Source: Aquibium sp. A9E412 (GTDB lineage Bacteria > Pseudomonadota > Alphaproteobacteria > Rhizobiales > Rhizobiaceae). From it: DNA of 64,000 nt. Position numbers and translations under genes: made by a program. Shown here one piece after another: positions 1 through 64,000 of the stretch (the stretch's first letter is position 1; every line of letters begins with the position of its first letter). Location of the stretch: assembly GCF_030398335.1 (NCBI RefSeq), contig NZ_JAOAOP010000007.1, positions 1 to 64,000 on the forward strand. Reading direction: 5' to 3'. Below the pieces are notes generated by a model, which was not told the DNA's origin, searched no databases, and saw only the letters and a program-made list of their open reading frames with translations.

Positions 1-392
1 CAGGTGGACGTCGTGGGCGTGCCGGTGGTGGTCGTCGGCGTGCCCCAGGTGGACGTCGTGGGCGTGCCGGTGGTGGTCGTCGGCGTGCCCCAGGTCGAGG
101 TCGTCGGCGTGCCCGTCGTCGTGGTCGGCGTGCCCCAGGTCGAGGTGGTCGGCGTGCCGGTCGTCGTCGTCGGCGTGCCCCAGGTCGAGGTGGTCGGCGT
201 GCCGGTCGTCGTCGTCGGCGTGCCCCAGGTGGAGGTGGTCGGCGTGCCGGTCGTCGTGGTCGGCGTGCCCCAGGTCGAGGTCGTCGGCGTGCCCGTCGTC
301 GTCGTCGGCGTGCCCCAGGTGGACGTCGTCGGCGTGCCCGTCGTCGTGGTGGGCGTACCCCAGGTTGTCGTCGTCGGCGTGCCGGTGGTGGT
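1..392. repeat. 45-bp tandem repeat (VNTR-like) inside the Thr-rich gene
   Basis: Units begin at 1, 46, 91, 136, 181, 226, 271, 316 and (partial) 361, and continue left of the window. The 45-bp period keeps the reading frame, so copy number can change without a frameshift. Each unit contains two related half-units, each with a GTP-TT core. Differences between units are largely synonymous on the minus strand. Confidence 0.93.
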
Positions 393-839
393 GAATGGCG
401 CGTTGTAGTACATGGCTTGTCTTCCTCCCCCTTGTGCGTCGAGCGGATCGAATCCGACGCAGATGTTGACCCCGGACGGCGTCGCGAAATGGGCGCCGCG
501 CACCTCGAACTCGTTGGGTCCGAGCTTCTTGATCTCGAAGCGCAGATGCGCCGGCTCGCGCACCTGATAGAGCACCGTCTCGCCGAGCTCGGCCTTTTTG
601 CCGGCATCGTCGAGGAAGTCCTCGAACACGCCGGAGTAGAGGCCGAACAGGCCGTTGACGAACGCCTCGACGGAGTTGACGTGATAGGTGCGCGACCAGT
701 CGAGATCGGCCGCGTCCTTCTGCCGCGTGGTGACCGGCGGACGCCAGCCGGGCGGCGCGGCGCCCGTTGCGGTGTCGTCGTCGCGGTCGGCGCTCTTCCT
801 GGCGCGCGCACCGCCCTGCTTGTTCCCGCCCTTCGCCAT
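1..839 (-). CDS. Threonine-rich tandem-repeat protein, 3' end cut off by the window edge
   Basis: I do not recognise the family. The start is the ATG at 839-837, preceded by GGGAGG. The first ~148 residues are non-repetitive: a basic/polar N-terminus (MAKGGNKQGG), then a segment with DWSRTYHVNSVEAF and a region rich in Glu and hydrophobic residues. From about residue 150 the protein becomes a repeat of 15 residues, read as GTPTTTTGTPTTSTW, with 8 full copies plus a partial one before the edge. Copies differ at third codon positions in this frame (TCC/TCG for Ser, ACG/ACC for Thr), whereas the opposite strand would swap Asp and Glu, so this strand is the coding one. There is no signal peptide. 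The N-terminal domain looks cytoplasmic, and the Thr/Pro/Trp repeats may form an extended, low-complexity tail. Function unknown. Confidence 0.72.
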   Translation of the reverse strand, partial: MAKGGNKQGGARARKSADRDDDTATGAAPPGWRPPVTTRQKDAADLDWSRTYHVNSVEAFVNGLFGLYSGVFEDFLDDAGKKAELGETVLYQVREPAHLRFEIKKLGPNEFEVRGAHFATPSGVNICVGFDPLDAQGGGRQAMYYNAPFTTTGTPTTTTWGTPTTTTGTPTTSTWGTPTTTTGTPTTSTWGTPTTTTGTPTTSTWGTPTTTTGTPTTSTWGTPTTTTGTPTTSTWGTPTTTTGTPTTSTWGTPTTTTGTPTTSTWGTPTTTTGTPTTST

Positions 840-948
840 GCGAGCCTCCCTGACTGTCGGAACGGACAGGCAGAGTACACCGGGGCGTATTCAACGTCCA
901 GTTGTATTTGACGTTACGGCAACCTTTCGGCGATCCGCGCGGCGGGTT

Positions 949-2052
949 TCAGCCGCCGCGCTTCGGCCCGAGCAGGCGAAAGAGCGCCGGCGCGAAGGCC
1001 ATGACCATGATCAGGCGCAGGATGTGATGCACGGTGACGAAGGCGATCTCGACCTGCAGCGCCAGCGCGATCAGGCCCATCTCGGCGACGCCGCCGGGCG
1101 AATAGGCGAGCACGATCGGCGCCGGCCGCATGCCGGTCAGCCAGCCGAGCGCGAAGGCGAAGGCGAGCGTGAAGGCGGCGAAGATCGCCGTGGCGCCCAG
1201 CGAATAGGCGAGCACCACGACGATGCGGCGCGCCGGCGTGCCGAGGAAGCGGCAGCCGATCGTGGTGCCGATCACCACCTGGGCCGTCGCCACCAGGCTG
1301 TCGGGCGGCACGAAGGTGGTCAGCCCCGCGCCGTGCGCGGCCGCGCTCAGGATCAGCGGCCCCATCAGCGGTGCGGCCGGCAGCCGCAGCCGCCGGCCGA
1401 GCCACAGCCCGCCCGCCGCGCAGCCGACGAGCCAGGCGAGATCGGCGAGGCCGAAGCCGCCCGGCTCGAGCTTGGAGAAGCCGCCGCCGCGCGGCAGCCC
1501 GCCCTCCAGGATGCCGACGAGAAAGGGAATCGCGAAGACGATGAGGAAGACGCGCGCCGAATGGATCAGCGCGATGGTGCGCGTGTCGCCGCCGCGGTCC
1601 TCGGCCGCCAGCACCATCTCGACCAGCCCGCCGGGCATGCCGGCGAAATAGGCGGTGGTCCAGTCCATGCGCGCGACGTAGCGGAAGTAGAGCGTGGCGG
1701 CCGCGCCCGCCGTCGCGACGAAGACGGCGAGGCCGGCGATCGTCGGCCCCCAGCGCAGCACCTGCGAGAACAGCTCGGGCGTGAAGGCCGCGCCGAGCAG
1801 CACGCCGAGCACCGCGCTCATCGGCGGACGCACGGCCATCGGCGAGGAGACCGGCAGCGACAGCAGCGCGGCGAGCGTCGACAGCGCCATCGCCCCCAGC
1901 ATCCAGGGCAGCGGCATGTCGAGCCAGGCGAAGGCGGCGCCGCCCGCCGTGCCGAGCGCCAGCGCCAGCGCCGCGCGCAGGAGCGGCCGCCGCCGCTCGG
2001 CCAGCGCACGCAGGGGGCGGCGCCGTTCCGCCGACGTTCGGTCTCCAGACAT
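949..2052 (-). CDS. AbrB-family (AbrB duplication) membrane protein, putative transporter
   Basis: This 367-residue polytopic membrane protein has about ten hydrophobic segments and the internal two-fold repeat typical of Pfam AbrB. GTAGGAAFAWLDMPLPWMLG near the N-terminus is echoed in the second half by LIHSARVFLIVFAIPF and PFLVGILEGG. MPGGLVEMVLAAEDRGGD and SPGGVAEMGLIALAL are the two PGG-x-x-EM motifs of the family. Members are often mislabelled ammonia monooxygenase regulators; the true substrate is not established. The ATG at 2052 has no strong ribosome site. It is followed upstream by a dispersed repeat and the dabA stop, so it may be a separate transcript. Confidence 0.8.
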   Translation of the reverse strand: MSGDRTSAERRRPLRALAERRRPLLRAALALALGTAGGAAFAWLDMPLPWMLGAMALSTLAALLSLPVSSPMAVRPPMSAVLGVLLGAAFTPELFSQVLRWGPTIAGLAVFVATAGAAATLYFRYVARMDWTTAYFAGMPGGLVEMVLAAEDRGGDTRTIALIHSARVFLIVFAIPFLVGILEGGLPRGGGFSKLEPGGFGLADLAWLVGCAAGGLWLGRRLRLPAAPLMGPLILSAAAHGAGLTTFVPPDSLVATAQVVIGTTIGCRFLGTPARRIVVVLAYSLGATAIFAAFTLAFAFALGWLTGMRPAPIVLAYSPGGVAEMGLIALALQVEIAFVTVHHILRLIMVMAFAPALFRLLGPKRGG

Positions 2053-2081
2053 GGCAAATGCTTCGGATCGAGAGGCCCCTC

Positions 2082-2162
2082 CTTAGACCATGATGCCGAA
2101 ACGTGTGAAGCGTTTTTGCCCGCCGTCGCGACCTATCCAGTTGATTTTGCCGCAAGTCTGCG
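2082..2162 (-). repeat. Dispersed intergenic repeat, family B (copy 1)
   Basis: Read on the minus strand, this ~80-bp element aligns with the element at 8480-8557. Shared blocks are GCAGAC-TGCGGC, AAATC-AC-GAT near one end, and CGCTTC/CGCTTT followed by TTTCGGC and a TCxTGxxCTAA end. It fills most of the dabA-abrB gap. It resembles short dispersed elements common between genes in Hyphomicrobiales. Confidence 0.7.
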
Positions 2163-2268
2163 TCGCCGGGCGAGGCCGCCCGCCGCACCTTGCCGCCGCG
2201 GCCGACGCGGAGGCGGCAGACCTCCGCGCCGCCGGCACCGGCGGCGCGGGCATCCCCGGCCCGGCGTT

Positions 2269-4785
2269 TCAGGCGGCGTCGGCCGTCGCGCCCGCCGGCA
2301 TCTCCTGCCAGGCGAGGTCGCCGGCATAGCGCCAGGCGAGGCGGCCATCGCCGTTAAGCGCGAAGAGGTGCAGCCAGCCGTTGTCGACCAGCGCGCGCAC
2401 GCCGGGATGGCGTGCGATCACCGCGCTCATCGCCTCGCGCGGCGCCTCGATGGCGACCGTCAGCCGCAGCGGCTCGTGCACCAGCCGCTCGCCGTCGTGC
2501 AGCGACTGCCAGGGCAGCCCGGTGCGCAGGTCGCCGCCATTGCCCTCCAGCACGCCGACGGTGCCGACCACGTTGTGCAGCACCTTGTTGCCGCTGCCGA
2601 AGACGCGGTTGTCGACCGTCGAGCCGTAATATTGCAGGCTGATCCAGCTCGCCACCACCATCGGCGCGGTCATGATCAGCTCGAGCGTGGCGAAGTCGCG
2701 GTCCTGGCGCCAGTCGTAGCTGTGCAGGAAGGCGCGGCCGCCGAGATCGCGCCCGGCGGTGCGCGCGCGCGGCGCGGCGATGAAGGCGGCGCAGCCGGCC
2801 AGCCCCCATTCCGGCCGCACCTCCGACCAGTCGCGGCTGCGCGCCAGCACCTGCGGGTCGACCGGCCGCCCGGCCCGCAGGTTGAGCAGCGCCGCGCGCT
2901 CGGCGCGCGCCAGCCGGCCGGCCGCGTCGAGCCGCGCCTGCAGCGCGCCGACGTCGGCGGCGTGGCCGGCCGGCAGCGCCTCGGTGTCGAACAGCCGCAC
3001 CGTGTCGGTGGTCGTGTCGTGCAGCGCGGCGACGAAGACGGTGTCGTCGGGCACCGCGATGCCGCGTTCGCGCAGCCCGTTGCGCACGGCCGGATCGTTG
3101 AGCACGGCCGCCGCGACGCGCGCGTTGGCCTCGCCCGTGTGGCCGCCGCAGGCGCCGCAGTCGAGCCCGCTGGCATGCGGATTGTTGACCGTGGTCGAGC
3201 CGTGCCCGGCCAGGAGCACGAGGCGGGCGAAGCCCGAGGTCAGCGACATCGCCTTGAGCACCGCCTCGGCGGCGTCGAGTCGGGCGGCCGGCGCCATGCC
3301 GGTGGCGCGGCCGGCCAGCGCGCCAGGCTCCAGGCGCGGCGCCAGCCGCGACCGCACCGCCGGGTCGAGGCCCTCGGCCGCCGGATGCGGCACGGTGCGC
3401 GAGAAGCCGAACGCGTCGCCCACCAGCTTGCCGAGATAGGCAAGCCCGGTGCTTTCCACGAAGGCGAAGGAGGAGACGCCGGCCAGCTTGAACGCCTTCC
3501 AGGCGCGGCCGGCGCGCCGCCGCACCAGCCTCAGGCGCAGGATGCCCGCCTCCTCCGGCGCGTCGGCGTCGCGCACGCTCTCGCACACGGTGAAGGCCGG
3601 CGTCAGCAGCACCGGGCATTGCGCCCCGCCCTGCCTCTGGCCGAGCGGCACGTACTCGATCGGAAAGCCGAAGAAGCCGGCGAAGCCGATCGTCTCGATC
3701 TCCGGCGCCACGCTTTCCAGCGCCCGGCGGAACACCTCCGAGCGCACGTCGATGCAGAACGCCGCCTGCACCGCGGCGCGGCCGGCCGCCGCCGGCGCGG
3801 CCGGCTGGCCGAGCCGGTCGGCGAGCCGGCGCTGCCACGCCTTTTCCAGCGCGCGCTGCAAAGCCGCGTCGACGGCGAGCGCGCGCGACGGCGCCGCCGG
3901 CTCGGCGGCCCGCGCGCGCGCCGAGCGCCAGGTCTCCGCAAAGCCCGGCCGGTCGGCGAACAGCGCGTGCAGCACCGCCTCGTGCGCCAGCCGCACGGCG
4001 AGCAGCGCCGTCAGCGCGCCGTCGCTGCCGCCGGCCAGCTCGGCCTGCCAGACGCGGCAGCGCGCATAGGCGGCCCAGCCGCCGACGCTCATCAGCAGGC
4101 GGTGGAAATAGCGCTCGAGGCCAGCCGGCGGCAGGCCGAGCCGGCGCACCGCCTCGACCAGCAGCGCATCGGCATCCTGCGGCAGCCGCGCCACCGCCGC
4201 GCGGAAGCCGGCAAGGCCCATCACCTCCGGCGTGCGGTCGACGAGAGCCCGCCGCCGCCACGCCCGGTAGAGGTCGCCGTCGCGGTCGGGCGTCACCCAG
4301 GCCGCCTGCCCCTCGTCGAACTGCTCGGCGGCGAAGGCCGACACCTGGTCGACGACGAAGCCCGCCCAGTCCTTGCCGGCGAGCGCGCCGGCGACGTCGG
4401 CGACGGTCTGGATCGGCGGCGGCGGGGCGGCGTCGGCCTCGTTCGCGGCCGCCGCCAGCGCGGCGGCGTCGCGCGGCAGGCCGGGCAGCTCGCGCTCGGC
4501 CAGCGCCGCGGCGAGGTCGTCGGCGGTGATGCGGCCGTCGGCGATCGCCGCGCGATAGAAGGCGCGCGGCATCGTCAGCCGCGCCCCGGCGGTGGCGGCT
4601 AAGGTCTCGGCGGCCTCTTCGAAGCGCTGCCCGGCGAGCCCGAGGAAGGGGTTGACGGCGACGAAGGTCCGCAGCGGCCACACCGGCGCGATGCGCCGGC
4701 CGGCCGCCTCGGCCGCGGTGTGGATGGTCGGGGCCGAGGGCGCGGCCGCTTCGGCCGCCCGGGGATGCGAAAAGGGCGCGTTCAT
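2269..4785 (-). CDS. dabA: DabA: catalytic subunit of DAB inorganic carbon pump (DUF2309)
   Basis: The 838-residue protein belongs to the DUF2309/UPF0753 family, which has a beta-carbonic-anhydrase-like zinc site and works with DabB as an energy-coupled, one-way CO2 hydratase. The predicted zinc/catalytic residues are present: C344 and D346 in FCIDVRSE, H528 in LLAGHGST, and C543 in DCGACGG. The 15-residue spacing of H528 and C543 equals that of the characterised Halothiobacillus protein as I recall it (H524/C539). The ATG at 4785 (MNAPFSHPRA) lies 11 bases after the dabB stop, so the two genes are co-transcribed. The frame stays open far upstream across dabB, but that is antisense-type GC bias, not a fusion. 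No RuBisCO or carboxysome gene is in the window, so the bicarbonate probably feeds anaplerosis or a CO2-fixing pathway encoded elsewhere. Confidence 0.93.
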   Translation of the reverse strand: MNAPFSHPRAAEAAAPSAPTIHTAAEAAGRRIAPVWPLRTFVAVNPFLGLAGQRFEEAAETLAATAGARLTMPRAFYRAAIADGRITADDLAAALAERELPGLPRDAAALAAAANEADAAPPPPIQTVADVAGALAGKDWAGFVVDQVSAFAAEQFDEGQAAWVTPDRDGDLYRAWRRRALVDRTPEVMGLAGFRAAVARLPQDADALLVEAVRRLGLPPAGLERYFHRLLMSVGGWAAYARCRVWQAELAGGSDGALTALLAVRLAHEAVLHALFADRPGFAETWRSARARAAEPAAPSRALAVDAALQRALEKAWQRRLADRLGQPAAPAAAGRAAVQAAFCIDVRSEVFRRALESVAPEIETIGFAGFFGFPIEYVPLGQRQGGAQCPVLLTPAFTVCESVRDADAPEEAGILRLRLVRRRAGRAWKAFKLAGVSSFAFVESTGLAYLGKLVGDAFGFSRTVPHPAAEGLDPAVRSRLAPRLEPGALAGRATGMAPAARLDAAEAVLKAMSLTSGFARLVLLAGHGSTTVNNPHASGLDCGACGGHTGEANARVAAAVLNDPAVRNGLRERGIAVPDDTVFVAALHDTTTDTVRLFDTEALPAGHAADVGALQARLDAAGRLARAERAALLNLRAGRPVDPQVLARSRDWSEVRPEWGLAGCAAFIAAPRARTAGRDLGGRAFLHSYDWRQDRDFATLELIMTAPMVVASWISLQYYGSTVDNRVFGSGNKVLHNVVGTVGVLEGNGGDLRTGLPWQSLHDGERLVHEPLRLTVAIEAPREAMSAVIARHPGVRALVDNGWLHLFALNGDGRLAWRYAGDLAWQEMPAGATADAA

Positions 4786-4796
4786 GGCGGGGTTCC

Positions 4797-6371
4797 TCAC
4801 TTGGGGCTGGCGGCGGGGCGGTCGAGCGCGCCGATCAGGCGGTCGAAGGCGGCGTTGACGTAGAGGCCGTTGGCGAGATGGATGCGGGCAGCCCGCCAGA
4901 ACGGCGCGGTGGCGCGCGACGGCTCGACGATCTGCAGCACGGTCACCGCCGCGAAGGAGACCACGGCCAGCGCCATGATCGCGTAGCCGAGCGCGTCGGC
5001 GGCGGGCGGCGGCGGCACGACGCCGGCATAGAGCGCGCCGGCGCCGGCATGCAGCGCGAAGTAGGCGACCGACACCGCGCCGGCCGCGGCCGCCGTGCGG
5101 CCGATCACCGGGCCGCTCGACGCGCCGGCCGCCGCCTGCGACAGGAGCAGCGTGAGCGCCATCACCAGGATGGCGCCGAGCGCCAGCGCCTGCGGCGCGG
5201 CCGCCGGCGACAGGCCGAAGGTCCAGCCGACGCCGGCATAGAGCGCGACGGCCAGCGCCAGGCTGGCGAGCGTCGCGCCGAGACCGGGCGGCGTGCGGTC
5301 GGGCACGAAGGAGGCGCGGGCGATCTCCACCACGCTGCCCGACGACAGGAAGGCGTGCGCCTTGTAGAGCGAGTGGGCGACGATGTGCAGCAGGGCGAGC
5401 GCAAACAGGCCGAGGCCGCACTGCAGCAGCATGAAGCCCATCTGCGACACCGTCGACCAGGCGAGCGAGACCTTGACGCTCGTCTGGGTGAGCATGACGG
5501 CCGCGCCGAACAGCGCGGTGAAGCCGCCGACGAGCGCCAGGATATGCAGCGAGGCGGCCGACAGCACCATCACGTCGGCGAAGCGGATGACCAGGAAGCC
5601 GCCGGCATTGATGATGCCGGCATGCAGCAGCGCCGAGACCGGCGTCGGCGTCTCCATCACCTCGGGCAGCCAGCCATGGGCGGGAAACTGCGCCGACTTC
5701 ACCAGCGCGGCGACGGCGACGAGCACGGCGGCGAGGCCGACGCCGGCCGGCGCGCCATCGGCGGCCGCCGCGCGTTCGAGGATCGTGGCGATGTCCGTGG
5801 TGCCGAACTGCACCCCGATCACCACCGCCGCGACGATCAGCGTGGCGTCGGCGAGCCGCGCGGTGAGGAACTTCTTGCGCGCCGCAAGCGCCGCCTTCGG
5901 CCGCTCGCCGTAGAACAGCAGCAGCCGGTGCAGCGCCGCGCTGGTGGCGATCCAGGCGGCGACGAGCTGGACGAGGTTGCCCGACAGCACCAAGAGCAGG
6001 ACGGCGGCGAGCGTCAGGCACAGATGCCCGGTGAAGGCGCCCTGGCGCGCCTCGCCGTCGAGATAGCGGCGCGAATAGGCGACGACGATCGCGCCGAGGA
6101 AGCCGACGAGGGCGAACAGCGTCGCGCTGAGCGCGTCGAGCCGGACCGACAGGCCGATGCCGCCGGCGCCGATCAGCGCCGAGGTGGCCGGCCCGGCGAG
6201 CAGCAGGCCGACGGCGGCGGCGACGGCGAGCGCCAGCGCGGCGAGCGCCGCCCCCTGCGCGGCTGCCAACGCACGGCGCGGACGCGGGCCCGGCGAGGCA
6301 TAGGCCAGGAGCGCGGCGGCGACCAGCAGCGCGGGCGCGGCAAGCGGAACGAGGGCGACGATCGGGCTCAT
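4797..6371 (-). CDS. dabB: DabB: NuoL/Mrp-antiporter-like membrane subunit of DAB pump
   Basis: This 524-residue polytopic protein belongs to the proton-conducting membrane transporter family (NuoL/ND5, MrpA). Key motifs are the Lys of LVKSAQFPAHGWLPEVMETPTPVSALLHAG, the family's most diagnostic stretch, and the HIVAHSLYKAHAFLSSG segment with the conserved His and Lys of the proton path. It probably couples cation flow to CO2 hydration by DabA. The start is the ATG at 6371 after GGAGG. It is the first gene of dabBA and is transcribed divergently from the LysR gene across 107 bp. At 524 residues it is close to the usual DabB length. Confidence 0.92.
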   Translation of the reverse strand: MSPIVALVPLAAPALLVAAALLAYASPGPRPRRALAAAQGAALAALALAVAAAVGLLLAGPATSALIGAGGIGLSVRLDALSATLFALVGFLGAIVVAYSRRYLDGEARQGAFTGHLCLTLAAVLLLVLSGNLVQLVAAWIATSAALHRLLLFYGERPKAALAARKKFLTARLADATLIVAAVVIGVQFGTTDIATILERAAAADGAPAGVGLAAVLVAVAALVKSAQFPAHGWLPEVMETPTPVSALLHAGIINAGGFLVIRFADVMVLSAASLHILALVGGFTALFGAAVMLTQTSVKVSLAWSTVSQMGFMLLQCGLGLFALALLHIVAHSLYKAHAFLSSGSVVEIARASFVPDRTPPGLGATLASLALAVALYAGVGWTFGLSPAAAPQALALGAILVMALTLLLSQAAAGASSGPVIGRTAAAAGAVSVAYFALHAGAGALYAGVVPPPPAADALGYAIMALAVVSFAAVTVLQIVEPSRATAPFWRAARIHLANGLYVNAAFDRLIGALDRPAASPK

Positions 6372-6451
6372 GCGGACCTCCGGCGTGAACGAGCGGTGCG
6401 GCGGAGATAGCAGCCGAAATTCGATCTATAAAATTCATTGTTTGGATGGTA

Positions 6452-6472
6452 TCGTTCTCAAAAAAGGAACGA
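6452..6472. promoter_or_regulatory. Inverted repeat TCGTTC-N9-GAACGA between dabB and lysR
   Basis: A perfect 6-bp inverted repeat with a 9-bp A-rich spacer, about the size of a LysR-type site. It overlaps the AAGGA ribosome site of the LysR gene at 6479, so binding could give autorepression while affecting dabBA from the same AT-rich gap (6410-6470). No experimental site is known to me. Confidence 0.5.
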
Positions 6473-6478
6473 ACCGTC

Positions 6479-7366
6479 ATGGCCGCGCTCAACTACAACC
6501 ACCTGCGCTACTTCTGGGCGGTGGCGCATGAGGGCAACCTCACCCGCACCGCCGCGCGCCTCAACGTCTCGCAGTCGGCGCTGTCGACGCAGATCCAGAA
6601 GCTCGAGGCGCAGCTCGGCCACGCGCTGTTCGAGCGGCGCGGCAAGAGCCTTGTGCTGACCGAGGCCGGCCGCATCGCGCTCGACCATGCCGACGCCATC
6701 TTCGCCGCCGGCGACGAGCTCGTCGGCACGCTGCGCGAGACCGGCAGCGGCGCCCGGCGCGTGCTGCGCGTCGGCGCGCTGGCGACGCTGTCGCGCAACT
6801 TTCAGATCGCCTTCCTGCGCCCGGTCCTCGGCCGCGACGACGTCGAGGTGGTGCTGTCCTCGGGCGCCTATGGCGACCTCCTGCAGGCGCTCGAGGCGCT
6901 GCGCCTCGACGTCGTGCTGGTCAACCGCGCGCCGCCGGCCGACGGCGCCGCGCCGTGGATCGCCCACCGGCTGGCCGAGCAGCGCGTCAGCCTGGTCGGC
7001 GTGCCCGAGCGGGTCGGCTCCGACCGCGCCCTGGCCGAGCTGCTGGCTCGCGAGCCGCTCATCCTGCCGACGGCCGAAAGCGGCGTGCGCGTCGGCTTCG
7101 ACGCGATGGCCGACCGGCTGGGCGTGCGCCCGCGGGTCGCCGCCGAGGTCGACGACATGGCGATGATGCGGCTTCTGGCGCGCGAGGGCGTCGGGCTGGC
7201 GGTGGTGCCGCCGATCGTGGTGCGCGACGAACTGGCCTCCGGCCGGCTGGTCGAGGCGACGCGGCTGCCGGGCCTCTCGGAAGCCTTCTACGCCGTCACC
7301 CAGGCGCGCCGCTTCCCCAACCCGCTGCTGCGCGAGGTGCTGAGCGCCGACGGCGCCGCGGCGTGA
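6479..7366 (+). CDS. LysR-family regulator, probable regulator of dabBA
   Basis: The 295-residue protein has an N-terminal winged helix (about residues 1-65; FWAVAHEGNLTRTAARLNVS, QSALSTQIQKLE) and a LysR substrate-binding domain. N-terminal details (MAALNYNHLRYFW) look like the NhaR branch. I prefer the ATG at 6479 to the upstream ATG at 6446 because AAGGA lies ten bases before it and because the operator-like repeat would otherwise be inside the gene. Divergence from dabBA suggests it controls the carbon pump in response to CO2 or bicarbonate limitation; this is inference from neighbourhood. It is convergent with the M23 gene. Confidence 0.88.
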   Translation: MAALNYNHLRYFWAVAHEGNLTRTAARLNVSQSALSTQIQKLEAQLGHALFERRGKSLVLTEAGRIALDHADAIFAAGDELVGTLRETGSGARRVLRVGALATLSRNFQIAFLRPVLGRDDVEVVLSSGAYGDLLQALEALRLDVVLVNRAPPADGAAPWIAHRLAEQRVSLVGVPERVGSDRALAELLAREPLILPTAESGVRVGFDAMADRLGVRPRVAAEVDDMAMMRLLAREGVGLAVVPPIVVRDELASGRLVEATRLPGLSEAFYAVTQARRFPNPLLREVLSADGAAA

Positions 7367-7368
7367 GA

Positions 7369-7402
7369 CGGTGCTCGCCAACCGCCGATGGGTGGAGCAC
7401 CG
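7369..7402. terminator. Hairpin between convergent lysR and M23 genes
   Basis: CGGTGCTC at 7369-7376 pairs perfectly with GAGCACCG at 7395-7402. It lies just after the lysR stop (7366) and before the stop of the opposing gene (7413). There is no T-run, so it is at best a weak bidirectional terminator. Confidence 0.45.
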
Positions 7403-7412
7403 CTCGCGCGCC

Positions 7413-8375
7413 TCACCAGTCGCGTCCGACCAGCCGGTCGTTGCGCACCAGCCGGCGGCCGTCGATGCGCAGCGCCAGCGGCGCGCCGGCGACCGGCGCG
7501 CGGGTGGCCGACAGACGCTGGGCATGCAGGTGCAGGTGCGGCTCCGACGTGTTGCCGGAATTGCCGACGCGGCCGAGCAGCGCGCCGCGCGCCACGGTCT
7601 CGCCGGCTGCCACGCCCACGCTGCCCTGGCGCAGATGCGCGAAGAGCAGGACGGCCTCCGCGCAGCGCAGCAGAACGTGGTTGCCGAGCAGGTTCTCCGC
7701 GTCCATGTCCGGCACCGGCATGTCGGGCAGGTCGTTGCGCGCGCCGATCACCTTGCCGGCGCAGGGCGCATGGACCGGGCGGTCGAAGATCGCGTAGCGC
7801 GCCGGGTCGCGCGGCCGCCAGCCGTCGGCGCGCAGGCCGAGGCGGTCGACGGCGAACAGGTCGACCGCGTAGGCCTGGCCCCGCCACTCGGCATGGCGCG
7901 CGACGGTGGTGTCGAGCACCTTGAGATGGGCGTTGACGATGCCGCGCGAGCCGCCGTGGCCGACGACGTAGCGGCCGGGGCCGAGCGGATTGGCGATGTC
8001 GACCGTGGCGACGGGCGGCGCGGCGCGTGCCAGCACGGCCATGCCGGAGAACCAGCCGCCGAACACGGCGAGCGCCAGCGCCAGCCCGGCGCCCGCCCAG
8101 CCCCAGGCGGCCGACGGCCACAGCGGCCGCGCCGCCAGGCCGCCGGCCGCCACGTGCCGGAGCACGATCAGCAGCCACAGGATGCCGTAAAGATAGGGCG
8201 TCCACCACGGCGGCACCGTCCACATCGCGATGCGCGCCAGCGCGAGCAGGAACAACCCGACGCCGGCCGCCTGCAGCGCCAGGCCGGTCAGGCTGGCGGC
8301 CGGCGCGAAGGCCAGCCAGACCAGAAGGGCGAGCGGCAAGACGATCTGCAAGGCGATGACGAAGACCGTCAGCAT
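7413..8375 (-). CDS. Membrane-anchored M23 (LytM-type) peptidase domain protein
   Basis: The 320-residue protein has about four N-terminal membrane segments (MLTVFVIALQIVLPLALLVW onward), then an external M23 domain. The domain shows RGQAYAVDLFAVD, GNHVLLRC, LLFAHLRQGS, and the signature NSGNTSEPHLHLHAQ with the HxH zinc/catalytic pair. The first zinc His of the classical HxxxD motif appears replaced by Gln (Q-AYAV-D). I have seen this in similar membrane M23 proteins, and it leaves peptidase activity uncertain. The start is the ATG at 8375, preceded by GGGAGAAGGG, rather than the longer frame to 8417. Likely role: periplasmic peptidoglycan remodelling, or a degenerate regulator of it. Confidence 0.8.
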   Translation of the reverse strand: MLTVFVIALQIVLPLALLVWLAFAPAASLTGLALQAAGVGLFLLALARIAMWTVPPWWTPYLYGILWLLIVLRHVAAGGLAARPLWPSAAWGWAGAGLALALAVFGGWFSGMAVLARAAPPVATVDIANPLGPGRYVVGHGGSRGIVNAHLKVLDTTVARHAEWRGQAYAVDLFAVDRLGLRADGWRPRDPARYAIFDRPVHAPCAGKVIGARNDLPDMPVPDMDAENLLGNHVLLRCAEAVLLFAHLRQGSVGVAAGETVARGALLGRVGNSGNTSEPHLHLHAQRLSATRAPVAGAPLALRIDGRRLVRNDRLVGRDW

Positions 8376-8479
8376 CGGCCCTTCTCCCGGCGCTTGGCGG
8401 CAGACCGGCAGCCGCATGCGGCCGGTCCGCGTGTTCCGCCGTCTGGGGCACGTCGCCGCCGCCGGGGCTCACCGGCGTC

Positions 8480-8557
8480 GCAGACATGCGGCGAAATCGA
8501 CCAGATGGACCATCCGGTCGAGCGCGAACCGCTTTCCCTTTCGGCGTCGTGACCTAA
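8480..8557 (+). repeat. Dispersed intergenic repeat, family B (copy 2)
   Basis: This aligns along its length with the reverse complement of 2082-2162 (GCAGACATGCGGC, AAATCGACCAGAT, CGCTTTCCCTTTCGGCGTC, GTGACCTAA). Its right end supplies the TAG stop codon (8556-8554) of the EamA transporter, so it was either inserted at or kept against the gene's 3' end. Confidence 0.7.
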
Positions 8558-9489
8558 CGCGGCGGAGGCGGACGCGTTGCACGCGGTGTTGGGGCATCGG
8601 CCGGGGTCGCGTCAAGCCGCCGCCCGCCGTCGCGCTGCACCAGCGCGATCCCGGCGACGACCAGCGCGGCTCCCGCCGCCTCGGGCAGCCCGAGCCGCTC
8701 GCCGTAGAACGCCGCGCCCATGGCGAGACCGAGGATCGGCACCAGGAAGGTGAAGGCGTTGGCACGGTTGAGCGGCACGCGCCGCAGCGCCGCCGCCCAC
8801 AGCCAGAAGGCGAGCGCGGAGCCGAACAGCGCCAGCGTCAGGACGACGAGCGCGAACTCGCCGCTCCATGCGAGCGCGGCCGGCCGTTCGGTCAGCCCCG
8901 CGAGCAGCGCCAGCGCCACGGCGCCGACGAGAAGCTGCGCGCCCATCGCCATCGCCGGATCGCTGCGCCCGGCCAGGCGCTTGATGGCGATGTTGCCGAC
9001 CGATACGCCGGCGGCCGCCAGCATGACGTAGCCGAGGCCGAGCACCGCGCCTTCCACGCCGGCCGCCAGGCCCGGCCACGCGATCAGCGCGATGCCGGCG
9101 AAACCGGCCGCGAGGCCGAGCCAGCCGGCCGCGCCCAGCCGCTCGCCCAGGACGGCGTGCGCCAGGACGGCGGCGAGGATCGGCTGCGTGTTGGCGACCA
9201 CCGTGGCGATGCCCGGCGCGACGAACTCCGCGGCGTGGAACATGCCGAGAAAGCCGAGGCCGGTGGCGCCGAGCCCGGCAATGGCGACCAGGCCCCAGGC
9301 GGCACGGCCGGCCGGCAGCCGGCGGCCGAGCGCGAGGCCGAGCGCGACGAGCACCGCGCCGGCGATCGCCGCGCGCAGCGCGGCGAAGGTGACGTGCGGC
9401 GCCAGGTCGAGGCCGGCGGCGATCAGCGGGTAGCATGCCGCCCACAGCACCATGACGGCGACGAGCCGCAGCGCGTCGCCGGGCGTCAT
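8554..9489 (-). CDS. EamA/DMT-family transporter
   Basis: The 311-residue protein has about ten transmembrane segments arranged as two EamA halves (first half through TVVANTQPILAAVLAHAVLGERL, second through LTLALFGSALAFWLWA and FLVPILGLAMGAAFYGERL). Both copies of the family's Pro/Glu motif (VxNTQP..GER, LVPI..GERL) are visible. The substrate cannot be told; relatives export amino acids, metabolites or drugs. The ATG at 9489 is chosen; a GTG at 9501 would add four residues, and neither has a clear ribosome site. It lies 34 bp after the kinase gene and is probably the last gene of that operon. Confidence 0.85.
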   Translation of the reverse strand: MTPGDALRLVAVMVLWAACYPLIAAGLDLAPHVTFAALRAAIAGAVLVALGLALGRRLPAGRAAWGLVAIAGLGATGLGFLGMFHAAEFVAPGIATVVANTQPILAAVLAHAVLGERLGAAGWLGLAAGFAGIALIAWPGLAAGVEGAVLGLGYVMLAAAGVSVGNIAIKRLAGRSDPAMAMGAQLLVGAVALALLAGLTERPAALAWSGEFALVVLTLALFGSALAFWLWAAALRRVPLNRANAFTFLVPILGLAMGAAFYGERLGLPEAAGAALVVAGIALVQRDGGRRLDATPADAPTPRATRPPPPR

Positions 9490-9523
9490 CGCCGGCGCCA
9501 CCGGGCGGCCGCGCGCCGCGCCG

Positions 9524-10483
9524 TCACGGCCCGTCGGCCGGCGCCAGCGCCTCCACCCGCACGGCCGCGTAGAGCCGGGCGATGTCGGCGGCCTGGGCGA
9601 GATCGGTGCCCGGCGTCAGCAGCGCCGCGCTGCCGGCGGCCACGCCGTAGCGGAAGGCGTCCTCCAGGTCGCCGCCCTCGGCCAGCCGCCAGACCAGGCC
9701 GGCCAGGAAGCTGTCGCCGGCGCCCACCGCGCTCGCCACGTCGACCGCCGGCGCCTCCGCCCGCAGCCACCTGTCGCGCGTGACCAGCAGCGCACCGCGC
9801 TCGCCGAGCGTCAGCGCGACGACCGACGCGCGGCCGCAGCGCACGATCTCGGCCGCCGCCGCGCTCCAGTCCGCCTCGCCGTCGAGCCGCCGGCCGGTCA
9901 GGTCGGCGAGCTCGCGCAGATTGGGCTTGACGAGATAGACGCCGTAGTCGAGCGCCTCGGCGAGCGCCGGCCCCGAGGTGTCGAGGATGACGCGGCTGCC
10001 GGCCGCGTCGGCGGCCTCGGCGAGCCGGGCATAGAAGTCGTCCGGCACGCCGGGCGGCAGGCTGCCGCTCGCCACCAGGAAGGCCGGCGGCGCCGCGCCC
10101 GGTGCGGCGAGCTGCGCCAGGCAGGCCTGCCATTCGGCCTCGGCCAGCTCCGGCCCCGGCAGCACGAAGCGGTACTGCTCGCCGCTCGCCGTCTCGAGCA
10201 CGGTGAAGCTTTCGCGCGTGTCGGCCGCCACCTCGACGGTCAGCCCGGCGATCTGCTCGGCCTCGACCAGCCGGTTGAGCAGACGGCCGGTCGGCCCGCC
10301 CGTCGGATAGAGCGCGCTCACCGCGCCGCCGAGCCGCTTGACGACGCGCGCCACGTTGATACCGCCGCCGCCCGGATCGCGGCGCACGTCGCTGCAGCGC
10401 AGCTTGCGCACCGGCGCCACCGTCTCCGTCGCCGCCGAGACGTCGATGGTCGGGTTCATCGTCACGGTCAGGATCGCGGTCAC
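9524..10483 (-). CDS. pfkB: PfkB-family sugar-phosphate kinase (1-phosphofructokinase/Pfk-2 type)
   Basis: The 319-residue ribokinase-fold protein starts ILTVTMNPTIDVS, typical of the hexose-phosphate kinase branch (FruK, LacC, PfkB). The GGGGINVARVVKRLGG substrate motif, the KPNLREL segment and the GAGDSF ATP/anion-hole motif with the catalytic Asp are all present. It probably phosphorylates fructose 6-phosphate or fructose 1-phosphate; position next to GAPDH and PEP synthase favours a minor phosphofructokinase. The start is the GTG at 10483, preceded by AGAGGAGC; a longer frame upstream overlaps gap and has no signal for initiation. A 94-bp gap separates it from gap. Confidence 0.88.
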   Translation of the reverse strand: MTAILTVTMNPTIDVSAATETVAPVRKLRCSDVRRDPGGGGINVARVVKRLGGAVSALYPTGGPTGRLLNRLVEAEQIAGLTVEVAADTRESFTVLETASGEQYRFVLPGPELAEAEWQACLAQLAAPGAAPPAFLVASGSLPPGVPDDFYARLAEAADAAGSRVILDTSGPALAEALDYGVYLVKPNLRELADLTGRRLDGEADWSAAAAEIVRCGRASVVALTLGERGALLVTRDRWLRAEAPAVDVASAVGAGDSFLAGLVWRLAEGGDLEDAFRYGVAAGSAALLTPGTDLAQAADIARLYAAVRVEALAPADGP

Positions 10484-10577
10484 CGTTGCTGCTCCTCTGC
10501 ATGCGGCCACGCCGAGGCGGCCGCGGACCGGGCCGGCATACGCCGCGCCCGGCGCGCGGTCAAAGCCGCGCCCGCCG

Positions 10578-11615
10578 TCATGCGAAGGGCCGGCCGACGC
10601 CGAGCGCGGCATCGGTGGCGGCGATCGAGGCGGCGGCGTCGCGCTCGCGGCCGGTCAGCGCGCGGATCGCGTCGACCGTCTCGGGAACGACGATCGCCTG
10701 GTTGTCGACCATGTAGACGTAGAACGCCTCGTCGCCCTCCACGGTGACCAGGTCCTCCCACAGCGCCACCTCGTAGAGGCTGTCGCGCGGCCGGCCGACG
10801 TCGGCCATCATCTCCCTGACGGTGTTGATGGCGGCGTGGCCGTCGGCCATGCGCACCATGGCGATGCGCGATGAGGCGCGCAGCGCCGCCAGCACCTCGT
10901 CGCGCTCCGCCGGCCGGCTGAGCTGCACCGACCAGGCGTGCAGATGGGCGAGCGTCTCGGGCACCTTGATCGCCATGGTGACGACGTCGAGCGCCGGGTC
11001 GACGGTGCGCGCGTCCGGCCCCTGATGGCTGGGGATCGTGTCCTCGGGCACCAGCGTGTTCATGATGCCGCCGCGATGGCTCTCCCACGGGTCGGTGGCG
11101 CGGCGCATCAGCGTGCCGCGAGCGCGCGCCAGGAGGCCGGCGCGCTTGAGCGCAGTCAGCGTGCGCACCACCGACGTGGTGTTGCACGAGACGACCCGCG
11201 TCGCCGCGCGGTCGATGGCGCCCGCGTAGCTGGCCTCGGCGACGAAGGAATGGCCGGTCACCGCATGCGCCTCGCCACCCTGCACGACGAACTTCACGCC
11301 GCGCGCACGATAGGTCTCGGCATTGGCCGCGCCGACGCCCTTCGGCGTGCAGTCGACGACCACGTCGGCGACGCCGAGCAGGTCGTCGAGCGTGCCGGCG
11401 ACCGGCAGGCCTGCCGTGCGCATCGCCGCGGCGCGCTCGCCGGCGGCGGCGAACAGCGCGTGGCCGCGCGCGGCCGCCACCTGCATGCGCCAGTCGGTGC
11501 CGACGTCGGCGACGCCGGCCACCTGCATGTCGTCCTGCGCGGCGACGGCGTCGACCACGCGCTTGCCGATCACGCCGTAGCCGTTGACGGCGACCCGGAT
11601 GCGCTCCCTTGGCAT
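10578..11615 (-). CDS. gap: Type II (archaeal-type) glyceraldehyde-3-phosphate dehydrogenase
   Basis: The 345-residue protein matches the archaeal, phosphorylating NAD(P)-dependent GAPDH family, not the common bacterial GapA. Features are the N-terminal VAVNGYGVIGKRV nucleotide-binding loop, the catalytic C144 in VVSCNTTS, and the diagnostic segment NTLVPEDTIPSHQGPDARTV. In archaeal proteins that segment usually reads SHHGPD; here the second His is Gln198 and H197 is kept. The C-terminal ALWEDLVTVEGDEAFYVYMVDNQAIVVPE is also typical. Start ATG at 11615 after GGGGAGAG. It lies 25 bp after the hydroxyacid dehydrogenase. It would link triose phosphate to 1,3-bisphosphoglycerate in either direction; with PEP synthase nearby, a gluconeogenic or trehalose-building direction is plausible. 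Confidence 0.9.
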   Translation of the reverse strand: MPRERIRVAVNGYGVIGKRVVDAVAAQDDMQVAGVADVGTDWRMQVAAARGHALFAAAGERAAAMRTAGLPVAGTLDDLLGVADVVVDCTPKGVGAANAETYRARGVKFVVQGGEAHAVTGHSFVAEASYAGAIDRAATRVVSCNTTSVVRTLTALKRAGLLARARGTLMRRATDPWESHRGGIMNTLVPEDTIPSHQGPDARTVDPALDVVTMAIKVPETLAHLHAWSVQLSRPAERDEVLAALRASSRIAMVRMADGHAAINTVREMMADVGRPRDSLYEVALWEDLVTVEGDEAFYVYMVDNQAIVVPETVDAIRALTGRERDAAASIAATDAALGVGRPFA

Positions 11616-11640
11616 GGCTGGCTCTCCCCGTTTGCTGTGC

Positions 11641-12669
11641 TCAGGCCGGCGCGGCGCCCGGCGGCGCGGCGGCGACCACGTTCTGCGGATGGCCCTCGAG
11701 GAAGGCCGCGATGTTGTCGCGCGTGGTGCCGGCGATGCGCGCCACCGCCTCGCGCGTGTTGAAGGCGCTGTGCGGCGTCACCACCACGTTGGGCATGCGC
11801 AGGAGGACGTGACTCGCCGCCAGGCTCTTCAGGTCGTGCCGGTCGCAGTAGATCGAGCAGATCAGCTCCGCCTCCTCGCGGATGCCCGGCTCGTCGGGCA
11901 GCACGTCGAGGCCGGCGGCCGCCAGCCGGCCGTCATTCAGCGCCGCGATCAGCGCATGCGGGTCGACCAGGCTGCCGCGCGCCGTGTTGATCAGCACCGC
12001 GCCGGGCTTCATGCGCGCCAGCGCCCTGCCGTCGATCAGCCCGTCCGTCTGCCGCGTCGCCGGCACGTGCAGCGTGACGATGTCGGCCGTCGCCAGCACC
12101 GCATCGAGCGCCGCGTAGCGGAAGCCGAGGCGGCGGGCGAGCCAGGCGTCGGGCGCGGCATCGCAGGCCACGACGGTCATGTCGAAGCCGCGCGCGATGC
12201 GCACCACGTGGCGGCCGATGCGGCCGGTGCCGACGACGCCGAGCGTCTTGCCGGCCAGGTCGAAGCCGGCCAGCCCGCGCGGCGAGAAGGGGCCGTTGCG
12301 CGCCCGTTCCGCCGCCTCGCGCATGCGGTGGCTGATCGTCAAGAGCAGCGCGAAGACGTGCTCGGCGACCGTCGCCTCGCCATAGCTCGGCACGTTGCTC
12401 ACCACGATGCCGCGCGCCCGGCAATAGGCGAGGTCGATGTGGTCGAAACCGGTCGAGCGCGTCGCGATCAGCCGCAGGGCGGCAAGCCGCTCCAGCACGC
12501 GCCGGTCGAGGCTCGAATGGAGGAAGGTGGAGATGATCTCGGCATCGGCGAAGCGCGCCGCATTGGCCGCGCGCAGCGGCTCCTCGACCAGCCGCACGGC
12601 ATGACGCGCCTCCAGCCCGGCCAGCAGGCCGGCCTCGTGCGGCTCGGTCTCGAAGGCGACGACCTTCAT
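11641..12669 (-). CDS. D-2-hydroxyacid dehydrogenase (NAD-dependent; lactate/glycerate type)
   Basis: The 342-residue protein has the two-domain fold of the D-isomer-specific family: the STGFDHIDL and VPSYGEATVAEHVFALLL catalytic-domain motifs, the Rossmann motif VVGTGRIGRHV, INTARGSLVDPHALI, and the catalytic His in VVVTPHSAFNT. The overall pattern, including GLDVLPDEPG, resembles D-lactate dehydrogenases. In a low-oxygen setting it could reoxidise NADH from GAPDH by reducing pyruvate; this is inference. The ATG at 12669 overlaps the GH65 stop (ATGA), so the two are translationally coupled. Confidence 0.88.
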   Translation of the reverse strand: MKVVAFETEPHEAGLLAGLEARHAVRLVEEPLRAANAARFADAEIISTFLHSSLDRRVLERLAALRLIATRSTGFDHIDLAYCRARGIVVSNVPSYGEATVAEHVFALLLTISHRMREAAERARNGPFSPRGLAGFDLAGKTLGVVGTGRIGRHVVRIARGFDMTVVACDAAPDAWLARRLGFRYAALDAVLATADIVTLHVPATRQTDGLIDGRALARMKPGAVLINTARGSLVDPHALIAALNDGRLAAAGLDVLPDEPGIREEAELICSIYCDRHDLKSLAASHVLLRMPNVVVTPHSAFNTREAVARIAGTTRDNIAAFLEGHPQNVVAAAPPGAAPA

Positions 12670-15164
12670 CGCCGACCCGCCGCGCGGCCGTCCGCCGCGT
12701 CCTCCTCCGGCATCGCGGTGCCGCGCGTCCGCCTGGCGCTTTCCGGCTGCGGCCGGAAGCCGCCGTCGGCCAGATGGCAATCGAAGGTCAGCACGTCGCC
12801 GCCCTGGAAATCGAAAACCCGGTTGCGCACGCCGATGCGCGCCGGCCCGCCCCAGCCGTTCGGCGCGGCGATGCGCACCTGCTCGCAGCCGATGTCGAGC
12901 TCCAGCCAGAAGCCGCGATAGAGCAGCCTGAGCCGCAGGCCCTGCAGGTTCTCCGGCAGGCACGGGCTCAGCCACAGCATGTCGTCGCGGATCTCGAGCG
13001 CCGTCTGGCCGCGCTGCACCAGGTCGACCGTGCCGGCCATGGCGCCGAGATGGATGCCTTCCGCCGTGGTGCCACCCTGGATGTCGGACAGGTCGCTTTC
13101 CAGCGCCTCGGCGAGAAGCTGCAGCGAGCGCGGCCGGTCGCCGCGCGCCAGCACCCAGGAATGGATGATGCGGCTCAGCGTCGAGCCGTTCGAGGTGCGC
13201 CGCACATAGTAGTCGATGTTGCGGGCGATCGACTCGGGCGCGAAGTCGTAGCCGAGCCAGGCGAACAGCGCGGCGAGCTCGTCGGAGGAGAACAGGTAGA
13301 ACAGCATCAGCACGTCGGCCTGCTTGGAGGCCTTGTAGCGGTTGATGGTGTCGCCCTCCGCCTCGAGGATGCGGTCGAGACGCTGGATGTCGCCATATTT
13401 CGCCCGGTAGCCGTCCCAGTCGAGCTCCTCGAGCCGGTCGTAGCCGTCGAACTGCGCGATCAGCCCGTCCTCGCGCATGACCACGCGCATGCGCCGGCCG
13501 ATCTCCAGCCAGCCGGCCATCTCAGCCTCGTCGAGCGCGAGCAGCGCCATCAGCTCGGCGCGCCGCTCGGCGCCGACATGGTCGAGCACCCCTGCCGCCT
13601 GGCGCAGCACCCATGCCGCCATCACGTTGGTGTAGGCGTTGTCGTCGACGCCCGGCGTCTCGCTCCACGGATAGCGGTCGTGAAACTCGTCCGGCCCCAT
13701 CACGCCGCGGATCCGGTAGCGCCCGGACGCCTCGTCGAGGGTCGCGATGCTGGCCCAGAAGCGGGCGATCTCGATCATCATCTCGGCGCCGCCGCACACC
13801 AGGAAGTCGCGGTCGCCGGTGATCTGCCAGTAGCGCCACACATTGTAGGCGATCGCCGCGCTGACGTGGCGCTGCAGGTGCGTGTTGTCCGGCGTCCAGC
13901 GCCCCGAGCGCGGGTTGAGGTGCAGCACCTGGCTCTCCTCGCGGCCGCTCGAGCCGCTCTGCCAGGGATACATCGCCCCGGCGAAGCCGGCGGCGCGGGC
14001 AAGCCGGCGCGCCTCCGGCAGCCGGCGGTAGCGATAGGCGAGCAGCGCCCGGGTGACCTGCGGGATGTGGTAGTTGAGGAAGGGAAAGATGAACAGCTCG
14101 TCCCAGAAGATGTGGCCGCGATAGGCCTCGCCGTGCAGGCCGCGCGCCGGCACCCCGACGTCGCGCTCCAGCGTGTTGGGCGAGACCGTCTGCAACAGGT
14201 GGAAGATGTGCAGCCTGAGCGCCATCTGGGTGCGCGCGCGGCCGTCGACCGCGACGTCGCAGCGGCCCCACAGGAACCGCCAGGCGCGCGCCTGCGAGGC
14301 GGCGAGTTCGGCGAAGCGGCCGGCCTCGCCGACGGCCTTAACGGCGGCCAGCCGCGGCTCCGAGATCGCCCGGTCGCGCCCGGTGAACAGCGCCACCACC
14401 TTCTCGACCGCGACCGGCTCGCCCGCCGCCACCGCCAGCGCGAGGTGCTCGGCGACGTAGCCCTCCTCCTCGGCCAGCGTCCGCTCGACCGCGACCGGCT
14501 CGCCGTCGCGGAAGACGCGGGTGCGCGCGGCCTCGGCGATGCGCAGGTGCGACTGCACGGTCTCGGCGACCAGCACGATCGCGTCGTCGCCGGCCGCCGC
14601 CGTCTCCAGCGGCCGCAGATGCTTGGCGTTGAGCTGGCGGTAGCGCTCGACGCCGGCATTGATGACGCGGCCGTCGATCGCCGAGCACAGCTCGATGGCG
14701 CCCGACCAGTTCTCCGCCGTCAGCGTCAGCTCGAGGGCCGCCAGGTGCGGCAGGCCCATATGCACCAGCCGGCGGCCGTGCAGCGTGGTGACCCGGCCGG
14801 CGCCGTCGCGCACGCGCATGCGCCGCTCCAGGCGCCCGTTCTCCATGTCGAGCACCTGGCGGTAGTCGAGCACGTCCATGCGCCGCAGGTTGAGCCAGTC
14901 GCCGCCCTCGGGCCGGAAGCTGAGCGGCAGCCAGTTGGGCAGGTTGACCAGATCCTCGTTCTCGATCGCCCGGCCGGCGATGTCGGTCGTCAGCCGGTTG
15001 TAGCCGCCGGCCAGATAGGTGCCGGGATAGTGGACCGCGTCGGCTTCCGCCTCCTCGGCCGCGCCGCGCGTGGCGAAGACGCCGTTGCCGAGCGTGCACA
15101 GCGCCTCGCGCAGGCCCTCGCGCTCCGGGTCGAAGCCCTCGTAGACGAGCGTCCAGTCAGCCAT
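12666..15164 (-). CDS. Glycoside hydrolase family 65 phosphorylase (trehalose/maltose-type)
   Basis: The 832-residue protein has the GH65 layout: an N-terminal beta-sandwich (LCTLGNGVFATRGAAEE, YPGTYLAGGYNR), an (alpha/alpha)6 catalytic domain (GEAYRGHIFWDELFIFPFLNYH, MYPWQSGSSGREE) and a small C-terminal beta domain (TAEGIHLGAMAGTVDLVQRG). The general-acid Glu is E493 in GVMGPDEFHDRYPWSE. Family members phosphorolyse an alpha-glucoside and release beta-glucose 1-phosphate; the exact disaccharide cannot be read from sequence. Trehalose is the best guess because otsA, an OtsB domain and a beta-phosphoglucomutase-like domain are next to it. The start ATG at 15164 overlaps the preceding stop through the 8-base junction ATGGCTGA. 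Confidence 0.9.
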   Translation of the reverse strand: MADWTLVYEGFDPEREGLREALCTLGNGVFATRGAAEEAEADAVHYPGTYLAGGYNRLTTDIAGRAIENEDLVNLPNWLPLSFRPEGGDWLNLRRMDVLDYRQVLDMENGRLERRMRVRDGAGRVTTLHGRRLVHMGLPHLAALELTLTAENWSGAIELCSAIDGRVINAGVERYRQLNAKHLRPLETAAAGDDAIVLVAETVQSHLRIAEAARTRVFRDGEPVAVERTLAEEEGYVAEHLALAVAAGEPVAVEKVVALFTGRDRAISEPRLAAVKAVGEAGRFAELAASQARAWRFLWGRCDVAVDGRARTQMALRLHIFHLLQTVSPNTLERDVGVPARGLHGEAYRGHIFWDELFIFPFLNYHIPQVTRALLAYRYRRLPEARRLARAAGFAGAMYPWQSGSSGREESQVLHLNPRSGRWTPDNTHLQRHVSAAIAYNVWRYWQITGDRDFLVCGGAEMMIEIARFWASIATLDEASGRYRIRGVMGPDEFHDRYPWSETPGVDDNAYTNVMAAWVLRQAAGVLDHVGAERRAELMALLALDEAEMAGWLEIGRRMRVVMREDGLIAQFDGYDRLEELDWDGYRAKYGDIQRLDRILEAEGDTINRYKASKQADVLMLFYLFSSDELAALFAWLGYDFAPESIARNIDYYVRRTSNGSTLSRIIHSWVLARGDRPRSLQLLAEALESDLSDIQGGTTAEGIHLGAMAGTVDLVQRGQTALEIRDDMLWLSPCLPENLQGLRLRLLYRGFWLELDIGCEQVRIAAPNGWGGPARIGVRNRVFDFQGGDVLTFDCHLADGGFRPQPESARRTRGTAMPEEDAADGRAAGRR

Positions 15165-16783
15165 CGCGCGCCGCCTCCAAGGTGGCGCCGAGCCGGGCGA
15201 GGAAGCGCCGCGTCTCGGCCGTGTCGTCGAGCCGGTAGCGCGCCGCCGTCTCGCGCTCCGGGCAGCCGACCAGGATGCCGATGCCGCTCTCGCCGAGCGC
15301 CGCGAAGGCGTCCTCGTCGGTCACGTCATCGCCGAGATAGAAGGGCAGCACCGCGTCGCCGAGCCCCAGCGCCTCGATCAGCCAGGCAACCGCGCGGCCC
15401 TTGTCCCAGTCGAGCCGCGGGCGCAGCTCGAAGACCTTCTTGCCGTAGGTCTTGCGCAGCGCGGGCATCGCCGCCGCGGCGGCGTCGACCGCCGCCTCGA
15501 CGGCACCGACGTCGCCGGCCGCCACCTGCCGGTGGTGCACGGCGACGGCGAAGCGCTTCGGCTCGACCAGCACGCCGTCGATGTCGGCGAGGTCCGTCTG
15601 GAGCCGCCTCGCGGCGGCCGCGATCTCCGCCTCGAAGGCCGCGCCCTCCTCGTGGCGGATGCGCAGGCCGTCCGGCCCGGCGATGTCGAAGCCGTGGCTG
15701 CCGGCATAGACGAGCCCGTCGAGCCCGACGAGGCGCTGCACGTCGGCGCGGTCGCGACCGCTGACGATGGCCACCGTCGCGACGCCGGCAAGCCGCTCCA
15801 CCGTCGCGCGCATGGCCGGCTCCAGAACCGCCAGCTCGGGCCGCGCGACGATCGGCGTCAGCGTGCCGTCGTAGTCGAGGAACACCGCCGCCCGGCGGCC
15901 GGCGAGCCGCGCCGCGATGGCGCCGAAACGCTCGAGCGCGTGTTCCACCGTTTGCGCCATGCGGCATGGCGCGGCGGGCTTGTCGCGCACGTGCAGCCGG
16001 GCGACGTCGTCGACCACCAGGTCGGCGCCGGCCGCCTTCAGCGCGGCCGCGCGGCCCTGCCGGTCGAGCCCGACGACGAGGCCGAAACCGCCGGCCGCGC
16101 CGGCTTCGACGCCGCTGACGGCATCCTCGAAGACAATCGCGCGCCCGGGTTCGGCACCGAGCCGGCGCGCCGCCTCGAGGAACAGGTCGGGCGCCGGCTT
16201 GCCCTTCAGGCCGAGCCGGGCGAGGTCGTTGCCGTCGATGACGACGTCGAACAGATCTTCCAGACCGGCCGCGGCGAGCACCGCGCGCGCGTTGCGGCTC
16301 GACGACACGAGCGCGGTGCCGGCATGGCGCCGGCGCAGCCGCCCGATGAAGGCGACCGTCGTGTCGAACACCGCGACGCCGTCGCGCGCCAGCGCGGCGC
16401 GGAAATGCCGGTTCTTGCGCTTGCCGAGACCGGCGACGGTCTCGCGCTCGGGCGGATCGTCGGGCGTGCCCGGCTCGAGCACGATGCCGCGTGACCGCAG
16501 GAAGGCGGCGACGCCGTCCTGCCGCGGCTTGCCGTCGACGTGGCGGGCGTAGTCCTCGACGAGATCGAAGGGGCGGAACGGCTCGCCGGTGCGCTCGGCC
16601 CGCTCGGCCAGATAGGCGTCGAACAGCCGCTTCCAGGACGCCGCGTGCAGCCGCGCGGTGCGCGTGACGACGCCGTCGAGATCGAAGATCGCGGCATCGA
16701 AGTCGGCCAGCCGCACGCCCGCGCCGCCAGGCACGGCGGCGGCTGCGGCGCGCCGCGCCTCGCCAGGGCCGGCCGGCGTCGTC

Positions 16784-16791
<8 letters not shown>
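15157..16791 (-). CDS. otsB: Fused beta-phosphoglucomutase-like HAD and trehalose-6-phosphate phosphatase
   Basis: The 544-residue protein carries two HAD domains. Domain 1 (about residues 25-270) is beta-PGM-like: D37 and D39 in FDLDGVVTRT, a large helical cap, VSSSRNARAVLAAAGL (Ser motif), KGKPAPDLFLEAARRLG (Lys motif) and VFEDAVSGVEAG. Domain 2 (about 295-544) is OtsB: D306 and D308 in LDYDGTLTPI, VSGRDRADV, YAGSHGFDI, KTYGKKVFELRP and YLGDDVTDEDAF. Domain 1 should turn beta-glucose 1-phosphate from GH65 into glucose 6-phosphate; domain 2 should finish trehalose synthesis begun by OtsA. The start is the ATG at 16791 (GGAGGG upstream), overlapping the ppsA stop by ATGGCTGA; the longer frame to 16854 would run inside ppsA. 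Such fusions are known in some bacteria, e.g. mycobacterial OtsB1-like proteins, but are not common. Confidence 0.9.
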
Positions 16792-19213
<2,422 letters not shown>

Positions 19214-19302
19214 GTCGGTCTCCGTGCGGGGGATGTCGCGGCCGCCGCCGGCGGCCGGCGGAGGACTGGCCGCCATCCTGGCCGGCCGGCCCGCAGGGGT
19301 CT

Positions 19303-19316
19303 TTGATCTCGGTTAA
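19303..19316. promoter_or_regulatory. FNR-type box A upstream of ppsA
   Basis: TTGATCTCGGTTAA: TTGAT, 4 bp, GTTAA. It lies 90 bp upstream of the ppsA ATG inside the 260-bp gap between otsA and ppsA. The same 14 bases occur again upstream of otsA (21064), which is hard to explain by chance in sequence this GC-rich. Confidence 0.72.
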
Positions 19317-19473
19317 GGGGGCGGCATTCGCGCTCCCTGCCGCGCTCCCGGCGCGCCACCGCACGGGCCGCGCGCGCGGACCCGCCGCGGCTCCCGCATG
19401 GCCGCACGGGCCGTCCCGGCGATCCTGCCGCATGCGGGCGGCGGCGGGCGCGCCCGCCCGGCCGCCCCGCGCC

Positions 19474-20958
19474 CTACAGCGCCCGGCGCGCCGCGTCCGT
19501 CCGCGCCTCGGCGCGTCCGTCGCCGCGGCCCTGCCGCGAGAAGGCGAGCACCGGCACCTGCCGCCGCGCCGGCACCGCGCGCGCCATCCCGGCGGAGACG
19601 AGGGCGGCGAGGAAGTCGCGCCGCCAGCGGTGCACGTCGTGCGCGCGCAGCTCTGCGATCATCTCGGCCCAGCGCGCGCGCCGCTCCGCGTGCGGCATCG
19701 CCAGCGCCCGGCGCATCGCCCGGGCGAGACCGTCGACGTCGTAGGGGTTGACCAGCAGCGCCCCCGACAGCCGTTCGGCGGCGCCGGCGAACGTCGACAG
19801 GACGAGCACGCCGGGATCGGCCGGGTCCTGCGCGGCGACATACTCCTTGGCGACCAGGTTCATGCCGTCGCGCAGCGGCGTCACCAGGCCGACCCGGCTC
19901 AGCCGGTAGAGCGCGGCGAGCCGCTGCTGGCCGAAGGCGCGGTTGATGTAGCGCACCGGCGTCCAGTCGAGCTCGCCGAAGCGGGCGTTGAGGCGGCCCG
20001 ACTTGATGTCGAGCGCGCGCTTCAGCTCGGCATATTCGGGGATGTCCTCGCGCGAGGGCGCGGCGATCTGCAAGAGGAAGATGCGGCGGCGCAGCTCCGG
20101 CGCCGTCTCGAGCAGCCGCTCGTAGGCGTCGAGGCGCTGCGGCAGCCCCTTGGTGTAGTCGAGCCGGTCGACGCCGATCATGCCGAGCCGCTCGGCGAAG
20201 GCCGCCCTGAGGGCGCCGTCGGCGCGGCTGTCGCCGGCTTCGGCGGCCAGCTCGGCGAACCGCGCCGTGTCGATGCCGATGGGAAACACGCCGACCGAGA
20301 AGCGGCCGTCCGGCGTATGCACCGTGCCGTCGGCGTCGACCCGCCAGCCGAGCCGCTGCCCGACATAGGCGGCGAAGTTTCGCCGGTCGTTCTCGGTCTG
20401 GAAGCCGACCAGGTCGTAGGCGGCCAGCGCCTCGACCAGCGCGCGATGGCCGGGCAGCGCCTCGAGCACGTCGGGCGACGGGAAGGGAATGTGCAGGAAG
20501 AAGCCGACCGGCACCGTCATGCCCAGCCGGCGCAGCTCGCGCGCCAGCAGGAAGAAGTGGTAGTCGTGCACCCACACGCAGTCGTGGTCGGCCGCCGCCT
20601 CCACCACGGCGCGGGCGAAGCGCGCATTGACGGCGCGATAGGTGGCGAACTCCTGCGGGTCGTAGCGCAGAAGGTCTGTGCGGCCGTGGAACAGCGGCCA
20701 GATCGTGCGGTTGGCGAAGCCGAGATAGTAGCCGTCGCACTCCGCCTGGCTGAGCGGCAGCGCTGCGACCTTGTAGGCGCCCGCCGTGTGGAAACGCAGC
20801 CGGTCGCCGGCCGCGCAGTCCGGCCGGCCGTCCCAGCCGATCCAGGTGCCGCCGAGCTCGTTCAGCGCCGCCCCCAGCCCCGTGGCGAGACCGCCGGCCG
20901 ACGCCTTGGCGCGATCGATCGGCGGCAGACGGTTCGAAACGATCGCGACGCGGCTCAT
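19474..20958 (-). CDS. otsA: Trehalose-6-phosphate synthase (GT20)
   Basis: This 494-residue protein is OtsA along its length: [22 protein letters not shown] with the UDP-glucose loop, [78 protein letters not shown], and the nucleotide-sugar motif [16 protein letters not shown]. It makes trehalose 6-phosphate from a nucleotide-glucose and glucose 6-phosphate; the OtsB domain at 15157-16791 completes the route. The C-terminal ~35 residues are basic and non-conserved. Start ATG at 20958 preceded by GGAGGAGC; the longer frame to 21036 is rejected. An FNR-type box lies 106 bp upstream, so it appears to have its own promoter. Confidence 0.95.
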
Positions 20959-21063
20959 GGCTGCTCCTCCTCGACAAGGACATGGGCTGCGGGCGGCTTC
21001 GTTGCGGGCATGGCCCGCCTGCCGCCTCTCGTGCATCCCTATCCGTCCGCGCAGCCCGCTGCC

Positions 21064-21077
21064 TTGATCTCGGTTAA
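21064..21077. promoter_or_regulatory. FNR-type box B upstream of otsA
   Basis: TTGATCTCGGTTAA, identical to box A. It is in the 177-bp gap between the Rieske gene stop and otsA, 106 bp before the otsA ATG. The adjacent TGATATCA is a separate small palindrome of unknown meaning. Confidence 0.72.
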
Positions 21078-21135
21078 TGATATCACGGGTTGCATCAAAA
21101 AACGCGCGGCAGGTCCACTTCGTTCCCGCGCCGGC

Positions 21136-21702
21136 TCAACCGATGCGCAGCCGCGCCTCGCCGGAAAAGCCGTAGGGCGGCAGATCGAGATTGCGCGGCG
21201 CCGGGCCGCGCCGTACCCGCCCGGCCAGATCGTAGACGGACCCGTGGCAGGGGCAGAACCAGCCGCCGTGCCGGCCGAGCGGATCGCCGTCCTTCTGGCC
21301 GAGCGGGATGCAGCCGAGATGGGTGCACACGCCGATGACGACCAGCCATTCGGGTCGCTGGACCCGCTCGGCGTCTGTCGCCGGGTCGATCAGCTCGGAA
21401 TTGTCGTCGTCGGCGCGCGCGCTGGCGATCTGCGCCTGCGTGCGCCGCACCACGAACACCGGCCGGCCGAGCCACACCGCCGTCAGCCGCTCGCCCGGCT
21501 CCATCGGCGTCAGGTCGAGCTCGACCGTCGACAGGGCGGTGACGTCGGCGCCCGGCCGCAGGCTGTCGACGAACGGCCACAGCGCCAGTCCCGTGCCGAC
21601 GGCCGCGGCCGTGCCGGTGGCGAGATAGAGGAAGTCGCGCCGGCCGCGATCCTCCGGCGGCGCCGCGCCGCGAGCCGGCTCAGTCGCCGTCCGCCGCGTC
21701 AT
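21136..21702 (-). CDS. Rieske [2Fe-2S] protein (PetA-like), orphan
   Basis: This 188-residue protein has an N-terminal twin-arginine-type anchor (DRGRRDFLYLATGTAAAVGTG) and a C-terminal Rieske domain. Cluster ligands are C126 and H128 in CTHLGC and C150 and H153 in CPCHGS; C131 and C152 form the usual disulfide. It resembles the iron-sulfur subunit of the bc1 complex, but no cytochrome b or c1 gene is in the window. Its start at 21702 lies 23 bases inside the cytochrome c gene, so the two are coupled; an upstream ATG at 21723 is possible. It may serve an alternative bc1 complex or a dedicated electron-transfer pair under low oxygen (inference). Confidence 0.88.
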   Translation of the reverse strand: MTRRTATEPARGAAPPEDRGRRDFLYLATGTAAAVGTGLALWPFVDSLRPGADVTALSTVELDLTPMEPGERLTAVWLGRPVFVVRRTQAQIASARADDDNSELIDPATDAERVQRPEWLVVIGVCTHLGCIPLGQKDGDPLGRHGGWFCPCHGSVYDLAGRVRRGPAPRNLDLPPYGFSGEARLRIG

Positions 21703-22210
21703 GATCGTCGTCCTCGCCGGCATCGTGCGCGATCAGGTCGCGGATCGCCGGCGGGATGTCGTACGCCGCGAACGTCGCCTGGGCGGCGGGGTCGTGCGCG
21801 AAGGCGATGATGTCGGCCAGTTCCTGGCCGCTCAGCTCGATCTGCGCGCCGAGCTCCTCGCGCTGCAGATAGACCATCGCCTCGGCGCCGCGCCACATGC
21901 GCGCGGCGAAGGCGAAGGGGTTCATCGGCAGCGCCATCCCGGCCGCGTCGAGCGGCGTGGCATCGTCGCCGCCGATCCCGTTGACCGCGTGGCACACCAC
22001 GCAGCCCTTGCCGGCGAACAGCGCCGCGCCGCGCGCGGCGTCCATCTCCGGCATCACCAGGCCGGGACTGACGAGCAGCGGTGCGTCGGCGTGCCGGTCG
22101 GCGGCGGCCGGCGACCCGGCGAACACGGCCAGCACGAGCGCTGCCGCGCCGGCGAGCGCCGGTCGGCCGGCGGCGTTTCTGCGGCTGGGGGTCTGACTGG
22201 GGGTCTGCAT
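21680..22210 (-). CDS. Secreted class I c-type cytochrome
   Basis: The 176-residue protein has a Sec signal peptide (hydrophobic stretch PALAGAAALVLAVFAGSPAAA, likely cut after AAA) and one haem site, C70-C73-H74 in GKGCVVCHAVNG. A Met ligand is probably among GMALPMNPFAFAARMW. The C-terminus ends in an Asp/His-rich tail (DAGEDDDHDAADGD) that could bind metal. Start ATG at 22210 after AAGGAGA. It lies 79 bp after the CBS-BON gene on the same strand and overlaps the Rieske gene, suggesting a three-gene transcript CBS-BON, cytochrome c, Rieske. Confidence 0.87.
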   Translation of the reverse strand: MQTPSQTPSRRNAAGRPALAGAAALVLAVFAGSPAAADRHADAPLLVSPGLVMPEMDAARGAALFAGKGCVVCHAVNGIGGDDATPLDAAGMALPMNPFAFAARMWRGAEAMVYLQREELGAQIELSGQELADIIAFAHDPAAQATFAAYDIPPAIRDLIAHDAGEDDDHDAADGD

Positions 22211-22289
22211 GTCCGGTCTCCTTCGGCTGCGGCCCGGCGCGGCATGCACGGCACGCCGCAACCGGACCGGGCGGCCGGCCGTGCCGGCC

Positions 22290-23003
22290 TCATTCCGCCC
22301 ACAGCACACTGCGCACCATGGGCGACAGGACGCCGACATTGTTCTCCACGCGCGTGATGCCGGCGGTGCGCTCGGCGGCGACCTGCACGGCCTGCTTCTC
22401 GGCGGCACTCTCCACCGCGCCCCAGATCTGCGCCACGCCGTCGCTCACCACCATGTTGAGGAACTCGCGCCGCACGCCGGTCTCGGCGATCGCCTCTTCC
22501 AGCGCCTGCCGGACGGCGAGGTCGTCGCCCGAGGGCGCCGCTTCGGAGCGTGCGCCGCCGGTCGCCGCGACCAGCCCGTGCAGCAGATTGGCGCGGCTGA
22601 CGATGCCGACGAGCCGGCCGTCGGTCAGCACCGGCACGCGCTTGATGCGGTTGCGCTCGAGCAGCGTGGCGATCTCCGCCAGGTCGGTATCCTCCGCCAC
22701 GGCGACCACGTCGCGCGTCATCACGTCGGCGGCGGTCGTGCCGTGCGTCTTGACGTAGTCGCGCGCCTGGTCGGCGGCATCGGCGACGAGGAACAGCCAC
22801 CACGAACGCCGCCGTTCGGCGCCGGTTTCCGGCCGGCGCATCAGGTCGCCCTCGCTGACGATGCCGACGAGCCGGCCGTCGCCGTCGACCACCGGCACGG
22901 CGCTGATGCGCCGCTCGACGAGGCGCTGCGCGACCTCGCGCACCGGCGTCTGCGGCTGCACGGTCACCACCTCGCGGGTCATCACGTCACGCGCTTGCAG
23001 CAT
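22290..23003 (-). CDS. CBS-pair and BON domain protein
   Basis: The 237-residue protein has two CBS motifs (about residues 5-62, VMTREVVTVQPQTPVREVAQRLVERRISAVPVVD; and about 92-148, VMTRDVVAVAEDTDLAEIATLLERNRIKRVPVLTDGRLVGIVSRANLL). They are separated by a linker with WWLFLVADAAD and followed by a C-terminal BON domain (about 160-232, VRQALEEAIAET ... VVSDGVAQIWGAVESAAEKQAVQ). CBS pairs bind adenosyl compounds and sense energy state; BON domains may bind membranes or lipid. Similar proteins belong to FixK/FNR regulons in rhizobia and to hypoxic response in mycobacteria. Start ATG 23003 after GGGAG. Box C lies 88 bp upstream. Confidence 0.9.
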   Translation of the reverse strand: MLQARDVMTREVVTVQPQTPVREVAQRLVERRISAVPVVDGDGRLVGIVSEGDLMRRPETGAERRRSWWLFLVADAADQARDYVKTHGTTAADVMTRDVVAVAEDTDLAEIATLLERNRIKRVPVLTDGRLVGIVSRANLLHGLVAATGGARSEAAPSGDDLAVRQALEEAIAETGVRREFLNMVVSDGVAQIWGAVESAAEKQAVQVAAERTAGITRVENNVGVLSPMVRSVLWAE

Positions 23004-23090
23004 TCTCGGGCTCCCTGTCCGTTTCCGTCGGGCCGGTGCCGTTCGTGTCCGGCCCGGCCGTCAATCTGGCCCGAAACGACCGCGGTGTCT

Positions 23091-23104
23091 TTGACGCACG
23101 TTAA
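23091..23104. promoter_or_regulatory. FNR-type box C in the CBS-BON/small-gene divergent gap
   Basis: TTGACGCACGTTAA (TTGAC, 4 bp, GTTAA), 88 bp from the CBS-BON start on one side and 112 bp from the small membrane gene at 23216 on the other. It could serve either or both directions. Confidence 0.68.
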
Positions 23105-23215
23105 TGTGCCGGCCGGATCGCCGCGCTAGTCTTGCCGGATCGACGGCGTTGCCGGCTCCTCGCCGGCCGTCGCCGCAACCCGAAAACCGGCAACGAGACT
23201 GGAAGGAGGCCCGCC

Positions 23216-23368
23216 ATGGCCGTCGCCCTCACCCTCGCCATTGCCGCCATGCTGATCGCGTCGGCCTTCGCCTGGGCGCTGCTGCGCCATCTCGGCGGGC
23301 TGCGCCCGGTCGCGCTGCGCTACCGCGCGCGGCGCGGCGCCCCGCGCCGGCCGCCACGCGCCCCGTGA
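23216..23368 (+). CDS. Small single-pass membrane protein
   Basis: The 50-residue product is one hydrophobic segment (MAVALTLAIAAMLIASAFAW) followed by a strongly basic tail rich in Arg and Pro. I know no family for it. The perfect ribosome site AAGGAGG lies 8 bases before the ATG at 23216, and it has an FNR-type box 112 bp upstream, so it is probably a real, regulated small protein. The topology would put the basic tail in the cytoplasm. Confidence 0.6.
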   Translation: MAVALTLAIAAMLIASAFAWALLRHLGGLRPVALRYRARRGAPRRPPRAP

Positions 23369-23386
23369 GGCACGCGCCGGCCGCCG

Positions 23387-23737
23387 TCAGGCGTGCGGCA
23401 GCTCGCAGAAGCAGGCGATCAGCGCGTCGACCGACAGCGTCGGCGTGCCGAGCCGCACATCGACGCCGGCGCTGGTCAGGCGCCGGCGCGCCGGCTCGGG
23501 GATGAAGCCGCACACCAGACCGCCGACCCGCAGGCGCACCACCAGCCGGCAGAGCGCTGCCGCCGTGCGCGCCTCGTTGGCGACATAGCGGGTCGGCCCG
23601 CCCGGACCCTCGACCAGGAGCAGGGCCTCGCACTTGCCGAAGAACGGACACAGCGTCGGCCCGGCGGCCGCCGTCATCACGGTGACGGCGAGCCGTTGGG
23701 GCGGGACATCCGGGACGAGGGGATCGGCCATGAGCAT
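23387..23737 (-). CDS. NifX/dinitrogenase Fe-Mo cofactor-like domain protein
   Basis: The 116-residue protein fits the small NifX/DiNase FeMo-cofactor fold: LAVTVMTAAAGPTLCPFFGKCEALLLVEG at the N-terminal strand, and a C-terminal GGLVCGFIPEPARRRLTSAGVDV, SVDALIACF, the family's usual 'GxxP-x-LxxxGI-V' and 'V--AL--' ending. It has five Cys, which could bind a metal cluster. No nitrogenase gene is near, so it is more likely a general Fe-S or metal-cluster carrier. The start is taken at 23737 (MLMADPL); 23731 is also possible, with no clear ribosome site. Box D lies 53 bp upstream. Confidence 0.65.
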   Translation of the reverse strand: MLMADPLVPDVPPQRLAVTVMTAAAGPTLCPFFGKCEALLLVEGPGGPTRYVANEARTAAALCRLVVRLRVGGLVCGFIPEPARRRLTSAGVDVRLGTPTLSVDALIACFCELPHA

Positions 23738-23789
23738 CGCAGCCTGTGGTTTCGCGCCGCGAGATTGCGCCGCCGGCCGCCCCCGCGCT

Positions 23790-23803
23790 TTAAGCTCGAT
23801 CAA
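23790..23803. promoter_or_regulatory. FNR-type box D upstream of the NifX-like gene
   Basis: TTAAGCTCGATCAA (minus strand TTGAT, 4 bp, CTTAA), 53 bp upstream of the NifX-like start. One of two boxes in the same divergent gap; the TTAAG half is the weakest half-site in the set. Confidence 0.62.
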
Positions 23804-23855
23804 ACAGGGCGCCCGCGCACCCTCATCCTTTCGCAGGGGCAGCCACGCGCCGCCC

Positions 23856-23869
23856 TTGACCTGGATCAA
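23856..23869. promoter_or_regulatory. FNR-type box E upstream of the small secreted gene
   Basis: TTGACCTGGATCAA is the best match in the window to the FNR/Anr consensus TTGAT-N4-ATCAA, with one base difference. It lies 81 bp before the ATG at 23950 and 119 bp from the opposing NifX-like start. Confidence 0.78.
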
Positions 23870-23949
23870 TTGCGCTGCCGGTCCGTTCGCCTATCATCCA
23901 CGTTCGTGCCAATGCCATCGTGCTTTGGCGTCACGCTCGGTGAAGGCGC

Positions 23950-24285
23950 ATGATGCGATTGTTCGCTGCCCTGCTTCTGCTCGCGGCCGTCCTCACGGGA
24001 CTGAGCCTGCAGGGCCCCGACTCCGGCCTGGCGCCCGAGGAGGGCACGACGGCGCTCTCGGCGGTCGAGGCGGCGCTGCTGCCCGCCGCTCTGGTCGAGA
24101 CGGCCGGCAGCGAGCGCACGCCGCAGTGCCACCACCTGGTCTGCTCGCAGATTCCCGTCGCATCGGAAAGGACCGCGCTGCACCGCGCCATGGGCCGTCC
24201 GGCGACCGGCAAGCCTGCCAACGAGCGCGACCGGCCGATGATCGATCTGGAGCGCGATCCGCCCGTCCCCCGACCGGTCGCCTGA
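23950..24285 (+). CDS. Small secreted protein of unknown function
   Basis: The 111-residue product has a clear Sec signal peptide (MMRLFAALLLLAAVLTGLSLQ). It is followed by a mature part containing CHHLVCSQ, a possible metal or disulfide site, and an acidic/Pro-rich C-terminus. I do not recognise a family. The ATG at 23950 follows GAAGGCGC; the next ATG at 23953 would lose one residue. Box E is upstream, and the FNR gene follows on the same strand after 174 bp. Confidence 0.62.
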   Translation: MMRLFAALLLLAAVLTGLSLQGPDSGLAPEEGTTALSAVEAALLPAALVETAGSERTPQCHHLVCSQIPVASERTALHRAMGRPATGKPANERDRPMIDLERDPPVPRPVA

Positions 24286-24345
24286 GCTGACCGATCGCCG
24301 GCGCCCGCGGGCGCGGCACGCCGTCTTTCGTTTCCGCCTTGCGGA

Positions 24346-24362
24346 CCGCTCCCGCGGAGCGG
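24346..24362. terminator. Hairpin between the small secreted gene and fnr
   Basis: CCGCTCC-CGC-GGAGCGG, a perfect 7-bp stem with a 3-base loop; a second palindrome GCGCCCGCGGGCGC lies at 24301-24314. No T-run follows. The two suggest that fnr has its own promoter. Confidence 0.4.
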
Positions 24363-24459
24363 ACGGCCGGCATGCCGCATGCCGGACGACGGCTTCGGTC
24401 AGCCCGACAAACGAGGCTCATCCCATGTGAATGCGACCGACACCCCAAGGAGACGCGAT

Positions 24460-25281
24460 ATGGCGACTTCTCCCCCTCGCCCCACACCCCCGGCCGCGGA
24501 CTGCACGCGCTGCCGCGCCCGCGTCGACGGGCTTTGCCAGACCGCGCGGCCCGGCATGCCGCCGGCGGTGGCCGCCTACAAGTCGTGCGACCGGCACATC
24601 GCCGCCGGCCAGGACCTGTTCGGCATCGGCCAGCGCAGCGACGCCGTCTACAACGTCGTCGACGGCTGGGTCTATCTCTACCACCTGCTTGAGGACGGCC
24701 GGCAGCAGATCCTGCATTTCGCCCTGCCGGGCGCCATGCTCGGCTTCCACCCGGTGCGCGGCGTGCCCGCCACCTATGGCGTGCAGGCGCTGACCGACGC
24801 GGTGGTGTGCGTCATCCCGCGCGACAATCTCGACCGGCTGTTCGGCGATCATCCCGCCGTCGCCGTCACGCTGGCCGGGCTGATCGCCCGCGACCGCAGC
24901 CTGACCTACGGCCATCTCACCAGCATCGGCCGCCATCGCGCGCGCGAGCGCGTCGCCCAGCTGCTGCTCGAGCTGTTCATCCGGGCGCGGGCGCAGTGGC
25001 CGGGCCATCGCGTGGAGGAGATGCAGCTGCCGCTGACCCAGGAGCACATCGGCGACGCCACCGGGCTGACCGGCGTGCACGTCAACCGCGTGCTGCGCGA
25101 GCTGCGCCACGACGGCATCGCGGAGTTCCACTATCGCCGCCTGCGCATCCTCGACCCCGACCGGCTGGTCGACGTGGCGGGCATCGACCCGCACCTGTTG
25201 ATGCAGTGGACCGCGCAGGAGGGCATGGCGGACGACGGCTGGAGCGCGGCACTGGCGCCGCGCGTGCGCGCGGTCGCCTGA
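24460..25281 (+). CDS. FNR-type oxygen-sensing Crp/Fnr regulator
   Basis: The 273-residue protein has an N-terminal Cys cluster, cyclic-nucleotide-type sensor domain, dimer helix (HRARERVAQLLLELFIRARAQ) and C-terminal winged helix. Cysteines C15, C18 and C26 (C-x2-C-x7-C, the spacing of Rhodobacter FnrL as I recall it) and C117 in DAVVCVIPRDNLD, aligned with E. coli C122 (MVCEIPFETLD), supply a full [4Fe-4S] set. An extra C43 follows. The recognition helix reads TGLTGVHVNRVLRELR, whereas FNR has TVETISRLL: the Glu that contacts the TTGAT half-site is Val and the Ser is Asn, while the key Arg is kept. The start at 24460 (MATSPPRP) follows AAGGAG. It is surrounded by eight FNR-type boxes and is probably their regulator. 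Confidence 0.9.
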   Translation: MATSPPRPTPPAADCTRCRARVDGLCQTARPGMPPAVAAYKSCDRHIAAGQDLFGIGQRSDAVYNVVDGWVYLYHLLEDGRQQILHFALPGAMLGFHPVRGVPATYGVQALTDAVVCVIPRDNLDRLFGDHPAVAVTLAGLIARDRSLTYGHLTSIGRHRARERVAQLLLELFIRARAQWPGHRVEEMQLPLTQEHIGDATGLTGVHVNRVLRELRHDGIAEFHYRRLRILDPDRLVDVAGIDPHLLMQWTAQEGMADDGWSAALAPRVRAVA

Positions 25282-25302
25282 GCCGGAGCGGCGTCGCCCC
25301 GG

Positions 25303-25317
25303 CGGGCATGATGCCCG
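25303..25317. terminator. Hairpin between convergent fnr and arcC
   Basis: CGGGCAT-G-ATGCCCG, a near-perfect palindrome in the 36-bp gap between the fnr stop (25281) and the arcC stop (25318). Possible shared terminator; no T-run. Confidence 0.4.
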
Positions 25318-26250
25318 TCAGCGGGCGTCGCCGGCGCCGGCCTCGGCAACCACCCGGGTGCCGGCCCGGCCTTCGAGGATGGCGAGCGCGTCGTCGAGCG
25401 CACCGATGCCGGCCAGCCCGCCGGTCGCCGCCGCGAAGGCGCAGGCCGCCTCCACCTTCGGCCCCATCGAGCCGGCGGGAAAGTCCGCGCCGTCGAGCGC
25501 ATCCGGCGAGGCCTGCGCGATCGGCCGCTGCCGCGGCGTGCCCCAGTCGCGGTAGACCGCATCGACATCGGTCAGCATGAGATAGGCGTCGGCAGCGAGC
25601 CCCTGCGCCAGCAGGCCGCCGACGCGGTCCTTGTCGATCACCGCCTCGACGCCGACCAGGCCGCCGTCGTCGCGGCGCACGACGGGAATGCCGCCGCCGC
25701 CGCCGCAGATCACGATCACCCCCTGCTCGACGAGCAGCCGGATGATGCCGAGATCGGGGATCGCCAGCGGCCGCGGCGAGGCGACGACGCGGCGGAAGCC
25801 GTCGCCGTCCGGCGCCACGATCCAGCCGCGCCGGTCCGCCAGCGCCTCCGCCTCGGCCTTCGGATAGACCGGGCCGATCGGCTTCGACGGCGCGAGGAAG
25901 GCGGCGTCGCGCGGGTCGACCTCGACCTGGGTGAGCAGCGTGGCGACGCGCGGCCCGTGCGGCAGCGCGTTCTCCAGCTCCTGCTCGATCAGATAGCCGA
26001 TCATGCCCTCCGTCTCCGCCCCCAGGACGTCGAGCGGATAGGCCTCGTCGGGCCGGTATGCCGCGCCCTGCAGCGCCAGCAGCCCGACCTGCGGCCCGTT
26101 GCCGTGGCAGATGACGACGCGGTGGCCGGCTTCGACCACCGCGGCGATGGCGGCGGCGGCGCGGCGCACATTGGCGCGCTGGTTCTCCGCCGTCGGCGCC
26201 TCGCCGCGGCGCAGCAGCGCGTTGCCGCCGAGCGCGATGACGACCAGCAT
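25318..26250 (-). CDS. arcC: Carbamate kinase
   Basis: The 310-residue amino-acid-kinase-fold enzyme ([72 protein letters not shown]) is ArcC along its length. It makes ATP from carbamoyl phosphate and ADP, the energy-yielding last step of the arginine deiminase pathway. The ATG at 26250 begins two bases after the arcB stop (TGAGCATG), so it is translationally coupled. It is convergent with fnr. Confidence 0.95.
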
Positions 26251-26252
26251 GC

Positions 26253-27254
26253 TCACGACCCCAGCGTGGCGACGAGCAGCGCCTTGATCGTGTGCATGCG
26301 GTTTTCCGCCTGGTCGAACACCACCGAGGCGGACGATTCGAACACCGCCTCCGTCACCTCCATGCTGTCCAGGCCGAACGTCTGGAAGATGTGCTCGCCG
26401 ACCTCGGTGTCGCGGTTGTGGAAGGCCGGCAGGCAGTGCATGAACTTGGCGTGCGCGTTGCCGGTGGCACGCATCAGCTCGCCGGTCACCCGGTAGGGCT
26501 CGAGCAGCCGGATGCGCTCGGCCCACACCGCCTCCGGCTCGCCCATCGACACCCACACGTCGGTGTAGACGTAGTCGCAGCCCGCGACGACGGCTTCGGC
26601 GTCCTCGGTCAGCGTCACCTGCCCGCCGGTTTCCGCCGCGATCTGCCGGCAGCGCGCGACGAGCGCCTCCTCCGGCCAGCAGGCGCGCGGCGCGCCGAGC
26701 CGCACGTCCATGCCGATCAGCGCCGCGCCGATCATCAGCGAGGTGCCCATGTTGTTGCCGGCGTCGCCGACGAAGGCGAAGGCGACGTCCGACAGGTGCT
26801 TGTGGGTGTATTCGCGCATGGTCAGCAGGTCGGCGAGGATCTGCGTGGGATGGAAGTCGTCGGTCAGCCCGTTGTAGACCGGCACCCCGGCATGGGCGGC
26901 GAGCGCCTCGGCGCGGTCCTGGCCGAAGCCGCGATACTCGATGCCGTCATACATGCGGCCGAGCACGCGGGCGGTGTCCTTGATCGATTCCTTGTGGCCG
27001 ATCTGGCTGCCGGTCGGCCCCAGATAGGTGACGTGCGCGCCCTGGTCGTAGGCGGCGACCTCGAAGCCGGTGCGCGTGCGCGTGGAATCCTTCTCGAAGA
27101 TCAGCGCGATGTTCTTGCCCTTCAGCCGCGGCTGTTCGTAGCCGCCATACTTGGCCTGCTTGAGGGCGGCGGCGAGCCGCAGCAGGAAGCGGATCTCGTC
27201 GGGCGAGAAGTCGAGCAGCTTGAGGAAGCTGCGTCCCTTCAGGTTCACGGGCAT
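26253..27254 (-). CDS. arcB: Ornithine carbamoyltransferase, catabolic
   Basis: The 333-residue enzyme shows the carbamoyl phosphate site [17 protein letters not shown], the ornithine-site and C-terminal motif [16 protein letters not shown], and [12 protein letters not shown]. Length and the [28 protein letters not shown] stretch fit the catabolic ArcB group. It splits citrulline with phosphate into ornithine and carbamoyl phosphate for ArcC. It sits between arcA (25 bp) and arcC, so the operon role is clear. Confidence 0.95.
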
Positions 27255-27279
27255 CGGTGCTCTCGTTTCGGCTGGCGGG

Positions 27280-30144
<2,865 letters not shown>

Positions 30145-30158
30145 TTAACGCCGGTTAA
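30145..30158. promoter_or_regulatory. FNR-type box G upstream of the copper-ATPase operon
   Basis: TTAACGCCGGTTAA, a perfect 5-bp palindrome around a 4-base spacer, 102 bp upstream of the ATG at 30260 and 49 bp from box F on the divergent side. Both half-sites are TTAAC, so a strict FNR (TTGAT) might bind it poorly. Confidence 0.65.
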
Positions 30159-30259
30159 GGCGGGCGCGGCGCGCGCACGCTTGACTGCCCGGTGACAGCC
30201 CTCGTGGCCCGGCCGGCCGAGACCGGCCGCACGGGGCGGCCAAACCGGGAGTTCCGCCG

Positions 30260-30472
30260 ATGACCTGTCGAACCAAGACCACCCTCGCCGAGCGGGCGTC
30301 CGCCGCGCTTGCGCCGTCCGCCGCGGACACGGCGACCGGCGACGCGCTCGTCAAGCGCATCCGCAAGCTGCGCTGGATCGGCATGGAGGCCGAGGCCCGC
30401 GCCCTGGAGCGCCGGCTGCGGCCCCGCCTGCCGGCCGGGCCGGTGCTGACCGGCCGCTTCGACACCGACTGA
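30260..30472 (+). CDS. Small hydrophilic protein of unknown function
   Basis: The 70-residue product has a helical core with the pattern RIRKLRWIGMEAEARALERRLRP, which I have seen in small proteins next to low-oxygen-controlled genes but cannot assign to a named family. The ATG at 30260 follows GGGAG. It lies 102 bp after box G and 52 bp before the DUF5676-like gene, so it is probably the first gene of the copper-ATPase transcript. Confidence 0.62.
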   Translation: MTCRTKTTLAERASAALAPSAADTATGDALVKRIRKLRWIGMEAEARALERRLRPRLPAGPVLTGRFDTD

Positions 30473-30524
30473 GGCCGCCGCGCCGGCGGCCCGAACCGCA
30501 ACCCGCAACGAAAGGACCGGACCC

Positions 30525-30818
30525 ATGGCCGAGAACGTCCACACCGGCACGAGCAAGTCCGCCGCCGCGCCGCGCATTCCGATCTATGCGCTCGGCAACA
30601 GCCTCGGGCTCTTCCTGCTCATCACCTACCTGCTGTGCGTCGCCTTCGACCTCGTCTTTCCCGGCCAGGCGATGTACGAATCCTGGCTGCAGCTCCTGCC
30701 CGGCTTCACCTGGCTGACCTGGCCGAGCTTCCTGCTCGGGCTCGTGCTGAGCTATGCCTATGGCTGGTACATCGCGCTGGTCTTCGCGCCGCTCTACAAC
30801 CTGTTCGCGGCGCGGTGA
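30525..30818 (+). CDS. Two-TM membrane protein (DUF5676-like)
   Basis: The 97-residue protein has two transmembrane segments (LGLFLLITYLLCVAFDLVF and WLTWPSFLLGLVLSYAYGWY) separated by a MYESWLQLLPGF loop and ends FAPLYNLFAAR. The conserved LLPGF-WLTWPSFLLGL-YGWYIALVF-PLYN pattern is that of DUF5676 proteins, often next to heavy-metal P-type ATPases. Function unknown. It ends 5 bases before the ATPase start, so it is co-transcribed and possibly an accessory subunit. Confidence 0.72.
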   Translation: MAENVHTGTSKSAAAPRIPIYALGNSLGLFLLITYLLCVAFDLVFPGQAMYESWLQLLPGFTWLTWPSFLLGLVLSYAYGWYIALVFAPLYNLFAAR

Positions 30819-30823
30819 GCGCG

Positions 30824-33004
30824 ATGGCTGCCAACCGCAAACCGGCCGATGCGGCCGCCGCCGGCCGCGAGGAAAAGGCGAGCGACGCCGGGCACCAGAC
30901 CCATGCCGGCCACGAAGGCCGGCATGGCGCGACGAGCGGCAACGACCGTGGCGGAGGCGGCCATGGCGGCCACGACCACGCCGCCATGATCGTCGACTAC
31001 CGCCGGCGCTTCTGGGTCTCGCTCGCCCTCACCGTGCCGGTGCTCGCCCTGTCGCCGATGATCCAGAGCTTTCTCGGGCTGGAAGAGGCGCTCGCCTTCC
31101 CCGGCTCGATCTACGTGCTGTTCGCGCTGTCGGCGGTCGTCTTCTTCTACGGCGGCTGGCCGTTCCTGAAAGGGCTGTTCCGCGAGCTCGCCGACCGCCA
31201 GCCGGCGATGATGACGCTGATCGCGATCGCCATCTCGGTCGCCTTCTTCTATTCGAGCGCCGTCGTCTTCGGCCTGTCCGGCAAGGTGTTCTTCTGGGAG
31301 CTGGTGACGCTGATCGACGTCATGCTGCTCGGCCACTGGATCGAGATGAAGTCGGTGATGGGCGCCTCCGGCGCGCTCGAGGCGCTGGTGCGCCTGCTGC
31401 CGACGACGGCGCACCGCGTCGCCGCCGACGGCAGCGTCGAGGACGTCCCGGTCGACACGCTTCGGCCGGGCGACCGGCTGCTCGTCAAGCCGGGCGAGAA
31501 GGTGCCGATCGACGGCCTCATCGTCGAGGGCCGCTCGAGCTTCAACGAGGCGATGCTGACCGGCGAGTCGCGCCCCGTCGACAAGGGCGCCGGCCGGGAG
31601 GCGGTCGGCGGTGCGGTCAATGGCGAGGGATCGGTCACGCTCGAGGTCGAGAAGACCGGCGACCAGACCTATCTCAGCCAGGTCATCGACATGGTCAAGC
31701 AGGCGCAGGAATCGCGCTCGCGCACCCAGGATCTGGCCAACCGCGCGGCCCGCTGGCTGACCTATATCGCGCTCGTCGGCGGTGCCGGCACGCTGGCGTT
31801 CTGGGTCGTCGCCGACCAGGGCTTCGAGTTCGCGCTGGAGCGCATGGTCACGGTGATGGTGATCGCCTGTCCGCATGCGCTCGGCCTCGCCGTGCCGCTG
31901 GTCGTTGCGGTGAGCACCCGGCTGACCGCGCAGAACGGGCTGCTGATCCGCGAGCGGGCCGCCTTCGAGCGCGCCCGCAACCTCAACGCGGTGCTGTTCG
32001 ACAAGACGGGCACGCTGACCGAGGGCCGCTTCGGCATCGCCGGCATCGTGGCGCTCGGCGGCTTCGACGCCGGCGAGGCGCTGGCGCTGGCCGCCGGCGT
32101 GGAAAGCCGCTCGCAGCATCCGATCGCCCAGGGCGTGGTGCGCGGCGCGGCCGACCGCGGCGTCGCGCCGGCCGCGGTGACGGAGTTCCGCTCGATCACC
32201 GGCAAGGGTGCGGAGGCGCTGAGCGACGGCCGCACCGTGCGCGTGGTCAGCCCCGGCTATCTGCGCGAGCACGGCATCGCCGTCGACGATCCGGACGTCG
32301 CGCGCCTGGCCGAGGAGGGCAACACGGTGGTGCATCTGCTGGTCGACGACGTGCCCGCCGCCGCCATCGCGCTCGCCGACGTGGTGCGGCCCGAATCCTA
32401 CGAGGCGGTCGCCCGGCTCAAGGCGCTCGGCCTGCAGTGCATGATGGTGACCGGCGATGCCGGGCCGGTGGCCCGCGCGGTCGCCGGCAAGCTCGGTCTC
32501 GACGACTACTTCGCCGAGGTGCTGCCGCACCAGAAAGTGGAGAAGGTCAAGGAGGTCAAGGCACGCGGGCTTGCCGTGGCGATGATCGGCGACGGCGTCA
32601 ACGACGCGCCGGCGCTGGTCGAATCGGATCTCGGCATCGCCATCGGCGCCGGCACCGACGTGGCCATCGAATCGGCCGACGTCGTTCTGGTGCGCTCCGA
32701 CCCGCGCGACGTGTTCGCCATCCTCGCCCTGTCGCGCGCGACCTACGGCAAGATGGTGCAGAACCTGCTGTGGGCGACCGGCTACAACGCCTTCGCCCTG
32801 CCGCTGGCCGCCGGCGTCGCCTATCCCTGGGGGCTCCTGCTCACGCCGGCCATGGGTGCGGCGCTGATGTCGCTCAGCACGGTGATCGTGGCGGTCAACG
32901 CGCAGCTCCTCGAGCGGGCGAAGAAGCTGGTCGCCAGCACGGCGGCCGCGGCCGACGCCGAGGCGGCCGCGGCCGCGCAATCGCCCGAAAGGAGCATCGC
33001 ATGA
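30824..33004 (+). CDS. P1B-type (CPH, CopB-like) heavy-metal ATPase
   Basis: The 726-residue pump has a His-rich N-terminus (GHQTHAGHEGRHG ... GGHGGHDHAAM) instead of Cys-type metal domains, about eight TM segments, the actuator MLTGESRPV, the membrane metal motif C349-P350-H351 in VIACPHALGLAVPLVV, D393 in FDKTGTLTEG, SQHPIAQG, and GDGVNDAPAL. CPH places it in P1B-3, usually copper or silver export. The start at 30824 (MAANRKPADA) is chosen over the long frame from 30635, which is antisense to DUF5676 coding. It overlaps the next gene by ATGA. An ATPase under an FNR-type box fits copper supply to, or protection of, terminal oxidases (inference). Confidence 0.93.
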   Translation: MAANRKPADAAAAGREEKASDAGHQTHAGHEGRHGATSGNDRGGGGHGGHDHAAMIVDYRRRFWVSLALTVPVLALSPMIQSFLGLEEALAFPGSIYVLFALSAVVFFYGGWPFLKGLFRELADRQPAMMTLIAIAISVAFFYSSAVVFGLSGKVFFWELVTLIDVMLLGHWIEMKSVMGASGALEALVRLLPTTAHRVAADGSVEDVPVDTLRPGDRLLVKPGEKVPIDGLIVEGRSSFNEAMLTGESRPVDKGAGREAVGGAVNGEGSVTLEVEKTGDQTYLSQVIDMVKQAQESRSRTQDLANRAARWLTYIALVGGAGTLAFWVVADQGFEFALERMVTVMVIACPHALGLAVPLVVAVSTRLTAQNGLLIRERAAFERARNLNAVLFDKTGTLTEGRFGIAGIVALGGFDAGEALALAAGVESRSQHPIAQGVVRGAADRGVAPAAVTEFRSITGKGAEALSDGRTVRVVSPGYLREHGIAVDDPDVARLAEEGNTVVHLLVDDVPAAAIALADVVRPESYEAVARLKALGLQCMMVTGDAGPVARAVAGKLGLDDYFAEVLPHQKVEKVKEVKARGLAVAMIGDGVNDAPALVESDLGIAIGAGTDVAIESADVVLVRSDPRDVFAILALSRATYGKMVQNLLWATGYNAFALPLAAGVAYPWGLLLTPAMGAALMSLSTVIVAVNAQLLERAKKLVASTAAAADAEAAAAAQSPERSIA

Positions 33005-33249
33005 GCGACCGCGATCCGCCTTCCGGCCGGCGCCCGCCGCCGGCCGGGGGGCCGCTGCGAACGCCGGGCGGCGTGTTGCTGCTCGCGTTCGTCGCCGCGG
33101 CGGGCCTGCTGCTCGCCTACGAGCACCGGGTCCACCTGCTGAGCGCCGACGGCCTGCTGATCGCCGTGCTTCTGGCCTGCGTCGGCATCCATCTCTTCAT
33201 GCATCGTGGTCATGGCGGCGGCCATGGCGGCGGCCGGAGCGGACGGTGA
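33001..33249 (+). CDS. DUF2933-family membrane protein
   Basis: The 82-residue protein has two TM segments (GGVLLLAFVAAAGLLLAYEH, LLIAVLLACVGIHLFMHR) and the HLFMHRGHGGGHGGG ending typical of DUF2933 proteins found beside copper genes. The His/Gly tail is a likely metal-binding site. Starts at the ATG at 33001, overlapping the ATPase stop (ATGA), and ends by overlapping the next start (GTGA). Confidence 0.75.
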   Translation: MSDRDPPSGRRPPPAGGPLRTPGGVLLLAFVAAAGLLLAYEHRVHLLSADGLLIAVLLACVGIHLFMHRGHGGGHGGGRSGR

Positions 33250-33899
33250 ACGCCGCGCCGCAGGCCTACGGTCTGTGGCTGCTGGTCGCCGTCAACACGG
33301 CGGTCTTCATCCTGTTCGCCTTCAGCTTCTTCCGGCCGCGAACGGGCCGCGACTGGCGCTCCTTTGGTGCCTTCAGCGCCTTTCTGGTGGCGCTGTTTGC
33401 CGAGATGTACGGCTTTCCGCTCACCCTTTACCTCCTGTCGGGCTGGTTGCAGAGCCGGCAGCCCGGCATCGACTGGTTCGCGCACGAGTCCGGCCACCTC
33501 GTCGAGATGCTGTTCGGCTGGACCGCCAACCCCCATTTCGGCCCGTTCCACTTTCTCAGCCTGGCGCTGATCGGCGCGGGCTTCTGGCTGATCGCGGCCG
33601 CCTGGCGCGTGCTCTATGCGGCACAGCGCGCCGGCAGGCTCGCCGTCGGCGGTCCCTACGCCCATCTGCGCCATCCGCAATATGCCGGCTTCGTGCTGGT
33701 GATGCTCGGCTTTCTCGTGCAGTGGCCGACGCTGCTGACGGTGCTGATGTTTCCGGTGCTGGTCGTCATGTACGTGCGGCTGGCGCGCAGCGAGGAGCGC
33801 GAGGCCGAGGCGCGCTTCGGCGCCGCCTATGCCGACTATGCCCGGCGCGTGCCCGCCTTCCTGCCGCGGCTCGCCGGCCTCGCCAACCGCCCTGGCTGA
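33246..33899 (+). CDS. Isoprenylcysteine methyltransferase-like integral membrane protein
   Basis: The 217-residue polytopic protein carries the ICMT/PEMT signature near its C-terminus: GPYAHLRHPQYAGFVLVMLGFLVQWPTLL and RSEEREAEARFGAAYADYARRVPAFLP, with the SAM-binding RHPxYxG and EExxLxxxFG-xYxxY-xRVPxF patterns. The first 100 residues are extra membrane segments with HESGHLVEMLFGW. Substrate unknown. It starts at the GTG at 33246 overlapping DUF2933. The set ATPase, DUF2933, ICMT-like recurs in alphaproteobacteria, so a role in copper handling is plausible. Confidence 0.82.
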   Translation: MNAAPQAYGLWLLVAVNTAVFILFAFSFFRPRTGRDWRSFGAFSAFLVALFAEMYGFPLTLYLLSGWLQSRQPGIDWFAHESGHLVEMLFGWTANPHFGPFHFLSLALIGAGFWLIAAAWRVLYAAQRAGRLAVGGPYAHLRHPQYAGFVLVMLGFLVQWPTLLTVLMFPVLVVMYVRLARSEEREAEARFGAAYADYARRVPAFLPRLAGLANRPG

Positions 33900-33906
33900 C
33901 GCGAAC

Positions 33907-33920
33907 CTAATCTGTGTCAA
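33907..33920. promoter_or_regulatory. FNR-type box H upstream of the Spy-like gene
   Basis: CTAATCTGTGTCAA (CTAAT, 4 bp, GTCAA), 74 bp upstream of the ATG at 33994. The weakest match of the set (first base C instead of T). Confidence 0.52.
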
Positions 33921-33993
33921 GGACGGCGCCGGCCGCCCGGCTAGACTGCCCCGATCCGCGCCGCGGATGACAGCCAAAGAAAGGATCGAAGCC

Positions 33994-34602
33994 ATGAGCA
34001 GGATGTTCGCCACCGCCGCCCTCGCCCTTGCCGTCAACGTCGCCGCGGCCGCCCCCTCCCTCGCCCATTCCGGGCCCGGCGGCGGCGGCTTCGGCATGGG
34101 CATGGGCATGGGCATGGGCATGATGGGCGGCGGCTGCCCGATGATGGGCATGATGATGGGCCCCGGCATGATGGGCGGCTACGGCGGCTACGGCATGATG
34201 GGCAACCAGGCGATGGGCGACCGGGCGGCGGGCGGCCCCGGCATGATGGGTCGCGGCCCGGCCGGCCGCTTCGCGCGCATGGAGGCGATGGCCGACGGCC
34301 GCCTCGCCTATCTGAAGGCCGAGCTCGCCATCACCGACGCGCAGGCCGAGGCCTGGGACGCCTATGCCGAGGCCATGCGCGGCCGGCTCGACGCCATGCG
34401 CGACATGCGCGAGACGATGCTCGAGGCGATGGGCGACGGCAGCGCGGTCGAGCGCATGCAGGCGCGCATCGAGGGCATGGAGACGATGGTCGCCGCGCTG
34501 AAGGCGATGCAGCCGGCCACCGAAGCGCTCTACGAGACGCTGAGCGAGGAGCAGAAGGAGACCGCCGACCTGCTGATCGGCATGCACTGCGGCGCCATGT
34601 GA
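33994..34602 (+). CDS. Periplasmic Spy/CpxP-like (LTXXQ) protein with Met-rich domain
   Basis: The 202-residue protein has a Sec signal peptide (MSRMFATAALALAVNVAAAAPSLA). A Met/Gly-rich low-complexity stretch follows (about residues 33-75: repeated MGMG, GGGCPMMGMMMGPGMMGG) with a single Cys, well suited to bind Cu(I). A helical LTXXQ-type region (LKAELAITDAQAEAWDAYAEAMRGRLDAM) resembles Spy/CpxP chaperones. The ATG at 33994 follows AAAGGA at 9 bases; an upstream ATG at 33967 would spoil the signal peptide. Next to the copper ATPase operon, a copper-storage or envelope-protection role is inferred. The GGCATG hexamer is tandemly repeated in the DNA. Confidence 0.8.
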   Translation: MSRMFATAALALAVNVAAAAPSLAHSGPGGGGFGMGMGMGMGMMGGGCPMMGMMMGPGMMGGYGGYGMMGNQAMGDRAAGGPGMMGRGPAGRFARMEAMADGRLAYLKAELAITDAQAEAWDAYAEAMRGRLDAMRDMRETMLEAMGDGSAVERMQARIEGMETMVAALKAMQPATEALYETLSEEQKETADLLIGMHCGAM

Positions 34603-34613
34603 GCCCGCACCGG

Positions 34614-34633
34614 GCGGGGCTTCGCAGCCCCGC
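34614..34633. terminator. Hairpin after the Spy-like gene
   Basis: GCGGGGCT-TCGC-AGCCCCGC, a perfect 8-bp stem with a 4-base loop, 11 bp after the stop codon at 34602. No T-run follows. Confidence 0.6.
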
Positions 34634-34716
34634 TCCAAGGCCGGAAGCCCGGCCCGGCAGCCGCCGCCGCCGGTCTTCCCGTCGACCACGACCGACAGCC
34701 CGAAAGGAGGCGCGAG

Positions 34717-35526
34717 ATGACACGACGACCGCTTCTTGCCGCGCTGATGCTCGCCGCCGCGGGCGGCGCCGCACCCGCCGCGGCGGCCGACGCCGAAACC
34801 CTGGCGACCGGCGCGGCGCCCGGCACCGGCGTCGCGCGGACCTGCCTCGCCGACATGCAGGCCTTCGAGGACAAGCTCGCCCGCACCGGCTTCGGCGTGC
34901 TGCCGCCGGCCGGCTTCGCCGGCGCCGGAGAGCCCGGCGACCCCTATGTCTGGGGCCTCGAGGGCACGCCGCGCCAGAAGATGCGGGCGCTGCGCGAGGC
35001 CGCCTATGTCTATGCCTGGGAGGGCGACGAGGCGGCGTGCGGCCGTCTCCTCGCCTCGATGCAGCGCGTGTTCACCGAGCATCAGGCGCTCTACGGCAGC
35101 GAGGCCGACGATCCGATGCTGCGCACCGCCTGGCGGCAGGCGCATCTCGCCGCCGCCCGCCCGGTCGCCGGAATGGATCACCTGATGCGCGCGGACGTGC
35201 TGATCGGTGCGCAGGTGCGCAATCTCGCCGACACCCGGCTCGGCGAGATCGACGACGTCGTCTTCAGCCCCGACGGCGCCGACATCGTCTATGTGCTGGC
35301 CGCGCGCGGCGGCTTTCTCGGCATCGGCCGCAAGCTCGTCGCGCTGCGCTGGAGCGACCTGCGTGCGACCGGCGACCACCGCATCTACGTGCTCGACGCC
35401 AGCGAGGCGGCGGTCGACGCCGCACCGACGGTCGACCGGACCGGCTTCGAGGCGACGGCCGACGCGGCCTGGCGGCGCGCGCTGACGCGCTACTGGGACG
35501 ACGCGCTCGCCGCCGACGGCGGCTGA
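34717..35526 (+). CDS. Secreted PRC-barrel domain protein
   Basis: The 269-residue protein has a Sec signal peptide (RPLLAALMLAAAGGAAPAAAA). It continues with an N-terminal helical part with two Cys (VARTCLADMQAFEDKLART; EGDEAACGRLLASM) and a C-terminal PRC-barrel (about residues 160-225: LIGAQVRNLADTRLGEIDDVVFSPDGADIVYVLAARGG). Similar alphaproteobacterial periplasmic PRC-barrel proteins have no defined function. The ribosome site AAAGGAGG precedes the ATG at 34717. It follows the Spy-like gene after a hairpin. Confidence 0.75.
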   Translation: MTRRPLLAALMLAAAGGAAPAAAADAETLATGAAPGTGVARTCLADMQAFEDKLARTGFGVLPPAGFAGAGEPGDPYVWGLEGTPRQKMRALREAAYVYAWEGDEAACGRLLASMQRVFTEHQALYGSEADDPMLRTAWRQAHLAAARPVAGMDHLMRADVLIGAQVRNLADTRLGEIDDVVFSPDGADIVYVLAARGGFLGIGRKLVALRWSDLRATGDHRIYVLDASEAAVDAAPTVDRTGFEATADAAWRRALTRYWDDALAADGG

Positions 35527-35613
35527 CACGCACGGCGGCGCCGGCAAGAGCGGCGCCGCCTCCGGCCCGCCGGCTGCGGCCTGTCGCGCCGACGGCGCCA
35601 CCACACGAGAGCC

Positions 35614-35710
35614 GTTCTGCTCTTCACGGAATCGCAGACCGGCTCTGACTTGCTGTTTTGCCGCGTTTCCGGACGGCGAACCGGTATCCACCTCGCCTGG
35701 AAACGCTCGA
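35614..35710 (+). repeat. Dispersed intergenic repeat, family A (copy 1)
   Basis: ~97-bp element aligning with 36472-36569 and 54767-54864: GGAATCGCAGA near the left, TTGTTTTG/TGCTGTTTTGCCGCG in the middle, CGAACCGGT-TCCAC and TCGCCTGGAAACGCTC at the right. It resembles a dispersed element very common in Hyphomicrobiales intergenic regions. It ends 12 bp before the start of the unknown gene and contains that gene's longest in-frame ATG (35650). Confidence 0.8.
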
Positions 35711-35721
35711 GAGGCCGCGCC

Positions 35722-36414
35722 GTGCAACGATTGCTCGAGACCATGGTCCGGCGCCACCGCGCGCCGCTGCGCGAGGCGGAGCGCGCCGCGCTGGCCCTGC
35801 CGACACAGACGCTGCGGCTCGCGCCGGACGGCTCGCTGGTGCCGCTCGCCGCGGCGAGCTGGCTCGTCTGCTTCGTGCCGCCGATCGACCGCCAGTTCTG
35901 GCACCGTTTCGTGCACCGCCGCCACAAGCACGTCTTCGCGCTGCGCCCCGAGCCGACCGGCGAGTGGACGGTGTTCGAGCCGTGGTGGACCCGGCTGCTG
36001 GTCGCCACGGTGCCGCAAGAGGCGGCGGCCAAGTTCCTGCGCTGGGGTGCGTCGGGCGACGTGCTGATGGTGCGCGAGGGCGTTCCCGGCCATTCCAGCC
36101 AGCTTCGCGCGATGATGACCTGTGCCGCGCTCGCCGCGCACATGCTGGGGCGCACCTATCTGGTGTGGACGCCGCACCAGCTCTACCGCCGCCTGCTGCG
36201 CGAGCCGGGCGTGTGCCGGGTCGACGTGTCGGCGCTCCTGTCCGCCGATATCGGCGACATCGCCATCGCCGATTCGCGCGGCATCCGCTGTTGCGAGGCC
36301 TGCGCGCCCGGTCGCCGCCCGCGCCGGCCGGGCGCGGCGAAGCCGTTCTGCATGGGCTGCGCGCGCGATCTTTCCCCGGCCGAGCTGCCGGCCGCTTACC
36401 GGTCCGGCCGCTGA
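35722..36414 (+). CDS. Unknown protein with C-terminal Cys cluster, bracketed by repeats
   Basis: I do not recognise this 230-residue protein. It is soluble, basic and rich in Trp/Arg: FVPPIDRQFWHRFVHRRHKHVF, WTVFEPWWTRLLV, and HMLGRTYLVWTPHQLYRRLL. Its C-terminus has a Cys cluster, CCEAC ... FCMGC (about residues 192-215), that could bind zinc. There is no signal peptide or TM segment. The GTG at 35722 follows AGAGG; ATG 35743 is an alternative, and 35650 is inside the repeat. Two copies of repeat family A, in the same orientation, flank it closely on both sides. Its base composition is like its neighbours. Confidence 0.68.
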   Translation: MQRLLETMVRRHRAPLREAERAALALPTQTLRLAPDGSLVPLAAASWLVCFVPPIDRQFWHRFVHRRHKHVFALRPEPTGEWTVFEPWWTRLLVATVPQEAAAKFLRWGASGDVLMVREGVPGHSSQLRAMMTCAALAAHMLGRTYLVWTPHQLYRRLLREPGVCRVDVSALLSADIGDIAIADSRGIRCCEACAPGRRPRRPGAAKPFCMGCARDLSPAELPAAYRSGR

Positions 36415-36471
36415 GCCGGCGTGCCCGCGGGCGGGGCTGCGGTCTTTCGCCGGCACGGCGGCGCGCCCAGA

Positions 36472-36569
36472 GCCGGTCCGCTTTTCGCGGAATCGCAGAT
36501 CGGCTCCAAGTGGTTGTTTTGACGCGTGCGAACCGCGAAGCGGTTTCCACTTCGCCTGCAAACGCTCTA
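36472..36569 (+). repeat. Dispersed intergenic repeat, family A (copy 2)
   Basis: Same orientation as copy 1, 858 bp away start to start. It aligns throughout (GGAATCGCAGATCGGCTCC, GGTTGTTTTGACGCG, CGGTTTCCACTTCGCCTGCA, AACGCTCTA). It occupies most of the gap before the MFS gene and may contain its promoter. Confidence 0.8.
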
Positions 36570-36630
36570 TAGGGTGGCCCCGAAGGCCGGTGCCGCGGGC
36601 GGCCCGCCGCGCAGCCTCCGGGAGACCCGC

Positions 36631-37905
36631 TTGAACGACGGCCACGCACTCGGCATCCGCGCCAACCTGGCGATCTTCCTGCAGCAGCTCCTGCAGGTCT
36701 TTCTCGTCGGCCTGACGATCGGCCTGCAGCGCACCGTGCTGCCGGCGCTGGCCGAGAGCGAGTTCGGCGTGCCGGCCGGCTCGGCCACCGCGCTGGTCGC
36801 CTTCGTCGTCTCCTTCGGCGCCGTCAAGGCGGCGATGAACTTCGTCTCCGGCCACGTCTCCGAGCGCGTCGGCCGGCGCCGCGTGCTGATCTGGGGCTGG
36901 ATCGTCGCGCTGCCCATCCCCTTCATGATCCTGTGGGCGCCGTCCTGGGGCTGGATCGTCGCCGCCAACGTGCTGCTCGGCGTCAACCAGGGCTTCTGCT
37001 GGTCGATGACGGTGACGGCCAAGCTCGACATCGTGCGCGCCGGCGAGCGCGGCCTGGCGACCGGCATCAACGAGTTCGCCGGCTATGGCGGCGTGGCGCT
37101 GGCGGGGCTGGCGACCGGCTACCTCGCCACCTGGTTCGACCCGCGCCTCAGCCTGTTCGTGTTCGGCCTGACGGTCGTCCTGCTGGCGCTGGCGGCCGCC
37201 GTCCTCGCCTTCGCCGAGACGCTCGGCTTCGCCCGCGCCGAGGCGGCGCGGCACGGCGCCGGCGCGGCCGACGGCGCGCCGCCCGTCTATGCCGAGGCGC
37301 CGGCAGCGCCGGGCGCGGCGACCGTCTTCGCGCTCGTCACCTGGCGCGACCGCACCTTCCAGGCGCTCGCCCAGGCCGGCTGCGTGGAAAAGTTCGTCGA
37401 CGCGCTGATGTGGGCGCTGGTGCCCGTCTATCTCGTCGGCCGCGGCGCCAGCCTGATCGAGATCGGCTGGGTGACCGGCGTCTACGGCCTCGTGTGGGGC
37501 GCCAGCCAGCTGTGGACCGGGCCGCTGTCCGACCGCATCGGCCGCAAGCCGCCGACGGTGACCGGCTTCTTCGTCTGCGCGGCCGGCGTTGTCGCCTTCC
37601 CGCTCGTCGGCTCGCTCGCCGCGTGGAGCCTGATCGCCGCCGTCATCGGCGTCGGCATGGCGCTGCTCTACCCGACACTGATCGCGGCGATGGGCGACCG
37701 CGCGCACCCCGCCTGGCGCGGCTCCGCGCTCGGCGTCTACCGCTTCTGGCGCGACCTCGGCTACGCGGTCGGCGCGCTGGCGATCGGGCTCGCCGCCGAC
37801 CTGTCGGGCGCGCTTGCCGCCGGCTTCTGGCTGACCGGCCTCGCCATGGCCGGCTCCGGCCTGTGGCTCGCGCTCGCCATGACCGAGACGCACACGCGCG
37901 GCTGA
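36631..37905 (+). CDS. Major facilitator superfamily transporter
   Basis: The 424-residue protein has about 12 TM segments. Loop motifs are GHVSERVGRRRVLIWGW (loop 2-3) and GPLSDRIGRKPPTVTGF (loop 8-9), the two copies of the MFS D-R-x-G-R-R/K motif. The centre has a charged cytoplasmic loop (ETLGFARAEAARHG). Substrate cannot be told. The start is the TTG at 36631, supported by GGGAG six bases before; the frame upstream to 36526 runs through repeat copy 2 and is rejected. The stop lies in a hairpin shared with pta. Confidence 0.85.
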   Translation: MNDGHALGIRANLAIFLQQLLQVFLVGLTIGLQRTVLPALAESEFGVPAGSATALVAFVVSFGAVKAAMNFVSGHVSERVGRRRVLIWGWIVALPIPFMILWAPSWGWIVAANVLLGVNQGFCWSMTVTAKLDIVRAGERGLATGINEFAGYGGVALAGLATGYLATWFDPRLSLFVFGLTVVLLALAAAVLAFAETLGFARAEAARHGAGAADGAPPVYAEAPAAPGAATVFALVTWRDRTFQALAQAGCVEKFVDALMWALVPVYLVGRGASLIEIGWVTGVYGLVWGASQLWTGPLSDRIGRKPPTVTGFFVCAAGVVAFPLVGSLAAWSLIAAVIGVGMALLYPTLIAAMGDRAHPAWRGSALGVYRFWRDLGYAVGALAIGLAADLSGALAAGFWLTGLAMAGSGLWLALAMTETHTRG

Positions 37906-37917
37906 CCCCTCAGCCGC
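37898..37917. terminator. Hairpin overlapping both stop codons of convergent MFS and pta genes
   Basis: GCGGCTGA-CCCC-TCAGCCGC, a perfect 8-bp stem. TGA of the left arm is the MFS stop; TCA of the right arm is the pta stop read backwards. The palindrome thus lies exactly over the stops of two convergent genes only 4 bp apart. Confidence 0.6.
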
Positions 37918-38920
37918 CGGCCGCCGCGTCCTGCGCCTGCACGCCGGTCACCGCCATCATCGCGTAGACGTCGTCGGCGTCGCAGCCGCGCGACAGGTCG
38001 TTGGCCGGCCGCGCCAGCCCCTGCAGGATCGGCCCGATGGCGATCGCCCCGCCGATGCGCTGGGCGATCTTGTAGCCGATGTTGCCGGCCTCGAGGTTGG
38101 GGAAGATGAAGACGTTGGCCTCGCCGCGCGTCATCGAGCCCGGCGCCTTGGCGCTGCTGACGCCCGGCACGAAGGCGGCGTCGAACTGCAGCTCGCCGTC
38201 GATCGCCAGTTCCGGCGCGGCGGCGCGCACCTTCTCGGTCGCCGCGCGCACCCGGTCGATGCGCGCATGCGCCGCGCTGCCCATGGTGGAGAACGACAGC
38301 ATGGCCACGCGCGGCGCCTCGCCGATCAGCGCCCGGCAGGAGCGCGCCGTGGCGAGCGCGATGTCGGCGAGCTGGTCGACGTCCGGCTCGACGACCAGGC
38401 CGCAGTCGGCGAACAGGAAGGCGCCCTTCTTCTTGTGCTCCGGCGCGCACAGCATCATCAGGAAGAAGCTGGAGACGAGCTTCGCCTCCGGCGCCCGGCC
38501 GATGATCTGCAGCGCCACGCGCACGGTGTGCGCGGTGGTGGCGACGGCGCCGCCCACCATGCCGTCGGCCTCGTCCTCGCGCACCATCATCGCGGCGAAG
38601 CCCATCGGGTCGGCCATCGCGGCCTGCGCATCGGCCTCGCTGGCGCCCTTGCGCGAGCGCAGGTGGAGATAGCGCGCCACGAAGCGCTCGGTGAGCGCGG
38701 AGTCCGCCGGGTCCTCGATGCGGAAGCGGTCGGGCCGCGCGCCGCGCGTCGCCAGCGCCGCCGTGATCGCCGTCCGGTCGCCGACGAGCAGCGGCTCGGC
38801 CAGCCCGTCGCGCTCGGCCCTGACGGCGGCCGCGAGCACGCGCGGGTCGGCGCCCTCGGCCAGCACGATGCGGCGCGGCGCCGCCTTGGCGCGTTCGATG
38901 AGACGGTCGAGCGGCTTCAT
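37910..38920 (-). CDS. pta: Phosphate acetyltransferase
   Basis: The 336-residue short-form Pta (LAEGADPRVLAAAVRA, GMVGGAVATTAHTVRVALQIIG, FADCGLVVEPDVDQLADIAL, MLSFSTMGSAAH, DGELQFDAAFVP, NVFIFPNLEAGNIGYKI) moves acetyl from acetyl phosphate to CoA. Last gene of tauXY-xsc-exporter-pta, where it disposes of the acetyl phosphate made by Xsc. Start ATG 38920 after GGGAGG; 16 bp from the exporter gene. Confidence 0.95.
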   Translation of the reverse strand: MKPLDRLIERAKAAPRRIVLAEGADPRVLAAAVRAERDGLAEPLLVGDRTAITAALATRGARPDRFRIEDPADSALTERFVARYLHLRSRKGASEADAQAAMADPMGFAAMMVREDEADGMVGGAVATTAHTVRVALQIIGRAPEAKLVSSFFLMMLCAPEHKKKGAFLFADCGLVVEPDVDQLADIALATARSCRALIGEAPRVAMLSFSTMGSAAHARIDRVRAATEKVRAAAPELAIDGELQFDAAFVPGVSSAKAPGSMTRGEANVFIFPNLEAGNIGYKIAQRIGGAIAIGPILQGLARPANDLSRGCDADDVYAMMAVTGVQAQDAAAGG

Positions 38921-38936
38921 GGCTGCCTCCCTCGGG

Positions 38937-39968
38937 TCACGGGCCGATCACGTGCAGCCCGCCGGCGATCAAGAGCGCGATGAACAGCGTCTCGGCGACG
39001 ATCAGCACGATCGCCGCGCCGCCGACGTCGCGCACGCTCTTGAGCGACGTCTTCATGCCGACGGCGGCGATGCCGAACAGCAGCGCCCAGCGCGACAGGT
39101 CGACGAGCAGCGCGCCGATCGCCGCCGGCACCAGGCCGAGCGAGTTGAGCGCGGCGAGCGCAACGAAGCCGACGACGAAGCCCGGCACCAGCGGCGGCCG
39201 CTTGTCGCCGGCCTCGGCGGCCATGCCGCGCAGCGCCAGCGAGAAGACGATGACCACCGGCGCGAGCAGCGTCACGCGCATCAGCTTGACCAGCGTCGCC
39301 GTCTCGCCGGCGGTGTCGGAGATCGAGAAGCCGCCGCCGACCACCTGGGCGACGTCGTGAATGGTGGCGCCGATGAAGACGCCGGCCGCGCGGTCGTCCA
39401 TGCCGAGCCAGCCGACCAGGATCGGGTAGACGATCATCGCCACGGTCGACAGCACCGTGACGCCGATGATGGTGAAGGTCAGGTTGCGCTCGGAATGCTC
39501 GTTGCGCGGCAGCACTGCGGCGATCGCCATCGCCGCCGAGGCGCCGCAGATCGCCACCGAACCGCCGGTCAACAGCGCCAGCCGCCAGCCGCGGCCGAGC
39601 AGCCGCGCACCGACGAGCCCGAACAGGATGGTCGCCGCCACCGCGCCGACGACCAGCGCGATGGTCGGCGCGCCGACGCCGGCGACGAGCTCGACGCTCA
39701 TGCGCGCGCCGAGCAGCGCCACGCCGAGCCGCAGCACCGAGCGCGCGGTGAAGGCGATGCCGGGCGCCGGCCGCGCCTCCTCGGCCACGAAGTGGAAGGC
39801 GATGCCGAGCAGCAGCGCCATCAGCATGGCCGGCGCGCCGTAGTGGTCGGCCAGGAACTGCGCGGCGAGCGCCACCGTCGCGCACACCAGGAGGCCGGGC
39901 GCGATGCGCGCTGCGGGGCGCGCAAGCCGCGCCGCCGCGCGGCCGCGGTCTGGAAAGGGAGCTGTCAT
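38937..39968 (-). CDS. YeiH/UPF0324 family membrane protein, likely sulfite/sulfate exporter
   Basis: This 343-residue, ~10-TM protein belongs to the COG2855/Cons_hypoth698 family (LRLGVALLGARMSVELVAGVG, GGSVAICGASAAMAIAAVL, FIGATIHDVAQVVGGGFSISD, AVGMKTSLKSV). A homologue (TauZ) sits in other taurine operons and is thought to export the sulfite or sulfate released by Xsc. Position between xsc (71 bp) and pta (16 bp) supports that. Start ATG 39968 after AGGTG; a start six codons upstream is less likely. Confidence 0.85.
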   Translation of the reverse strand: MTAPFPDRGRAAARLARPAARIAPGLLVCATVALAAQFLADHYGAPAMLMALLLGIAFHFVAEEARPAPGIAFTARSVLRLGVALLGARMSVELVAGVGAPTIALVVGAVAATILFGLVGARLLGRGWRLALLTGGSVAICGASAAMAIAAVLPRNEHSERNLTFTIIGVTVLSTVAMIVYPILVGWLGMDDRAAGVFIGATIHDVAQVVGGGFSISDTAGETATLVKLMRVTLLAPVVIVFSLALRGMAAEAGDKRPPLVPGFVVGFVALAALNSLGLVPAAIGALLVDLSRWALLFGIAAVGMKTSLKSVRDVGGAAIVLIVAETLFIALLIAGGLHVIGP

Positions 39969-40039
39969 CGCACCTGCTTCGCGCATGGCCGCGGCGCGCC
40001 GGCGCGGGCCGGCGCCCGCCCCGGCGCGTTCCGTCCCGC

Positions 40040-41815
40040 TCAGAGCGGCATCTGCTCGCGCATGTCGGCCGGGTCGATGCCGGCCACCGGCACGGGCTTC
40101 TTCATGGCGTCGCGACGGAACGGCTCGCCGAGCTCCTGGTTGAGGATCACCTCGATGAAGGTCGTCTCACCCTTCGCCTGGTCCTCGATCGCCTTGCCGA
40201 GCGCGGCCGTCAGCTCCTCCTGGGTGCGCGCGACGGCGCCCTTGAGGCCGCAGCCCTCCGCCACCTTGGCGTAGGAGAAGCGCGGGTTGAGCTCGGTGCC
40301 GACGAAGTTGTTGTCGTACCACAGCGTCGTGTTGCGCTTTTCCGCGCCCCACTGGTAGTTGCGGAAGATCACCATCGTCACCGCCGGCCAGTCGTCGCGG
40401 CCGATCGAGGTCATCTCGTTCATCGAGATGCCGAAGGCGCCGTCGCCGGCGAAGCCGACCACCGGCACGTCCGGGCAGCCGATCTTGGCGCCGATGATCG
40501 AGGGAAAGCCGTAGCCGCACGGCCCGAACATGCCCGGCGCCAGGTATTTGCGGCCCTCCTCGAAGGAGGGGTAGGCGTTGCCGATGGCGCAGTTGTTGCC
40601 GATGTCGGTCGAGATGATCGCCTCGCGCGGCAGCGCCGCCTGGATCGCCCGCCAGGCCTGGCGCGGCGACATGCGGTCGGCGTCGCGCGCGCGCGCCTCC
40701 TGGTTCCACACCGTGCCGGGATCGTCCTCCTCGTGGTCGAGCGACGACAGCATCTGCAGCCAGGCCGACTTGCGCTGATGGATCAGCGCCTTGCGCTCCT
40801 CGCGGCCGGCGTCGCCGGCGGTTGGCGAGAGCTGGGCGAGGATCTGGCGCGCCACCTTGGAGGCGTCGCCGCAGATGCCGACCGAGACCTTCTTGGTCAG
40901 GCCGATGCGGTCGGCATTGATGTCGACCTGGATGATCTTGGCCTGCTTCGGCCAGTAGTCGATGCCGTAGCCGGGCAGCGTCGAGAACGGGTTGAGCCGG
41001 GTGCCGAGCGCCAGCACCACGTCGGCCTCGGCGATCAGCTCCATCGCCGCCTTGGAGCCGTTGTAGCCGAGCGGGCCGACGGCGAGCGGATGGCTGCCGG
41101 GGAAGGCGTCGTTGTGCTGGTAGCCGCAGGCGACCGGCGCGTCGAGCCGCTCGGCGAGCGCCTGGGAATCGGCGATGGCGTTGCCGATCACCACGCCGGC
41201 GCCGTTGAGGATCACCGGGAACTTCGCCTCCGACAGGAGCCGCGCCGCCTCGGCGATCGCCTCGCTGCCGCCCGACGGCCGTTCGAGGCGCACGATCTGC
41301 GGCAGCTCGATGTCGATCACCTGGGTCCAGTAGTCGCGCGGCACGTTGATCTGCGCCGGCGCCGAGCCGCGCCAGGCCTTCTCGATCACCCGGTTGAGCA
41401 CCTCGGCCACGCGCGTCGGGTCGCGCACCTCCTCCTGGTAGCACACCATCTCCTCGAACAGCGCCATCTGGTCGACCTCCTGGAAGCCGCCCTGGCCGAT
41501 CGTCTTGTTGGCCGCCTGCGGCGTCACCAGAAGCATCGGCGTGTGGTTCCAGTAGGCCGTCTTGATGGCGGTGACGAAGCCGGTGACGCCGGGGCCGTTC
41601 TGGGCGATGGCCATCGCCATCTTGCCGGTGGTGCGCGAATAGCCGTCGCAGATCAGCGCGGCGTTGGTCTCGTGCGCGCAGTCCCAGAAGGTGATGCCGG
41701 CCTTGGGAAACAGGTCCGACACCGGCATCATGGCCGAGCCGATGATGCCGAAGGCATGGCGGATGCCGTGCATCTGCAGGACCTTGATGAAGGCTTCCTC
41801 GGTGTTCATTTTCAT
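40040..41815 (-). CDS. xsc: Sulfoacetaldehyde acetyltransferase (ThDP-dependent)
   Basis: The 591-residue protein is Xsc throughout: start MKMNTEEAFIKVLQMHGI, activating Glu region AHETNAALICDGYSRTTG, AQNGPGVTGFVTAIKTAYWNHTPMLLVTPQ, and the ThDP/Mg motif GDGAFGISMNEM ... RNYQWGAEKRN. It turns sulfoacetaldehyde and phosphate into acetyl phosphate and sulfite, the C-S cleavage step of taurine dissimilation. Start ATG 41815 after AAGGGA (41809 is an alternative). 46 bp after tauY. Confidence 0.95.
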   Translation of the reverse strand: MKMNTEEAFIKVLQMHGIRHAFGIIGSAMMPVSDLFPKAGITFWDCAHETNAALICDGYSRTTGKMAMAIAQNGPGVTGFVTAIKTAYWNHTPMLLVTPQAANKTIGQGGFQEVDQMALFEEMVCYQEEVRDPTRVAEVLNRVIEKAWRGSAPAQINVPRDYWTQVIDIELPQIVRLERPSGGSEAIAEAARLLSEAKFPVILNGAGVVIGNAIADSQALAERLDAPVACGYQHNDAFPGSHPLAVGPLGYNGSKAAMELIAEADVVLALGTRLNPFSTLPGYGIDYWPKQAKIIQVDINADRIGLTKKVSVGICGDASKVARQILAQLSPTAGDAGREERKALIHQRKSAWLQMLSSLDHEEDDPGTVWNQEARARDADRMSPRQAWRAIQAALPREAIISTDIGNNCAIGNAYPSFEEGRKYLAPGMFGPCGYGFPSIIGAKIGCPDVPVVGFAGDGAFGISMNEMTSIGRDDWPAVTMVIFRNYQWGAEKRNTTLWYDNNFVGTELNPRFSYAKVAEGCGLKGAVARTQEELTAALGKAIEDQAKGETTFIEVILNQELGEPFRRDAMKKPVPVAGIDPADMREQMPL

Positions 41816-41861
41816 TGCTGCGTTCCCTTGTCTGCGTTGTCGTGGCGGCGCGGAGCCGCCG

Positions 41862-43244
41862 TCAAAGCCGCTCGTCCTTGAGATGGTACCAGCCATACAT
41901 CATGCGCTGGCCGATGCGCCGAAACGGCGTCAGCGGCCCGTGATGCGGCAGCGCGGAGGTGAAGATCGGCAGGTCCGGCACATCCGCGCCGGCGATCATG
42001 CCGGCCATGCGCCGGCCGGCCTGGGCGGAGTACATGACGCCGTTGCCGCCATAGCCCATGGCGTAGAAGATCGCCTGCGCCGGGTCGGGCCGGCAGATGC
42101 GCGGCATCATGTCGTGGCTGACGTCGACCCAGCCCCACCAGGAATAGTCGATGTCGACGCCGCGCAGCGCCGGGAACTTGCGGTAGAGCCCCTCGAGCAG
42201 CAGCGCCAGATGGCGCGGGTTCGCCGCATCGCGGCCGTGGACGGCGCTGCGGCTGCCGATCTGCAGGCGGCCGTCCGGCAACAGCCGGTAGTAGTGGCGC
42301 AAGGTGCGCGTGTCGGTCAGCACCATGTGGGTCTTGAGGCCGCACGCGGCGCGCTCCTCCGGGGTCAGCACGCGGGTGACGACGGAGTTCGACAGGATCG
42401 GCATCAGCCGGTGGCGCGTCAGCGGGTGCATGCCCGGCGCCGTGTAGCCGGCGGTGGCCACGCCGACGGCGCGCGCGCGCACCGTGCCGCCCGGCGTGGT
42501 CAGGTGGTGCACGCCGGCGCGCGTCTGCCAGCCGATCACCGGGCTTGCCGTGTGCACCCGGGCGCCGAGCTGCCGGGCGAGCGCCAGGTAGCCGAAGGCG
42601 AGCCGCGCGGCATGCACGCCGATGCCGTCCGGCTCGTGCATGGCGCCCGCCGCCTCGGCGTCGCCGAGATACTCCGCATGCAGCGCCTCGCGGCCGATGA
42701 TGCGGGTCGGATAGCCGAAGGTCTCGTTGAGCAGCCGCGATTCGGCCTCGAGCGCCGGCATCATCGACGGCTTGTGGGCGATGTACAGATGGCCGCCGTC
42801 CTGCGGCTCGCAGTCGATCTCGGCGATCAGCGAGCGGAACAGCTCGAAGCCCTCGGCGACCTCGGCATGCATGCGCCGGGCGACGTCGAGGCCCCAGCGC
42901 GCGATCCACTGCGAGCGCTTCAGCCGGCCCGACGAGATCTGCGCCTGGCCGCCGTTGCGCGTGCTGCAGCCCCAGGCCACACCGTTGGCCTCGAGCACCG
43001 TCGCCTTGATGCCGTGCTCGCGCGCCAGGTGGATGGCGGTCGAAAGCCCGGTGTAGCCGGAGCCGATGATCGCCACGTCGACGTCGACGTCGCCCGCGAT
43101 CCGGCCGTCGTCGGCCGGCGGCGGACCGGCGGTGTCGATCCAGTAGGTCGGGCAGTAGGCGCGGTTCTCGCCCGGCCCCCGGTCGAGCAGCGGATCATAG
43201 CCGGGATCGTAGGGCAGAGGCGCGACGAGCTGTTGCATTTGCAT
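41862..43244 (-). CDS. tauY: Taurine dehydrogenase, large FAD subunit
   Basis: The 460-residue DAO-family oxidoreductase has the N-terminal FAD motif DVDVAIIGSGYTGLSTAIHLARE and GVAWGCSTRNGGQAQIS with the GCSTRNGGQ flavin loop, and the C-terminal FAD segment YAMGYGGNGVMYSAQAGRRMAGMIAG. Together with TauX it oxidises taurine to sulfoacetaldehyde. The ATG at 43244 is chosen (GTG 43253 adds 3 residues). 30 bp after tauX. Confidence 0.9.
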   Translation of the reverse strand: MQMQQLVAPLPYDPGYDPLLDRGPGENRAYCPTYWIDTAGPPPADDGRIAGDVDVDVAIIGSGYTGLSTAIHLAREHGIKATVLEANGVAWGCSTRNGGQAQISSGRLKRSQWIARWGLDVARRMHAEVAEGFELFRSLIAEIDCEPQDGGHLYIAHKPSMMPALEAESRLLNETFGYPTRIIGREALHAEYLGDAEAAGAMHEPDGIGVHAARLAFGYLALARQLGARVHTASPVIGWQTRAGVHHLTTPGGTVRARAVGVATAGYTAPGMHPLTRHRLMPILSNSVVTRVLTPEERAACGLKTHMVLTDTRTLRHYYRLLPDGRLQIGSRSAVHGRDAANPRHLALLLEGLYRKFPALRGVDIDYSWWGWVDVSHDMMPRICRPDPAQAIFYAMGYGGNGVMYSAQAGRRMAGMIAGADVPDLPIFTSALPHHGPLTPFRRIGQRMMYGWYHLKDERL

Positions 43245-43274
43245 CGTAACCACCGGTTCCGTCGGGTCCGCGCC

Positions 43275-43676
43275 TCAGGCGCCGAGCGGCGGCCGCTGCT
43301 TGCGGAACGCCTGCTTGTGCACGATGCGCCCGTCGCGCACGCGGAACAGGTCGACGCCCTGCGCCTCGATGCGGCTGCCGTCGGCGGCCGTGCCGGAGAA
43401 GGTCCATTCCGAGACCGCCCGGTCGCCGTGCACGAAGTGGCCCTGCTGCGCCCAGTGCGCGTCCGCCATCGCCTGCCACACACCCTCGAAGGCGCGCGCG
43501 ATGGCCGCCGCGCCCTCGTGGCGCGTGCCGTGCACCTCCGGCCCCGCCACCGTGTCGAACACGCAGTCCTCGGCGAAGTGCTTCATCACGCCGTCGATGT
43601 CGTGCCGGTTGAAGGCGTCGAACAGGTCGGTGAGGTCGCTCTCGGTCAGCGTGCGTTCGCTCGTGGCTGCGGTCAT
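43275..43676 (-). CDS. tauX: Taurine dehydrogenase small subunit (SnoaL/NTF2-like)
   Basis: The 133-residue single-domain NTF2/SnoaL-fold protein (LTDLFDAFNRHDIDGVMKHFAEDCVFDTVAGPEVHG, FSGTAADGSRIEAQGVDLFRVRDGRIVHKQAFRKQ) is the TauX partner of TauY. First gene of the operon. The start ATG at 43676 (MTAATSERTL) is chosen over longer frames to 43787 that run into the regulatory region. It is divergent from tauR over 215 bp. Confidence 0.87.
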   Translation of the reverse strand: MTAATSERTLTESDLTDLFDAFNRHDIDGVMKHFAEDCVFDTVAGPEVHGTRHEGAAAIARAFEGVWQAMADAHWAQQGHFVHGDRAVSEWTFSGTAADGSRIEAQGVDLFRVRDGRIVHKQAFRKQRPPLGA

Positions 43677-43835
43677 TGGCTGTGTCTCTGCTTCTTCGTG
43701 CGTGTTTCTTCGATCGCCGGACGCCGGCCCGGCACGCCGGGCGGCCCGCCCCGCAGGCGCTCGGCAAGGGGTGCCGGCCCCGCGCATTCGGGTGTCCGGC
43801 GGCGGGCCGACATTAGGAGGGGAGCGACGCTTGAT

Positions 43836-43867
43836 TTATAGCCAGCTTGTGCTTGTGATATGTCCAG
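43836..43867. promoter_or_regulatory. Candidate TauR operator: two direct repeats
   Basis: On the minus strand, CTGGACATAT (43867-43858) and CTGGCTATAA (43845-43836) repeat with a 22-bp period. They recall the CTGGAC direct repeats reported for Rhodobacter TauR (from memory). The site lies 25-56 bp before the tauR start and 160-191 bp from tauX, fitting autoregulation and operon activation. Confidence 0.55.
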
Positions 43868-43891
43868 ATTCCCCCGTGCCAGGAGAGACGC

Positions 43892-45358
43892 GTGCAGGCG
43901 ATTTCGGAGGACGTGTTCCTGATCGACAAGGCGCGGCCGCGCGGACTGCAGGCGCAGATCCGCGAGGCGGTCGTGTCTGGCGTGCTGGCCGGCCGCTTCG
44001 GCCCCGGCGCCAGGCTGCCCTCGACGCGGCGGCTGGCGCGCCATCTCAACGTGTCGCGCCTGACCGTGTCGCTCGCCTACCAGGAGCTCGTCTCGCAGGG
44101 CTACATCGAGACCGCCGAGCGCAGCGCCTTCCGCATCTCCGCCACCGCGCCGGTCGCCCGGCTGGCGGCGGCGGCGACCGGCGGCCCCGAGCGCGATCTC
44201 GACTGGGCGGCCCGCCTGCGCGGACCGTTCGCGATCGCCAAGCCGATCCGCAAGCCGCTCGACTGGCGCAGCTATCCCTATCCCTTCCTGTACGGCCAGA
44301 CCGACATGTCGCTGTTCGACCTGGCGGCCTGGCGCGACTGCACGCGCAGCGCGCTGGCGCGGCTCGACTTCGAGTTCATGGCCGGCGATTTCGCCGCCGC
44401 CGACGACATGCAGCTCGTCCACTACATCGCCTCGCACACGCTGCCGCGGCGCGGCATCCAGGCCGGGCCGGACGAGATCCTGGTCACCGTCGGGGCGCAG
44501 AACGCGCTGTGGATCGTCATCCAGCTGCTGCTCGACGGCACCCGGAAGGCGGCCTGCGAGACGCCGTGCCACCCCGACATCCACGCCGCGCTGCGGCTGA
44601 GCGGCGCCGACGTCACCATGGTCACCGTCGACAAGGGCGGCCTGCCGCCCGAGCGGCTGCCCGACGAGGTCGACGCGGTGTTCGTCACGCCGAGCCACCA
44701 GTCGCCGACCGCCGTGCGCATGCCGATGGAGCGTCGCAAGCGGCTGCTCGAGCTGGCCGAGGAGCGCGACTTCATCGTCGTGGAGGACGACTACGAGTTC
44801 GAGATGAGCTTCCTGGAGCCGCCCTCGCCGGCCCTGCGCTCGCTCGACCGGCGCGGCCGGGTGCTTTATGTCGGCAGCTTCTCCAAGTCGCTGTTTCCCG
44901 GCCTCCGGCTCGGCTATCTCGTCGGCCCGCCGGGGCTGATCCGCGAGGCGCGGGCGCTGCGCGCGCTGATGCTGCGCCATCCGCCGGGTCACCTGCAGCG
45001 CGCGGTGGCGAACTTCCTGGCGCTCGGCCACTACGACAGCCTGATGCGGCGCATGCGGCTGGAGTATTCCAGGCGCCACGCGGCGATGGCCAGCGCGCTC
45101 GACGCGCACGGCCTGACGGTGGCCGGCCAGTCGAGCTTCGGCGGCACGTCGTTCTGGATCGAGGGACCGCAGGGGCTCGACGCCGACGCCTTCGCCGACC
45201 GGCTGCGCGACCGCGGCGTGCTGATCGAATCCGGCTCGCCCTTCTTCGCCGAGCTCGACGGCCCGTGCCGCTATTTCCGCATGGCCTACTCGTCGATCCC
45301 CGCCGGGCGCATTGCCGCCGGCGTGCGGCTGGTCGCCGAGGCGCTGGAGACGGCCTGA
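43892..45358 (+). CDS. tauR: MocR/GntR-type PLP-dependent regulator (TauR)
   Basis: The 488-residue protein has an N-terminal GntR winged helix (about residues 15-75, LQAQIREAVVSGVLAGRFGPGARLPSTRRLARHLNVSRLTV) and a C-terminal aminotransferase-fold domain (about 115-485). The PLP-binding Lys is K332 in GSFSKSLFPGLRLGY; YEFEMSF and VTVGAQNALW also match. Divergent from tauXY-xsc, so it is very likely the taurine-responsive activator TauR. Start GTG 43892 preceded by AGGAGA. Its 3' end overlaps the convergent cobW gene by 73 bp. Confidence 0.9.
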   Translation: MQAISEDVFLIDKARPRGLQAQIREAVVSGVLAGRFGPGARLPSTRRLARHLNVSRLTVSLAYQELVSQGYIETAERSAFRISATAPVARLAAAATGGPERDLDWAARLRGPFAIAKPIRKPLDWRSYPYPFLYGQTDMSLFDLAAWRDCTRSALARLDFEFMAGDFAAADDMQLVHYIASHTLPRRGIQAGPDEILVTVGAQNALWIVIQLLLDGTRKAACETPCHPDIHAALRLSGADVTMVTVDKGGLPPERLPDEVDAVFVTPSHQSPTAVRMPMERRKRLLELAEERDFIVVEDDYEFEMSFLEPPSPALRSLDRRGRVLYVGSFSKSLFPGLRLGYLVGPPGLIREARALRALMLRHPPGHLQRAVANFLALGHYDSLMRRMRLEYSRRHAAMASALDAHGLTVAGQSSFGGTSFWIEGPQGLDADAFADRLRDRGVLIESGSPFFAELDGPCRYFRMAYSSIPAGRIAAGVRLVAEALETA

Positions 45359-46284
45359 GGCCCCGCATCCGCGACCGACAGCGACCGCCAGAGACGCTCG
45401 AGCGCGGCGGGGTCGAGCGCACCCGCCGCGCCGATCGCCACCAGCCGGCTGCCGACGGCCGCCGCGGCCGGCTCCACCGTCGCCCGGCCGCCCGCCTTCT
45501 GCACCAGCACCGTGCTGCCGTCGTCGAGGCCGACGAAGCCCTTGAGCCGGTAGATGCCGAGATCGTCGCGCCGCAGCAGACCGTCGAGCGCGGCGCGCGC
45601 GATGCGCCGGTCGCCGGCATAGCTCCAGCTCCGGTAGGTGGCCGGATGCGCCGCGTCCCCGGATGCGCCGGGCGCGGCGCCGCCGGCCTCAATCAGCCGG
45701 TCGAGCAGCACCTCGGCCGGCACCGTCCGGCCGGCCACCAGCACCGGCGCGCGCGCCGGCAGATGGCCGGCGGCCAGCGCGCAGGCCTGGTCGAGTGCCG
45801 CCGCGTCGCACAGCGCCGCCTTGGAGACGACGGCGAGATCGGCGGCGGCAAGCTGGCGGCGCACGGTGTCGGCGAGCAGCGCGTCGTCGAGCGTCGCGGC
45901 CAGGTTGAGCGGATCGACCACGGTGACGGTGCCGTGCGCGGCGAGCATCGGCTCGGCGAGCGCGATCTGCGTCACGCGGCGCGGATCGGCCACGCCGCTC
46001 GTCTCGATGACGAGATGGTCGGGCAGCGCCGGCGCGCTGAGGATGCGGTCGAGCGCGTCGAACAGGTCGTCGCCCAGCGAGCAGCACAGGCAGCCATTGG
46101 CGAGCGCGATGGTGTCGCCGCTGCGCGACACGATCAGCGCCTCGTCGATGGCGATCTCGCCGAAATCGTTGACCAGCACCGTGATGCGCCGGCCGTGCGG
46201 CTGCGCCAGCAGGTCGTTGATGAGCGTCGTCTTGCCGGCGCCGAGATAGCCGGTCACGACGGTGACGGGCAGGCCGCCGCTCAT
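45286..46284 (-). CDS. CobW/G3E-family GTPase (metallochaperone type)
   Basis: The 332-residue protein has Walker A GYLGAGKTTLIN, the CxCC metal motif in ANGCLCCSLGDD, VIETSGVADP and SKAALCD (guanine-specificity region), plus a CobW C-terminal domain (about 200-300). G3E GTPases load metals into target enzymes. It overlaps the upstream amidohydrolase by ATGA (46284-46281), so that metal-dependent hydrolase is the likely client. The last 73 bp overlap tauR on the other strand; the C-terminal tail after WRSLSV is not conserved. Confidence 0.86.
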   Translation of the reverse strand: MSGGLPVTVVTGYLGAGKTTLINDLLAQPHGRRITVLVNDFGEIAIDEALIVSRSGDTIALANGCLCCSLGDDLFDALDRILSAPALPDHLVIETSGVADPRRVTQIALAEPMLAAHGTVTVVDPLNLAATLDDALLADTVRRQLAAADLAVVSKAALCDAAALDQACALAAGHLPARAPVLVAGRTVPAEVLLDRLIEAGGAAPGASGDAAHPATYRSWSYAGDRRIARAALDGLLRRDDLGIYRLKGFVGLDDGSTVLVQKAGGRATVEPAAAAVGSRLVAIGAAGALDPAALERLWRSLSVADAGPQAVSSASATSRTPAAMRPAGIDE

Positions 46285-47909
46285 GGCGCGAAGACCCGGC
46301 CGCCGAGCACCGTGCCGCGCACGCCGATGTCCTTGAGCGCGTCGACGGCGACGGCGGTCGGATCGTCGTCGAGCACGGCGAAGTCGGCCCGCTTGCCGGT
46401 CTCGATCGAGCCGATCTCGTGGTCGAGCTTCAGCGTGTAGGCGGCGCCCAGCGTGATGGCGTGCAGCGCCTCATCGACCGTGATGCGCTGCGCGGCGCCG
46501 AGCACGCGGCCCTGCGGCGTCCTGCGCGTCGCCGCGCACCAGGCGGTGAACAGCGGCGCCATCGGCGTCACCGGCGCGTCGGAGTGGATGGCCAGCGGCA
46601 CGCCGTGGTCGAGCGCCGTGCGCGCGGCATCGATGCGTCCGGCGCGGTCGGGCCCGAGCGTGCGCTCGACGTGCTGGTCGCCGAAATACCACACATGGTT
46701 GGCGAACAGGTTGACGCACAGGCCGAGCGCCGCCATGCGGCGGAACTGCGCCGCATCGGCCATCTGGCAGTGCTGCAGCGTGTGCCGGTGGTCGCCGCCG
46801 GGATGCGCGGCGAGCGCCTTTTCCAGCGCCGCGATCGCCACCTCGGACGCCTCGTCGCCATTGACGTGGATATGCATCTGCACGCCGGCCGCGTTGAGCC
46901 GCTCGACCATCGCCTCGAGTGCCGCCGGCGGCGTGTTCCAGATGCCGTTCTCGCTGCGCTCGAGATAGCCCGGCCATTTGAGCCGTGCGGTGAAGCCCTG
47001 GATCGAGCCGTCGGTCATCAGCTTGACGGCGCCGAGCCGCAGCCGGTCGCCGCTGCGCGCCCGCAGCGCCAGCGCCCGCTCGGCGACGCGCTCGGGCGTG
47101 TCGCTCATGCCGTTCAAGGCCGGCACGATGCGCAGCGGGAAGTCGGCCTCGCCGGTCAGCGCGAGCAGCGTCTCCACGTCGTCGTCGGGCAGCTCGGCCA
47201 TCAGGTCGGCCGAGGTCGTCACGCCGACGCGCTGCGCGGTGCGGGCGAAGGCGCGGACGCTGTCGGGCTGGCGCGACAGCGCGCGGAAGTCGATGCCGAG
47301 CCGCCTGAGCAGCGGGAACATCGCGGCCATCTCCTGCAGCTCGCCGGTCGGCGTGCCGTCGGCGCCCTTGAAGACGCCCTCCACCGCGGTGTCGCGGTCG
47401 TAGCCGACCAGCGCCAGCGCGGCGGAGTTGACCGTCATCAGGTGGAAGTTGGAATGCATGACGACGATCGGCCGCACGGTCGACACCGCGTCGAGATGGC
47501 GGCGGTTGAGCCGCTCGGTCGGCAGGAAGATCGGGTCGAAGCCCCAGGCGACGAGCGCCGCGCCGTCCGCGAGCCGCGCTTCCGCCTCGCACAGCCCGTC
47601 GATCACCGCCTCGATGGAAGTCAGCCCCGGCCACAGCACGCCGTCGGGGTCGTGCCGGTCCTGGTAGCCGGCATAGACGTACTGCCACATGGCGCCGGCC
47701 ATCATGTGCGCATGGCCCTCCACGAAGCCCGGCATCAGCACCGCGTCGGCGAAGCGCGCGTCGTCGCGCGCCGCGCCCCACGGAGCGGCGACGTCCGCCC
47801 CGCCGACGGCGAGGATGCGCCCGTCGCGCACCGCGACATGCGTCGCCGCCGGGCGGTTGACGTCCATGGTGATGATCTTGCGCGCCCGGTAGACGACGGT
47901 CTCGCTCAT
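46281..47909 (-). CDS. Amidohydrolase-superfamily metal-dependent hydrolase (YtcJ-like)
   Basis: The 542-residue protein belongs to the Amidohydro_3/YtcJ group: composite beta-sandwich, metal HxH in VEGHAHMMAG, HIHVNGDEASEVAI, the later His in HTLQHCQMAD, and the Asp in AIHSDAPVTPM. Substrate unknown; family members hydrolyse N-substituted amides or formamides. Start ATG 47909 after GGGGGGAG. It is co-transcribed with the CobW GTPase and divergent from a LysR gene. Confidence 0.85.
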   Translation of the reverse strand: MSETVVYRARKIITMDVNRPAATHVAVRDGRILAVGGADVAAPWGAARDDARFADAVLMPGFVEGHAHMMAGAMWQYVYAGYQDRHDPDGVLWPGLTSIEAVIDGLCEAEARLADGAALVAWGFDPIFLPTERLNRRHLDAVSTVRPIVVMHSNFHLMTVNSAALALVGYDRDTAVEGVFKGADGTPTGELQEMAAMFPLLRRLGIDFRALSRQPDSVRAFARTAQRVGVTTSADLMAELPDDDVETLLALTGEADFPLRIVPALNGMSDTPERVAERALALRARSGDRLRLGAVKLMTDGSIQGFTARLKWPGYLERSENGIWNTPPAALEAMVERLNAAGVQMHIHVNGDEASEVAIAALEKALAAHPGGDHRHTLQHCQMADAAQFRRMAALGLCVNLFANHVWYFGDQHVERTLGPDRAGRIDAARTALDHGVPLAIHSDAPVTPMAPLFTAWCAATRRTPQGRVLGAAQRITVDEALHAITLGAAYTLKLDHEIGSIETGKRADFAVLDDDPTAVAVDALKDIGVRGTVLGGRVFAP

Positions 47910-47966
47910 GCCTCCCCCCTTCGCTGACTTGACAAAGCCAGGCTAGCGTGGGGCTACTTGCGTCGA

Positions 47967-47979
47967 AAAATGGAATTTT
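47967..47979. promoter_or_regulatory. AT-rich inverted repeat in the amidohydrolase/lysR divergent gap
   Basis: AAAAT-GGA-ATTTT lies in the 114-bp gap between the amidohydrolase start (47909) and lysR (48024). It could be part of a LysR site. Weak evidence. Confidence 0.35.
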
Positions 47980-48023
47980 GGCGGCTGAAACAGCTATTTT
48001 CCTGCGCAAGGAGGGTGCGGCCC

Positions 48024-48965
48024 GTGCGGTTCACGTTGAAGCAGCTGCGCTATGTCGACGCCGCCGGCCGCACCGGCTCGATCGCCAATGCGGCGGGCGA
48101 GCTGTCGATCTCGCAATCCTCGGTGACCGCGGCGATCGACGCGCTGGAGAACGAGCTCGGTTTCGACATCTTCGTGCGCACCCCGGCCAAGGGCATCGTG
48201 ACGACGCCCGTCGGCCGCGAGGCGCTCGAGCATGTGCGCGGCTTCCTGGAGCAGGCGCGCCACCTGGAGAGCGACCTGCGCTCGATCAAGGGCGATCCGC
48301 GCGGCAAGCTGCACATCGGCTGCTACGTCACCACCGCACCGCACGTGCTGCCGCTGATGCTGCGCAGCTTCGCGCGCGACTATCCGGGCGTCAGCATCGA
48401 CATCCTCGAGGGCGACCTGATGACGGTCAGCGACTCGCTGCTTTCCGGCAAGGTGGACGTGGCGGCGACCTATTTCGGCATCGTCGGCGACCACAAGAAG
48501 ACGTTTCCCTGCGACGTCGCCTTCACGCGGCTGTTCACGGCCCGGCCGCACGCCGTGCTCAGCGCCGACGACCCGCTGGCCGCGCGCCGGCGCGTCACGC
48601 TGGCCGAGCTCGCCGAGCGGCCGATGGTGCTGCTCGACCTGCCCTTCACCACCGACTACTTCCTCGGCCTGTTCCGCGCCCACGGGCTGGAGCCGCGCAT
48701 CGCCCACTCGACACGCTCGTCGGAGATCGTGCGCGCGCTGGTGGCCGGCGGCTTCGGCTTCTCGATCCTCAACATCCGCGCGCTCGACCGCGAGGCGGGC
48801 TCGGGCTTCGTCTCGCGCCCCATCGCCGACAATGTCGGCAATCCCGACTACGGCCTCGTCACCCTCAAGGGCGTGCGCCAGCCGCGCATCGTGCGCGCCT
48901 TCCTCGACCACTGCCGGCGGCTCAAGGACGACGACGTCTTCGCGCCGCTGGTGCTGCCGGTCTGA
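48024..48965 (+). CDS. LysR-family regulator, probably of the amidohydrolase-cobW pair
   Basis: The 313-residue protein has an N-terminal winged helix (FTLKQLRYVDAAGRTGSIANAAGELSISQSSVTAAIDALE) and a LysR effector domain (GKLHIGCYVTTAPHVLPLMLRSFARDYP). The GTG at 48024 is preceded by AAGGAGG; the TTG-initiated frame from 47958 would include the operator-like repeat and is rejected. It may regulate the divergent amidohydrolase pair and possibly the downstream ABC operon; no direct evidence. Confidence 0.85.
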   Translation: MRFTLKQLRYVDAAGRTGSIANAAGELSISQSSVTAAIDALENELGFDIFVRTPAKGIVTTPVGREALEHVRGFLEQARHLESDLRSIKGDPRGKLHIGCYVTTAPHVLPLMLRSFARDYPGVSIDILEGDLMTVSDSLLSGKVDVAATYFGIVGDHKKTFPCDVAFTRLFTARPHAVLSADDPLAARRRVTLAELAERPMVLLDLPFTTDYFLGLFRAHGLEPRIAHSTRSSEIVRALVAGGFGFSILNIRALDREAGSGFVSRPIADNVGNPDYGLVTLKGVRQPRIVRAFLDHCRRLKDDDVFAPLVLPV

Positions 48966-49113
48966 CGGCCGGGCGGCCTCGCCCGTCCTCGCGAAGGTCG
49001 TTCGAGATCGGGAGCATGACCCACGATCGCGTGGCCGGGCGGGCCCGCGTTCCGGCGCCGGCGCGCGCGGGCGGCAGAGCGCTCACACTATTTTTCTGAG
49101 CTTTTTCGCTCAT

Positions 49114-49125
49114 AAAACATGTTTT
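49114..49125. promoter_or_regulatory. 12-bp palindrome AAAACATGTTTT upstream of the ABC operon
   Basis: A perfect palindrome in an AT-rich stretch (49087-49160), 90 bp before the ABC binding-protein start at 49215. The 4-bp hairpin GAGC-TTTTTC-GCTC at 49098-49111 precedes it. Possible operator. Confidence 0.42.
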
Positions 49126-49214
49126 TGCGATGTTTGGCCTTCCGATACATTGCCAGGCGGCAAACAAGACAAGAATGCCGGGAACCTGCACTTCGAACAA
49201 TGGGATGGTCGACC

Positions 49215-50822
49215 ATGCACCTCACCAGACGTCTGCTTCTCGGCTCGGTCCTGTCGGCCGCCGCCTCGCTCGGTGGCCTGCCGCTCGTCTCCGCTCCGGC
49301 TGACGCCGAGGAGATCACGCCCGGCGGATCGGTGGTCATCACCTCGACGCAGGCGCCGCGCCACCTCAACCCGGCCGTGCAGTCGGGCATCGCCACGGCC
49401 GTGCCCGGCACGCAGATCTTCGCCTCGCTCCTGAAATACGACGACAACTGGCAGCCGCAGCCCTATCTGGCCGAAAGCTGGGAGACCTCCGACGACGGGC
49501 TGTCGGTGACGGTGCGCCTGGTCGAGGGCGCGACCTTCCACGACGGCGAGCCGGTCACCTCCGAGGACGTGCGCTTCTCCATCGAGACGGTGCGCGACAA
49601 CCACCCCTTCGAGACCATGTTCGCGCCGGTCTCCGCCGTCGAGACGCCGGACGAGCGGACCGCGGTGATCCGCCTGTCGCAGCCGCATCCCGCGCTGCTT
49701 CTGGCCATGTCGTCGGCGCTGCTGCCGATCATTCCCGAGCACGTCTATGGCGACGGCCAGGACATCCAGTCGCATCCGGCCAACTCCGCGCCGATCGGCT
49801 CCGGCCCGTTCCGCCTGGCCGATTTCGAGCCCGGCCGGCAGATCACGCTCGAGCGCTACGACGACTTCTTCATCGACGGCCGGCCCTATCTCGACCGCAT
49901 CGTCATCCGCATCGTGCCCGACCCCAGCGCCATGGTGCTGGCGCTCGAGGCCGGCGAGGCCGACATCCTGCCCTTCCTGACCAGCTCGCAGAACATCCGC
50001 CGGCTGCAGGAGAACGAGAAGTTCGCCGTGACGGACAAGGGCTACGAGGGCATCGGTGCGCTCAACTGGCTCGCCTTCAACACCGGCGAGCCGCCGCTCG
50101 ACGACGTGCGCGTGCGCCAGGCGATCGCCTACGCCGTCGACCGCGACTTCATCGTCAACGCGCTGCATCGCGGCGTGTCGAAGGCGCAGCGCGGCCCGAT
50201 CATCGAGTCGAGCCCGTTCTTCAACCCCGGCATCCCGGCCTATGACGTCGACCTCGACAAGGCGCGCGCGCTGCTCGACGAGGCGGGCCATCCGGAGGGC
50301 GCCGACGGCACCCGCTTCAGCCTGACCGTCGACTACATCCCCGGCAGCGGCGAGCAGCAGAAGAACATCGCCGAGTATCTGCGCTCGCAGCTTCCCAAGG
50401 TGGGCATCGGCATCGAGGTGCGCGCCTCGCCCGACTTCCCCACCTGGGCGCAGCGCGTGTCGACCTACGACTTCGACCTCACCCTCGACAGCGTGTTCAA
50501 CTGGGGCGACCCGGTGATCGGCGTGCACCGCACCTACCTGTCCTCGAACATCCGCGAGGGCGTCATCTGGTCGAACACCCAGCAATACGCCAACCAGACG
50601 GTGGACGACATCCTGGCGCGCGCCGCGCTCGAGCAGGACCCGGAGAAGCGCAAGGCGCTCTACGACGAGTTCCAGATGATCGTGGCCGAGGAGCTGCCGC
50701 TCTACCCGATCAACGTGATCCCCTATCACACCGCCTACGACACGCGGCTCGGCAACATGCCGGACAGCATCTGGGGCGTCATCCAGTCGATGGACGAGCT
50801 CTACTGGAAGGAAGCGCCCTGA
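49215..50822 (+). CDS. ABC transporter periplasmic solute-binding protein (family 5, dipeptide/opine type)
   Basis: The 535-residue SBP_bac_5 protein has a twin-arginine-like signal (MHLTRRLLLGSVLSAAASLGG, cut near APADA). It also has LAESWETSDDGLSVTVRLVEGATFHDGEPVTSEDVRFSIE, SGPFRLADFEPGRQITLERYDDFF, and the DVRVRQAIAYAVDRDFIV motif typical of the family. Substrate could be peptides, opines, nickel or other amides. The ATG at 49215 or the one at 49200 could serve. First gene of a five-gene operon. Confidence 0.9.
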   Translation: MHLTRRLLLGSVLSAAASLGGLPLVSAPADAEEITPGGSVVITSTQAPRHLNPAVQSGIATAVPGTQIFASLLKYDDNWQPQPYLAESWETSDDGLSVTVRLVEGATFHDGEPVTSEDVRFSIETVRDNHPFETMFAPVSAVETPDERTAVIRLSQPHPALLLAMSSALLPIIPEHVYGDGQDIQSHPANSAPIGSGPFRLADFEPGRQITLERYDDFFIDGRPYLDRIVIRIVPDPSAMVLALEAGEADILPFLTSSQNIRRLQENEKFAVTDKGYEGIGALNWLAFNTGEPPLDDVRVRQAIAYAVDRDFIVNALHRGVSKAQRGPIIESSPFFNPGIPAYDVDLDKARALLDEAGHPEGADGTRFSLTVDYIPGSGEQQKNIAEYLRSQLPKVGIGIEVRASPDFPTWAQRVSTYDFDLTLDSVFNWGDPVIGVHRTYLSSNIREGVIWSNTQQYANQTVDDILARAALEQDPEKRKALYDEFQMIVAEELPLYPINVIPYHTAYDTRLGNMPDSIWGVIQSMDELYWKEAP

Positions 50823-50910
50823 GCGGCCGGACGATGACGGCCGCGCCGCCCGGGCGGCGGCCGTCACGCGCCGCCGCGCGCCCGCCAGCCGACCGCCAGA
50901 CGAGGCCGCC

Positions 50911-51888
50911 GTGCTGTTTGTCCTGAAGCGTCTCCTGTTCGGCCTGGCGCTGCTCGTCGGCGTCGTGGTGCTCAACTTCCTGCTCATTCGCCTGGCGCCG
51001 GGCGACGCCGCGGCGGTGATCGCCGGCGAGATGGGCGGCGCCAGCGAGGAGATCCTCGCCCGCATCCGCAGCGAGTACGGCCTCGACAAGCCGATCCTGG
51101 TGCAGCTCGGCATCTATCTGGCCGACGTGCTGCGCGGCGACCTCGGCCAGTCCTACTACTTCAACCAGCCGGTCACGGCGCTGATCGCCGCGCGCATCGG
51201 CCCGACCATCCTGCTGGTGCTGACCGCGCAGCTCTTCGCCATCGGCCTCGGCGTCTTCATGGGCGTGCTGGCGGCGCGCCGGCCGCAGGGCTGGCTGTCG
51301 GCCACCGTGGCGGTGCTGTCGACGGTCGGCTACGCTGCGCCGGTGTTCTGGACCGGCATCATGCTGACCATCCTGTTCGCCTCGATGCTGCCGCTGTTTC
51401 CCGTCGAGGGCATGGTCAGCGCCCGCTTCGACGGCAACGCGTTCGACTACGCGCTCGACGTCGCCCATCACCTGGTGCTGCCGGCGCTCACGCTCGGCAT
51501 CATCTTCCTGGCGCAGTATGCGCGGCTGTCGCGCGCCGCGATGATCGAGGTGCTGGGCGCCGACTATGTGCGCACCGCGCGCGCCAAGGGCGTGCGCGAG
51601 CGCAGCGTGGTCTTCAAGCACGCCCTGCGCAACGCCGTCCTGCCGATCCTGACAGTGGCCGGCCTGCAGTTCGGCAACCTGATCTCGGGCGCGCTTCTGG
51701 TCGAGACGGTGTTCAACTGGCCGGGCATGGGGCGGCTCGCCTTCGAATCGATCCTGCGGCGCGACTATCCGCTGCTGCTCGGCGTGCTGTTCTTCTCCGC
51801 CCTGATGGTGATCGTCGCCAACCTGCTGACCGACCTGTCCTATCGGCTCGCCGATCCGCGCATCGACCAGGAGGGCCGCCGCGCATGA
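50911..51888 (+). CDS. ABC transporter permease (DppB-like)
   Basis: The 325-residue, ~6-TM permease has the N-terminal KRLLFGLALLVGVVVLNFLLIRLAPGD start and the EAA loop YVRTARAKGVRERSVVFKHALRNAVLPILT. It starts at the GTG at 50911, 88 bp after the binding protein, and overlaps the next permease by ATGA. Confidence 0.92.
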   Translation: MLFVLKRLLFGLALLVGVVVLNFLLIRLAPGDAAAVIAGEMGGASEEILARIRSEYGLDKPILVQLGIYLADVLRGDLGQSYYFNQPVTALIAARIGPTILLVLTAQLFAIGLGVFMGVLAARRPQGWLSATVAVLSTVGYAAPVFWTGIMLTILFASMLPLFPVEGMVSARFDGNAFDYALDVAHHLVLPALTLGIIFLAQYARLSRAAMIEVLGADYVRTARAKGVRERSVVFKHALRNAVLPILTVAGLQFGNLISGALLVETVFNWPGMGRLAFESILRRDYPLLLGVLFFSALMVIVANLLTDLSYRLADPRIDQEGRRA

Positions 51889-52772
51889 GCGCCGTGACCG
51901 AACGCCCGGCCGCCGCGCCGGCCCGTCCCGTCAGCCCGTTCGGCGAGGCCTGGCGCATGTTCCGCAGCAACCGGCCGGCGCTGTTCGGCCTGGTGCTGCT
52001 CGGAGCGATCGTCGCCGCGGTGGGCTACGGCACGCTCTTCCACCCGGCCGATCCCTACGAGATCGTCTGGGCGCCGCTCGCCGCCCCCGGCGAGGCCGAG
52101 GGCGTGCCGCTCGGCACCGACTATATCGGCCGCGACATCCTCGCCGGCCTGCTCAAGGGCGGCGGCCCGACGCTCGCCGTCGGCGCCGCGGCCGCGCTCA
52201 TCACGGTGGCCATCGGCATCACGGTCGGCGCCCTGGCCGGTTTCTTCGGCGGCTGGATCGACAACCTGCTGATGCGGCTGACCGAGTTCTTCCAGGTGCT
52301 GCCGGCGCTGCTGTTCGCCATGGTTCTGGTCACCCTGTTCTCGCCCAGCCTGACGACCATCGCGGTGGCGATCGGCGTCGTCTCCTGGCCGCAGACGGCG
52401 CGCCTGACGCGGGCGGAGTTCCTGCGCATCCGCGAGCTCGAATACGTCACCGCCGCGCGCGCGGTCGGCGCCCGCAACGGCCGCATCATCGGCCGCGTCA
52501 TCCTGCCCAACGCGCTGCCGCCGCTGATCGTCTCGGCGACGCTGACGGTCGGCGTGGCGATCCTGTTCGAGGCGGGACTGTCGTTTCTCGGCCTCGGCGA
52601 TCCCAACACCATGTCCTGGGGCCTGATGATCGGCGCCAACCGCGCCTACATCCTCGAGGCCTGGTGGCCGGTCACCTTTCCCGGCCTGGCGATCTTCCTC
52701 ACCGTGCTCGCCGTCAGCCTGGTCGGCGACGGCCTCAACGACGCCTTCAACCCGAAGCTGAGGCAGCGATGA
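51885..52772 (+). CDS. ABC transporter permease (DppC-like)
   Basis: The 295-residue permease has an N-terminal cytoplasmic stretch, GTDYIGRDILAGLLKGGGPTLAVG, and the EAA loop YVTAARAVGARNGRIIGRVILPNALPPLIV, followed by LFEAGLSFLGLGDPNTMSWGLMI. Overlaps both neighbours by ATGA. Confidence 0.93.
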   Translation: MSAVTERPAAAPARPVSPFGEAWRMFRSNRPALFGLVLLGAIVAAVGYGTLFHPADPYEIVWAPLAAPGEAEGVPLGTDYIGRDILAGLLKGGGPTLAVGAAAALITVAIGITVGALAGFFGGWIDNLLMRLTEFFQVLPALLFAMVLVTLFSPSLTTIAVAIGVVSWPQTARLTRAEFLRIRELEYVTAARAVGARNGRIIGRVILPNALPPLIVSATLTVGVAILFEAGLSFLGLGDPNTMSWGLMIGANRAYILEAWWPVTFPGLAIFLTVLAVSLVGDGLNDAFNPKLRQR

Positions 52773-53779
52773 GCGCGGTTTCGCCGGACGGCGCGACGCC
52801 GCTGCTCCAGGTCGAGGACCTGCACGTCGCCTTCGACACCCGCCAGGGCGCGGTGACCGCGCTCGACGGCGTCAGCTTCTCGCTTGCCGCCGGCGAGACG
52901 CTCGGCATCGTCGGCGAGTCGGGCTGCGGCAAGTCGATCACGGCGCTGGCGCTGATGGGGCTGATCCCCGCGCCGCCGGGACGGCTGACCGGCGGGCGGA
53001 TCGACTTTGCCGGCCGCGATATCGCGCGGCTTGCCGAATCCGAGCTGCGCCGGCTGCGCGGCCGCGACATCGCGATGATCTTCCAGGAACCGATGACGAG
53101 CCTCAACCCGGTGTTTCCCGTCGGCGCGCAGATCGCCGAGGCGATCCTGCTGCACCGCGAGATCGACCGCCAGGCGGCGCGCCGGGAGGCGGTGGCGCTG
53201 CTCAGGACCGTCGGCATTCCCGATGCCGAGCGGCGCGCGACGGCCTATCCGCACGAGCTGTCGGGCGGCATGCGCCAGCGCGTCATGATCGCCATGGCGA
53301 TCTCGTGCCGGCCCAAGGTGCTGATCGCCGACGAGCCGACGACGGCGCTCGACGTCACCGTGCAGGCGCAGATCTTCGAGCTGATGCGCCGCATCCAGGA
53401 CGAGTTCGGCGTGGCGCTGATGCTGATCACGCACGACATGGGCGCCATCGCCGAGATGGCCGACCGGGTGGCGGTGATGTATGCCGGGCGCATCGTCGAG
53501 CAGGGCCTGGCCGACGACGTGCTCGACCGGCCGCTGCATCCCTACACGCGCGGCCTGATCGACTGCATTCCCGTGCTCGGCAAGGCGGCGCCCGACGGCC
53601 GGCCGCCGGCGCTCAGCGAGATCCCCGGCGTCGTGCCGCCGCTGCACCTGATCGGCGACGGCTGCGCCTTCGCCGACCGCTGCTCCCTGGCCGAGCCGCG
53701 TTGCCGCCGCGAGCGGCCGCCGCTGACCGGCCGGCGGCACGGCGTCGCCTGCCACGTGACCGCGGCGCAGGCGACATGA
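52769..53779 (+). CDS. ABC transporter ATP-binding protein (DppD-like)
   Basis: The 336-residue ATPase has Walker A GESGCGKSITAL, Q-loop IFQEPMTSLNPV, signature LSGGMRQRVMIAMAI, Walker B VLIADEPTTALD, and the C-terminal oligopeptide-type domain with Cys residues (CAFADRCSLAEPRCRRERP). Start ATG 52769 overlaps the permease stop. Confidence 0.94.
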   Translation: MSAVSPDGATPLLQVEDLHVAFDTRQGAVTALDGVSFSLAAGETLGIVGESGCGKSITALALMGLIPAPPGRLTGGRIDFAGRDIARLAESELRRLRGRDIAMIFQEPMTSLNPVFPVGAQIAEAILLHREIDRQAARREAVALLRTVGIPDAERRATAYPHELSGGMRQRVMIAMAISCRPKVLIADEPTTALDVTVQAQIFELMRRIQDEFGVALMLITHDMGAIAEMADRVAVMYAGRIVEQGLADDVLDRPLHPYTRGLIDCIPVLGKAAPDGRPPALSEIPGVVPPLHLIGDGCAFADRCSLAEPRCRRERPPLTGRRHGVACHVTAAQAT

Positions 53780-54762
53780 GTGCGACCGTGCAGCCGATCC
53801 TCGACGTGCGCGACCTGGCGGTGCGCTTCGCGCTGCCGCGGCCGCGCCTGTTCGCGCCGCGGCCGCATCTGGAGGCGGTGCGCGGCGTCTCCTTCGCGCT
53901 GGCGCCGGGCCGCACGCTCGGCCTGGTCGGCGAATCGGGTTCCGGCAAGACGACGACGGCGATGGCCGCCATCCGCCTGACGCGCGCGGCCGGCGGCCGG
54001 GTGCTGTTCGACGGCACCGACCTGCTCACCCTGCCGCCCGAGGCGATGCGCCGGGCCCGCCGCCATCTGCAGATCGTCTTCCAGGATCCCTACTCCTCGC
54101 TCAACCCGCGCGAGCGGGTCGGCGCCATCGTGCGCGAGCCGCTCGACCTGATGGCGGTCGGCGCGGCCAGCCGCGAGCGCGACGAGCGGGTGCGCGAGCT
54201 GTTCCGCCTGGTGGGCCTGCGCGACGACCAGATGGCGCTGTTCCCGCACCAGTTTTCCGGCGGCCAGCGGCAGCGCGTGTCGATCGCCCGGGCGCTCGCC
54301 ACCCATCCGCGGCTGGTCGTGTGCGACGAGCCGGTGTCGGCGCTCGACGTGGCGATCCAGGCGCAGATCCTCAACCTGCTGCGCCGCCTGCAGGACGAGC
54401 TCGGCCTGTCCTACCTGTTCATCTCGCACGATCTCGGCGTCGTGCAGTTCCTGTGCGACGACATCGCGGTGATGTATCTCGGGCGGATCGTCGAGCATGC
54501 CGGCCGCGCGGCGCTGTTTCGCACGCCGCGCCATCCCTACACCGCCGCTCTGCTGGCCGCCGCGCCGTCGCTGGCGCGACGCAAGAGTGCCGGCTACCGG
54601 CGCGATGCGGTGGTGCGCGGCGACCCGCCGAGCCCGGTGGCGATCCCGCCCGGCTGCGCCTTCGCCGCGCGCTGCCCGCGCGCGGCGGCGCCTTGCCGCG
54701 ACACGGCACCGGAGCTGCGCCCGGTCGGCGACAGCCAGGTCGCCTGCCACTTTCCGCTATAG
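53776..54762 (+). CDS. ABC transporter ATP-binding protein (DppF-like)
   Basis: The 328-residue ATPase has Walker A GESGSGKTTTAM, IVFQDPYSSLNPRERV, signature FSGGQRQRVSIARAL, Walker B LVVCDEPVSALD, and a C-terminal CAFAARCPRAAAPCRDTAP element. Last gene of the operon, overlapping the previous gene by ATGA. The stop is TAG at 54760-54762, five bases before a repeat of family A. Confidence 0.94.
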   Translation: MSATVQPILDVRDLAVRFALPRPRLFAPRPHLEAVRGVSFALAPGRTLGLVGESGSGKTTTAMAAIRLTRAAGGRVLFDGTDLLTLPPEAMRRARRHLQIVFQDPYSSLNPRERVGAIVREPLDLMAVGAASRERDERVRELFRLVGLRDDQMALFPHQFSGGQRQRVSIARALATHPRLVVCDEPVSALDVAIQAQILNLLRRLQDELGLSYLFISHDLGVVQFLCDDIAVMYLGRIVEHAGRAALFRTPRHPYTAALLAAAPSLARRKSAGYRRDAVVRGDPPSPVAIPPGCAFAARCPRAAAPCRDTAPELRPVGDSQVACHFPL

Positions 54763-54766
54763 GGCC

Positions 54767-54864
54767 CATCTGCTTCTTCACGGAATCGCAGACCGGCTCC
54801 AACGTGTTGTCTTGCCGCGCTTGCGGACGGCGACCCGGTTTCCACCTCGCCCGGAAACGCTCTC
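54767..54864 (+). repeat. Dispersed intergenic repeat, family A (copy 3)
   Basis: Aligns with copies 1 and 2 along ~95 bp (CTTCACGGAATCGCAGACCGGCTC, GTTGTCTTGCCGCGCTTGCGGACGGCGA, CCGGTTTCCACCTCGCCCGGAAACGCTC). Lies between two convergent genes, the ABC operon and the agmatinase-family gene. Confidence 0.8.
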
Positions 54865-54902
54865 GCTTTTCTTCCGGCGCGCCGCGTCCCGCGCCCGCGG
54901 GG

Positions 54903-55847
54903 TCAGGCGACGCCGGGCAGCACGCACAGCATCTCGTAGAGCAGGCTGGCGCCGATCAGCGCCGTGTTGCCGCTCGGGTCGTAGGGCGGCGAGACCTCGA
55001 CGAGATCGCCGCCGACGACGTTGAGGCCGCGGCAGCCGCGCACGATCTCGAGCGCCTGCCAGGTGGTCAGCCCGCCGATCTCCACCGTGCCGGTGCCCGG
55101 CGCGAAGGCGGGATCGAGCGAATCGATGTCGAAGCTGACATAGACCGGCCGGTCGCCGAGCCGCTCACGCACCGTCTGCATCAGCGGCGCCAGCGAGCGG
55201 TGCCAGCACTCCTCGGCCGGCACCACGGTGAAGCCCTGCCGGCGCGACCAGTCGAAATCGTCGGGCGCATAGCCGGTGCCGCGCAGGCCGATCTGGTAGA
55301 CCCGCTCGGCGTCGAGGCAGCCATCCTCCAGCGCCCGGCGGAACGGCGTGCCGTGCGCGATCGCCTCGCCGAACATCGCCTCGTTGATGTCGGCATGGGC
55401 GTCGACGTGGACGAGCGCGAGCGGCCCGTGCACCTTGGCCATCGCCTTGAGGATCGGATAGGTCAGCGTGTGGTCGCCGCCCATCGTCAGCGGCACCGCG
55501 CCATGCGCGAGGATCGCGTCATAGGCGCGCTCGATGATGCCGACCGTCTTCTTCAGGTCGAAGGTGTTGACCGGCACGTCGCCGATGTCGGCGACCTGCA
55601 GCCGCTCGAACGGCGCCGCGCCGGTCGCCATGTTGTAGGGCCGCAGCATGCACGATTCGGCGCGGATCTGGCGCGGCCCGTGCCGCGTGCCCGAGCGGTT
55701 CGACGCGCCGATGTCCATCGGCACGCCGACGAAGCAGGCGTCGAGACCGGCCGCCGTGTCCTGCGCGGGAAGCCGCATCATCGTCGCCGGGCCGGCGAAG
55801 CGGGGCATGTCGTTGCCGCCGAGCGGCTGGTTGAAGCGCGTCTGCAT
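54903..55847 (-). CDS. Agmatinase/ureohydrolase family enzyme
   Basis: The 314-residue ureohydrolase has the two-manganese motifs GGDHTLTYPIL, VHVDAHADINEA and SFDIDSLDPAFAPGTG. It hydrolyses a guanidino compound (agmatine, guanidinobutyrate or similar) to urea and an amine; the exact substrate is not clear. Start ATG 55847 after GGAGACA, not the longer frame to 55916. Convergent with the ABC operon, which might import its substrate (inference). Same strand as the CoA-transferase gene, 123 bp after it. Confidence 0.88.
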   Translation of the reverse strand: MQTRFNQPLGGNDMPRFAGPATMMRLPAQDTAAGLDACFVGVPMDIGASNRSGTRHGPRQIRAESCMLRPYNMATGAAPFERLQVADIGDVPVNTFDLKKTVGIIERAYDAILAHGAVPLTMGGDHTLTYPILKAMAKVHGPLALVHVDAHADINEAMFGEAIAHGTPFRRALEDGCLDAERVYQIGLRGTGYAPDDFDWSRRQGFTVVPAEECWHRSLAPLMQTVRERLGDRPVYVSFDIDSLDPAFAPGTGTVEIGGLTTWQALEIVRGCRGLNVVGGDLVEVSPPYDPSGNTALIGASLLYEMLCVLPGVA

Positions 55848-55939
55848 GGGCTGTCTCCGCCTTGGGGGCTGGCGCCGTTCCGCCTGTCGCGGCGTCGCCG
55901 ACCGGCGCCGGCGCATTGTCTTCGACCCGTCTTGTAACC

Positions 55940-55973
55940 GGCGAACCGGTTCCCGCCTCGCCTGCGACGGCTA
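55940..55973 (+). repeat. Truncated, decayed family A repeat
   Basis: Matches the right third of family A (GGCGAACCGGTTCCCGCCTCG, GCCTGCGACGGCT). Its end supplies the TAG stop (55973-55971) of the CoA-transferase gene. Confidence 0.5.
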
Positions 55974-57236
55974 TCGTCCGCCGGCTGCCTTGCCGCGCGC
56001 TTGCGCCGCGTCCGGCTCCGACGCGGCGGCGTGTCCCGCCGCGATCATCGCCTCGATCTGCTTCGCCGTATAGCCGCAGGCGGCCAGCACCTCGCGCGTG
56101 TGCTCGCCGTAGAGCGGCGCGGCGCGCTCGATGGCGGCCGGCGTCTCGGAGAACTTGACGGGAAAGCCGATCGTGTCGACCGCGCCGTGCAGCGGGTGGT
56201 CGACCCGGCGCACCATGTCGCGCGCCAGCGTCTGCGGGTCCCGCAGCATCTCGGCCACCGACAGGATGGGCCCGGCCGGCACGCCCGCCTCCTCGAGCGC
56301 GGCGAGCCACGCGGCCGACGGCCGGCCCCGCAGCAGCGGCACGAGGATCTCGTCGAGCGCCGCCTTGTTGGCCATGCGCCCGACATTGCTGGCAAAGCGC
56401 GGATCGTCGCGCAGCCGCGCGTCGCCGAGCACCGCGACCAGGCGCTGCCAGTTGGCCTGGCTGGCGCCGCCGATGTTGATCCAGCCGTCGGCGGTCTCGT
56501 AGGCTTGGTAGGGCGCGCTCAGCGGATGCGCCGAGCCGAGCGCGCCGGGATTGTCGCCGGTGGCGAAGCAGATCGCCGCGTGCCAGTAGGTGAACACGAT
56601 GCCGGCCTCGAACAGCGAGGTCTCGACGAGCTGGCCCCGGCCGGTGCGGCCGCGCTCGTGCAGCGCCGCGCACACCCCCATCGCCGCCAGGATGCCGGCG
56701 GCGATGTCGGTGATCGGCGGTCCCACCTTGACCGGCGGCCGGCCCTCGCCCTCGCCGGTGATGCTCATCAGCCCGGACATGCCCTGGGCGATCAGGTCGA
56801 AGCCGCCGCGACTGGCATAGGGTCCGGTGCGGCCGAAGCCGGAGACCGCGCAGTAGATCAGCCGCGGATAGCGCCGGCGCAGCGTCTCGTAGTCGAAGCC
56901 GAGCTTCTTCAGCGTGTCGTGGCGGTAGTTCTCCACCATCACGTCGGCCCCGGCGAGCATCCGGTGCAGCGTCTCGCGGCCGCCCTCGGTCTTCAGGTCG
57001 AGCGCGATGCCCCGCTTGTTGCGGTTCATCATCATGAAGGCGAAGGAATCCTCGCTGTCCGGCTCGCCGGGCACGACGTCGCGGCGCGTGTCGTCGCCGC
57101 CGGGCAGCCGCTCCACCTTGACGACCTCCGCGCCCATGTCGGCGAGCATGCGCCCGCAGGTCGGTCCCGCCATCACATGGGCGAGCTCGATCACCTTCAC
57201 CCCGGCCAGCGGGCCGTGCGAACCGTCCGCACTCAT
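55971..57236 (-). CDS. Class III CoA-transferase (CaiB/BaiF family)
   Basis: The 421-residue protein has GPLAGVKVIELAHVMAGPTCGRMLADMGAEVVKVE, NRNKRGIALDLK and VGPPITDIAAGILAAMGVCAALHERGRTGRGQLVETSLFEAG. D177 in ITDIAAG is in the expected position of the catalytic Asp. It transfers CoA between carboxylic acids (e.g. succinyl-CoA donor). Substrate unknown; neighbours are an enoyl-CoA hydratase and a tricarboxylate-type transporter. 20 bp from the hydratase. Confidence 0.9.
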   Translation of the reverse strand: MSADGSHGPLAGVKVIELAHVMAGPTCGRMLADMGAEVVKVERLPGGDDTRRDVVPGEPDSEDSFAFMMMNRNKRGIALDLKTEGGRETLHRMLAGADVMVENYRHDTLKKLGFDYETLRRRYPRLIYCAVSGFGRTGPYASRGGFDLIAQGMSGLMSITGEGEGRPPVKVGPPITDIAAGILAAMGVCAALHERGRTGRGQLVETSLFEAGIVFTYWHAAICFATGDNPGALGSAHPLSAPYQAYETADGWINIGGASQANWQRLVAVLGDARLRDDPRFASNVGRMANKAALDEILVPLLRGRPSAAWLAALEEAGVPAGPILSVAEMLRDPQTLARDMVRRVDHPLHGAVDTIGFPVKFSETPAAIERAAPLYGEHTREVLAACGYTAKQIEAMIAAGHAAASEPDAAQARGKAAGGR

Positions 57237-57256
57237 TGCATGTCCTCTTGCTTTCG

Positions 57257-58036
57257 TCAGCGGCCCTTGAAATCCGGGCGGCGTTTCTCCGCGAAGGCTC
57301 TCGATCCCTCGCGGTAGTCTTCGGTGTCGTAGCAGGCGAAGGCCTCGTCGCGCTCCGCTGCATCGAGCGGCGCGGGGTCTTCCAGCCGCCGCACGAAGGC
57401 CTTGTGCCAGCGGTTGACGCGCGGCGCCCCCGCCGTCACGCGCTCGACCGTCGCGGCGACGGCCGCCGCGAGCTCCGCCCGCGGCACGATGCGCGTGACG
57501 AGACGGTGGCGCAGCGCCTCCTCGGCGCCGAAGATGTGGCCCTCGAGCAGGATCTCGAGCGCGCCGCGGCGGCCGGCGAGATCGACCAGCATGGCGAGCT
57601 CGTCATAGTCGACGGTCAGGCCGAGCCGGGCGGCCGGCAGGCCGAAGCGGCTGTCGTCGGAGGCGATGCGCAGGTCGCACATGCTGGCGATCTCCATGCC
57701 GCCGCCGATGCAGATGCCGCCGATCGCGGCGACCACCGGATGCGGGCAGTCGCGAATCGTGCGGATCGCCGCGTTCGACCGCCGGGCGTACTCCTTGGCC
57801 TGCGCGACGCCGCTGCGCGTGTCGTCGAAATCGCCGATGTCGCTGCCCGCGCAGAAGGCGCGCTCGCCGGCGCCGCGCAGGATCACGCAGCGCACCGTGT
57901 CGTCGTCCGACAGCTCGCGCATGGCCGCGCCGAGCGCCTCGTACATGGCGAGCGTCAGCGCGTTGTGCTTGGCCGGCCGGTCCATCGTCACCGTCGCGAC
58001 GGCGCCGTCGCGTTCGAGGCGGATCGCTCCGTCCAT
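57257..58036 (-). CDS. Enoyl-CoA hydratase/isomerase family protein
   Basis: The 259-residue crotonase-fold protein has TMDRPAKHNALTLAMYEAL, AFCAGSDIGDF (oxyanion-hole region), and AIGGICIGGGMEIASMCDLRIASDDSRFGLPAARLG with the catalytic Glu of GGGME. The second acidic residue is probably in GLTVDYDELAML. It would hydrate or isomerise the CoA ester made by the CoA-transferase. It starts at the ATG at 58036, one base after the TctA-type stop. Confidence 0.88.
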   Translation of the reverse strand: MDGAIRLERDGAVATVTMDRPAKHNALTLAMYEALGAAMRELSDDDTVRCVILRGAGERAFCAGSDIGDFDDTRSGVAQAKEYARRSNAAIRTIRDCPHPVVAAIGGICIGGGMEIASMCDLRIASDDSRFGLPAARLGLTVDYDELAMLVDLAGRRGALEILLEGHIFGAEEALRHRLVTRIVPRAELAAAVAATVERVTAGAPRVNRWHKAFVRRLEDPAPLDAAERDEAFACYDTEDYREGSRAFAEKRRPDFKGR

Positions 58037-58037
58037 C

Positions 58038-59570
58038 TCAGTCTCCCTGGTTCGAGGCGGGTCGGGTGTCGCCGCGGCGGCCGGCGCGCAGCGCCAGAAC
58101 GGCGCGGCTGATCCACGGGCCGACGAGAAGCGCGAGCGCGGCGAACAGGATGGTCGCGGCGAGCGGCTGCGAGACCACCGCCACGATGTCGAAATCCTCC
58201 ATGATCAGCGCCCGGCGCAGCGACACCTCGATGATCGGCGCCAGCACCAGGCCAAGGATGACCGGCGCCAGCGGGTAGCCGCCGGCCTCGAGCGCCAGGC
58301 CGATGCAGGCGAAGACCAGCATCACCATCGCCGCGTCGGCGTCGCCATAGGCGAGCGAGCCGATGACGCAGACCGACAGGATGCCGGTCGCCAGCACCGG
58401 ATAGGGCAGCAGCGCCAGCCGCGCGAACAGCCGCACCAGCAGGAAGGCGAGCGCGATGATGACGACGTTGACCACCGTCATGCCGGCGAACAGGCCGTAG
58501 ACCAGCTCCGGCTCGCGCACGAACAGCATCGGCCCGGGCTGCAGGTTGTGGATCATGAAGGCGCCGATCAGCACGGCGGTCGTCGCGCTGCCGGGAATGC
58601 CGAGCGACAGAAGCGGGATCATCGCGCCGACGGCGGCGGCGTTGTTGGCCGCCTCCGGCGCGGCCAGCCCCTCGTCCTTGCCCTTGCCGAAGCCGGCCGG
58701 GTCGCGCGACAGCTTGCTCTGCAGGCTGTAGGACAGGATACCGGCCGTCGTCGCGCCGGCGCCCGGCAGGATGCCGATGAACAGGCCGACGACGCTGGAG
58801 CGCAGCACCACCCAGCGCAGCCGCAGGAAATCGGCGATGCGCGGCAGCGCCAGCACGATGCGCCGCTGCGGCGCGCCCGGCGCCGTGCGCACCAGGTCGG
58901 TGTCGCGCTGCAGGACCCGGCGCAGCACCTCCGAGGCGGCGAACAGGCCGATCGAGGCCGGCACCAGCGGGATGCCGTTGAGCAGCACCGTGGTGCCGAA
59001 GTCGAAGCGCTTGGCGCCGGTCAGCGAATCGAGCCCAACCGTGCCGAGCAGCAGGCCGATGAGGCCGGCGGCCAGCCCCTTGAGCTGGCTGCCGCCGGAG
59101 ATGCTGGAGATGCAGCTCAGCCCCAGAACGCCGAGCGCGAAATACTCCGCCGGGCCGAACCGCAGCGCCGCCTCGGCCAGGATCGGCGTGGCCAGGTAGA
59201 GGCCGACGCAGGCGACCAGGCCACCGATCGCCGACGACAGGACGGCGATGCCGAGCGCCTGGGCGGCCTCGCCGCGGGCGGTGAAGTGATGCCCCTCGAC
59301 GGCCGTCATGATGGCCTCGGTGGAGCCGGGAATGCGGAACAGGATGGCGGTGATCGAGCCGCCGAACACCGCCGCCGAATAAAGCGCGGTGAAGAAGACC
59401 AGCGCGTTGAGCGGGCTCAGCGCATAGGTGATCGGCAAGAGCAGCGAGATGCCCACCGTGGCGTCGAGGCCCGGCAGCGCGCCGAGCATCAGCCCGACGA
59501 GCACGCCGAGGGCGAGCACGAGCAGGATGTCGACCTGAAGAAGGGTCTGCCAGCCTTCGATGAGTTCCAT
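58038..59570 (-). CDS. Tripartite tricarboxylate transporter, large permease (TctA family)
   Basis: The 510-residue protein has ~11 TM segments and the TctA patterns LGLMLGALPGLDATVGISLLLPITY, FRIPGSTEAIMTAVEGHHFTARGEAAQALGIA and LLSLGIPGSATTAVLIGAFMIHNLQPGPMLF. It forms the channel of a proton-motive-force-driven carboxylate importer. 9 bp from the small permease gene. Confidence 0.93.
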   Translation of the reverse strand: MELIEGWQTLLQVDILLVLALGVLVGLMLGALPGLDATVGISLLLPITYALSPLNALVFFTALYSAAVFGGSITAILFRIPGSTEAIMTAVEGHHFTARGEAAQALGIAVLSSAIGGLVACVGLYLATPILAEAALRFGPAEYFALGVLGLSCISSISGGSQLKGLAAGLIGLLLGTVGLDSLTGAKRFDFGTTVLLNGIPLVPASIGLFAASEVLRRVLQRDTDLVRTAPGAPQRRIVLALPRIADFLRLRWVVLRSSVVGLFIGILPGAGATTAGILSYSLQSKLSRDPAGFGKGKDEGLAAPEAANNAAAVGAMIPLLSLGIPGSATTAVLIGAFMIHNLQPGPMLFVREPELVYGLFAGMTVVNVVIIALAFLLVRLFARLALLPYPVLATGILSVCVIGSLAYGDADAAMVMLVFACIGLALEAGGYPLAPVILGLVLAPIIEVSLRRALIMEDFDIVAVVSQPLAATILFAALALLVGPWISRAVLALRAGRRGDTRPASNQGD

Positions 59571-59579
59571 GGCCGCCGC

Positions 59580-60074
59580 TCAGTAGTAGAGGAACCGGCT
59601 GAGCTCGCGGAACACGCCGCGGCCCTGCGGCAGCGGCAGCTCGAGCAGCCTGAGGAAGATGACGTAGTAGAGCGCCGTCAGCAGCGCCGGCAGGTAGACC
59701 AGGCCGCGCCGGTCGCGCATGCCGAAAACGAGCGCGAACAGCGCCGCCTGGAAGACCAGCGTCGCCGGCAGGAAGCCGACGAAGCGCATCGCCACGACGT
59801 AGAGCGCGGTGGCGGCGAGCGCCACCAGGAAGCCGGCGACGTCGGGCCGGCCGGCCGCCGCTCCGCCCGGCACCGTGCCGGCGCGGTGGCGGCGCACCGC
59901 GTCGACGATCTGCAGCAGGCTGACGAGGATCAGCCCGCCGAGCACGAGGCGCGGAAAGAAGGCCGGACCGAAGAGCGCGCTGGCCGCGTAGGCCGACGTC
60001 ATGTCGGCCGTCTGCCAGAGCAGGAAGCCGCAGGCGGCGATCATGCCGCCGGGCGGGGCGATGGTCCTGATCAT
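59580..60074 (-). CDS. Tripartite tricarboxylate transporter, small permease (TctB family)
   Basis: The 164-residue protein has four TM segments with the TctB pattern (SALFGPAFFPRLVLGGLILVSLLQI, VGFLPATLVFQAALFALVFGMRDRR). Partner of the large permease. Confidence 0.88.
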   Translation of the reverse strand: MIRTIAPPGGMIAACGFLLWQTADMTSAYAASALFGPAFFPRLVLGGLILVSLLQIVDAVRRHRAGTVPGGAAAGRPDVAGFLVALAATALYVVAMRFVGFLPATLVFQAALFALVFGMRDRRGLVYLPALLTALYYVIFLRLLELPLPQGRGVFRELSRFLYY

Positions 60075-60096
60075 GCGCGCTCTCCGGCCGTGCCCG

Positions 60097-61062
60097 TCAG
60101 CCGCCCTGCGCGGCGTGCTGGGCTTCCTTGAGCGCGCGCTCCTCGGCGATCGCCTCGGCGAAGGCGGCCGCGCCGAGCTTGCCGTCGGCCTTCAGGTCGA
60201 GCAGCCGCTCGTTCTCGTAGCGGGCGTAGTCCTCGTCCTTCGAGGCCGCCATCAGCGCGTCGCTCAGCTCCTGCACGATCGCGTCGGGCGTGTCGGCATG
60301 GGCGGCCAGGCCGCGCCAGTTGGACGGCGTGATCTCGTAGCCGAGCTCGCCGGCAGCCGGCACGTCGGGAAACTGCTCGATGCGCGTCTCGTTGAAGACG
60401 ATCAGCGGCTCGATCTTCTCGCCCTCGACCATCGCCATCACCGAGCCCATCTCGTCATACATGCCGTCGAGCCGGCCGCCGAGCAGGTCGGCGTGCATCT
60501 CGCCGGTCGAGTTGTAGGGCACGTAGATGAAGTCGCTGACGCCGGCCTCGGCGAGCGTCGTCTCCAGCGCCGTGCGGTCGGTGCCGACGGCGCCGGCGCC
60601 GCCGACCTTCAGCTTGCCGGGGTTCTCCTTGGCCCAGGCCACCATCTCGTCCCACGAGCCGAACGCGCCGGCCCTGGCATGCAGGAAGCCGATGTCGACA
60701 TGGCCGCGGAACACCGGCACGAGATGCTCCTTGAGGGTGATCGAGGTGGTGCCGTCGACGGCGGTGGTGATCGTGTCGGGATCGACGGAGACCAGCGAGC
60801 AGCCGTCGGCCGGCCGCGAGATGAGCTGCTGGCGGGCGATCTCGCCCATCGAGCCTTCCATGTTGATGACCTTGACCGGCACGCCGAGTTCCGCGCTCAG
60901 CGGCTTGGCGATGTTGCGCAGGAAGGTGTCGGTGCCGCCGCCGGCGCCCCAGGCCGAGATCAGCTCGACGTTGGAGCATTCGAGCGCCTCGGCGCGGTCG
61001 AGCGCGAAGGTCGACGAGGCCGCCAGCACGGCGGCAGCCGTCACGGTTCTGAAAAGATGCAT
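60097..61062 (-). CDS. Tripartite tricarboxylate transporter, periplasmic binding protein (TctC/Bug)
   Basis: The 321-residue Bug-family protein has a Sec signal peptide (FRTVTAAAVLAASSTFALDRAEA) and ELISAWGAGGGTDTFLRNIAKPLSAELGVPVKVINMEG, the family's N-terminal P-loop-like GGGTD ligand motif. One Cys follows the signal and one lies in DGCSLVS. Start ATG 61062 after GGAGGGA. Ligand unknown, probably a carboxylate that becomes a CoA ester. Confidence 0.9.
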   Translation of the reverse strand: MHLFRTVTAAAVLAASSTFALDRAEALECSNVELISAWGAGGGTDTFLRNIAKPLSAELGVPVKVINMEGSMGEIARQQLISRPADGCSLVSVDPDTITTAVDGTTSITLKEHLVPVFRGHVDIGFLHARAGAFGSWDEMVAWAKENPGKLKVGGAGAVGTDRTALETTLAEAGVSDFIYVPYNSTGEMHADLLGGRLDGMYDEMGSVMAMVEGEKIEPLIVFNETRIEQFPDVPAAGELGYEITPSNWRGLAAHADTPDAIVQELSDALMAASKDEDYARYENERLLDLKADGKLGAAAFAEAIAEERALKEAQHAAQGG

Positions 61063-61140
61063 GGTCCCTCCGTTCGGGTGCGTTGCGGATGGATGTCGGC
61101 CCGGATGGGCCCGCCGCGACCGGACGTCGCGAACCTGGTG

Positions 61141-61851
61141 TCAGCAGCCGGCTTCGCCGCCGGCCTGCCGTGCGGCCGAGGCCGACAGAATCGCCTGCAG
61201 CTCGGCGCCGGTCGCCCGGGCGTTGGCCTTGGCGATCGCCTCGGCGCGCTCGCCATCGCCGGCGCGGATCGCAGCGACCAGCCCGTCGTGCCAGTCGGCG
61301 ATGTCCTGCGGGGCGTTGTCGCCGCGGTCGGCGAGCGCGACATACATGCGCAGCGCCGGCTCGATGCTGAGATAGTGGGCGGTCAGCCGGCTGTTGCCGG
61401 CGAGCTGGAAGATCGTCTTGTGCAGCGCCAGATCGCTGGCGACGAGCACCTTGTGGTCGCCGTCGGCGGCGGCCCGCTTGAGCGCGTCATAGGCGCCGTC
61501 GAGCACGGCGGCGGCTTCCTCGGTCATCGCCTCGGCGGCCAGCCGGGCGGCGAGCCCCTCCAGCGCGCCGCGCAGGGCGGCCAGCTCGGCCGCGTCCTCG
61601 GCCGTCAGCGTGACGACCGACCAGCCGCTGTAGGGGCGCACTTCCGTCAGGCCCTCGTGGGAGAGCTCGCGCAGCGCGGTGCGGATGGTGCCGCGGCTGA
61701 GCCCGAGCTCCTCGGCGAACTGCTGCTCCGTGATGCGGCTGCCCGGCGCGCAGACGCCGGTGACGATGCGCTCGCGGATGGCGTCGGCGGCGCGGTCGGC
61801 CAGGCTGCGCCGCTCCACCCCGAGACTGGAAACACTCCCCTTGTCGCGCAT
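61141..61851 (-). CDS. GntR/FadR-type (FCD) regulator
   Basis: The 236-residue protein has an N-terminal GntR winged helix (DAIRERIVTGVCAPGSRITEQQFAEELGLSRGTIRTALRELSHEGL) and an FCD ligand domain (about 90-225) with metal/ligand His residues (LHKTIFQLAGNSRLTAHYL, DWHDGLVAAIRAGD). Start ATG 61851 after AAGGA. It heads the transporter/catabolic operon and probably represses it until a carboxylate or CoA ester binds. Confidence 0.9.
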   Translation of the reverse strand: MRDKGSVSSLGVERRSLADRAADAIRERIVTGVCAPGSRITEQQFAEELGLSRGTIRTALRELSHEGLTEVRPYSGWSVVTLTAEDAAELAALRGALEGLAARLAAEAMTEEAAAVLDGAYDALKRAAADGDHKVLVASDLALHKTIFQLAGNSRLTAHYLSIEPALRMYVALADRGDNAPQDIADWHDGLVAAIRAGDGERAEAIAKANARATGAELQAILSASAARQAGGEAGC

Positions 61852-61908
61852 GCGTCGTCCTTGCCGCCGTTGAAAGTCGCCATCAGCAGACCATCGGCCT
61901 CGGCATCC

Positions 61909-61933
61909 TGTCAACAAATAATTGTCAACAATT
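61909..61933. promoter_or_regulatory. Candidate GntR operator: TGTCAACAA direct repeat and palindrome
   Basis: TGTCAACAA occurs at 61909-61917 and again at 61923-61931, 14 bp apart; the second copy lies in the 14-bp near-palindrome AATTGTCAACAATT (61920-61933), of the TTGT-N2-ACAA type bound by FadR-subfamily regulators. TTGACA promoter -35-like elements occur on the minus strand here. 58 bp upstream of the regulator start. Confidence 0.6.
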
Positions 61934-62391
61934 GTCCAGACGCGCCTGCAGGCCGCGCAATCGAGCGGCGGCGAACGCTGTGCCGCAACGGGCTGCAAGG
62001 CCCGGCGGAAGCGCGTTCGTCCTGCCGGTTCCGCCGTCCGGCCGGCGGTCACTTGCGCGCCGCTTCCCGCCGCCGCGGACCGCCTGTGGATCGACTGGTC
62101 GGGAACGCTGCAACCCGGCGGTCGCGGCCGTTCCGTGCGGCCCGCACCGCCGGCCGGCGCCCGCTTTCGACAGGCGGCCCGACGACCGGGCGACCGCGCG
62201 CGCCGCGCCGCGGAGAAGCAGCCCCCGGCCCGCCAGCGCGATCAGGGTCTATGTGCTTGATTTCCCGCATGTCTGCGGCGCCGGGTGGCTTCCCTTGGCT
62301 GCCGCATGCTTTATGCTGCGGCGCCTGCTGCGCACGCATCTCCGCCGGTCGCGGCGGATGCCCCGCGACGACGCCGGGAGGCCGCACGCCG
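61934..62391. other. 458-bp gap without a recognisable gene
   Basis: Open frames here have no ribosome site and no recognisable protein pattern. GCCGCATGCTTTATGCTGCGGC at 62298-62319 forms an imperfect hairpin. It probably holds the antiporter promoter, but I see no clear element. Confidence 0.5.
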
Positions 62392-63639
62392 ATGGAACAC
62401 GCCCTGCATCTCTTCGCGCTGCTCGTCGTCACGCGCCTGTTCGGCGAGTTGCTCGAGCGCCTGCGCCAGCCGGCGGCGATCGGCGAGATCCTCGCCGGCG
62501 TCGCGCTGGCGCTCGTCGCCGCCAGCGCGCTGCCCGTGCCGCTGCTCGCCGATCTGGCCGACAGCCCCTTTCTCGGCGTCGCGGCGGAGTTCGGCATCTT
62601 CTTCCTGCTGCTGCTCGCCGGCATCGAGATGCGGCCGAAGGAGATCGCCGACCATTCCGGCACCTCGCTCGCCGTCGCGCTCGGCGGCGTTCTCGTGCCG
62701 CTGGCGCTCGGCTTCGCGCTCGCCTGGATCGCGCTGCCGGAAAGCCCGCTGAAGTTCGCCCAGGCGCTGCTGATCGGCGTCGCCCTGTCGATCTCGGCCG
62801 TGCCGGTCGCCGTCGGCATCTTCATGGAGCTCGGCCTGCTGCACACCCGCGTCGGCCAGACGGTGGTCTCGGCGGCGATCTTCGACGACGTGATCGGCCT
62901 GATCCTGCTCGCCGTGCTGACCGGCGTGATCCAGACCGGCGCGATGCCGGGCCCCGCGGCGATGGCGATGCTGCTCGCCAAGGTGGCGCTGTTCTTCGCC
63001 ATCACCGTCACGATCGGCCTGTTCGTCTACCGGCGGATCTCCGCCCTGGTGGCGCGCATGCGGGTGCCGGCGCCGCATTTCAGCGCGCTGATCGCGCTGT
63101 CGCTCGGCTTCGCCGCGCTCGCCGAGGCGCTGGGCATGGACTTCATCCTCGGCCCCTTCATCGCCGGGCTGTTCTTCTCGCCCGAGACCGTCGGCCGCAA
63201 GGCCTACGAGCGCATCAAGAAGAGCGTCGGCGACGTGACGGACGGCCTGCTGGCGCCGCTCTTCTTCGCCTCGATCGGCGTTCGCGTGGAGCTCGGCGCC
63301 TTCGCCGCGATCCCGACCTTCCTCGCCGCGCTGATCGCCGTGGCGGTGATCGGCAAGCTGCTCGGCGCCGGGCTGCCGGCGCGGCTGGCCGGCCTGTCGC
63401 GCCGCGAGTCGCTCGCCGTCGGCATCGGCATGAGCGGCCGCGGCGCCGTCGAGCTGATCATCGCCAGCATCGCGCTGGAGGCCGGGCTGTTCGCGCTCGA
63501 TGACCCGCTGGTGGAAAACCTGTTCTCCGCGCTCGTCATCATGGCGGTCGTCACCACCGTCCTGACGCCGCTCGGCCTGCGCCGGGTGCTCGGCGGACGA
63601 TCCGCCGTCGGCCGGCGGGTCGCGCGGGACGACGGGTGA
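62392..63639 (+). CDS. CPA2-family cation:proton antiporter
   Basis: The 415-residue protein has ~12 TM segments (QPAAIGEILAGVALALVAAS, FGIFFLLLLAGIEM, ALSISAVPVAVGIF, QTVVSAAIFDDVIGLILLAVLTG, MDFILGPFIAGLFF, GIGMSGRGAVELIIASIAL). DDVIGL holds the Asp pair of the ion site. No C-terminal TrkA-N domain. Probably exchanges Na+ or K+ for H+. The start ATG at 62392 follows GGGAGG; the huge frame from 60001 is antisense to the TctBC and GntR genes and rejected. Confidence 0.9.
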   Translation: MEHALHLFALLVVTRLFGELLERLRQPAAIGEILAGVALALVAASALPVPLLADLADSPFLGVAAEFGIFFLLLLAGIEMRPKEIADHSGTSLAVALGGVLVPLALGFALAWIALPESPLKFAQALLIGVALSISAVPVAVGIFMELGLLHTRVGQTVVSAAIFDDVIGLILLAVLTGVIQTGAMPGPAAMAMLLAKVALFFAITVTIGLFVYRRISALVARMRVPAPHFSALIALSLGFAALAEALGMDFILGPFIAGLFFSPETVGRKAYERIKKSVGDVTDGLLAPLFFASIGVRVELGAFAAIPTFLAALIAVAVIGKLLGAGLPARLAGLSRRESLAVGIGMSGRGAVELIIASIALEAGLFALDDPLVENLFSALVIMAVVTTVLTPLGLRRVLGGRSAVGRRVARDDG

Positions 63640-63651
63640 GGCGCCGCGCCC

Positions 63652-64000
63652 TCAGCCGGCGTCCTTGCGCACCATGCCGCGGAACAGCTCGGTGACCAGC
63701 GCCGGCACCTCGGCCACGTAGCGCGCCCGCACGCGGCCGTCGCCGAAGATCAGCCGGCGGAAATAGTGCTCGCAGATGGAATCGAGGATCTTGGCCTGCG
63801 CCTTGACGTTGACCTCGGGGTCGATCAGCCCGCGCGCCTTGAGCGCCTGCAGGAACTCGACCGCCTTGCGCAGGTAGAACACCTGCAGCCGGTCGAGGAA
63901 AGGGCCGAGATTGTCGTCGCCCAGCCCGGTCTGGTAGATCGAGCGCCAGACCTCGCGGTCGAGCGCCTCCAGCGCGCCCTCGGTGACCAGCTTGATCCAG
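63652..64000 (-). CDS. TetR-family-like regulator C-terminus, partial at the right edge
   Basis: The reading frame (about 116 residues) enters from beyond the right edge and stops at 63652. It is all-helical (WIKLVTEGALEALDREVWRSI, LGPFLDRLQVFYLRKAVEFLQALKARGLI, QAKILDSICEHYFRRLIFGDGRVRARYVAEVPALVTELFRGMV), like the ligand-binding half of TetR-family regulators. The DNA-binding domain is outside the window, so the family call is tentative. Convergent with the antiporter. Confidence 0.55.
   Translation of the reverse strand, partial: WIKLVTEGALEALDREVWRSIYQTGLGDDNLGPFLDRLQVFYLRKAVEFLQALKARGLIDPEVNVKAQAKILDSICEHYFRRLIFGDGRVRARYVAEVPALVTELFRGMVRKDAG

Follow-up and report, generated by a model that had tools for sequence, protein, structure and literature searches.

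FNR and its relatives FnrN and FnrL are [4Fe-4S] oxygen sensors that recognise TTGATN4ATCAA, and the main contacts between FNR and the FNR box are made by Glu209, Ser212 and Arg213 (PMC4505428). Across the CRP/FNR family, the residue at position 181 (CRP numbering) correlates with the base at position 3 of the half-site (PMC1274295). This correlation and CprK of Desulfitobacterium are precedents for altered specificity. CprK senses chlorophenols and has the symmetric dehalobox TTAAT-N4-ATTAA; its Val192, equivalent to FNR Glu209, touches the pyrimidine opposite position 3 and has been linked to TTAAT specificity, which is interpreted as the avoidance of cross-talk with FNR (PMC2610375). HcpR2 and NssR, which control NO-related regulons, have Pro, Ser or Gln at position 181 and symmetric boxes with an A in the half-site (GTAAC or TTAACnnnnGTTAA), with the Gln181 protein NssR using TTAACnnnnGTTAA (PMC1274295). 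In the rhizobial FixK-FnrN cascade, a canonical regulator stands upstream of a second Fnr-type regulator, and both tiers share one anaerobox (PMC7888657).

Here we describe a Crp/Fnr-family regulator encoded in a 64,000-nucleotide stretch of the genome of Aquibium sp. A9E412 (contig NZ_JAOAOP010000007.1, positions 1–64,000), hereafter the window. The regulator resembles FNR, FnrN and FnrL in predicted fold, N-terminal cysteines, central cysteine and predicted class II promoter position, but has Val and Asn in place of Glu209 and Ser212, and its predicted boxes contain a TTAAY half. Like CprK, it has Val at the FNR Glu209 position, and its predicted boxes contain A at half-site position 3, though usually in only one half. 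Its Fe-S cysteines and its mixed boxes set it apart from CprK. With HcpR2 and NssR it shares a residue other than Glu at position 181 and an A in the predicted half-site, although that residue is Val and the boxes are not typically symmetric. A canonical regulator is likewise predicted upstream of it, as in the FixK-FnrN cascade, but here the second tier would have a box of its own.

The regulator and its recognition helix

The regulator gene, its diagnostic codons and its immediate neighbours are as follows.

24460–25281, + strand: Crp/Fnr-family regulator P0001, with an FNR/FnrN-type sensor and a Val-type helix (translation; PF00027, PF13545)
24502–24537, + strand: codons for C15, C18 and C26 (CX2CX7C), predicted [4Fe-4S] ligands (translation, alignment)
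24808–24810, + strand: codon for C117, which aligns with the central Cys of FNR (QALTDAVVC versus QALETSMVC; alignment)
25072–25089, + strand: GVHVNR codons, recognition-helix residues 205–210 (translation, alignment)
23950–24285, + strand: 111-aa open reading frame, supported by coding-like composition (coding potential only), between the canonical box at 23856 and the regulator
23387–23734, − strand: NifX-like gene (dinitrogenase FeMo-cofactor fold; weak PF02579 match), conserved beside the regulator

The 273-aa regulator (ORF 24460–25281) is preceded by a ribosome-binding site, AAGGAG, at ~24448 and falls within the Crp/Fnr superfamily, with matches to PF00027 (E 2.5e-16) and PF13545 (E 7e-17). 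Its AlphaFold model (pLDDT 80) finds its best predicted fold match in A. fischeri holo-FNR (Z 24–25 over 229 residues), and FixK2 of Bradyrhizobium is the top sequence match with a solved structure. The three N-terminal cysteines and the central cysteine that characterise FNR, FnrN and FnrL are all present (C15, C18, C26 and C117). Against the NCBIfam FnrL equivalog model NF045989 the protein scores 100 bits, below the cut-off of 300. Of 18 loci compared, 13 have the NifX-like gene as a neighbour of the regulator. Called open reading frames placed similarly to the 111-aa frame also occur in several ortholog loci.

The helix lies in the context LT-GVHVNR-VLREL, and a gap-free alignment to FNR V208-E-T-I-S-R213 pairs Val206 with Glu209, Asn209 with Ser212 and Arg210 with Arg213. 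The E--SR signature of FNR, FnrN and FnrL helices is thus replaced by Val206, Asn209 and Arg210, and the alignment bears out an earlier sequence-only reading of this DNA, which had proposed Glu to Val and Ser to Asn substitutions in the helix. At the equivalent position in CprK, a Val needs T or C (PMC2610375), consistent with A and G both being tolerated on the opposite strand; as judged from sequence, the regulator fits the position-181 rule of the CRP/FNR family. The orthologs found across the Alphaproteobacteria all have the helix x-V/I-H-x-N-R. In more distant relatives with the same helix (VHVNR or SVHVNR, from Sphingomonas and gammaproteobacteria), the upstream and nearby regions contained no TTAAY-type boxes or mostly canonical ones. 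The VHVNR helix alone was therefore rejected as a predictor of TTAAY boxes, and these relatives suggest that the helix is permissive and not sufficient. The genome also encodes two other Crp/Fnr proteins with Val-type helices, L009 (SLVHTNK) and L004 (TVHLNR), on contigs C110 and C11.

Boxes in the window and their predicted promoter position

The sequence-only reading had listed TTGAT, TTGAC, TTAAC, TTAAT, TTAAG and CTAAT as half-sites in the window, and every one of these was located. The candidate boxes and the genes of the predicted regulon are given below.

19303–19316, − strand: Val-type box TTGATctcgGTTAA, upstream of the PEP synthase (ppsA) gene, which is on the − strand (pattern scan)
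21064–21077, − strand: Val-type box TTGATctcgGTTAA, upstream of otsA, with a −10-like TAGGGAT (pattern scan)
23091–23104, − strand: Val-type box TTGACgcacGTTAA, upstream of the CBS-BON gene, with −10 CAGATT and a predicted start at ~23056
23790–23803, − strand: degenerate Val-type box TTAAGctcgATCAA, upstream of the NifX-like gene, with −10 CAATCT
23856–23869, + strand: canonical FNR/FixK box TTGACctggATCAA, upstream of the regulator operon (pattern scan)
30083–30096, − strand: Val-type box TTGACggagATTAA, upstream of the arginine deiminase operon (pattern scan)
30145–30158, no strand assigned: symmetric Val-type box TTAACgccgGTTAA (TTAAC-GTTAA), with the arginine deiminase operon on one side and the P-type ATPase gene on the other
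33907–33920, + strand: weak candidate CTAATctgtGTCAA, within an LTXXQ-family gene or immediately ahead of it (gene start uncertain)
16784–23003, − strand: genes for PEP synthase, OtsA, a Rieske protein, a cytochrome c and the CBS-BON protein (predicted regulon)
25318–30011, − strand: operon for an arcD-like permease, arginine deiminase, ornithine carbamoyltransferase and carbamate kinase (predicted regulon)

Exact matches to TTRAYN4RTYAA number six in the window, compared with 0.03 expected from Markov-1 simulation. The boxes of ppsA, otsA, the CBS-BON gene and the NifX-like gene each have a −10-like hexamer at the expected place, while the arginine deiminase promoter is weaker. For PEP synthase, the predicted −10 is CAGGAT at 19275–19280 and the predicted start is ~19268; for otsA and arcD, a box centre at about −41.5 would put the starts near 21029 and 30048. 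The canonical box TTGACctggATCAA is followed at the correct distance by a −10 element, TATCAT, at 23892–23897, with a predicted start at ~23904. No halorespiration gene was recognised among the annotated genes of the window.

The TTAAY boxes are preceded by TCT and followed by AGA, flanks that canonical boxes of the same loci lack. They are asymmetric, usually with one G half and one A half as in TCTTTGATCTCGGTTAAG, and the TCT flank is stronger at the G half. By composition, 57 boxes are mixed, 6 have two A halves and 24 have two G halves, an excess of mixed boxes over random pairing (chi-square about 12) that a relaxed homodimer alone would not explain. A fixed promoter-distal placement of the A half was considered and rejected, with counts of 24 versus 17 by gene direction and 33 versus 21 by flank.

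We considered promoter position using 52 non-redundant sites, oriented by their flanks and with near-identical contexts removed. Counted from the site start, 30 of the 52 have A at +38 (p 2e-8) and 25 of the 52 have T at +42 (p 9e-6), an enrichment in both cases, and the A(+38)..T(+42) pair occurs 17 times compared with 2.3 expected. These bases are the predicted −11A and −7T of the −10 element, which places the predicted site centre at −41.5. This is the position of a class II activator, assigned here from predicted rather than mapped start sites. Rhizobial activating anaeroboxes occupy a similar fixed place, at −32 to −34 by the counting of that study (PMC7888657).

Distribution of the boxes within and across genomes

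In the 4.28-Mb genome, TTRAYN4RTYAA has 27 sites compared with 8 for a reversed-pattern control. All five sites with a TTAAY half lie within the window and none is found among the 21 sites outside it (Fisher p = 7e-5), every one of which is TTGAY-N4-RTCAA. A TCT-flanked pattern with a relaxed core has five matches in the genome, four of them in the window. The genome encodes about nine Crp/Fnr proteins, and the search for a second gene with a VETISR helix, suggested by the sequence-only reading, found one: the paralog L007 has exactly this helix and the same cysteine pattern as the regulator. Another paralog, L001, is FixK-like, with an IETVSR helix and without the cysteines. The 14-kb contig of L007 contains six boxes, all canonical, and all candidate sites on the L007 and L001 contigs are TTGAY-RTCAA, so that the TTAAY sites are not easily attributed to these two proteins.

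A search of 60 other genera of the same family yielded no close ortholog. Orthologs are instead spread across the Alphaproteobacteria, in ~27 loci at 51–69% identity that keep both the helix and the box tCTTTGAYCNNGRTTAAg; they were retrieved with an alignment query, a single-protein query having returned none. Tepidamorphus (67% identity), Aestuariivirga, Roseomonas, Tistlia, Novosphingobium, Afipia and Bosea are among the genera that carry them. A scan of 590 kb in 36 loci, comprising these orthologs and the nearest more distant relatives, gave 109 boxes compared with 1 in a reversed-pattern control, counts that come from a fixed-pattern collection in related loci and are not fully independent. 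A TTAAY half occurs in 77 of the 109, with one such half in 72, two in 5 and none in 32. Four whole genomes show clustering of TTAAY boxes around the regulator (7 of 8 genome-wide in Tistlia, 7 of 14 in Novosphingobium, 3 of 6 in Roseomonas and 4 of 11 in Bosea; p 1e-7 to 1e-17), where the Bosea p value was computed with 12 sites and the recount of 11 has no material effect. TCTTTGAYN4RTTAA occurs at close to background frequency over 385 alphaproteobacterial genomes, and among the matches listed it clusters only in the Aquibium genome.

The most widely shared members of these loci are the regulator, the P-type ATPase, the NifX-like protein and a PEMT-like protein, and no other transcription factor is conserved to the degree of the regulator across the loci compared. 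In many orthologs (L028, L035, L037-L041 and L043-L050), from Afipia, Bosea, Roseiarcaceae, Hyphomonas, Sphingobium and Hyphomicrobiaceae, the Fe-S cysteines are absent while the xVHVNR helix and the boxes are kept. Oxygen sensing is therefore not general in the clade: the DNA reading predicted from helix and boxes is conserved, the predicted sensing is not. DNA specificity would have been retained while the oxygen-sensing cysteines were lost.

The arrangement of box types around the regulator gene suggests a cascade. Canonical boxes lie just upstream of the regulator in 14 of 24 cases, compared with 9 of 63 for TTAAY boxes (p 8e-5). In the window, TTGACctggATCAA at 23856 and TTAAGctcgATCAA on the NifX side are 66 bp apart; in Bosea, which carries TTAATttcgATCAA at the place equivalent to TTAAGctcgATCAA (23790), the same pair is 63 bp apart. 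The canonical site at 23856 probably belongs to another FNR/FixK protein. A canonical box ahead of the regulator, paired with a box on the NifX side, suggests that the regulator is itself switched on by a canonical FNR/FixK and in turn controls the other genes of the cluster.

A proposed local network and competing readings

With a probability of roughly 0.78, we consider P0001 to be a low-oxygen activator of the FNR/FnrN type with diverged DNA reading, serving a local regulon beside the canonical FNR of the same cell from a promoter that is itself under FNR/FixK control. In this mechanism, with Val in the place of a Glu that requires G:C at half-site position 3, either TTGAY or TTAAY would be accepted. 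A canonical FNR/FixK would first switch the regulator on through the canonical box in its promoter, and the regulator's own Fe-S cluster may provide a second oxygen check. From class II sites at −41.5, the regulator would activate a local survival cluster that includes the arginine deiminase pathway, PEP synthase, trehalose synthesis, the NifX-like protein and CBS proteins. Since the operator usually carries one TTAAY half beside a TTGAY half, together with TCT/AGA flanks, canonical FNR/FixK should bind it poorly, leaving a private channel. The regulator thus probably controls a network of its own alongside that of standard FNR, and the specificity is probably a conserved, insulated and divergent one within a single FNR clade, under canonical FNR/FixK control.

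The sequence-only reading had matched the Glu-less helix to half-sites in which G is often A, and had supposed that protein and site drifted together. The match stands, and is strengthened by the co-occurrence of site and regulator in ~27 ortholog loci, the rarity of the site elsewhere and the precedent of CprK Val192. The notion of loose drift does not, because the box is conserved, asymmetric, flanked by TCT/AGA and placed at −41.5.

The TTAAY boxes could instead be degenerate FNR boxes bound by the VETISR FnrL-like L007 or the IETVSR FixK-like L001, with the Val-type protein acting elsewhere or merely co-located. Both paralogs are present in the genome, most boxes retain one perfect TTGAY half, and activating anaeroboxes of FixK/FnrN lie at a similar promoter position (PMC7888657). 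We nevertheless regard this as unlikely, as canonical boxes occur genome-wide and yet TTAAY boxes are confined to the window, where they have flanks of their own, and they track the Val-type gene across genomes. A promoter element, or the site of a different regulator in the cluster rather than of an FNR paralog, might also account for the TTAAY half, as many loci have the flanking AGA on the promoter-proximal side. This is hardly plausible given the 5-4-5 spacing and −41.5 position, both typical of the Crp/Fnr family, an A half that is not attached to one side, and the lack of conservation of other transcription factor families across the loci.

The excess of mixed boxes raises the question of whether two proteins share an operator, with a Glu-type FNR/FixK subunit on the TTGAY half and a Val-type subunit on the TTAAY half. 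Proteins of both types are encoded in the genome, and the stronger TCT flank on the G half would agree with such a heterodimer, which on an obligately asymmetric operator would make a single 14-bp site an AND gate for two regulators. We know of no precedent for it, and judge it very improbable: the A half may lie on either promoter side and symmetric TTAAC-GTTAA boxes occur, as at 30145. The simplest reading of the mixed boxes is that one A is enough to exclude Glu-type regulators and that GC-biased mutation removes the second, a combination that yields mixed boxes as well.

In the literature searched, which covered few subscription journals, we found no prior description of this regulon or of a Crp/Fnr protein that combines this helix with this box. 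If the proposed activator is correct, about two dozen alphaproteobacterial loci would provide a natural example in which an oxygen-type regulator follows a separate DNA code from the canonical FNR/FixK next to it. As the discriminating residue and the discriminating base can both be named, insulation between paralogs could be tested directly by means of a single point mutation and a few promoters. The proposal also predicts that, in poorly studied bacteria, the genes for arginine deiminase, trehalose and PEP synthase are controlled under low oxygen.

Several further observations were made in the compared loci. In Tistlia, a sigma-factor-like ORF (L030 11017–11658, identified by eye) lies beside two copies of the regulator, and similar proteins occur in three loci. 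Gammaproteobacterial SVHVNR regulators (L061, L063, L067, L069, L070 and L076) have one or two TTGATTTAAATCAA-type boxes at ~−150 and ~−215, and Cocleimonas, with an NVHVNR helix, has tandem TTAAC..ATTAA boxes at ~−126 and ~−200. The relative L023 (helix TPIHINR) has a symmetric TTAACctggATTAA at 8871–8884, upstream of its gene.
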